Part shown: positions 1-37,010 of the stretch, piece by piece
How positions within the stretch are numbered: the first letter of the stretch is position 1
Layout: every line of letters starts with the position of its first letter
Source of the DNA: Acidobacteriota bacterium
GTDB taxonomy: Bacteria; Acidobacteriota; Thermoanaerobaculia; Gp7-AA8
Length of the DNA: 37,010 nt
Reading direction: 5' to 3'
Assembly (NCBI GenBank): GCA_019242175.1
Contig: JAFAVZ010000485.1
Span: 1-37,010, forward strand
Program-made: the position numbers and the translations under genes
The notes under the pieces: model-generated
The model's input: only the letters and a program-made list of their open reading frames with translations
What the model was told of the DNA's origin: nothing
Databases searched by the model: none

Positions 1-791
1 CGGCCGACCAACCGCGCCGGCTCCATATTTCGGCGCTCTCGGATCTCGGCCACGATGTGGAACTTCTCCGTCCGCCGTTCGGGATGGTTCGTCACGGCGA
101 GAATCGTCTTGATCACTTCCGCATCGGGATCATCCCCCTCGGGCGAAAGGACGACGATGGCCCGCGTGGCGTTGAAGTTCACGATCTTCAGGTCGCCGAG
201 GTCGATGGGATTCCCGCGGCGGCAGACGATGCGCGTGGTCTTCGGATCGGCGATGCGCTCCCGCACTTCGTCGTCCATCGATACCTTGTCGCGGTCGGCC
301 ATGATCACGATCACGTTGCGTTTGCGGTGCTCGTTGCCGAGAACGAGCTCGCCGACGATGGAGAAGATGCGGTCGTTCCACCCGAGGATCACGACGTGGT
401 CGACTTCGGCGACGAGCGAACGGCCCTTGCGCAGCTCCTCGATCTGATTGCCGACGCCGTTGGAGATGAGACCGATGAGCGTGCCGAGGATGAAGATGCC
501 GCCGAGGGTGACGAGCAGCATCATGAAGAGATACAAAGCGTCGCCGGTGTCACCGCCCACCATGCCCGCATCGAGCGCGTGCATCAGGCTGCGCCACATC
601 AGTTCGGGGAAGGAGATCGCCGTGCCGTTCTCGCCGGCTGGGACGTCGCCCAGCACTACGAGCAGGATCGATGCGACGGTCAGAAATGCGATGGTGACGA
701 TCGCCAGCCACGCGATGAGCGCGGGAGTTCCTTTGGACAGCGTGTTGTCGAACGCGTAGCGCAGCCGCTGACGAAGCGTGAATGTCTTCAC
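1..791 (-). CDS. CASTOR/POLLUX-like ion channel / TrkA-N (RCK) domain protein, 3' part outside the window
   Basis: Minus-strand frame from GTG at 791 reads VKTFTLRQRLRYAFDNTLSKGTPALIAWLAIVTIAFLTVASILLVVLGDVPAGEN...FMMLLVTLGGIFILGTLIGLISNGVGNQIEELRKGRSLVAEVDHVVILGWNDRIFSIVGEL...; open to the window edge. TM segments plus an RCK-like Rossmann motif. Confidence 0.75.
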   Translation of the reverse strand, partial: MKTFTLRQRLRYAFDNTLSKGTPALIAWLAIVTIAFLTVASILLVVLGDVPAGENGTAISFPELMWRSLMHALDAGMVGGDTGDALYLFMMLLVTLGGIFILGTLIGLISNGVGNQIEELRKGRSLVAEVDHVVILGWNDRIFSIVGELVLGNEHRKRNVIVIMADRDKVSMDDEVRERIADPKTTRIVCRRGNPIDLGDLKIVNFNATRAIVVLSPEGDDPDAEVIKTILAVTNHPERRTEKFHIVAEIRERRNMEPARLVG

Positions 792-927
792 AGGACCTCT
801 TTTTGTCGAGAGATTTCGGACTCGGGCGGCCACGGTAACAGAAACCGCGTGCTAACCGACTCGTCACAACCGCCGTCCGTCAAAAAGATAAACTCCCGCG
901 ATTTCACATCTTCAGGAGGTCCGCGAT

Positions 928-3900
928 TTGAGAAAGCTCACCCTGCTGATGCTCGCCCTGGCCCTGGCGTTGCCGCTCGCCGCAGCGCCGAAGAAGAAAG
1001 AGCCCGAAAAGAAGAAGTTCGATCCGGCGGAAGAGATCAACAAGCCGCGGCCGGACGCGCGCACGGTGAAGTTCACGACGTCCGAGGCGACGTGGTCTTC
1101 GATCGACCTCTCGCCTGATGGCTCCACGCTCGTCTTCGACCTCCTCGGCGACATCTACACGGTGCCGGTCGGGGGCGGGAAGGCGAAGGCGATCCAGAGC
1201 GGGCCGGCGTTCGACCAGCATCCGCGCTACTCGCCCGACGGCAAGACGATCGCGTTCGGCAGCGACCGCAGCGGGATCGAGAACGTCTGGCTGATGGATG
1301 CCGACGGCAAGAACCCGCGGGCGCTCACCACGGAGAAGAACTACTACGTTCGCTCCGCGGCGTGGTCGCCGGATGGCAACTATCTCGTCGCTCGCAAAGA
1401 GACCGGCGCGCGTGGCGGCATCCCGCCCGTCGAGCTGTGGCTCTATCACGTGCGCGGCGGCTCGGGCGTCAAGCTGACGTCTTCCGACGAGGTGAACAAC
1501 GCGTCGGGCCCGCTGTTCTCGACGGACAACCGCTACATCTACTTCTCGTCGCGCGACCGGCGCTTCAGCTACGCGCCGGTGATGAACAACGGCTTGTGGG
1601 ACATCAAGCGTTACGACCGCCGCACCGGCGAAGTCACGCAGCTCACCGGCGGTATGGGGGGCGCGGTGCGGCCGCTGCTCTCGCCGGACGGCAAGACGCT
1701 GCTCTTCGTCAGCCGCCGCGACGCCGACTCCGTGCTCGTCGCGCGCGACCTGCAGAGCGGCAGCGAGCGCATCGTCCTGCGCGGCGTGACCCGCGACGAG
1801 CAGGAAGGCTTCACGCAGATGGATCTCTGGCCGAACTACGCGATGGCGAAGGACGGGCGGACGGTCTACTTCAGCAACAACGGCAAGCTGACGAAGCTCG
1901 ACGTCAACTCCGGCAAGACGGAGAACATCGCGTTCACGGCAGACGTCGAGCAGTCGCTCGCGCCGCGCGTGGCGTGGCAGGAGAAGGTCGAGCAGACGCC
2001 GAACGTGAAGGCACGCATTCTGCGCTGGGCGTCGCAAACGCCGGACGGCAGCGCGATCGTCTTCGACGCGTTCGGCCGCGTTTGGATGCAGAAGATCGCC
2101 GGCGGCAAGGCGACGGGCGAGCCGACGCGCATCACGCCGGACGGCGCCGGTCTCCCGCGCCGCGAGTATTCGCCGTCCGTCTCGCCGGACGGCCAGTGGG
2201 TCGCGTTCGTCACCTGGAGCGACAAAGACGGCGGCGCGATCTGGAAGTCGCGCCTCGGCTCCTCCGAGGCGCCGACCAAGCTGACCACGGTGCCGGGCCA
2301 CTACGTCAATCCGGAGTGGTCGCCGAAGGGCGACCGCCTCGTGTTCGTGCAGGGCACCGGCCTCGAGCTGCGCGGCCGCCAGCCGGAAGAGGAGAGTTTC
2401 TTCGAGATCCGTTGGATGCCGGCGAACGGCGGCGAGACGCAGTTCGTTTCGCCGGTGAAGCTCGGCTCCACGTTCCGCTTCCATCCCCAGGCGTGGTGGA
2501 ACAACGACGGCTCGCGCATCTACTATCGGGAGGCGATCGATCCGGAGAAGCCGACGGACGACCCGAAGAACGAGCTCGTCTCCGTCCGCCCGGACGGCAC
2601 CGACAAACGCCGCCATCTCCGCTTCCCCGCGATCGGCGACCTCGTGCCGTCGCCGGACGAGCAGTGGGTCGCGTTCACCTCACGCGACAACGTCTACGTC
2701 GCCGCACTGCCCGGCATCCAGATGAAGGAGCCGGTGGAAGTCAGCCTGAAGGAAGGCTCGGTGCCCGTGTGGCGTCTCTCCGAGGAGGCCGGCGGGTACG
2801 TCGATTGGGCGGACAAGGGACAGACGATCACCTGGACGCTCGGCAATCAGTTCCATCGCCTCCCGATGAAGTCCGCGCTCGCGTTCGTCGAGGCCGAGAA
2901 GAAGAAGGCCGACGCGAAGGAGAAGCCGGGAGACAAGAAGGATGATGATGCGAAAGACGATGACGCCAAGAAGCAGGCCGACAAGGCCGACAAAGGCGAT
3001 GAGCCGAAGCTGAAGGTGCCAAAGTCGGAGTCGATCGCGATTGCGCTCAACGTGCCGCGCGACACGCCGAGCGGCTCGTTCGTCATCCGCAACGCGCGCA
3101 TCGTCACGATGAAGGGCGATGAGGTGCTCGATCGCGCCGACATCGCCGTGACGAACAATCGCATCACGGCCGTCGGTCCGAATCTCACCGCTCCCGCGGG
3201 CGCGAAGGAGATCGACGCCGCGGGCAAGACGATCATCCCCGGCCTCATCGACACGCACGCGCATCTGCACTACTCGTCGATGGAGATCTTCCCGGAGACG
3301 AAGTGGGAGTACGCCGCGAACCTCGCGTACGGCGTCACGACGGTTTACGACCCGTCCGCGCCGTCGCTCGACGTGTTCTCGCAGGCGGAGATGGTCGAGG
3401 CTGGCCTCATGATCGGTCCCCGCGTCTACTCCTCGGGCGACGTGCTCTACGGCGGGCAGCAGGCGGATGTCTTCGCGGAAGTGAACGACCTCGAGGACGC
3501 GCGCCGCCAGGTGCGCCGCATGAAGGCCTACGGCGCGCGCCTCATCAAGGTGTATCAGCAGCCGCAGCGCGCGGAGCGGATGTGGTTCGCCGAGGCTTGC
3601 CGGCAGGAGCAGATGCGGCTGACGGCGGAGGGGGCGGGCGAGCTCTCCACGGACATCACGATGGCGCTCGACGGCTTCACGTCTTTCGAGCACTCGCTGC
3701 CGGTCGAGCTGCATGACGACGTCATCCAGCTCATGGCTCAATCGAAGACGTTCTACACGCCGACGCTGATCGTGTCGTACGGCGGTCCGTGGGGCGAGCA
3801 GTACTTGTGGCAGTCGATGTCGCCGTCGCTGCACGACGATCCGAAGCTGCGCCGCTTCACGCCGCACTTCGCCGTCGACAATCTCGCGCGCCGCCACACG

Positions 3901-4326
3901 TGGATCGATCCGTCGGAGTACTTCTTCCCGACGGTCGCCACCGGCGCCGCCCAAATCCTCCGCGCCGGCGGCAACGTCTCCCTCGGCGCCCACGGCCAGC
4001 TCCAGGGCCTCGGCCCGCACTGGGAGCTCTGGGCGATGGCCGGTGAAGGAGCGACGGGCGGGCGCAAGGCGATGACGCCGATGGAGGCTCTCCGCGCCTC
4101 GACGATCCTCGCCGCCGACAAGCTCGGCTTCGCCCCCGACCTCGGCTCGATCGAGGTGGGCAAGCTGGCCGACTTCGCGGTGCTCGATGCGAACCCGCTC
4201 GACGACGTGCACAACACGGCGAAGGTGCGCTGGGTCGTGAAGAACGGTGACGTTTACGACGCGGCGACGCTCAATCGCGAATGGCCGTCGCGCGAGGAAC
4301 TGCCGAAGTTCTATTGGTCGGAGTAA
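928..4326 (+). CDS. TolB/PD40 beta-propeller fused to a C-terminal amidohydrolase (imidazolonepropionase-like), secreted
   Basis: TTG start at 928 behind AGGAGGT (915-921 region); signal peptide MRKLTLLMLALALALPLAAA; repeated SPDG propeller motifs; Lys/Asp-rich linker; amidohydrolase motif GLIDTHAHLHYSS and C-terminal GSIEVGKLADFAVLD. Confidence 0.9.
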   Translation: MRKLTLLMLALALALPLAAAPKKKEPEKKKFDPAEEINKPRPDARTVKFTTSEATWSSIDLSPDGSTLVFDLLGDIYTVPVGGGKAKAIQSGPAFDQHPRYSPDGKTIAFGSDRSGIENVWLMDADGKNPRALTTEKNYYVRSAAWSPDGNYLVARKETGARGGIPPVELWLYHVRGGSGVKLTSSDEVNNASGPLFSTDNRYIYFSSRDRRFSYAPVMNNGLWDIKRYDRRTGEVTQLTGGMGGAVRPLLSPDGKTLLFVSRRDADSVLVARDLQSGSERIVLRGVTRDEQEGFTQMDLWPNYAMAKDGRTVYFSNNGKLTKLDVNSGKTENIAFTADVEQSLAPRVAWQEKVEQTPNVKARILRWASQTPDGSAIVFDAFGRVWMQKIAGGKATGEPTRITPDGAGLPRREYSPSVSPDGQWVAFVTWSDKDGGAIWKSRLGSSEAPTKLTTVPGHYVNPEWSPKGDRLVFVQGTGLELRGRQPEEESFFEIRWMPANGGETQFVSPVKLGSTFRFHPQAWWNNDGSRIYYREAIDPEKPTDDPKNELVSVRPDGTDKRRHLRFPAIGDLVPSPDEQWVAFTSRDNVYVAALPGIQMKEPVEVSLKEGSVPVWRLSEEAGGYVDWADKGQTITWTLGNQFHRLPMKSALAFVEAEKKKADAKEKPGDKKDDDAKDDDAKKQADKADKGDEPKLKVPKSESIAIALNVPRDTPSGSFVIRNARIVTMKGDEVLDRADIAVTNNRITAVGPNLTAPAGAKEIDAAGKTIIPGLIDTHAHLHYSSMEIFPETKWEYAANLAYGVTTVYDPSAPSLDVFSQAEMVEAGLMIGPRVYSSGDVLYGGQQADVFAEVNDLEDARRQVRRMKAYGARLIKVYQQPQRAERMWFAEACRQEQMRLTAEGAGELSTDITMALDGFTSFEHSLPVELHDDVIQLMAQSKTFYTPTLIVSYGGPWGEQYLWQSMSPSLHDDPKLRRFTPHFAVDNLARRHTWIDPSEYFFPTVATGAAQILRAGGNVSLGAHGQLQGLGPHWELWAMAGEGATGGRKAMTPMEALRASTILAADKLGFAPDLGSIEVGKLADFAVLDANPLDDVHNTAKVRWVVKNGDVYDAATLNREWPSREELPKFYWSE

Positions 4327-4328
4327 GA

Positions 4329-4394
4329 ATGTAGGGCCGGCTCCAGCCGGCCCAATGTCGATCTACGGGGCCGGCTGGAGAGCCGGCCCTACGT
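4329..4394. repeat. Palindromic repeat, type A (GTAGGGCCGGCT..CCAGCCGGCCC / reverse copy)
   Basis: gtagggccggctccagccggccc-aatgtcgatctacg-gggccggctggagagccggccctac; same family as copies at 16694, 30926, 35136. Confidence 0.9.
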
Positions 4395-4396
4395 TC

Positions 4397-5101
4397 ATGT
4401 GCCTCGTCGTCGTTGCCCATCGCGCTTCGGATGCGTATCCGCTCGTCATCGCGGCGAACCGCGATGAGGACCACTCCCGTCCCGCCCTCCCGGCCGATTT
4501 CTGGCTCGACGACGCGAACATCCTCGGCGGACGCGACGCGCTCGCCGGCGGCACCTGGCTGGCGATCACGCGCGCCGGACGCTTTGCCGCCATCACGAAT
4601 TTGCGCTTCGCCGCGCGTGCGAATGCGCCGTCGCGCGGGATGCTCGTCGCTTCGTTTCTCCGCTCGTCGCTCTCGCCGATGGAGTACGTGAATGAGGTGG
4701 CGTCGCGGATGGACGACTATGCAGGCTTCCATCTCATCTGCGGCGTCGCAGGCGAAGGCGTGGCGTACGTGACGAACGCCGAACGCGTCGCGCACGAGTG
4801 GACGCCGGGCATTCATGCGGTGAGCAACGGGACGCCGGACGAGTTGTGGCCGAAGGTCGCAGCAGGCGAGGCGGCGATGCGGGCAGCGCTTGCGTCGGAC
4901 GATCTCGAAGGCGAGCTGCTGCGCTTCCTGCGCACGAATCACGGCCGCACGCCGGACCGCGAGGCGTTCGTGCTGAACGAGCGCTGGGGCACGCGGTCGT
5001 CGACGGTGATCGTCGCGACGCCGGAGGAGATCCGGTTCACGGAACAACGCTGGACGCGCAATGGCGCAGCAGACGGCGTGTCACGGTTCGTCATTCGTTA
5101 A
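4397..5101 (+). CDS. NRDE family (TANGO2-like) protein
   Basis: MCLVVVAHRASDAYPLVIAANRDEDHSRPALPADFW...GGTWLAITRAGRFAAITNLR; the NRDE motif itself (AANRDE) is present. The provided longer ORF start (4247) overlaps the preceding gene and runs through the repeat. Confidence 0.85.
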   Translation: MCLVVVAHRASDAYPLVIAANRDEDHSRPALPADFWLDDANILGGRDALAGGTWLAITRAGRFAAITNLRFAARANAPSRGMLVASFLRSSLSPMEYVNEVASRMDDYAGFHLICGVAGEGVAYVTNAERVAHEWTPGIHAVSNGTPDELWPKVAAGEAAMRAALASDDLEGELLRFLRTNHGRTPDREAFVLNERWGTRSSTVIVATPEEIRFTEQRWTRNGAADGVSRFVIR

Positions 5102-5153
5102 CGTGGGGACGGGCTTCAGCCGTCCCGGAGCGGGCTGAAGCCCGTCCCCACGT
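5101..5153. repeat. Palindromic repeat, type C-like (ACGTGGGGACGGGCTTCAG...CTGAAGCCCGTCCCCACGT)
   Basis: Direct reading; spans from the last base of the NRDE stop codon to the first base of the convergent yaeQ stop codon. Confidence 0.9.
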
Positions 5154-5692
5154 CAAGCTAAGCGGTGTTCCGCGATTGTCGTCTCGAAGTGCTTGTCGTT
5201 CACGTCGAGGTAGAGCTGCCGTTCGGTGACGCTGACCGAGACATCGACGCGGCGGTCGAGGGTCGCGGCGACCTCCTCGATGAAACGCGGCTCGAAGGCG
5301 TAGATCGGGATGTCTTCGCCGCCGTGCACCTTGCGCGCGCTCAGCTCGGACAACACCTGACGGATGTTGCGATGCGTGTAGACCGCCGCGCGGCCGGCGA
5401 GCTTGCTGCCGCGATGGAGGCGCTCGGCGTCCGGCGCGCCGACTTCGATCCACGCGGTGACGCGGCCGGTGAGGTCGCGCACGAGCACCGCGGGCAGATC
5501 GCCCGCCGCGACGCCTTCCGTCAGCTCGATGCCTTCCGTGTATTCGAGGCAGTAGGCGAGGAAGCGGGTGAGCATGAACTCGATCGTCTCGGAGGGCTGC
5601 TTCGCCATCCGGACGTCGAACGTTTCATAGACGCCGCGGTCGATGTCGGAGAGCTGGGTGGAGAAGTTGTAGATGGTCGCGGTGAGGGCCAT
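5153..5692 (-). CDS. yaeQ: YaeQ family protein
   Basis: MALTATIYNFSTQLSDIDRGVYETFDVRMAKQPSETIEFMLTRFLAYCLEYTEGIELTEG...EVGAPDAERLHRGSK...; characteristic YaeQ sequence. Confidence 0.9.
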   Translation of the reverse strand: MALTATIYNFSTQLSDIDRGVYETFDVRMAKQPSETIEFMLTRFLAYCLEYTEGIELTEGVAAGDLPAVLVRDLTGRVTAWIEVGAPDAERLHRGSKLAGRAAVYTHRNIRQVLSELSARKVHGGEDIPIYAFEPRFIEEVAATLDRRVDVSVSVTERQLYLDVNDKHFETTIAEHRLA

Positions 5693-5730
5693 GCGTGTGG
5701 CGGGCAGTGTCGCACACCGCCCGCCACATC

Positions 5731-6489
5731 TCACTCGATGGCGATGCCGGTGACGAAGTCGGCGTCCCCGCTGTCGGCGCGTACGATCGAGGCGTACGCG
5801 TAAACGCCGCGCGTAGAGTTCACCTGGATCATCGCGTTCTCCAGCACGCCGACGGCGAACTGGGAGAGCGCGTCGTTCACGAGGAGCAGCCCGCGCGGTT
5901 TGACCACGGTGGAGAAGCCGCTGTGGAACTCACCGTACTGGTCGAAGAGGCTGATGAAAAGATCCACCGACTGGTCGGACGGGTTCGCGATGCCGACGTT
6001 CGTGCGGTTGCCGTTCATCCCGCTGAGGCCGGGCAGCAGCGTGACGAGGCCGAGGCCGGTGGTGGAGAGGGCGGGGACGGTTTGGCCGTATTCGCCCTGG
6101 CCGGAGCCGATGTTGTAGACGCGCGCTCGCGCGGTGAGCCGCGTGTACGCGTTGTCTGCGAAGATCCGGATCGTCCCGACGCCGGCCTCGGCGCCGAAGA
6201 GCTCGCGCACGACGTCGTGGGCGACGAAAGACTCGCGCGGCGCGATCGGGACGGCGACTTCGTCGATGCGGCCGTCGGTGCGGTTGAAGACGAGGCGAAC
6301 CATCACCGGCTCCGTGCTCAGCGACGCGGTGTTCGTCACGGTGAGGTCGGTGCGCCACTGCGATCCGTACGCGCCGGCGGCGCGCGACGCGACCGGCACG
6401 AGGAGCTCGTTGCCGGTGACTTCGTTCGCCAGCGCGGGCAGCGACAGCAGCGCCGCGATGAGGATGCCGAGGTGTTTGTAGATGCTCAT
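5731..6489 (-). CDS. Secreted hypothetical protein, paralogous to the repeat domains of the 18340-20909 gene
   Basis: MSIYKHLGILIAALLSLPALANEVTGNELLVPVASRAAGAYGSQWRTDLTVTN...; signal peptide; pattern QWRTDLTVTN/ARVYNI..GQGEYGQTVPALS/RTNVGIANPS/GVYAYASIV parallels QSDVRLTNG/SRTYAST..GTFGQFIAAV/RTNLGIVEGS/ITAYASVLD. Confidence 0.7.
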   Translation of the reverse strand: MSIYKHLGILIAALLSLPALANEVTGNELLVPVASRAAGAYGSQWRTDLTVTNTASLSTEPVMVRLVFNRTDGRIDEVAVPIAPRESFVAHDVVRELFGAEAGVGTIRIFADNAYTRLTARARVYNIGSGQGEYGQTVPALSTTGLGLVTLLPGLSGMNGNRTNVGIANPSDQSVDLFISLFDQYGEFHSGFSTVVKPRGLLLVNDALSQFAVGVLENAMIQVNSTRGVYAYASIVRADSGDADFVTGIAIE

Positions 6490-6492
6490 GAG

Positions 6493-6518
6493 GCCTCCTT
6501 CTTTGTCGGGAAGGAGGC
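6493..6518 (-). promoter_or_regulatory. Hairpin sequestering the Shine-Dalgarno of the 5731-6489 gene
   Basis: On the mRNA: GCCUCCUUC-CCGACAAA-GAAGGAGGC followed by CUC-AUG; perfect 9-bp stem containing the whole AGGAGG. Confidence 0.6.
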
Positions 6519-6543
6519 TACGCGGCAGGCGCTTACGCGGCGC

Positions 6544-6981
6544 TTACAGCCGCAACGCGGCCAGCTTCGCCAACTCGGTGAGCTGCGCGGTGGTGAGCGT
6601 CGGCGAGCCGTCGCCGCGCCAGCCCATCGACTGGACCCACACGCCGGTGCCCTTCTTCCGGAAAAAGACGAACTGCGTCGACGCGGTCTTCTTCGACCTG
6701 AAGCCTTCTTCGCCGACTCCGCTGACCGCCTCGGAGGACTTGGTGTAGCGCTTCTTCCAGTAGTCGTACATCGACGGCGAGATCATCACGATCGCGACGA
6801 GCTTCCCGTCCTTGCCCGCGAAATTGAGCTCGCCTCCGGCGTCGGGCGAAGAGTTCTTCGCGACTTTGTGGACGCCGGTGAGGGCGCCGGCTTTCTCGAC
6901 GTCCGCGGGCGTGAGGAGATCGCCGGCGGCGAAGGCGGAGACGGCGAGCAGGAGGGCGAGGGACAAGGCGACGGTGCGCAT
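6544..6981 (-). CDS. Hypothetical secreted protein
   Basis: MRTVALSLALLLAVSAFAAGDLLTPADVEKAGALTGVHKVAKNSS...; clear signal peptide; the ORF as supplied (403 aa) is over-extended. Confidence 0.75.
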   Translation of the reverse strand: MRTVALSLALLLAVSAFAAGDLLTPADVEKAGALTGVHKVAKNSSPDAGGELNFAGKDGKLVAIVMISPSMYDYWKKRYTKSSEAVSGVGEEGFRSKKTASTQFVFFRKKGTGVWVQSMGWRGDGSPTLTTAQLTELAKLAALRL

Positions 6982-7020
6982 GCGCTCAGAATAACAAATG
7001 ACGGCGTGTAGGATGCGGCG

Positions 7021-7374
7021 ATGACCCGGCGTGGACGGCGCATCGTGCGCCTCGCGGCTCTCGCGGTTTTCCTGGGGATTGCTCTCGCCGTGCTTTTTCC
7101 GCATCCGTCCGTGTGGTCGCAGCCGTTCGAGGATGCGGCGTATCCGGCGGCGGTGTGGAACGCGTGGTGGTTCGCCCGCGGACTCGAGCGGCCGTCCGGA
7201 ACGTGGCTGAATGGCGTGACGTACACGTTCCTGGTCGAGAGCGCCGGCAAGGACGAGATCCGGGTCGTTTTTCTCGGACGAGAGCTCCTGAAGCCCGCGA
7301 CGAAGCCGGAGGAGATCCACGTATTCGTCAGTCGTTCTTCGGGGCGCGTCGAGCGCTGGATGTTTCATGATTGA
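7021..7374 (+). CDS. Hypothetical protein with N-terminal TM segment
   Basis: MTRRGRRIVRLAALAVFLGIALAVLFPHPSVWSQPFEDAAYPAAVWNAWWFARGLERPSG...; divergent from the 6544-6981 gene. Confidence 0.55.
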   Translation: MTRRGRRIVRLAALAVFLGIALAVLFPHPSVWSQPFEDAAYPAAVWNAWWFARGLERPSGTWLNGVTYTFLVESAGKDEIRVVFLGRELLKPATKPEEIHVFVSRSSGRVERWMFHD

Positions 7375-7417
7375 GGGGATGGACGCCGTTCTAGCCGCTC
7401 CCGTATCAGAACAAATC

Positions 7418-8560
7418 ATGCGCCGACTGCTGCCCTTTCTTCTCGCCGCCCTGACCGCGCCGGCCGCTTTCGCCGCGCCGCTCGTCACGCAAGCGGTCGT
7501 CTCCCACACGTACGCACCGCCGCCGGGCGTGTTCGCCGCGACGGCGAAGGCGGTCTCGCTGGTGCGGACGGACGCGGGCGTCGTCGGCTGTTGGGCGAAC
7601 GCGCCGCAGATCCTCTGCGCGACGCTCGCGCCGGCGGGCGGCTTCGACACGCCGGTCGTGCTGCCGTCGTACACATCGGGCGTCGCCGGCTCCGTTCCGG
7701 CGGTCGCGTGGAACGGGCGGGAGCTGCTCGTCGCGTTCGAAGAAGGGGAGAACATCGCGCTCGTGCGGCTCGATCGTTCCCTGCGCGTGCTCGCGCCGCC
7801 GAAGCCGCTCGAGTTCCGCGCGTCGGCCGGATCCGCGCCCGCGCTTTCGTGGAACCGGAACGAATGGCTGCTGACGTACCGGAACTACGAGGCGTACATC
7901 GCGGCGACCGGCGCGGCCATGTACGCGGAGTCCGATCCGTGGCCGGTCGTCGACAGCGGCCTGTCCGGCGACGAGGTCGTCGTCATCCACAGCCCCGGCA
8001 CACGCACCGTTGCGGGCCCGCCGTCTTGCCACTACATCATGTACGGCTTCGGCTGCTGCACGATCTGCAATCCGACGACAGTGCAGGAGCCGGAGTGGCA
8101 CGCCACCTCCTCGGTCGTGGGCCCGGTGCCGCTGCCGTTGGATCGTTACACCGACGCCCGCAGCGCCGCGCTCGCCCAACGCGGCAACGGCGCGCTCCTC
8201 GTGTGGCCGCAGATCGAGTTCGCCACGAGCGCCCTGCTCACCGCATCGCTCGACGGCAACCGTCTCGGCGCCACGCAGCGCATCGGCGTGACGGCGAACG
8301 GCGTCCTGCCACGCATCGCCGCGACCCCGACGAACGGCCTCGTGGTCTGGGAAGAAGCGGGCGACATCCGCGGCGTGTTGGTCGACGCCGACGGCAAGGC
8401 AGACGGCGATCCGTTCGTCATCGCCGCCACCGCACCGGTCGAAGCGCATCCGTCGGTGATCGCGATGAACGAGAACGAGTACGTCGTCGCGTACGAGATC
8501 GAAGGCAAGCTCGCGACGCGGTTCGTGATCCTGCAGCAGTCGAAACGCCGCAGCCGTTAG
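7418..8560 (+). CDS. Hypothetical secreted protein with an internal Cys cluster
   Basis: MRRLLPFLLAALTAPAAFAAPLVTQAVVSHTYAPPPG...; signal peptide; SCHYIMYGFGCCTICNPT segment. Confidence 0.7.
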   Translation: MRRLLPFLLAALTAPAAFAAPLVTQAVVSHTYAPPPGVFAATAKAVSLVRTDAGVVGCWANAPQILCATLAPAGGFDTPVVLPSYTSGVAGSVPAVAWNGRELLVAFEEGENIALVRLDRSLRVLAPPKPLEFRASAGSAPALSWNRNEWLLTYRNYEAYIAATGAAMYAESDPWPVVDSGLSGDEVVVIHSPGTRTVAGPPSCHYIMYGFGCCTICNPTTVQEPEWHATSSVVGPVPLPLDRYTDARSAALAQRGNGALLVWPQIEFATSALLTASLDGNRLGATQRIGVTANGVLPRIAATPTNGLVVWEEAGDIRGVLVDADGKADGDPFVIAATAPVEAHPSVIAMNENEYVVAYEIEGKLATRFVILQQSKRRSR

Positions 8561-8952
8561 CTTCGGCGCTCGCGCAGCTCGCGCGTCACTCTGCGGTGGC
8601 AGGGGATGCAGAGCGTCCGGATGTTCTCCAGGTTCGAGTCGCCGCCTTCCACCACGGCGAGGATGTGATCCGCTTCCCACCAGGTCTTGCGCTTGCGCGT
8701 GATTGCGCCGGCGGCGAGCAGCGTGCGCAGCTCGCGCATGCGGTCGGCGAACGGAAGGCGCATCACGCGGCGGCGCGCTTTCACGGTGTCCGTCCCGCAG
8801 AGCGCGCACACGCCGTTGTCGCGGGCGAGCACGCACTCGCGGAGGTAGCTCGTGCTGGAGCGGAGGCGCCACTCGTGGACGCACGCATCGGAGCAGAACG
8901 TCCGGCGACGGCCGCTCACCTCCGTCTTGCACCAGCGGCAAAGGGCGCGCAT
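8557..8952 (-). CDS. HNH endonuclease family protein
   Basis: MRALCRWCKTEVSGRRRTFCSDACVHEWRLRSS...CALCGTD...WWEADHILAVVEGGDSNLENIRTLCIPCHRRVTRELR; DHI...N..LC..CH HNH signature. Confidence 0.9.
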   Translation of the reverse strand: MRALCRWCKTEVSGRRRTFCSDACVHEWRLRSSTSYLRECVLARDNGVCALCGTDTVKARRRVMRLPFADRMRELRTLLAAGAITRKRKTWWEADHILAVVEGGDSNLENIRTLCIPCHRRVTRELRERRS

Positions 8953-8993
8953 GAGGGGAAAAGGGCCGGCGGGTTGCGCCGGCCCCGGAGAGT

Positions 8994-9542
8994 TTAGAAC
9001 GCGAGCGCCGGCTCGAGCGCGGGAAGCTCGAGCGAGACGGCAGCGGCGTTGACCGTGGCCGCGATGCGCACGGCATCGTGAACCTGATCTTCGCTGAGGC
9101 CGCCGGCGAGGACGACCTGCTCGTGAGAACGAACGCAGGTCTCGCAGCCGTTCACCGCGCTCACCGCGAGGCAGAACAGCTCGAAGTCGACCTTCGACGC
9201 CGCCGGCTTCGCGATGCGCTGCATGCGCAGGCGGGCCGGCTTCTCGTTGTAGGACGGCTTCCCGATCTGGTGCCGGAAGCGGTAGTAGACGTTGTTCATC
9301 GCCATGAGCGCCGCCGCGGCCAGGGCGTCTTCGATCACCGCGTCGCTCACGTCCGCCATGCGGGCGTCGGCGATCAACGCGTCTCGAAGGGCCTTGTGCC
9401 GGGCAACGGTCGCCGTGGCGATCGCCGTTCCCCAGCGCTGCGCCGGAGTCAGCGACTCCGTCTGCAGCACCGACTGCAGGTTCAGCTTGATGTCGCGCGC
9501 GCTGTCAGGCATCGAGGCGCGCAGGATTTCGACCGAGCTCAT
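8994..9542 (-). CDS. ahpD: Alkyl hydroperoxide reductase AhpD / carboxymuconolactone decarboxylase family
   Basis: MSSVEILRASMPDSARDIKLNLQSVL...; CETCVRSHE catalytic CxxC-SH motif; start overlaps the ahpC stop (TAATG). Confidence 0.92.
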   Translation of the reverse strand: MSSVEILRASMPDSARDIKLNLQSVLQTESLTPAQRWGTAIATATVARHKALRDALIADARMADVSDAVIEDALAAAALMAMNNVYYRFRHQIGKPSYNEKPARLRMQRIAKPAASKVDFELFCLAVSAVNGCETCVRSHEQVVLAGGLSEDQVHDAVRIAATVNAAAVSLELPALEPALAF

Positions 9543-10078
9543 TACGCCACCTTGATCGTGTCCTGCCCCTTCTGCCAGTTGCAGGGGCAGAGCTCGTCCG
9601 TCTGGAGAGCGTCGAGCGAGCGGAGCACTTCGTTCACATTGCGGCCGACCGAGAGGTCATTGACGCTGACGTAGCGAATGACGCCGTCCGGATCGACGAT
9701 GTAGGTCGCGCGGAGCGCCACGCCGTCCTTCGGGTGCAGAATGCCGAGGTCCTGGGCGAACGAGGGCGAGATGTGCACGAGCGGCGTCGGCAGGTCGGCC
9801 AGATCCGCATGCGCATTGCGCCAGGCGAGGTGCGAAAACTCGTTGTCCGTCGAGCCGCCGATCACGACTGCGTCGCGATCTTCGAAATCCGCCGTTCTCT
9901 TACCGAACTCGACCATTTCGGTCGGGCAGACGAACGTGAAGTCTTTCGGATACGAATAGAAGACGATCCACTTGCCGGCGTACGTATCGTTCGTGACTTC
10001 CTGGAATTCCTTCCCCTTCTCGCGGCTGACGTTCGCGTTCAGGCGGAACTGGGGAAACGTATCTCCAACTGTGAGCAT
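9542..10078 (-). CDS. ahpC: Peroxiredoxin AhpC
   Basis: MLTVGDTFPQFRLNANVS...FYSYPKDFTFVCPTEMVEFG...DELCPCNWQKGQDTIKVA; peroxidatic FVCPTE and resolving CPCNW motifs. Confidence 0.95.
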   Translation of the reverse strand: MLTVGDTFPQFRLNANVSREKGKEFQEVTNDTYAGKWIVFYSYPKDFTFVCPTEMVEFGKRTADFEDRDAVVIGGSTDNEFSHLAWRNAHADLADLPTPLVHISPSFAQDLGILHPKDGVALRATYIVDPDGVIRYVSVNDLSVGRNVNEVLRSLDALQTDELCPCNWQKGQDTIKVA

Positions 10079-10119
10079 TTGAAAAACGACTCCTTCAATG
10101 ATGGTGTGGGATTTTTGCG

Positions 10120-10533
10120 TCAGTCGCGGATTGCGGAGGGCTTCCGGACGCCGCGCATGACGACCTGGTAGTCCTGAATGTCGTAATCGCGCAAATGGTC
10201 GAGGCTGCCGACCTGCACGAGCTCCCACGGCACGTCGTGAATCTGCCCGGTCTCTTCGTCGATGAAGTGATGGTGCGTCTCCATCTTCGGGTCGAACACC
10301 ACGCTGTCCTCGCGGAGGCGCAGCGCGCGCAGAAGTCCCTTTTCCACGAAGAGGTTGAGGGTGTTGTAGACGGTGGCGCGGGAGATGTACGGGAAGCTGC
10401 GTTTCACTTCCCGGAACACGCGATCGGCCGACGGATGCTCCTCGGTGCAGAAGACGTACTGCGCCACGGCGACCCTTTGGGCCGAGGGCTGGATGCCTTT
10501 GTCGCGGAGGATGCTGTCGAAGTCGCGTTCCAT
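10120..10533 (-). CDS. perR: Fur/PerR family transcriptional regulator
   Basis: MERDFDSILRDKGIQPSAQRVAVAQYVFCTEEHPSADRVFREVKRSFPYISRATVYNTLNLFVEKGLL...HHHFIDEETGQIHDV; Fur-fold winged helix; upstream of ahpC-ahpD on the same strand. Confidence 0.85.
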   Translation of the reverse strand: MERDFDSILRDKGIQPSAQRVAVAQYVFCTEEHPSADRVFREVKRSFPYISRATVYNTLNLFVEKGLLRALRLREDSVVFDPKMETHHHFIDEETGQIHDVPWELVQVGSLDHLRDYDIQDYQVVMRGVRKPSAIRD

Positions 10534-10537
10534 GGGT

Positions 10538-10552
10538 TTAGACGATTTCTAA
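10538..10552 (-). promoter_or_regulatory. Candidate PerR box (7-1-7 inverted repeat)
   Basis: TTAGACG-A-TTTCTAA; 5 of 7 positions symmetric, resembling TTATAAT-N-ATTATAA; 5 bp upstream of the perR start codon. Confidence 0.4.
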
Positions 10553-10914
10553 CTTGCGACGCGCTCAAATACGCGGGACGGGTCAGATATTTCACCGCCT
10601 TCAAATTGCTTTTTTCGATGGGTAAGGAGATGTATAAGGATGCCGTGAGCGAGAAAGAGCACAGTTTCGGAACCCGGCGCCCCCTTTTCCCCACAAAAGT
10701 TCCCTTTCGTTGTCGATTTCTGGTGAAGCGTCCGTCTATCCCAGCGAAGGGGAGGTGTGTTTCGTGTGACAAATCCAGGTTTCGTATGGGTGAACTCCTC
10801 CTCTCCTGCTAGACTGCGCGACATCTCTCGACAATTCAGCAACTGGGTCCAGAAGACGTCTTCTTAGAAAAGTCACGTTTGGTTTCCCATCGTGTTCCCG
10901 TTCAGGCGAAGGCT

Positions 10915-11787
10915 ATGGACGCTGAAGAACTATTTCTCCAGAACATGGATGCGATCGAGCGCATCACGACCTATGTATCCCGCATGGGTCACCTCGAACC
11001 GGCGGAAGCCGAAGACTTTGCGTCGTTCGTGAAGCTCGAGTTGATCGAGAACAACTACGAGGTCATCCGCAAGTTCGAGGGGCGGAGCAGCTTCACCACC
11101 TACCTCAATACCGTCATCAACCACTTCTTCTATCAATACCGGGTGAAGATGTGGGGCAAGTGGCGCCCTTCGGCCGAGGCGAAACGGCTGGGGGAGAAGG
11201 CGATCACGCTGGAGCGCCTCCTCACCCGAGACGGCTACTCGCTCGACGAGGCCGTGCAGGTGCTCACCACCGGCTCGCCGGCCGGCTTCACAGAGCTGGA
11301 GATCGAAGGGCTGTATCGCCGCCTGCCGATCCGCATGCCTCGGCCGGTGCTCGTCTCCCAGGCGTCGCCGCCCGACACGGGCACGACGGAGAATGACGCC
11401 GATGAACGGCTGATGAGCCGCGACCGGCAGGAGACGGGGCGGGCGGCGGCGCGGGTGATCGACGCCGCCATGGGCGCCTTCTCTCTCGAAGACCAGCTCA
11501 TCCTGCAGCTGCGCTTCTGGCACTCCTGGAAGGTGCCGCACATCGCCGATCATCTGAACATCCCGGCGAAGAAGGCCTACAAACGGATCGACAAGCTCCT
11601 GGCCTCGCTGCGCTCCAAGCTCGAGCGCGCGGGGGTGAACGGGAACGACATCGGGGAAGTCCTGGCCCACGGAGACGGCGAGATTCATGTGGCACGTCTT
11701 CATCAGCAGGGGGGAGAATCGCCTACAGGTCCCTCTAACCGTATTGACGGGGGACGCTCGGGCGGCGCGAGCCGGCTGTCGGGTTAG
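10915..11787 (+). CDS. RNA polymerase sigma-70 family factor
   Basis: Region 2-like MDAIERITTYVSRMGHLEPAEAEDFASFVKLELIENNYEVIRKFEGRSSFTTYLNTVINHFFYQYRVKMWGKWRPSAEA and region 4-like AFSLEDQLILQLRFWHSWKVPHIADHLNIPAKKAYKRIDKLLASLRSKLE. Confidence 0.88.
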   Translation: MDAEELFLQNMDAIERITTYVSRMGHLEPAEAEDFASFVKLELIENNYEVIRKFEGRSSFTTYLNTVINHFFYQYRVKMWGKWRPSAEAKRLGEKAITLERLLTRDGYSLDEAVQVLTTGSPAGFTELEIEGLYRRLPIRMPRPVLVSQASPPDTGTTENDADERLMSRDRQETGRAAARVIDAAMGAFSLEDQLILQLRFWHSWKVPHIADHLNIPAKKAYKRIDKLLASLRSKLERAGVNGNDIGEVLAHGDGEIHVARLHQQGGESPTGPSNRIDGGRSGGASRLSG

Positions 11788-11794
11788 GAGACCG

Positions 11795-14700
11795 ATGGAG
11801 CACTCGGGATTTCCGTCTCACGAAACGCTAGCAGCGTTCATCGACGGGCGTCTGGACTCGCAGACGCGCAAACGGGTCATGGAGCACATGGCGACTTGCG
11901 CCGAATGCCGATCCACGTTCGTCGGCGCCGTCGAGCTGAGAGGGCTCGACACGGCCGCCTTTCCTCGGCGTTACCGTCTTCGATGGGCGTCGGCGGCAGC
12001 GGCAGCACTTCTCATCGGCGCGGTCCTCGCCGGAGGATTCCTGGTCCGCACTCGCAACCGGGAGCCCCTCCCGCCGGGTGTCGACGCACTGATCGCCGCG
12101 GCCGGCGACTTTCCGAACCGCCCGGCGGACGGCCGCATCACCGGCTTTCCCTACCGCCCGAAGCCGCGCGTCCTGCGCAGCGCACCCGCGACCGAGGATT
12201 CGTCGAAGTGGAAGACGATCAGCGCGGGGAACAAGATCTTCGAACGCGCCGATCGGAACCCCTCGGCTGAAAACCTCCACGCCTACGGCATCTCCTTCTA
12301 CGCCGTCGGCAGCGCGGAGATGGCCGTGGCGCAGCTCGAGGCCGCGGTGCGGAAGGAGACGGGCCACGAAGACGTGAAGCAGGCGATCGGCGCCTCGCAC
12401 GACGCGCAGCTCCTCTCCGACCTCAGCGCGGCTTACCTCGCCGTCGCCGGACAGAAGGAACAGAACCATCAATGGATGCTCTCCGCGACGAGCGCCGCCG
12501 ACAGGGCGTGGGAGCTCGCCCCCGATTCGCCCGAGGTGCTGTGGAATCGGGCGGCGAGCTACGAGGCCTGGCCGTTGCGGCAGAAGGCGCGCGACGCCTG
12601 GAACGACTATCTCCGCGTCGACTCCACCAGCCGTTGGGCGGCGGAGGCGAGGACGCGTCGCGACGAGCTCGAGCGGCCGCCGCAGTCGGAGTTGTGGGAG
12701 CGCGAGCGCCAGACGCTGGACGAGAAGAGGGCGGATGCGCCGGCGCAGGCGAAGCGGCTGGCGGTGATCTATCCGCAGGAGGCGCGCGAGTACGCGCAGG
12801 GAACGCTGCTGCCGTGCTGGGGGGAGGAAGCGTTGGCCGGCGACGAAGACGCGGCGGCCCGAACGCTGGCCATGGTCCGCGCCATCGGCGAGGCGTCGGC
12901 GGCGAAGGGCGACACGCTGCTCGTCCGCACCGTCGCGCACATCGAGTCCAAACGTGCTCGCCGCGCGCTCGCCGAGGGCTTCGTCGCGTGGCATGAAGGG
13001 CAGAAGGCGTACGACGACTCGAAGATGGCCGAGGCGGAGAGCCATCTGCAGATTGCCGTCGCGAACCTGACCGCGGCCGGCTCGCCGTTCGCGGGCGCGG
13101 TGCGTCGCGACTACGCCAGCGCCGCGTTCAATCAGAACGACTACGAGACCGTGCTCGTCCGCCTCGCAGCGATCCCGCAGGACGATCTCGAGGCGTCGCC
13201 GTGGCTGCGCGGCCGGGTGCTCTGGCTGAGCGCGCTCGCGGAGACGGTGCTCGGTCGACAGAAGCTCGCGCTCGATCACTATCAGCAAGCGTTCGACGAT
13301 TTCCGCCAGCTCGGCGAAGTGGACAACCAGCTCGCCGTGCAGAACCTGATGGCGATCAACGACGACTACACCGCGGACACCACGCGGGCCTGGCAGCGGC
13401 GCTTCGACTCGTTCCGCAAGCTCCATCAGCTCGGGAGCTCGCGGCGCGCGCAATACGTCTTCACCGATGCCTCCCGCGCCGCGGCCCGCGAAGGGCAGGT
13501 CGGCGCCGCGCGCGTGTTCGCGGACGAGATGGTCCGCGTCGCGCGCATCAGCAAGTTGCCGGCGGCGATCAGCGACGCGTATCTCAATCGCGGCGTCGCG
13601 CAGTTCCTCTCCGGACGCATCGACGCGGCGCAGCGCGATCTGGAGCATGCCGAGCATTGGGCCGCGCGCATTCCGGACGAGGACATGCGCGCGCGCACGA
13701 TCGCGAACACGGAGCTCACCGCCTACAACTGGCGCAATGGGGAGTCGCCGGACGTCGCCATCGGCCGCCTCTCGAACGCCATCGAGTTCTTCGAGGAGAC
13801 GGAGAAGCGTTTCTATCTGCCGCGCCTCCATTTCCTGCGCGCCCGCGTCGCCTGCGGCGCCGGCCGCGCGCAAGCCTGCGAGGCGGACCTCAAGGCCGGG
13901 CTCTCCGAGGCTTCACAGGAGCTGAAGGGTCTGCGGGATCCGATTCTGTTCGGGACGTATCTGCAGACGGTGCGCGAGGCGACGGACGGTCTCGCATCGA
14001 TCCTCGTCCGCCGCGGCGACGCGCGCGCGTCCTTGCCGTACATCGATTGCAACCGTCTGCTCTTCGCGGCGTCGAATGCGAAGCCGGTCGCCTGCGCCAG
14101 CACCGACCAGGCCCTCACCGCATCAGTACAGAAGCGTCTCCCCGCGCACTCGGCGTTGCTCGAACTGGCGGTGATCGACGATCAGCTTTTGGCGTGGCTC
14201 ATCACCGCGGATGACGTCCGTTTCGAGCAGCGGAAGATGGGCCTGTTCCGCGGCGAACGGATGCTCGAGCCGTTTGCCGATGCGCTGCCGAATCTACAGT
14301 CGCTGGTGATCGTGAACGACCCGGCGTTCGCGGACGTCCCGCTTCCGTCGCTGCGCAATCCGGCGACGGGACGCTATCTCATCGAAGACCTCGACCTCAC
14401 TACGATTCCGAGCGCCGCCACGTTCGCCGCCTCCGTCGCGCCGGGCGTCGCGAACGGCACGGCGCTCGTCGTCTGCAACGCGGCCTACGATCAGGCCGGA
14501 CTCAAACCGCTGCGGTTCGCCGACGACGAGGCGCTCGCGACCGCGGCAGCGTATCGGCGTCACGAGATCCTGCGCGGCAAGGATGCGACGCGGCAACGGT
14601 TCCTCGAAGACGCCGGCGATGCGAGCGTGGTGCACTACGTCGGCCACTCGGTCTCGCAGGCCGACTCGCCGTTGCTCGCTGCGCTCGCGCTCGCGCCGGC

Positions 14701-15052
14701 GAGCGCGCAGGACTCCGGCCTGCTCACCGCGCGCGACATCGCCCGTGCGAAGTTCCCGCACACCTCCCTCGTCGTCCTCTCCGCGTGCAGCACCGCCGCC
14801 GCGGATCGACGGGAGGAGGCGGGCGTGACGAATCTGGCTCGCGCATTTCTCGCCGCCGGAGTTCCCGGAGTCATCGCCAGCACCACGCCGGTCGATGACG
14901 CCACGGCGCCCGAGATGTTTCGCCGTCTGCACGGCCTGCTCGCGCAGGGCGTCGCCCCTCCCAGGGCATTGCGGACGGTTCAGATCGAGATGATTCGCCG
15001 AGGCGCCCCACCGAATGCGTGGGCCGGTTTCCAATACCTCGGCAGTATCTAG
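11795..15052 (+). CDS. zf-HC2 anti-sigma-like domain + TM helix + TPR-like region + C-terminal CHAT (caspase-like) domain protein
   Basis: MEHSGFPSHETLAAFIDGRLDSQTRKRVMEHMATCAECRSTF (H-x3-C-x2-C); TM WASAAAAALLIGAVLAGGFLV; long helical repeat region; CHAT His VVHYVGHS and Cys VVLSACSTA. ATG 7 bp after the sigma stop codon. Confidence 0.9.
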   Translation: MEHSGFPSHETLAAFIDGRLDSQTRKRVMEHMATCAECRSTFVGAVELRGLDTAAFPRRYRLRWASAAAAALLIGAVLAGGFLVRTRNREPLPPGVDALIAAAGDFPNRPADGRITGFPYRPKPRVLRSAPATEDSSKWKTISAGNKIFERADRNPSAENLHAYGISFYAVGSAEMAVAQLEAAVRKETGHEDVKQAIGASHDAQLLSDLSAAYLAVAGQKEQNHQWMLSATSAADRAWELAPDSPEVLWNRAASYEAWPLRQKARDAWNDYLRVDSTSRWAAEARTRRDELERPPQSELWERERQTLDEKRADAPAQAKRLAVIYPQEAREYAQGTLLPCWGEEALAGDEDAAARTLAMVRAIGEASAAKGDTLLVRTVAHIESKRARRALAEGFVAWHEGQKAYDDSKMAEAESHLQIAVANLTAAGSPFAGAVRRDYASAAFNQNDYETVLVRLAAIPQDDLEASPWLRGRVLWLSALAETVLGRQKLALDHYQQAFDDFRQLGEVDNQLAVQNLMAINDDYTADTTRAWQRRFDSFRKLHQLGSSRRAQYVFTDASRAAAREGQVGAARVFADEMVRVARISKLPAAISDAYLNRGVAQFLSGRIDAAQRDLEHAEHWAARIPDEDMRARTIANTELTAYNWRNGESPDVAIGRLSNAIEFFEETEKRFYLPRLHFLRARVACGAGRAQACEADLKAGLSEASQELKGLRDPILFGTYLQTVREATDGLASILVRRGDARASLPYIDCNRLLFAASNAKPVACASTDQALTASVQKRLPAHSALLELAVIDDQLLAWLITADDVRFEQRKMGLFRGERMLEPFADALPNLQSLVIVNDPAFADVPLPSLRNPATGRYLIEDLDLTTIPSAATFAASVAPGVANGTALVVCNAAYDQAGLKPLRFADDEALATAAAYRRHEILRGKDATRQRFLEDAGDASVVHYVGHSVSQADSPLLAALALAPASAQDSGLLTARDIARAKFPHTSLVVLSACSTAAADRREEAGVTNLARAFLAAGVPGVIASTTPVDDATAPEMFRRLHGLLAQGVAPPRALRTVQIEMIRRGAPPNAWAGFQYLGSI

Positions 15053-15064
15053 GAGGCACAAACA

Positions 15065-16684
15065 ATGTCATCGCTTCCCACGTTGACGTTCAGCGGCATC
15101 GATCTCCTCACCATCGACAACAGTGCTCGCGCAGTGGTCGCTCTCCTCCCCGACGGCACCCGGCAACGCATCGCCCGCAACGTGGACGATGACGGCCGGC
15201 CGGTGATCATCCCTCCGCACCTCGCGTACGTGCGCTACGAGCTGGACGATCTCGATCCGGCGCGCGCGTCGGAGCAGCGGCAGCCGGATCTCGTGTTCCA
15301 GGCGCAGGGGAAGACCTTCGGCGTCTGCTTCCTCCGCCACGAGCGGGTGGAGGTGGAGGGGCCGTTCGAGTCGGACGACGTGACGTTCGAGAGCTCGCTC
15401 GTCGGGCCGTCGCCGCAGCCGACGTCGGCCGACCGGCTGACGTTCAACGAGTACGTGGTCGACTTCCTGGCCGCCTGCCCGGATCTCGATCCGGTCGACC
15501 GCCGGCTCGCCGATCCGACGACCGAGGAGTCGCAGCGGCTCAGCGGGTGGGTGCGCATGACGCGCGGCCATTTCGCGGCGAGCTACGTCGATCCGACCCA
15601 CATCTGGACGTTCGATCCGAACGCGCAACGCCAGCCGTTTTTCCAGCTCGCGCAGGAGGTGCCGGTGGCGTTCCGGATGCGCGAGAACAAGTTCTCGCTG
15701 CGCTTCTCGCCGCTGCTGCCGGCGGGCGATCCGGCGCCGAGCGCGTTGCATTTCGGGAAGATGGAAGGCGCGCGGCTGAACGTGCGCATCGGCAACGCGC
15801 CGCTCGACGCGATCCTCATGCAGGCCGAATGCATCGAGGAGAACGTCGACTATCACTTCGAGCTCTACTACGACCTCTATCCGCAGCGGCGGGACATGCC
15901 CCGGATTCCGCGCAAACGGATCGTGGGAAAGGAGCCGCACGCGTCGAATTGCCCGCTCGTGCGCGGTCAGTTCGGCGGCGGCGATCCTCCGGGATTGATC
16001 GCCGGCCAAACCGCGCGCGCCGCGCTCGGCAGCGGCTCGACGCCGATGATTGCCGCCACACCTTCTTTTGCCTCGCGCACGTTCGCCATCCACCTCGGCG
16101 TCGGCGGCGTCGACCCGCTCGCCGATCTCGCCGCGTGGCGCAACGTGACGGGGGGCTACGACCATCAGGTGATGCTGCCGAACCGCGCGGCGACGACCGG
16201 CGCGTTGCGCAAAGCGATCGATGATGCCGGCACGTGGCTGCGCGACGGCGGGCTTCTCTTCGTGACGTTCTCCGGTCACGCGGCCATCTATCCGCGGCTC
16301 TACGACCGGATGATCACCGCCGAGGAGCTGCGCGCGCTTTGGGCGAACTTCCAGGCCGGGGTGCGCATCGTGTTCCTCTCGGACAGCTGCCATTCCGGCG
16401 CCGCGCTGCCCCGCCGCGAAGTGCCCGCGGACGTGCTGCTGCTCGCCGCTTGCGACAGCAACGGCGTGGCTTACGAAGGCGCCGCCCGCGACGAGGCGTC
16501 GTTCTTCACGGCGATGATGAAACGCGCGATCGACGAACGCCGCGGCGCGACGCTACGGTCGCAGTTCGACCGCGCGTCTCTGCTCCTGCAGGAGACGATG
16601 CGCGGCCTGCCCGTGCGGCAGACGCCGAAGTGGAAAGTGGTGAGCGGGGACGAGATCGGCTTCGACCAACTGGTGATGTTCTAG
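15065..16684 (+). CDS. Caspase-like (peptidase C14/metacaspase) protein with uncharacterised N-terminal region
   Basis: C-terminal FAIHLGVGGVDPLADL...GGLLFVTFSGHAAIYPRLYDRMITAEEL...VRIVFLSDSCHSGAALP: His (SGHA) and Cys (DSCHSG) dyad. Starts 12 bp after the CHAT gene stop. Confidence 0.88.
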   Translation: MSSLPTLTFSGIDLLTIDNSARAVVALLPDGTRQRIARNVDDDGRPVIIPPHLAYVRYELDDLDPARASEQRQPDLVFQAQGKTFGVCFLRHERVEVEGPFESDDVTFESSLVGPSPQPTSADRLTFNEYVVDFLAACPDLDPVDRRLADPTTEESQRLSGWVRMTRGHFAASYVDPTHIWTFDPNAQRQPFFQLAQEVPVAFRMRENKFSLRFSPLLPAGDPAPSALHFGKMEGARLNVRIGNAPLDAILMQAECIEENVDYHFELYYDLYPQRRDMPRIPRKRIVGKEPHASNCPLVRGQFGGGDPPGLIAGQTARAALGSGSTPMIAATPSFASRTFAIHLGVGGVDPLADLAAWRNVTGGYDHQVMLPNRAATTGALRKAIDDAGTWLRDGGLLFVTFSGHAAIYPRLYDRMITAEELRALWANFQAGVRIVFLSDSCHSGAALPRREVPADVLLLAACDSNGVAYEGAARDEASFFTAMMKRAIDERRGATLRSQFDRASLLLQETMRGLPVRQTPKWKVVSGDEIGFDQLVMF

Positions 16685-16693
16685 GGAAAGAAA

Positions 16694-16759
16694 ACGTAGG
16701 GCCGGCTCTCCAGCCGGCCCAATGTCGATGCTGGGCCGGCTGGAGAGCCGGCCCTACGT
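16694..16759. repeat. Palindromic repeat, type A
   Basis: acgtagggccggctctccagccggccc-aatgtcgatgct-gggccggctggagagccggccctacgt; near-perfect inverted repeat. Confidence 0.95.
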
Positions 16760-16782
16760 TTCGATTCTTTTATCGCTGTTCC

Positions 16783-16812
16783 GGCCCGAACGGGTTCAAG
16801 CCCGCCTTACGT
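16783..16812. repeat. Degenerate half copy of a type B palindrome
   Basis: ggcccgaacgggttcaagcccgccttacg compared with ggcccggacgggctaaagcccgcccctacg. Confidence 0.55.
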
Positions 16813-16830
16813 TTCTTCTGGCAATGACGT

Positions 16831-17264
16831 ACGTAGGGGCCGGCTTCAGCCGGCCCGGACGGGCTAAAGCCCGCCCCTACGTTTCTCGTGATGTACTGGC
16901 ATCGACGTACGTGGGGACCGGCTTCAGCCGGTCCCGGGACGGGCTGAAGCCCGTCCCCAGGTTCCGTGATGTCTTGCAATGAGGTATGTAGGGGCCGGCT
17001 TGAGCCGGCCCGGACGGGCTAAAAGCCCGCCCCTACATTTTTCCGCCAGAACGTACGTGGGGACCGGCTTGAGCCGGTCCCGGGACGGGCTGAAGCCCGT
17101 CCCCACGTTTTCCGTGATGTCTTGCAATGAGGTACGTAGGGGCCGGCTTCAGCCGGCCCGGACGGGCTAAAGCCCGCCCCTACGTTTCTCGTGATGTACT
17201 GGCATCGACGTACTTCGGGACCGGCTTCAGCCGGTCCCGGGACGGGCTGAAGCCCGTCCCCAGG
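16831..17264. repeat. Alternating array of palindromes B-C-B-C-B-C (16831, 16909, 16986, 17055, 17134, 17212)
   Basis: Type B gtaggggccggcttcagccggcccggacgggctaaagcccgcccctac; type C gtggggaccggcttcagccggtcccgggacgggctgaagcccgtccccac; conserved linkers gtttctcgtgatgtactggcatcgacgtac and ccgtgatgtcttgcaatgagg. Confidence 0.95.
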
Positions 17265-17272
17265 TTTCACAC

Positions 17273-18262
17273 TCACCGTTGTTCGAGGCGGTTCACGTCT
17301 GGCAGCGGCGTCATTCCGGCCTGCGTCTTGCGCCGGTCCTTCGCGCGGTACAGGCGCTTGTCCGCCGCCGCGACCAGCGCGCCGACGTCGCGCGTGGCGT
17401 CGGTCGCGGTCGTGATGCCGATCGACGCCGTGGCGCGGAGCACGCCCTGCGTCGTCGTCCAGCGCATCGCGGCGACGCTCTCGTGCAGCCGGTTCGCGAT
17501 CCGCCACGCCTCTTCCTCGTCCGTGTCGGGGAGGAGGAGCACGAACTCGTCGCCGCCGTAGCGGGCGATGAGATCGCCGTAGCGCGTCTCGCGTTTCAAA
17601 CAGCCGGCGACGTCGGCCAACAGGCGGTCGCCCATCAGATGGCCGTGCGTGTCGTTGATCCGTTTGAAGTCGTCGAGGTCGAAGAGCACGACGCTCAGCT
17701 TCCGGCCGGCGCTGAGGATTTCCTCGGCCGCGCGGAACAGCGCGCGCCGGTTCGCGATCCCGGTCAGCTCGTCGGTGTAGGCGAGGCGTTCCAGCTCCTC
17801 GTTCTCCACGTGCAGCCGCCGTTCGAGGTCGAGCCGGCGCGCCGCGGAACGGAGCTTGGCCACGATCTCCGACTCCGGCATCGTCTTCGTCAGGAAATCG
17901 TCGCAGCCGCCGTTGAGCGCGCGCAGCTTCGTCTCGAAGCCGTCGTTCGCCGTCAGCATGATGCTGTAGATGCCCGCCTCTTCCTGCTGGATGCGTTGCA
18001 CCAGCTCGATGCCGTCCATGTGCGGCATCGCCAGGTCGACGAGCAGGATCTCGATCTCCCGATCGTTCCGCACTGCGTCGACGGCCGACATACCGTCATA
18101 GGCGACGGTGACGTCGAAGCCCGCCCGGTGGAGGATCATCGCCAGGTACTTCAGATACGCATGGTCGTCGTCGACGGCGAGGATGCGAACCTTCGGGCCT
18201 TGGTCGCTGCCATCGTCCGATCGTCTTCGGCTGGGTTTGTCAGGGATTTCATTGTCCGCCAT
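17273..18262 (-). CDS. REC-GGDEF response regulator / diguanylate cyclase
   Basis: VRILAVDDDHAYLKYLAMIL...EILLVDLAMPHMDG...MLTANDG; ARYGGDEFVLLLP intact active site; RYGD-LIARY-GGDEF gives an RxxD I-site five residues upstream. Confidence 0.95.
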   Translation of the reverse strand: MADNEIPDKPSRRRSDDGSDQGPKVRILAVDDDHAYLKYLAMILHRAGFDVTVAYDGMSAVDAVRNDREIEILLVDLAMPHMDGIELVQRIQQEEAGIYSIMLTANDGFETKLRALNGGCDDFLTKTMPESEIVAKLRSAARRLDLERRLHVENEELERLAYTDELTGIANRRALFRAAEEILSAGRKLSVVLFDLDDFKRINDTHGHLMGDRLLADVAGCLKRETRYGDLIARYGGDEFVLLLPDTDEEEAWRIANRLHESVAAMRWTTTQGVLRATASIGITTATDATRDVGALVAAADKRLYRAKDRRKTQAGMTPLPDVNRLEQR

Positions 18263-18339
18263 GTCCGCTCCGTCCCAGCAGCAATCGCAGTGCCGGAGCG
18301 AGCAGTGGACGTGATCACCATCACACGATTTCTATGGAC

Positions 18340-20909
18340 TTATTGCGATGGCACATAAGTCGGGTCCTGCGTGTCTCCATCAATGACCGATCCGTAGGCG
18401 GTAATGCGTCCGCTTCCGCTGATGACCTCGACGGAAGCGCGGGCGTTGTAAGTGTCGGTTCCCGGACCCAGCAGTTGGGAAAGGATGCTCGTGAACTGCA
18501 GGAAACCGTTCGCCGGCAGGTCCGTCTCGAGCACGGGTGACACTTTCGAGTCGGGGAGAGTGACGATGATTCGCACCCGCGCCGGATTGCCGCTGAGCTC
18601 GGCAAGGCCGAGGTTTGAACGGAAGCTGCGGGATTGCTCGAGCTGGAGCACCTGCAGCGCGCGGTCGCCCAGGCCGACGCCTTCCGATGGGGAGACGGCG
18701 GGGATGAATTGTCCGAACGTCCCATTGTTCGCCGCGATGCTGTAGGTCCGGCCGGTCGCGACGAGCGACGTGTTGCCGTCGGTCGTCATCACGATCGAGC
18801 CGCCGGACGCCGTCGTACCAAAGAGCGTCGGCAGCACGTTGTCGACCGCTTTCACCTGGCCGGCGGGGATCGTGATCGGCGTCGCCGTTTTCGCCCCGGC
18901 CGTGTTGCCTTGCGGGTAGTACGTCAGGTTCACGGTCGCGGACGTCGCGCCGCCGTTGAAGATGCGGATGTCGGAGTGGAAGTTCGCCGCGCCATTATTG
19001 AGGTCGGCCATGCCTGGAAGGACGTAACGCGACGCGCTCACCGTCGACGCCTGCACCGGCATCACCGCGAGCGGATCGGTCGTCAGGTTGTCGAGGACCG
19101 ACGCGTAGGCGGTGATCGCGCGGTGTCGGAGGTGACGGCGATCTCGATGCGGCCATCGTCCAGCGTCGGGATACCGTTCACGGCGAGGAACGAGTTGATC
19201 TGCCGATGCTCGCCGGGCTGCAGACTGAAATCGACGCTCTTCAGCAACGTGCCGAGGTCGTCGAAGACGCGGATCACGCCGCTGGCCGGGGAGCCGGAGC
19301 CTTCGACGATGCCGAGGTTCGTGCGGAACTTCGACGATTGGGCAATTTGCTGGAGGGAGAGGACGGGCGTGCCGCCGGCCGAGCCGCCCGGCAAGGGCAC
19401 GAGGCCGCCGGCGTTCGACGCGAACTTGCTGAACGGCACCGCGGCGATGAACTGTCCGAACGTGCCGGTCGGCGTGCTCGCGTAGGTGCGGCTGGAGGCG
19501 AACGTGAGCGGCGAGGAGTTGTTCAGCGGGCGGATCTCCAGCACGCCGAAACCGGAGTCGCTCGGCTGGCCGGTCGCGCCGAAGCCGAAGAAGTCTTTGA
19601 CGATGTCGTTGAGCGCGATCGTCTGGCCCGGCGCGACGTTCAGCTCCGTCTTCCGCCCGACCTTCGTGCCGTCGTTGCCCGACGGCGTGAACGTGATTGC
19701 GTAGCGGATGTCCGCCGCGCCGCCGTTCGTCAGGCGCACATCCGACTGGAACGGACCGCTCGCGCCCTGCACGTGCGTCACGACCGGGATGATGAGTGCG
19801 TTGCCCGGCGGGATCGACTTGCCGCTTGGCTCGACCGGCGTCACGCGGCTGATCGTGATCGGCGTCTTCGCCAGCGACGCGCCGTTCGCCGTGACGTTCA
19901 ACGTGCCGGTGTTCGCTCCCGCCGGGAGACCGACGGGATTCGCCGACACCGTCACCGTCGTGCCGCCGGGCGGAATCGTTCCGGAGCTGGGCGTCACGGT
20001 AAGGAACGGCTTGTCCGTCGACGCCGTGAACGCGACGTCGAGCGCGGTCTTCGCCTGCGGCGCATCGATGTGCACCGGGATGCTCAGAACGGCGGACGAC
20101 GTCTCGGGGATGACGACGTCGATGGGGCTCTTCGACGAATACGTCTCGAGCGCCTGCACGACGGTGCTCGCCGTCGCGGAGAACGTTGTGTTCGTCGAGC
20201 CGCCGCAACTCGTCGCCCGGACGCGGTAGTAGTAAGTGGTCGTCGAGCCGACGGCGTGCACGAAACGCGCGCTTCGCTCGGTCGTGGTCGTGGTCGTGGG
20301 ATTCGCGAAGTCGGGAGTCGTCGACTCCTGGATCTCGTACGTCGCATTCGGCTGGGAGACTTCGCTCCAGCTCACGAAGTAGCCGACGTTCGACGGCGAC
20401 GCCGGCGGCGCCGAGATCGTCGGCGTGCAAGTCGGCACCTCGGCATTCTGGAACGCATAGACGAACGCCAACTCGTCGCCGGTCTCGAGGTCGTAAACGC
20501 CGGTGAGGCCGATGAGCGGCAACGTCTGCGCCGCGCCCTGGGCGATGGTGACGTCGAAGTTGGAGAAGAATTGCGCGCCGGCCGGCAGCAGCGCCTCGCC
20601 CGCGCAGATGCCGAACGCCCCCGATTCGCCGCCGCTCGGAACGTCGCCGGTGCCGAGACAGAAGTCCAAACCGAGGGACGTTTGGAAGTTGTGGATCTGG
20701 ACTTGGGATGTGGGCGCGGAGGCGAACACGCCGGCGATGAACTCGCCGCCGCACGACATGTTCCCGGCATTGAGCGTCGTCGTCGAGCACTTCGCCGTTC
20801 CGTTGCCATCGAAGCCGCTGCAGGACATCGAGATCTGCAGATTGCACGCGGCGCGGGCGGTGACGGGAAGGAGCAGAGAAAGCAGCAGCAGGCGATAGAT
20901 GCGGGCCAT
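18340..20909 (-). pseudogene. Secreted FN3/BACON-like multidomain protein with an internal frameshift near 19114-19124
   Basis: Start MARIYRLLLLSLLLPVTARAACNLQISMSCSG; N-terminal frame ends ...EIAVTSDTARSPPTRRSSTT* at 19083, while the homologous sequence ITAYASVLDNLTTDPLAVMPVQASTVSASRYVLPG... continues in the next frame to 18340. Confidence 0.75.
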
Positions 20910-21708
20910 GGCAACGGAAATTGTACTGGTGTACTCTCCGCGCACTTTGTCCCAGAGGAATCGGCTCCTGCCGTTCACCGGCGTCGTGCTCTTCATCGCA
21001 TTGTGGCAACTCGGCGTGGCGGTCTCCCGGAACACGCTGATTCCCGGCCCGCTCGCGGTCGCGAAAGGGATCGGCGAGCTCGCGGAGAAAGGGCTGCTGG
21101 TGCGCTATGTGGTCGCCTCGCTCTTTCGCGTGACGTGGGGCTATCTCGCAGCGCTCGCCATCGCCATCCCCCTCGGCATCGCCTTGGGGCTTTCCCGACG
21201 CGGGGAGATGGCGATCAATCCGATCCTGCAGGTGCTGCGGCCGATCTCGCCGCTGGCCTGGATCCCGATCGCAATCCTTTGGTTCGGCGTCGGCGACGTC
21301 TCGGCGATGTTCCTGATTTTCCTCGCGTCGCTGTTGCCGCTCACCGTGACGGCGCTGCACGCGGTGCACAACATCGACAACGTGCATCTCAGCGCCGGCC
21401 TCAATTTCGGGCTGTCGAAGGCGCAGCTGGTGAAGAGCGTGATCGTGCCGGCGATCCTGCCGCAGCTGATCGTCGGGATGCGCATCACGCTCGGCATCGC
21501 CTGGCTGGTCGTCGTCGCCGCCGAGATGATCGCCGTCAACTCCGGCCTCGGCTTTCTCATCGTCGATGCGCGCAACGCCGGTAATCGCTACGATCTCGTC
21601 GTGGCGGGCATGGTGCTGATCGGCATCGTCGGCGTGGGACTCGACGCGCTCATGCGCCGCCTGGAAAAACTCGACGCCGTACGCTGGGGCTACGCAGACG
21701 CCGCATGA
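20908..21708 (+). CDS. ABC transporter permease (TauC/SsuC-type, BPD_transp_1); exact start uncertain
   Basis: ...LIPGPLAVAKGIGELAEKGLLVRYVVASLFRVTWGYLAALAIAIPLGIALGLSRR...LRPISPLAWIPIAILWFGVGD...; EAA-type loop. ATGs at 20899/20908 overlap the divergent gene start; GTG 20929 or TTG 20947 are alternatives. Confidence 0.9.
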   Translation: MATEIVLVYSPRTLSQRNRLLPFTGVVLFIALWQLGVAVSRNTLIPGPLAVAKGIGELAEKGLLVRYVVASLFRVTWGYLAALAIAIPLGIALGLSRRGEMAINPILQVLRPISPLAWIPIAILWFGVGDVSAMFLIFLASLLPLTVTALHAVHNIDNVHLSAGLNFGLSKAQLVKSVIVPAILPQLIVGMRITLGIAWLVVVAAEMIAVNSGLGFLIVDARNAGNRYDLVVAGMVLIGIVGVGLDALMRRLEKLDAVRWGYADAA

Positions 21709-22439
21709 AAGTTCAATTCCGCAACGTCAACATGTCCTTCGCCAGCACGCGCGTTCTGGAAGACGTCGATCTCGACGTCCGCGAAGGCGAGCTGGTTTGC
21801 ATCCTCGGTCCCTCCGGCTGCGGCAAGTCGACGCTGCTGAACATCGTCGGCGGTTTCCTCCAGCCGACGAGCGGCTCGGTGACGATCGACGGCGAGCCGG
21901 TGACCGGTCCCGATCCGCGCCGCATCTTCGTGTTCCAGGAGCGCGGCGTGTTTCCGTGGCTCACCGTCGAAGGCAACATCGGCTTCGGCCTGCACAAGCT
22001 GAGCGAGGCCGAGCAGCAGAAACGGATCGCGCATTACGTGAATCTCGTCGGCCTGCGCGGCTTCGAAAAGTCGTATCCGCGCGAGCTGTCGGGCGGCATG
22101 AAGCAGCGCCTCGAAGTCGCTCGCGCGCTCGCCGTCGATCCCGACGTGCTCTATCTCGACGAGCCGTTCGGCGCGCTCGACTCCATCACGCGCCTGCAGA
22201 TGCGCCGCGAGCTGTTGCGCATCTGGCAGGCGGAGAAGAAGACGATTCTCTTCGTGACGCACGACATCGAGGAGTCGGTGCAATTGGCCGACCGCGTCGT
22301 GGTGATGTCCACCCGGCCCGCGCGCATCCGGCGCGTCGTCGAGATCGACATCCCGCATCCCCGCGATCTCTCCTCGGCCCGCTACATCGAATTGCGCGAC
22401 TCGATCTTCGCCGAGATCGGCCTCGCGCATCAGGTATGA
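21705..22439 (+). CDS. ABC transporter ATP-binding protein (TauB/SsuB-type)
   Basis: Walker A GPSGCGKST, signature LSGGMKQR, Walker B VLYLDEPFGALD; 4-bp overlap with the preceding gene. Confidence 0.96.
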   Translation: MKVQFRNVNMSFASTRVLEDVDLDVREGELVCILGPSGCGKSTLLNIVGGFLQPTSGSVTIDGEPVTGPDPRRIFVFQERGVFPWLTVEGNIGFGLHKLSEAEQQKRIAHYVNLVGLRGFEKSYPRELSGGMKQRLEVARALAVDPDVLYLDEPFGALDSITRLQMRRELLRIWQAEKKTILFVTHDIEESVQLADRVVVMSTRPARIRRVVEIDIPHPRDLSSARYIELRDSIFAEIGLAHQV

Positions 22440-23185
22440 GGCGCTACGTCTATCCGCTGCTCACCGCGTTGGCGCTCATCGCGGCCTGGTGGCTCGCCGT
22501 GCGCTACACGCACACGAAGATTTTCCCTTCGCCGCTGGACGTCGTCCGCGGCCTGGGCAAGCTCGCGGAGAAGAAACTGCTCTGGGCTTACATCGGCGAC
22601 TCGCTGTTCCGCGCGCTCACCGGTTATCTGATCGCCGTCCTGCTCGGCGTCCCCACGGGCATCGCGCTCGGCTGGTGGTCAGCGCTGGCGCGGGCGACGA
22701 ATCCGTTGATCCAAATGCTTCGCCCGATCTCGCCGCTCGCGTGGATGCCGCTCGCGGTGATCTGGTTCGGCGTGAGCAACGTCGCGCCGATCTTCCTCAT
22801 CTTCCTCGCGTCGTTTTTCCCGGTCGTGCTGGCGACGATGAACGGCGTGCGCAACGTGCCGCCGATGTATCTCCAGGCCGGCCGCAACTTCGGCCTCACG
22901 ACGCCACGCCTGCTGACGCGCGTGGTGTTGCCGGCGATTCTCCCGGCGACGCTCGTCGGCTTGCGGATCGCGTTCGGCGTCGCCTGGCTCGTCCTCGTCG
23001 CCGCCGAGATGATCGCCGTCGACTCCGGCCTTGGCTATCTCATCATCGACGCGCGCAACGCCGGGAAACGCTACGATCTCGTGGTCGGCGGCATGCTGCT
23101 CATCGGAACGATCGGCCTGTTGCTCGATTGGCTGATTCGGAGGACGGAGAAGCTGCCGATGGTGAAGTGGGGATTCCGCGAGTGA
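22436..23185 (+). CDS. ABC transporter permease (second, paralogous TauC/SsuC-type)
   Basis: MRRYVYPLLTALALIAAWWLAVRYTHTKIFPSPLDVVRGLGKLAEKKLLWAYIGDSLFRALTGYLIAVLLGVPTGIALGWW...; ATGA overlap with the ATPase; strongly similar to the 20908-21708 product. Confidence 0.93.
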   Translation: MRRYVYPLLTALALIAAWWLAVRYTHTKIFPSPLDVVRGLGKLAEKKLLWAYIGDSLFRALTGYLIAVLLGVPTGIALGWWSALARATNPLIQMLRPISPLAWMPLAVIWFGVSNVAPIFLIFLASFFPVVLATMNGVRNVPPMYLQAGRNFGLTTPRLLTRVVLPAILPATLVGLRIAFGVAWLVLVAAEMIAVDSGLGYLIIDARNAGKRYDLVVGGMLLIGTIGLLLDWLIRRTEKLPMVKWGFRE

Positions 23186-23252
23186 GTTGCTGGTTACTGG
23201 TTGCTGGTTACTCGTGCTTTTTCGTTTCTACCAGCAACCAGTAACCAGCAAC
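23186..23252. repeat. 22-bp perfect inverted repeat with 23-nt loop in the ABC operon
   Basis: gttgctggttactggttgctgg (23186-23207) and ccagcaaccagtaaccagcaac (23231-23252). Confidence 0.9.
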
Positions 23253-23267
23253 GAGTAACTGGTCCTT

Positions 23268-24326
23268 ATGAAGAAGCTCATCACCTTCACGATCGTCTGG
23301 TTGACTGTGATCACCGTCGCGCACATGACGCTCAACGTCAATTGGGCGGTGCTCCTCAACGACCGTTTGCCGGAGAGCAAGCGCAAGCTGAACGTCGCTT
23401 ACATCCCGGTGACGTGTCATCTCGCGTGCCCGGTCACCGACTACATCTCAGCCTACTCGGAGTCCGGCCAGATCTTCGTGCCGCGCATGTTCCAGGGCTT
23501 CCCGGAAATCAAGGAAGCATTGATGGCGAACAAGATGCAGGCCGCCTTCATGGTCGCGCCGATGGCGGTCGCCTTGAAGGCCCAGGGCGTTCCGGTCAAG
23601 ATCGTCTACCTCGGCCATCGCTACGGCAGCGCGGTCGTCGTGCAGAAGAAAGGGCCGGTGCACAAGTTCTCCGACCTGCGCGGCAAAACGGTCGCGATTC
23701 CGAGCCGCTTCTCCGACGAGCGCCTCATCCTCTTCAAGGCGGCGAAGGACAACGGCGTCGACATGAAGGACGTGCATCTCGTCGAGATGGCGCCGCCCGA
23801 CGTCGCGGGCGCGCTCGCCGCAGGGGCGATCGACGGGTTCTCGATGGGCGAGCCGTTCCCATCGCAGTCCGAGATGTCCGGCTACGGCCGCGTGCTCTTT
23901 CATGCGCGGCAATACTGGCCGGACTACATGAGCTGCGTGTTGGTGGTGCGTGAGGACATCATCGACAAACGTCCCGACGCGGTGCAGGTGCTGGTCGACG
24001 GCGTCGCCCGTTCGGGCCTGTGGCTCGAAGACGGAAACCGACGCCGCGCACATCGCGAGCACGCGGCGGATTTCGTCGGCCGCTATTACTACCGCCAGGA
24101 TCCGCGCCTCTTGCGCTGGGCGCTGCTCAATCCCGCCGACCGCGTGATGTACGAGCCGCTCTCGCCGCGCAAGAAGGACTTCGAGCTCGTCGTGAGCCTG
24201 ATGCGCGAGACCGGCGTGCTCGATCACTACATCCCGTTCGAGGACTACGTCGATACGCGCTTCGCGGAGGGATCGATGGGACAGACGGCCTGGCGTTACG
24301 AGGCGGGAGCGACGAAGGCTTGGTGA
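23268..24326 (+). CDS. ABC transporter substrate-binding protein (NMT1/CmpA/TauA-like)
   Basis: MKKLITFTIVWLTVITVAHMTLN...LNVAYIPVTCHLACPVTDYISAYSESG...MVAPMAVALKAQGVPVKIVYLGHR...DLRGKTVAIPSRFSDERLI... Confidence 0.85.
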   Translation: MKKLITFTIVWLTVITVAHMTLNVNWAVLLNDRLPESKRKLNVAYIPVTCHLACPVTDYISAYSESGQIFVPRMFQGFPEIKEALMANKMQAAFMVAPMAVALKAQGVPVKIVYLGHRYGSAVVVQKKGPVHKFSDLRGKTVAIPSRFSDERLILFKAAKDNGVDMKDVHLVEMAPPDVAGALAAGAIDGFSMGEPFPSQSEMSGYGRVLFHARQYWPDYMSCVLVVREDIIDKRPDAVQVLVDGVARSGLWLEDGNRRRAHREHAADFVGRYYYRQDPRLLRWALLNPADRVMYEPLSPRKKDFELVVSLMRETGVLDHYIPFEDYVDTRFAEGSMGQTAWRYEAGATKAW

Positions 24327-24880
24327 GCGGGCGTCCCGCCCGCAGGCCGCGGCACGTCCCGTGCCGCGGCTACGTGGCTACGTACCGTCGATAGCCGCGG
24401 CTACGTGGCTACGTACCGTCGATAGCCGCGGCTACGTGGCTACGTACGGTCGATAGCCGCCGGGCGGGACGCCCGTCGGCCCGCGGGCGAGACGCCCGCT
24501 CACCACGGCCCGTCCCGTGCTGCGGCTACGTGGCTACGTACGGTCGATAGCCGCCGGGCGGGACGCCCGTCGGCCCGCGGGCGGGACACCCGCTCAGCAC
24601 GGCCCGTCCCGTGCCGCGGCTACGTGGCTACGTACCGTCGATAGCCGCCGGGCGGGACGCCCGTCGGCCCGCGGGCGAGACGCCCGCTCACCGCGGCCCG
24701 TCCCGTGCTGTGGCTACGTGCCTAACGTACCGTCGATAGCCGCCGGGCGGGACGCCCGTCGGCCCGCGGGCGGGACGCCCGCTCACCGCGGCACGTCCCG
24801 TGCGGCGGCTACGTGGCTAATGTACAGTCGATAGCCGTCGGGCGGGACGCCCGTCGGCCCGCGGGCGAGACGCCCGCTCA
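24327..24880. repeat. GC-rich tandem array: short 31-bp units followed by ~94-95-bp units
   Basis: Unit cgatagccgccgggcgggacgcccgtcggcccgcgggcgagacgcccgctcaccacggcccgtcccgtgctgcggctacgtggctacgtacggt; starts at 24451, 24545, 24639, 24734, 24829; two 31-bp cgatagccgcggctacgtggctacgtaccgt units just before. Confidence 0.92.
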
Positions 24881-25627
24881 CCACGCCGCCGCAGCGCGAA
24901 GTCGTTCGAACTCCTCGAGGGACATCTCCTCGGCGCGCGCGTTGTCATCGATGGATGCAGTGCGCATGGCGGTCAAGACATCCTCCCGCGTCGCGTTGCG
25001 ATAGCTCACGAGGTTGTTAAGCAACTTCTTGCGCCGCATCCGGAACGAAGCGCTGATCAACGCGTTCAACTCCTCGGACGCGAAGGGCTTGCGGTCGGGA
25101 TCGAGGACGACGACCGCGCTGCGCACTTTCGGCGGCGGAAAGAACGAGCCGGGGTCGAGCGTCAGAAGCGTGCGCGCTTTCGCGTAGAGCTGCACGAAGA
25201 GCGTGAGATAGCCATACGCCTCGTCGCCCGGCTTCGCGACGAGCCGGTCGGCGACTTCCTTCTGCAGCATGAAGACCGCGCGGCGGCAGTGCGGGTCGGC
25301 GATGATCCGGCGCAGGATCGGCGTCCCGACGTTGTACGGCAGGTTTCCAACGGCGCGAAACGGCCGGTCCGGCAACGGCGCCTCGACGGCGTCGACATTG
25401 ACGATCGCCTCGCCGTACTTCCCACGCAATCGCGCCGCGAGCTCCGGGTCGATCTCCCACGCGAGAAAGTCTCCGCCGAGAGCGACGAGCTTCTCGGTGA
25501 GCACGCCTTCCCCCGGCCCGACCTCGAGGACGAGCTCGCCCGGCTCCGGCTCGACCGCCGCAACGATGCGGTCGACCGCCCCACGATTTCGCAGAAAGTT
25601 CTGACCCCACTTCTTTTTCGGGCGCAT
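24878..25627 (-). CDS. rsmA: 16S rRNA dimethyladenosine transferase
   Basis: MRPKKKWGQNFLRNRGAVDRIVAAVEPEPGELVLEVGPGEGVLTEKLV...GNLPYNVGTPILRRII...; GQNFL and NLPY motifs. Confidence 0.96.
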   Translation of the reverse strand: MRPKKKWGQNFLRNRGAVDRIVAAVEPEPGELVLEVGPGEGVLTEKLVALGGDFLAWEIDPELAARLRGKYGEAIVNVDAVEAPLPDRPFRAVGNLPYNVGTPILRRIIADPHCRRAVFMLQKEVADRLVAKPGDEAYGYLTLFVQLYAKARTLLTLDPGSFFPPPKVRSAVVVLDPDRKPFASEELNALISASFRMRRKKLLNNLVSYRNATREDVLTAMRTASIDDNARAEEMSLEEFERLRAAAAW

Positions 25628-25652
25628 CGGCGACGATAGACTAGCCCACCTC

Positions 25653-26618
25653 ATGGACCAGGCCACCGCAAACCAACAGACCGAGCAGGCGCACGAGACG
25701 CTGGCCCGGCTGCGCGCCGAAGTCGGGCGCGTGGTCGTCGGGCAGGCGGTCGTCGTCGACCGGCTCCTCATCGCGCTCCTCGTGCGCGGGCACGTCCTCG
25801 TCGAGGGGCTGCCGGGGCTGGCGAAGACGCTCCTCGTCAAGACCCTGGCCTCCGCGATCGACGGCTCCTCGAAGCGCATCCAGTTCACGCCCGACCTTCT
25901 GCCGGCGGACATCACCGGCACGCTCATCTTCGATCCCGCCGGCCGCAACTTCACCCCGCGCCTCGGACCCATCTTCGCCAACTTCGTCCTCGCCGATGAG
26001 ATCAACCGCGCGCCGGCGAAAGTGCAGTCGGCCTTGCTCGAGGCGATGCAGGAGCGGCAGGTGACGATCGGCGACACGTCGTATGTCTTGCCCGATCCGT
26101 TCGTCGTGATCGCCACGCAGAATCCGATCGAGCACGAAGGGACGTACGCGCTCCCCGAGGCGCAGGTCGATCGGTTCGTGATGAAGCTGCGCGTCGATTA
26201 CCCGACGGCGGATGAAGAGCTGCGCATGCTCGCGATGTACCTCGATCCGACGTCGGAGCGGCCGACGGTCCGGCGCGTGTTGCAGCTCGATCAGGTGCAC
26301 GCGGTGGCGAAGCTCGCCGCGAAGGTGCACGTCGACGAGCGCATCGGCAAGTACGTCGTCGAGCTCGTCGGCGCGACGCGCAAGCCGTCGCCGCACGTCT
26401 CGTTCGGAGCGTCGCCGCGCGCGACGCTCGCGTTGGCGCACGTCGCGAAGGCGTACGCGTTCCTGCAGGGCCGCGCGTTCGTGATCCCGGAAGACGTCAA
26501 GGCGATCGCGCACGACGTTTTGCGCCACAGGCTCGTGCTCAGTTACGAGGCGGCGGCCGAGGGGATGACGGCGGATCGGCTGATCGACGGCGTGCTCGGA
26601 GCCGTGCGCGTCCCGTGA
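25653..26618 (+). CDS. MoxR family AAA+ ATPase
   Basis: VVGQAVVVDRLLIALLVRGHVLVEGLPGLAKTLLVKTLA...TPDLLPADITGT...VLADEINRAPAKVQSALLEAMQERQVT; MoxR signatures. Confidence 0.95.
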   Translation: MDQATANQQTEQAHETLARLRAEVGRVVVGQAVVVDRLLIALLVRGHVLVEGLPGLAKTLLVKTLASAIDGSSKRIQFTPDLLPADITGTLIFDPAGRNFTPRLGPIFANFVLADEINRAPAKVQSALLEAMQERQVTIGDTSYVLPDPFVVIATQNPIEHEGTYALPEAQVDRFVMKLRVDYPTADEELRMLAMYLDPTSERPTVRRVLQLDQVHAVAKLAAKVHVDERIGKYVVELVGATRKPSPHVSFGASPRATLALAHVAKAYAFLQGRAFVIPEDVKAIAHDVLRHRLVLSYEAAAEGMTADRLIDGVLGAVRVP

Positions 26619-27508
26619 TTTTCCGGCGCAAGGAGCCGCAGCTCCGCGAGCCGCTCGCGCGGCGGGTGCTCGATCTGGAGATCGTGAGCGCGCGCCTCAT
26701 CCGGGCCGGCTTCGCGGGCGACTATCACTCCGCATTCCACGGGCGTGGGATCGAGTTCTCGCAGGTGCGCGAGTACCAGCCGGGCGACGACATCCGCACG
26801 ATCGACTGGAACGTCACGGCGCGCAGCGGAGTGCCGCACGTGAAGGAGTTCATCGAAGAACGCGACCTGACGGTGCTGATCGCCGTCGACATCTCCGGCT
26901 CGATGGCGTTCGGCTCGATCGACTGGCGGAAGTGCGACACCGCCGCCGAGCTCGCGGCCGTCTTCGCGTTTTCCGCGGTGCAGAGCTCCGACCGCGTCGG
27001 GCTCTTGCTCTTCTCGAACAACGTGCGCAGCTATCTGCCGCCGCGGCGCGGACGAGGACATGCGCAAGTCATCGTGCGCGCGGCGGTCGACGCCGCGATG
27101 CGGGGCTGTTCCGGGAACGCGGACCTCGAGTACGCGTCCGCATTTCTCGAACGGGTGAATGCGAAGCGCGCGGTGGTCATCGTTCTGTCCGACTTCCTCG
27201 ATCTCGATTTCGAGAAAACGTTGCGCCGGTTGAATCGGCGTCACGACGTGATCGCGATCCAGATCGACGATCCGCGCGAGGATCACTTTCCGCCGCGCGG
27301 ACTGGCGCGGCTCGTCGACGCCGAGACCGGCGAGGCGCGGCTCGTCGATCTGCGCAAGGTCGATCTCGTGCGCCGCGCGCGCACGCGCCATCAGCAGCTC
27401 GAACGCCGTTTCCGAGCGGCAAACGTCGACCATCTGCGCGTCTGGACGGCAATGCCGTACGATCGCGAGCTGTTGCGGTTTTTCCGGGAGCGCGCTCTCC
27501 GCCGATGA
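26615..27508 (+). CDS. DUF58 domain protein (VWA-like)
   Basis: GIEFSQVREYQPGDDIRTIDWNVTARSGVPHVKEFIEERDLTVLIAVDISGSMAFGS; DUF58 motif; 4-bp overlap with moxR. Confidence 0.94.
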   Translation: MIFRRKEPQLREPLARRVLDLEIVSARLIRAGFAGDYHSAFHGRGIEFSQVREYQPGDDIRTIDWNVTARSGVPHVKEFIEERDLTVLIAVDISGSMAFGSIDWRKCDTAAELAAVFAFSAVQSSDRVGLLLFSNNVRSYLPPRRGRGHAQVIVRAAVDAAMRGCSGNADLEYASAFLERVNAKRAVVIVLSDFLDLDFEKTLRRLNRRHDVIAIQIDDPREDHFPPRGLARLVDAETGEARLVDLRKVDLVRRARTRHQQLERRFRAANVDHLRVWTAMPYDRELLRFFRERALRR

Positions 27509-28227
27509 TCCCCGTCCTTCTCCTCGCCGCCGTCACCGTCACGTTCCAGCCGGCGAAGCCGACGATCGGCGATCCGATCGCCCTCCAGTTCCCCGGCGCA
27601 GTGCGCCTCGACGAGTCGCCGCAGTACGAGATCGTTTCGCAACAAGGCAACCGCGCCGTCGTGCGCACCTTTCGCGCGCGACCCATCGAGATCCACGGCA
27701 CGCTCGAGGGCGCGCCGTTCCGCGATCTCCTGATCCCGATTCATTCGGTGCTCAAGGGGAACGACAAGCTCGACCCGGCGCCGCTCGAGCCGCCGCATGC
27801 CGTGCCGTATCCGCGCGAGCCTTGGTACTGGCTCGGCGGCGCGCTCCTCGTCGCAGCCGCGATCTGGACGCTCGTGGCGCTGCTGGCGAAACGGCGCGCG
27901 AGGAAGGCGGCCGAGCCGCCGCTCACGCCGCTCGAACAATTCCGGCGCAGCGTGCTCGCGTTGCAGCCGACGTCGCCCATGCCTTGGGCGCAACTCGCCG
28001 ACGCCACGCGCGCCTATCTCGCGATGGGCGACGAGTTGACGACGACGCAGCTCTTGCAACGGGTCACCGTGGGACGGGAGATCGTCGCGGAGATCCTGCG
28101 CCAGGGCGACTACGAGAAGTTCTCGCCGTGGGGCGCGCCGCAAGGCGACTTCGAGACGTTGCGCGCGAAGGCGCTGGAACTGCCCGCGCTGTTCGAGCCG
28201 CCAACGGTGGAGGAGCAGGCGGCATGA
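27505..28227 (+). CDS. Bat-operon accessory membrane protein
   Basis: MIPVLLLAAVTVTFQPAKPTIGDPIALQFPG...WYWLGGALLVAAAIWTLVALLAKRRARK...; ATGA overlap; operon position. Confidence 0.75.
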   Translation: MIPVLLLAAVTVTFQPAKPTIGDPIALQFPGAVRLDESPQYEIVSQQGNRAVVRTFRARPIEIHGTLEGAPFRDLLIPIHSVLKGNDKLDPAPLEPPHAVPYPREPWYWLGGALLVAAAIWTLVALLAKRRARKAAEPPLTPLEQFRRSVLALQPTSPMPWAQLADATRAYLAMGDELTTTQLLQRVTVGREIVAEILRQGDYEKFSPWGAPQGDFETLRAKALELPALFEPPTVEEQAA

Positions 28228-29231
28228 CGCGGTTCGCCACGCCGTGGGCTCTGCTCCTCGCGTTGCTCGTCGTCGCGCGCATCGTCTTGCTGATCTTCGA
28301 TCGCCGCGCGCGCTTCGGCACGTTTGCGTTCTCCTCGTTCTCGCTGTTGCCGGCGAAAGGTGGCTGGCGTGTTGCGACCGCCTGGCTTCCGTTTCTTCTC
28401 GAGATGCTGGGCCTGTTGCTCGTGATCGTCGCGCTCGCGCGTCCGCAGCGCGTGCAGCGCCTCGCGACGAACGACCGGTATGGCATCGACATCGTCATCG
28501 CCCTCGACGCGTCCGGATCCATGGCCGCCGAGGATTTTCGGCCGAAGAACCGGTTCACGGTGGCGAAGGAGCTGATCGGCGACTTCATCCATCGCCGTAC
28601 GGACGATCGCATCGGCATCGTCACGTTCGGCGTGCGCGCAGCGACGCGCGTGCCGGTCACGTACGACCGCGAGATCGCCGAGGCGATTCTCGACAAGGCC
28701 GAGGTGGGGGAGAACGGCGATGGCACGGCGATCGGGCATGCGATCGCGACGGCGGTGAATCGCGTACGCACGTCGAAGGCGCACAGTCGCGTGATCATTC
28801 TCGTGACGGACGGCGTCAACAACTCCGGCTCGATCGATCCGATCGTCGCCGCGCGGCTCGCGGCGCGCAACGGGATCAAGATCTACACGATCGGCGTGGG
28901 CAGCGAAGGCTCCGTGCCGTTGCCTATCAAGCGCCAGAATCCGTTCACGGGCGAAGTCGAAACGGTCTACACGAGCATCCGCGGCGAGCTCGATGAGAAG
29001 TCGCTGGCGACGATCGCGCAATCGACCGGCGGCGAGTTCTTCCGCGCCACCGACGCCCGCGCCATGTCCGACGTCCTCGGCCGCATCGATCGCCTGGAGA
29101 AGACGCGGCTCACCGCGCCGAAGTCGGAGAAGATCGACGAGCTGTACGTGATGCCGCTCGCCTACGGGTTGGCGCTCGTCGCACTCTCGCTCCTCGGCGG
29201 AGAAACGCTCTGGCAGAAGGTGCCCGCATGA
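28224..29231 (+). CDS. VWA domain protein, BatA-like
   Basis: DIVIALDASGSMAAEDFRPKNRFTVAKELIGDFI...; MIDAS DxSxS; N- and C-terminal TM segments. Confidence 0.93.
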   Translation: MTRFATPWALLLALLVVARIVLLIFDRRARFGTFAFSSFSLLPAKGGWRVATAWLPFLLEMLGLLLVIVALARPQRVQRLATNDRYGIDIVIALDASGSMAAEDFRPKNRFTVAKELIGDFIHRRTDDRIGIVTFGVRAATRVPVTYDREIAEAILDKAEVGENGDGTAIGHAIATAVNRVRTSKAHSRVIILVTDGVNNSGSIDPIVAARLAARNGIKIYTIGVGSEGSVPLPIKRQNPFTGEVETVYTSIRGELDEKSLATIAQSTGGEFFRATDARAMSDVLGRIDRLEKTRLTAPKSEKIDELYVMPLAYGLALVALSLLGGETLWQKVPA

Positions 29232-30280
29232 GCCGGCACGGCCGGCAGCGCTTGTTGGCCAAGCCTGTGCGAGGCTTCCTGTTCTCGCCGGCCTTGATGG
29301 GCGCGATGACGTCTGGCGATGTCCTCGGCAGCTTCCGCGCGCCCGAGCTGCTCTGGCTCCTCATCCTCGTGCCGTTCGCGCTCGCGTTTCTCGTCGTGCG
29401 CGAACGCGACCGGCGGCGCGTTGCGCGGCGGTTCGTCTCCGAGCGGTTGCGCGGCGTCGCGAACGCGGCGCGCCCGGCGCGTCCGTGGATTCTCGGCATC
29501 GCGATCCTCGCCGCGCTCATCGCATTCGCCGGCCCGCGGGCGGGCTTCACGAACGTTCCGATCACCGAGCGAGAGTCGAATCGCGTCATCGCGATCGACG
29601 TCTCGAACAGCATGGCGGCGGAGGACATCGGGACTTCGCGGCTCGCCGGCGCGAAGGCGTTGGCAAAGCGGTTGATCGATGCCCATGCGGGACGCGTCGG
29701 CTTGATCGAGTTCGAGTCGGGCGCAGATGTCATCTCGCCGTTGACGACGGACTCCGAGGCGGTGATTGCGCTGCTCGACACGATCCAGCCCGGTGACGTC
29801 GGCCGCCCCGGCTCCGACCTCGGTGCCGCCATCGACGCCGCCGCGCGCGTGACGACCTCCGATCCCGGCCAACGGGCGGACGTCGTGCTGATCAGCGACG
29901 GAGAAGACCAGGGCTCGCGTCTGCGCGAGGCGATGGCGAACGCGAAGGAACGCGGGATCGCCGTCCACACGATCCTCGTCGGCTCGCCGAACGGCGCGAC
30001 GATCCCGGCGCCGGACGGCGTCCTGCACGACGATTCCGGCCAGGTCGTCACGACGTACGCGCGCGGCGATCTGCTCCAGACGATCGCGCGCACGACGAAC
30101 GGCTTGTTCCTCGAGAATCCGTTCGCCGAGCACGGCCTCGACCCGCTTGTCGCCCGTCGCGGCCTCGGCAAAGCCAAAGAGCGCCAGGTGCGCGTGCCGA
30201 TCGATCGTTACCAGTGGCCGCTCGCGGCCGCGTTCGCGTTGTTCCTTCTCGGGTCGCTCGCCCATCGAGGTGCCGAATGA
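29228..30280 (+). CDS. VWA domain protein, BatB-like
   Basis: VIAIDVSNSMAAEDIGTSRLAGAKALAKRLIDAHAGRVGLIEFESGADVISPLTTDSEAV; 4-bp overlap. Confidence 0.92.
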   Translation: MSRHGRQRLLAKPVRGFLFSPALMGAMTSGDVLGSFRAPELLWLLILVPFALAFLVVRERDRRRVARRFVSERLRGVANAARPARPWILGIAILAALIAFAGPRAGFTNVPITERESNRVIAIDVSNSMAAEDIGTSRLAGAKALAKRLIDAHAGRVGLIEFESGADVISPLTTDSEAVIALLDTIQPGDVGRPGSDLGAAIDAAARVTTSDPGQRADVVLISDGEDQGSRLREAMANAKERGIAVHTILVGSPNGATIPAPDGVLHDDSGQVVTTYARGDLLQTIARTTNGLFLENPFAEHGLDPLVARRGLGKAKERQVRVPIDRYQWPLAAAFALFLLGSLAHRGAE

Positions 30281-30918
30281 TTGCCGCGTTGCTGATGGTC
30301 ATCTCGTTCTCGGAGCTGTGGCAACGCGCGACGCGCGAGACGAGCTCGTACGCGGCGAACGCGCGCGGCGTGAAACAGTACGCGCAGAAGAAGTTCGCCG
30401 ACGCGGAGCAGTCGTTCGGCACGGCGGCGAAGACGCAGCCGTCTGCCGCACACGCGTTCAATCTCGGGACGACGCAGATTGCGGCGGGGCGGCGGGAGGA
30501 GGGGGCGACGACGCTCGGCAAGGCGATGGCCGATCCGTCGCTGAAAGCGGGCGCGTTGTACAACCGCGGCAATGCGGCGCTCGCGGCGAAGTCGTTCGAC
30601 TACGCGATCCGCGATTACACCGAGGCGCTGAAGCTGCGGCCGCATGACCTCAACATCAAACGGAACCTCGAGATCGCGCAGATCCAGAAGCAGCAGCAAC
30701 AACAGAGCGACAGCGGCCAGAGCCAGAACCAGCAGGGCTCCAACTCGAATCGCCAGAAGCCCGCGCCGAAGAGCATGGGCGAGGGCCAGCAGACGACGCC
30801 GTCGGAAGGCGGGGAGTCGCAGCTCGATTCGCTTCTGCGCAGCGTGCAGCAACAGGAGCAGGAAGAGCTGGCGCGGATGAAACGCCAACGCGCCGGCAGG
30901 CAGAAGGTCGGATGGTGA
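30277..30918 (+). CDS. TPR protein, BatC-like
   Basis: MIAALLMVISFSELWQRATRETSSYAANARGVKQYAQKKFADAEQSFGTA...ALYNRGNAALAAKSFDYAIRDYTEALKLRPHDLNIKRNLEIA. Confidence 0.88.
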   Translation: MIAALLMVISFSELWQRATRETSSYAANARGVKQYAQKKFADAEQSFGTAAKTQPSAAHAFNLGTTQIAAGRREEGATTLGKAMADPSLKAGALYNRGNAALAAKSFDYAIRDYTEALKLRPHDLNIKRNLEIAQIQKQQQQQSDSGQSQNQQGSNSNRQKPAPKSMGEGQQTTPSEGGESQLDSLLRSVQQQEQEELARMKRQRAGRQKVGW

Positions 30919-32543
30919 GCGGGAAATGTAGGGCCGGCTCTCCAGCCGGCCCAGCATCGACATCGGGCCGGCTGGAGAGCCGGCCCTACGTTTTGCTCTT
31001 CCTGCTCTTGGCGTTCCCTCTTTTCGCGAACGAGCTGAGCGTCGATCGCAGCACGGCGCGCGTCGACGAAACCATCATCATCACCGTCTCGCTCGAGAAC
31101 GGATTTGCGGCGCTCGACAACGTCAAGTTGCCGACGCAGAACCTCGTCATCATCGATCCGCCCGCGGTGTCCTCGGAATTCTCGTGGATCAACGGCACGG
31201 TCATCCGGCGCAAGGTCTTTCGTTTCATGGCGCGCGCGGCGGCGCCGGGGGCGGCGCTCGCGGGGCCGGTCGTCGTGATGGGCGAGGGCGGGCAGCGCGA
31301 CGTGCTCGCGCCGGTCGCGATCCAGATCGTGCCTGACCGCGCCGCGGGCACGAACGATCCGGGGGCGATCCTGCGCGAGCTGCTGGCGACGGGGCGCGAT
31401 CCGTTCTTCGTCGTAGTCAGCCTCGACAAGCAGCAGGCGTATGTCGGCGAGCCGGTCATCGCGACGTGGACGCTCTACAACGCCGCGAACGTGCAGGACT
31501 ACCGCATCACGAAAGTGCCGAAGCTCCCCGACTTCTGGACCGAGGAGCTCGACGTACGCAATGAAGTGCCGACGCACGAGCTCGTCGACGACCGCGTCCT
31601 GCAGAAGCTCGTCGTGCGGCGCATCGCGCTCTTCCCGCTGCGCGCGGGCAAGCTGCCGATCGCGGGGATGGACATGCTCGCGGCGGTGATGCATCGCATC
31701 GACACCGGGCCGTTCGGGATGTTCGAAGGCTCGCTGACCGAGGTGCGGTATTCGTCGGCGATGGCGGCCGTGGACGTCGTGCCGTTGCCCGCCGGGCCGG
31801 CGGTCGACGTCGTGGGAGACGTCTCGATGGCTTGTGGCCGGCCGAAGCAGAAGAGCGGCGGGCCGGTCGTGGTCGACGTCGCGATGCTGGGCCGCGGCAA
31901 TCTGCGCGGCGCGCCGGCGCCGCATTGGACCGGGCGCATCGACGGCGACGTGCAGGTGCAGGAAGGGACGGTCGTCCTCGACAAGAACGCCGACGACGCG
32001 CGGATGCGCCGCACGTGGAAGTACGTGATCTTCCCCGCGCGCAGCGGAAAGTTGGCGATCCCGCCGCTCGTGGCGACGGCGTTCCTGCCGGGCAGCGGCG
32101 AGCGTCGCGAGCTGCGATGCGAAGGCTCGACGCTCGACGTCTCGACCGTCGCTCCGCCGCCCCACGCCCTCCCGCCCGGCAGCGGCACGCCGCCGCCGTT
32201 CTCCCGTCGCGTCCTCGGAACGGCTGCCGCCGCGGCTTTGGCGGTCGCGCTCCTGGCGATGTTCGTCATCCCGCGCCTGATTCGTCAGCAGCGCGTGCGG
32301 CGCACGACGCGGGACATCATCGAAGGGCGATCGCCGGCGCAGATTCGGGAGCTGCTCATCGAGCTGCTGCAGGTGCGGGAGCTCGATCCGACGAAGCTGC
32401 TGGTGGAGACGAGCGAGCGGGGAGAGGCGTGGCGCGCGGTGCGCTCGATTCTCGATGCGGTCGAACGCGATCGCGTGCAGGCCGCCGATGCCGAGGACGA
32501 GATCGAATTGCGCGTGCGTGAATTCGTACAATCGCTCGGATGA
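30912..32543 (+). CDS. BatD-like oxygen-tolerance protein; 5' end lies in a palindromic repeat
   Basis: ANELSVDRSTARVDETIIITVSLENGFAAL...YVGEPVIATWTLYNAANVQDYRITKVPKLPDFW; possible internal starts GTG 30915 or TTG 30994; N-terminal KCRAGSPAGPASTSGRLESRPYV is repeat-encoded. Confidence 0.88.
   Translation: MVSGKCRAGSPAGPASTSGRLESRPYVLLFLLLAFPLFANELSVDRSTARVDETIIITVSLENGFAALDNVKLPTQNLVIIDPPAVSSEFSWINGTVIRRKVFRFMARAAAPGAALAGPVVVMGEGGQRDVLAPVAIQIVPDRAAGTNDPGAILRELLATGRDPFFVVVSLDKQQAYVGEPVIATWTLYNAANVQDYRITKVPKLPDFWTEELDVRNEVPTHELVDDRVLQKLVVRRIALFPLRAGKLPIAGMDMLAAVMHRIDTGPFGMFEGSLTEVRYSSAMAAVDVVPLPAGPAVDVVGDVSMACGRPKQKSGGPVVVDVAMLGRGNLRGAPAPHWTGRIDGDVQVQEGTVVLDKNADDARMRRTWKYVIFPARSGKLAIPPLVATAFLPGSGERRELRCEGSTLDVSTVAPPPHALPPGSGTPPPFSRRVLGTAAAAALAVALLAMFVIPRLIRQQRVRRTTRDIIEGRSPAQIRELLIELLQVRELDPTKLLVETSERGEAWRAVRSILDAVERDRVQAADAEDEIELRVREFVQSLG
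30926..30991. repeat. Palindromic repeat, type A, in the 5' end of the batD-like gene
   Basis: atgtagggccggctctccagccggccc-agcatcgacatc-gggccggctggagagccggccctacgt. Confidence 0.95.
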
Positions 32544-33103
32544 AGTCGTTTCCTACGCTGACCACCGAACGCCTGATCCTCCGCCCGTTCGTTCCTGCCG
32601 ATGCCGCCGACGTCCAGCGTCTGGCCGGCGACCGCGAGATCGCGGCGGGCACGCTCACGATCCCGCACCCTTATCCCGACGGCGCGGCCGAGGAGTGGAT
32701 GGGGAAGCATCAGGCGTGGCTGGACGAAGAGCGCGAGCTGGTCCTCGCCATCACCGTGCGAGAGACCGGCGAGCTGGCCGGGACGATGGGATTGATGTTG
32801 AAGCTCGCCCATGACAAAGCCGAGCTCGGCTACTGGATCGGCGTTCCGTTTTGGGGCCGCGGCTATGCGACCGAGGCGGCGGCCGAACTGATGCGGTACG
32901 GGTTCGAGCATTGGAGTCTGCACCGCATCGAGGCGCTTCATTTCTCGCGGAATCCGGCGTCCGGAAAGGTGATGCAGAAGCTTGGAATGCGTCACGAAGG
33001 GAAACTTCGCGAGGACGTGAAGAAGGATGGCGAATACCTCGACATCGAGGTTTATGGAGTGCTGCGAAGAGAGTTCGCCATGGCGGGCTTTACACGGAAT
33101 TGA
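32540..33103 (+). CDS. GNAT family N-acetyltransferase (RimJ/RimL-like)
   Basis: MKSFPTLTTERLILRPFVPADAADVQRLAGDREIAAGT...ELGYWIGVPFWGRGYATEAAAELMRYGFE...NPASGKVMQKLGMRHEG; ATGA overlap with batD-like gene. Confidence 0.95.
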   Translation: MKSFPTLTTERLILRPFVPADAADVQRLAGDREIAAGTLTIPHPYPDGAAEEWMGKHQAWLDEERELVLAITVRETGELAGTMGLMLKLAHDKAELGYWIGVPFWGRGYATEAAAELMRYGFEHWSLHRIEALHFSRNPASGKVMQKLGMRHEGKLREDVKKDGEYLDIEVYGVLRREFAMAGFTRN

Positions 33104-33218
33104 TTTCGATCCCCTCGCGTTGTCCGGTCGCGAATACGTGATTTGCTGAGAGGGAGAAACACGGACCACCGGTTCAGAGTCTCCGCAACGGCAGCACAGA
33201 AAAAAGGAGATTCAACCA

Positions 33219-33422
33219 ATGAAAAGCACCGGTACCGTCAAGTGGTTCAATGATGCGAAGGGCTTCGGCTTCATCACGACCGATGGAGGCGAGGACGTCT
33301 TCGTGCACTTCACCGCGATCCAGGGCAACGGCTTCCGCTCCCTCGCCGAGGGCGCGCATGTCGAGTTCGAGATCACCCGTGGACCGAAGGGTCTGCAGGC
33401 GGCGAACGTCACCCTCATCTGA
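33219..33422 (+). CDS. Cold-shock (CspA family) protein
   Basis: [70 protein letters not shown] motifs; AAGGAG ribosome binding site. Confidence 0.97.
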
Positions 33423-33448
33423 GCAACCCAAAACAACCAACCAACCGA

Positions 33449-33482
33449 ACGGGACAGCGCAACGCTGTCCCGTTTTGTTTTT
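33449..33482 (+). terminator. Intrinsic terminator of the csp gene
   Basis: ACGGGACAGCG-CAA-CGCTGTCCCGT followed by TTTGTTTTT; 11-bp stem. Confidence 0.92.
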
Positions 33483-33496
33483 ATGATGGTCGCGCC

Positions 33497-34426
33497 ATGA
33501 GCGAACGCGACGCAGGCTTCTACGAGACGCTCGTCGGCGACGGCCGCGCCATCCTCAAGCTCGCCGCGCTGACGCTCATCGGTTCCGGCGCGTTCGCGTT
33601 GTTCCAGGCCGCCACCGGCCAATTCCTCCCCCACGACACCGACTTCCTCGGCATCACCGCGCGTGAGCTCTGTTCGCTGCACGGCTGCCGCGTCGTCCAC
33701 TTCATGATCCACGACCGCGTCTCGTTCGGCGGCGTGTTGATCGCGATCGGGGTGATGTACCTCTGGCTCACCGAATTTCCCCTGCGGCGCGGCGAGTCGT
33801 GGGCGTGGTGGGCGATCGCCGCCAGCGGCACCGCCGGCTTCCTCAGCTTTCTCACCTACCTCGGCTACGGCTATCTCGACACGTGGCACGGCGCGGCGAC
33901 GCTCGGCATCCTTCCGCTGTTCGCCGCCGGTCTCTTCGCGACGCGGCGCCTGCGCCGGGAAAGCGTGCGTCCGCTGCCGCTCGACTTCCGCACCCAGGCG
34001 GGCATCGCCCGTCTCCTGCTCCTCGGCGCGACCGTCGGCATCATGGCCGCGGGCCTGACGATCATGACCGTGGGGATGACGGCGGTGTTCGTGCCGACGG
34101 ATCTGACGTTCATGCGCACGACCGCCACGGAGCTGCGCGCGTTCAACCCGCATCTCGTGCCGCTCATCGCCCACGACCGCGCCGGCTTCGGCGGCGCACT
34201 GGTCTCGTGCGGCATCGCGATGTTCCTCGCCGTGCTGTTCGGCCGTCCGTCGCGCAACCTCACGCAGGCGTTGATCGCGGCTGGCGTCGCCGGCTTCTTC
34301 TGCGCGATCGGCGTGCATCCGTTGATCGGCTACACCGACGCGTTCCATCTCGCGCCGGCTGTCGTGGGATGCATCGTGTTCGCGGCCGGGATATCGTTGA
34401 CGCGCCATGAAGTCCGGACGTCCTGA
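33497..34426 (+). CDS. Multi-pass membrane protein with internal duplication
   Basis: MSERDAGFYETLVGDGRAILKLAALTLIGSGAFALF...; several TM segments; two copies of an HDRxxFGG motif region. Confidence 0.8.
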   Translation: MSERDAGFYETLVGDGRAILKLAALTLIGSGAFALFQAATGQFLPHDTDFLGITARELCSLHGCRVVHFMIHDRVSFGGVLIAIGVMYLWLTEFPLRRGESWAWWAIAASGTAGFLSFLTYLGYGYLDTWHGAATLGILPLFAAGLFATRRLRRESVRPLPLDFRTQAGIARLLLLGATVGIMAAGLTIMTVGMTAVFVPTDLTFMRTTATELRAFNPHLVPLIAHDRAGFGGALVSCGIAMFLAVLFGRPSRNLTQALIAAGVAGFFCAIGVHPLIGYTDAFHLAPAVVGCIVFAAGISLTRHEVRTS

Positions 34427-34922
34427 ACGCGGCGAATACGCCGACTACGCACAATCCGACATCGACTACGTCCTCGGCGACGACGCCGTGGCCGTCCTTC
34501 GCGCGCAAGGCGAGCATGTCGTCGCGCTGCTGTCCTCGCTCGGCAACGTCGACGGCCTCACGTACGCGCCGGGCAAGTGGACGCTGAAGGAAGTCGTCGG
34601 TCATCTCATCGACGACGAACGGATCTTCGCCTACCGCGCGCTCTGCGTCGCCCGACGGGAGCCGCGTCCGCTGCCCGGGTTCGAAGAGAACGATTACGTC
34701 GCCGCGACGCACTTCGAGCAACGGACGATGGACTCGCTGCTCGACGAATACCGCTCCGTGCGCGCCGCCTCGCTCGCATTCTTCACGGCGCTGACGGAGG
34801 AGGAGTGGCTGCGGCGAGGGATGGTGAATGGCTACGAGGCGTCCGTTCGTGGCCTGGCGTTCCACGTCGCAGGCCACGAACTGCATCATTTACGGACGGT
34901 GAACGAACGCTACTTGGGATGA
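34407..34922 (+). CDS. DinB superfamily protein
   Basis: ...YAPGKWTLKEVVGHLIDDERIFAYRALCVARREPRPLPGFEENDYV...AFHVAGHELHHLRTVNERYLG; DinB-like metal-binding His pattern. Confidence 0.9.
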   Translation: MKSGRPERGEYADYAQSDIDYVLGDDAVAVLRAQGEHVVALLSSLGNVDGLTYAPGKWTLKEVVGHLIDDERIFAYRALCVARREPRPLPGFEENDYVAATHFEQRTMDSLLDEYRSVRAASLAFFTALTEEEWLRRGMVNGYEASVRGLAFHVAGHELHHLRTVNERYLG

Positions 34923-35092
34923 ACGAACGTGGGGGCGGGCTTCAGCCCGCCCCGGGACCGGCTGAAGCCGGTCCCCACGTTTCTCACTGCATCATTTACG
35001 GACGTTGAAGGAACGCTACTCGGGATGAACGAACGTGGGGGCGGGCTTCGGCCCGCCCCGGGACCGGCTGAAGCCGGTCCCCACGTTTCTCA
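34881..35092. repeat. Two tandem 106-bp units, each containing a gene-end fragment plus a type C palindrome (34927-34980 and 35033-35086)
   Basis: ctgcatcatttacggacg[g/t]tgaa[c/g]gaacgctact[t/c]gggatgaacgaacgtgggggcgggc... at 34881 and 34987; a third ctgcatc at 35093. Confidence 0.93.
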
Positions 35093-35135
35093 CTGCATCG
35101 TTGCGCGCGCGTTGCCGCAACGATAGCTCCCCAAA

Positions 35136-35201
35136 ACGTAGGGCCGGCTCTCCAGCCGGCCCAGCATCGATATTGGGCCGGCTGGAGAGCCGGCCCTACA
35201 T
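35136..35201. repeat. Palindromic repeat, type A
   Basis: acgtagggccggctctccagccggccc-agcatcgatatt-gggccggctggagagccggccctacat. Confidence 0.95.
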
Positions 35202-35205
35202 TTTT

Positions 35206-37010
<1,805 letters not shown>

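Follow-up and report, generated by a model that had tools for sequence, protein, structure and literature searches.

In type III-E CASP systems, the protease Csx29 cuts Csx30, which inhibits CASP-sigma (PMC10028731). In EACC2-caspase systems, a constant domain precedes the caspase, and the surrounding genes often include an ECF sigma factor and a DUF1822 TPR protein (PMC8195603). EACC1-caspase systems are two-gene membrane systems in which EACC1 is a single transmembrane (TM) helix with short extensions (PMC7159879). The locus we describe here shares something with each of these and also with RseA, RsrA and other zinc or membrane anti-sigma factors. It lies in a 37,010-nucleotide stretch of DNA (the window) from an Acidobacteriota draft genome of 5.6 Mb (686 contigs, 86% complete), which holds 16 CHAT matches. 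Three genes are separated by 7 bp (sigma factor to gene 2) and 12 bp (gene 2 to gene 3). The initial annotation had picked out the same genes, coordinates and motifs, all of which were reproduced by our gene calls and domain searches. The features are as follows:

8994–10533, reverse strand: CMD (AhpD-like), AhpC and FUR-family genes, divergent from and beside the sigma gene (Pfam CMD, AhpC-TSA, FUR)
10915–11787, forward strand: gene 1, ECF-type sigma factor, 290 aa
11795–15052, forward strand: gene 2, predicted transmembrane anti-sigma-type protein with a C-terminal TPR-CHAT protease, 1085 aa
11828–11911, forward strand: zf-HC2 zinc module, residues 12–39 of gene 2, predicted cytoplasmic (Pfam 29.6 bits, cut-off 22.2)
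11990–12046, forward strand: single TM helix, residues 66–84 (KD hydropathy 2.18 over 19 residues)
12062–14257, forward strand: TPR-like helical region, predicted extracytoplasmic (weak TPR_1, TPR_11 and TPR_12 matches)
14258–15043, forward strand: CHAT peptidase domain, residues 822–1083 (Pfam CHAT, 153 bits)
14645–14647 and 14786–14788, forward strand: CHAT catalytic dyad, His951 and Cys998
15065–16684, forward strand: gene 3, partner domain and C14 domain
15065–15964, forward strand: partner domain, residues 1–300 of gene 3, no Pfam match
16067–16681, forward strand: C14 caspase-like domain, residues 335–539 of gene 3
16277–16279 and 16388–16390, forward strand: C14 dyad, His405 (SGHA) and Cys442 (DSCHSG)

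Of the systems described so far, the EACC2-caspase/ECF systems come nearest. Both they and our locus have a constant domain ahead of a caspase, with an ECF sigma factor and a TPR protein close by and effectors that vary. Here, however, a CHAT protease and an anti-sigma module are both part of the TPR protein (Pfam finds no DUF1822 in it), and the constant domain, set against EACC2 as that domain has been described, is mostly beta by prediction and as a rule stands apart from the protease, which may belong to any of five classes. Craspase (Csx29, Csx30 and CASP-sigma) offers a different likeness, a TPR-CHAT protease linked, via a sigma inhibitor, to the regulation of an ECF sigma factor. In our case a zf-HC2 membrane module in one polypeptide with CHAT is the putative inhibitor, the CHAT domain is predicted to be extracytoplasmic and the partner is unrelated to Csx30 by sequence or detectable fold. 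There is no Csx29-type NCBIfam match, and neither the CHAT protein nor the partner profile has a match among PDB sequences. With no Csx29- or Csx30-like match and no CRISPR-like repeats within 8500–20500 (the initial annotation had likewise seen no array), the locus does not belong to type III-E; the functional analogy of a CHAT protease acting with a sigma inhibitor stays a reasonable one. EACC1-caspase systems resemble it in joining a membrane-linked constant component to a caspase. Our partner lacks a TM helix, as does gene 3 as a whole, and the caspase scores 19.6 bits against the EACC1-caspase cut-off of 140, which places the locus outside that group. The RseA/RsrA-type anti-sigma factors share the position beside an ECF sigma factor and, in the membrane types, the zf-HC2 module before one TM helix. 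Their outer part is a small sensor domain, whereas here it would be a TPR-CHAT protease.

Gene 1 reads as an atypical ECF sigma factor with regions 2 and 4 only. It matches the NCBIfam sigma70-ECF superfamily at 47.7 bits (cut-off 42.9) over residues 4–236, Pfam regions 2 and 4 being individually weak, and the profile of its family (A2) matches the solved ECF sigma factors SigF, SigH, SigL and SigW (E down to 1.6e-5, mostly through region 4). Homologues in related genomes are 30–53% identical. Genes of a second, ordinary ECF sigma family lie in divergent orientation next to another CHAT-partner clade, in which most members have a C14 gene. Because this family is separate, CHAT-partner pairs probably became linked to sigma factors on more than one occasion.

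Gene 2 has the layout of a putative zf-HC2 membrane anti-sigma factor: a zinc module before a TM helix, in a gene adjoining its sigma factor. The motif, H31-x3-C-x2-C, can be read directly from the sequence, and the module is weakly similar to RsrA and ChrR. The TPR-like region aligns with that of relatives, the TPRs being individually weak. As judged from its domain and His/Cys dyad the C-terminal part is a predicted CHAT peptidase, and of 61 CHAT domains covering both positions, 60 keep the dyad as H and C.

How far the pair extends was surveyed in 22 genomes, which were searched with gene 2 and the sigma factor before genes were called around the matches. The sigma gene directly precedes a fused zf-HC2-TM-TPR-CHAT gene at 16 loci (the window, L012, L014, L015, L027, L095, L100, L103, L104, L105, L106, L111, L112, L114, L184 and L187). 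In many relatives, for example L096, L097, L108, L113, L109 and L102, the zf-HC2-TM-TPR part is instead a separate gene of about 290 aa beside the sigma gene. The named relatives are Acidobacteriota (Thermoanaerobaculia, Vicinamibacteria and Holophagae) and one Gemmatimonadaceae MAG. A fused form together with a separate one beside the same sigma family is the pattern of a sigma/anti-sigma pair, and the original reading of the sigma factor and zf-HC2 module as such a pair is thereby supported. The initial annotation had also expected all three genes to be conserved together. This holds for the sigma-CHAT pair; the C14 domain is unique to the window among 15 complete loci. One locus, next to the FUR/AhpC/CMD genes or before a PurF-like gene, can be compared in several states: sigma factor and HC2 only (L113 and L093); sigma factor, HC2, CHAT and partner as separate genes (L102, where the partner is weak by profile, E 5e-4, yet carries a CSNSRWP tail); and sigma factor, fused HC2-CHAT and partner (L027 and L100), to which the window form adds C14. 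At this locus, then, CHAT and partner are jointly present or jointly absent. Related parts also occur in other arrangements. L010 (2470–7020) is another operon of sigma factor, zf-HC2, a 280-aa protein and CHAT, in which the start of the 280-aa protein resembles the partner, though it is not matched by the partner profile. In L026 (1–2912), a C14 gene lies inside a sigma/anti-sigma operon that is divergent from a CHAT-partner pair.

Gene 3 had been annotated as a C14 protein. Its dyad is indeed intact, and the domain, at 20.8 bits just below the Pfam cut-off of 21.4, aligns through SGHA and DSCHSG with full C14 relatives; what had been overlooked is the separate conserved family that makes up residues 1–300. 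These residues match the partner family profile at 153.8 bits (E 3.2e-46, from a profile that contains the window's own row), and gene 3 by itself, used as a single query sequence, retrieves the G015 partner at E 2.7e-9. Gene 3 thus appears to be a fusion of an undescribed partner family with a C14 domain. In relatives the partner proteins are about 250–360 aa long and begin with an I-x-F-x-G-[IL] strand, and in most of them the C-terminus is a short tail in which a Cys is conserved (CSNxxYP or CPP; alignment A4). AlphaFold2 predicts a mostly beta structure, with a pTM of 0.78 for the window domain and of 0.93 (mean pLDDT 94) for the paralogue L011. Foldseek searches of the PDB with these two models gave no credible match; the best, at E 3.2e-3 and to beta-sandwich proteins only, were rejected on a Foldseek probability of at most 0.07 and a TM of about 0.1. 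A search of PDB sequences with the partner profile also gave no match. The predicted fold is therefore new only relative to solved structures. One partner member was searched against a plasmid collection, with no match.

The partner keeps close company with CHAT. It directly follows the CHAT domain in 15 of 15 complete sigma/HC2-CHAT loci (the 16 fused loci less L104, which a contig end interrupts), and only in the window is C14 attached to it, the partner genes of the other 14 being without one. Run against 396 Acidobacteriota genomes, the partner profile alone picked up 27 places, spread over 13 genomes, and 25 of these are beside a CHAT gene. One of the 25, G408:C78, has a subtilase gene between the two; the remaining two places are in G252 and, as an additional tandem partner copy, in G004. 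The source genome also has two solitary partner genes (L202, 10181–11152, and L203, 4464–5426) of about 320 aa with near-identical starts and no adjacent CHAT. Further afield, in the cultured Gemmatimonadota Gemmatirosa kalamazoonensis KBS708, which was found through CHAT alone, a partner follows a lipoprotein-type TPR-CHAT gene. That CHAT gene (L194, 7497–10672) is split over two reading frames, by a sequencing error or because the gene is broken.

Downstream of the partner, relatives often have a protease, which belongs to one of five unrelated classes: C14 (L011, L130, L131, L139, L140 and L143), S8 subtilases (L127, a second locus in L131, L154, L185 and L191, the partner assignment in L154 being weak at E 0.004), trypsin-like proteins (L132 and L134), papain-like C39_2/C70 (L184 and L190) and M36 (L100). 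Counting same-strand downstream genes within about 300 bp, or fusions, a protease is the first or second gene at 17 of 28 partner loci, a set selected in part through CHAT matches. A Fisher comparison of proteases near partner genes (13 of 39, compared with 6 of 658) suffers from bias, since the families had been picked after they were seen there. Five unrelated protease folds in one position would nevertheless be hard to explain otherwise than by exchange. On a tree of CHAT domains, protease classes and architectures are scattered over several lineages, with at least 8 and at least 15 changes, respectively. One firm clade consists of CHAT-partner operons with a divergently oriented ECF sigma gene, most of them with C14; supported branches are too few to date the fusion or the protease changes. 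At L101 (3363–8466) the partner precedes CHAT, and a class 3 lipase, a non-protease enzyme, occupies the effector position after CHAT. The CHAT-partner-protease arrangement is real, recurrent and apparently undescribed, our literature search, with most subscription journals outside it, having found no paper on it.

On which side of the membrane would these proteins work? Export signals of the CHAT proteins were read by eye and with simple hydropathy. Partner-linked CHAT proteins without zf-HC2 have an N-terminal TM helix or a lipoprotein signal, and lipobox-like motifs end the hydrophobic stretch in L026, L127, L129, L130, L131, L137, L140, L141, L158, L190, L192, L193 and L194. Because these related proteins carry such signals, TPR-CHAT most likely lies outside the cytoplasm. 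TPR-CHAT outside and zf-HC2 inside would fit the one TM helix of the fused proteins, where the positive-inside count is weakly N-in. An outside CHAT would have no direct access to a cytoplasmic caspase. The initial annotation had itself pointed out that a cytoplasmic zf-HC2 and a single TM would put TPR-CHAT outside, and the export signals answer that point. Its proposal that CHAT cleaves the caspase is, for the cytoplasm, not supported by a CHAT family that carries export signals and a gene 3 that has no signal peptide.

Our preferred reading, to which we give a probability of roughly 0.45, is of a transmembrane anti-sigma factor with an extracytoplasmic TPR-CHAT protease, and of a dedicated partner linking CHAT with a second protease that can be exchanged. 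Sequence comparison supplies the domains, the conserved pairings, the fusion, the protease exchange and the export signals of related CHAT proteins; that the sigma factor is bound, that CHAT is activated and that the stalk or the partner is cut are inferred, as are the kind of signal and the compartment in which gene 3 acts. The zf-HC2 N-terminus of gene 2 would keep the sigma factor against the membrane's inner face and would itself be joined by the one TM helix to the outer part, a TPR sensor with an active CHAT protease. On reading a signal the TPRs would activate CHAT, which would cleave its own stalk or a neighbor's. Intramembrane proteolysis would follow, the anti-sigma factor would be lost and the sigma factor freed. 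Cleavage followed by intramembrane proteolysis is the route taken by other membrane anti-sigma factors. The first domain of gene 3 would be CHAT's dedicated partner, probably its substrate or adaptor, recruiting a second, exchangeable protease in relatives and carrying a caspase-like one by fusion in the window. More tentatively, the whole may be an envelope relay, in which an exported TPR-CHAT initiator acts through a partner of new fold on an exchangeable executioner (caspase-like, subtilase, trypsin-like, papain-like or metalloprotease) and is wired to transcription by the anti-sigma factor fused to the initiator.

What weakens the preferred reading most is the conflict between an exported CHAT and a partner without a signal. 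The partner has a lipoprotein signal in L100 and signal peptides in L128 and L193, and none in the window or most other loci. The C14 and M36 proteins of relatives mostly have signals, and most stand-alone C14 proteins bear an export signal; the S8 and trypsin-like proteases do not. CHAT and partner may thus be in different compartments, because gene 3 and most partners have no signal peptide. Also counting against the reading are the weak charge bias around the TM helix of the fused proteins and the partner genes that have no CHAT beside them, two in this genome and one in G252. The same signal-less partners and proteases (several S8, trypsin-like and C39) would suit an account in which gene 3 is a mere member of the sigma regulon that stays in the cytoplasm, never meets CHAT and is adjacent through co-expression. 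We think this unlikely, as the partner follows CHAT also where the sigma family is absent, lipoprotein CHATs included, and the two come and go together at the PurF-adjacent locus.

Similarly unlikely is a system for conflict or immunity along EACC2 lines, in which sigma factor, TPR protein and caspase-linked constant domain sense an invader and respond with proteolysis and transcription. EACC2-caspase neighborhoods often hold an ECF sigma factor and a TPR protein (PMC8195603), the effectors here are exchangeable and 16 CHAT matches in one genome amount to many paralogues. But the sole defense-system match is a 26-bit local match to BovA inside CHAT, the partner is predicted to be mostly beta where EACC2 is described as alpha+beta, the operon has no NTPase and the locus sits in a conserved chromosomal context.

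That context raises a further alternative, redox or envelope stress, with the zinc module itself sensing oxidation and CHAT and gene 3 as accessory output. The divergent FUR/AhpC/CMD genes beside the sigma gene recur in other genera (L027, L100, L102 and L113), and they and the resemblance of the H-x3-C-x2-C module to RsrA and ChrR lend the idea some appeal. Paralogous loci have the same proteins without the peroxide genes, however, and the CHAT dyad is strongly conserved, so we are distinctly doubtful of it. The death or transcription switch proposed at the outset, a TPR-CHAT protein, cytoplasmic or self-cleaving, that sequesters the sigma factor and activates the caspase, could draw on two intact dyads in neighboring genes, on Csx29's cleavage of a sigma inhibitor in type III-E CRISPR (PMC10028731) and on a signal-less gene 3 that would be cytoplasmic, but it is very improbable given the lipoprotein signals or N-terminal TM helices of related CHAT proteins, the 14 other complete loci whose partner gene has no C14 and the export signals on most stand-alone C14 proteins of relatives.

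If the preferred reading is true, bacteria outside CRISPR control sigma factors from the envelope side through CHAT proteases, and Csx29/Csx30 would be one branch of a wider use of CHAT in sigma control. It would also mean modular chains of initiator, partner and effector proteases, comparable in layout to the caspase relays of animals. The partner family is a marker with which to find such systems, and it frames the question of whether the partner is a CHAT substrate.

Around the operon itself, an Rfam search of 10400–17400 gave no match, and scanning for sigma-70 promoters yielded nothing of use. The regions upstream of 20 sigma genes showed no common ECF promoter above shuffles, which leaves self-activation of the operon unsupported. 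Directly after the C14 gene (16807–17266) is a palindromic element of about 150 bp in three tandem copies. A 71-bp piece of it has 82 matches in the genome, with 34925–35086 elsewhere in the window among them; the element is a REP-like repeat.
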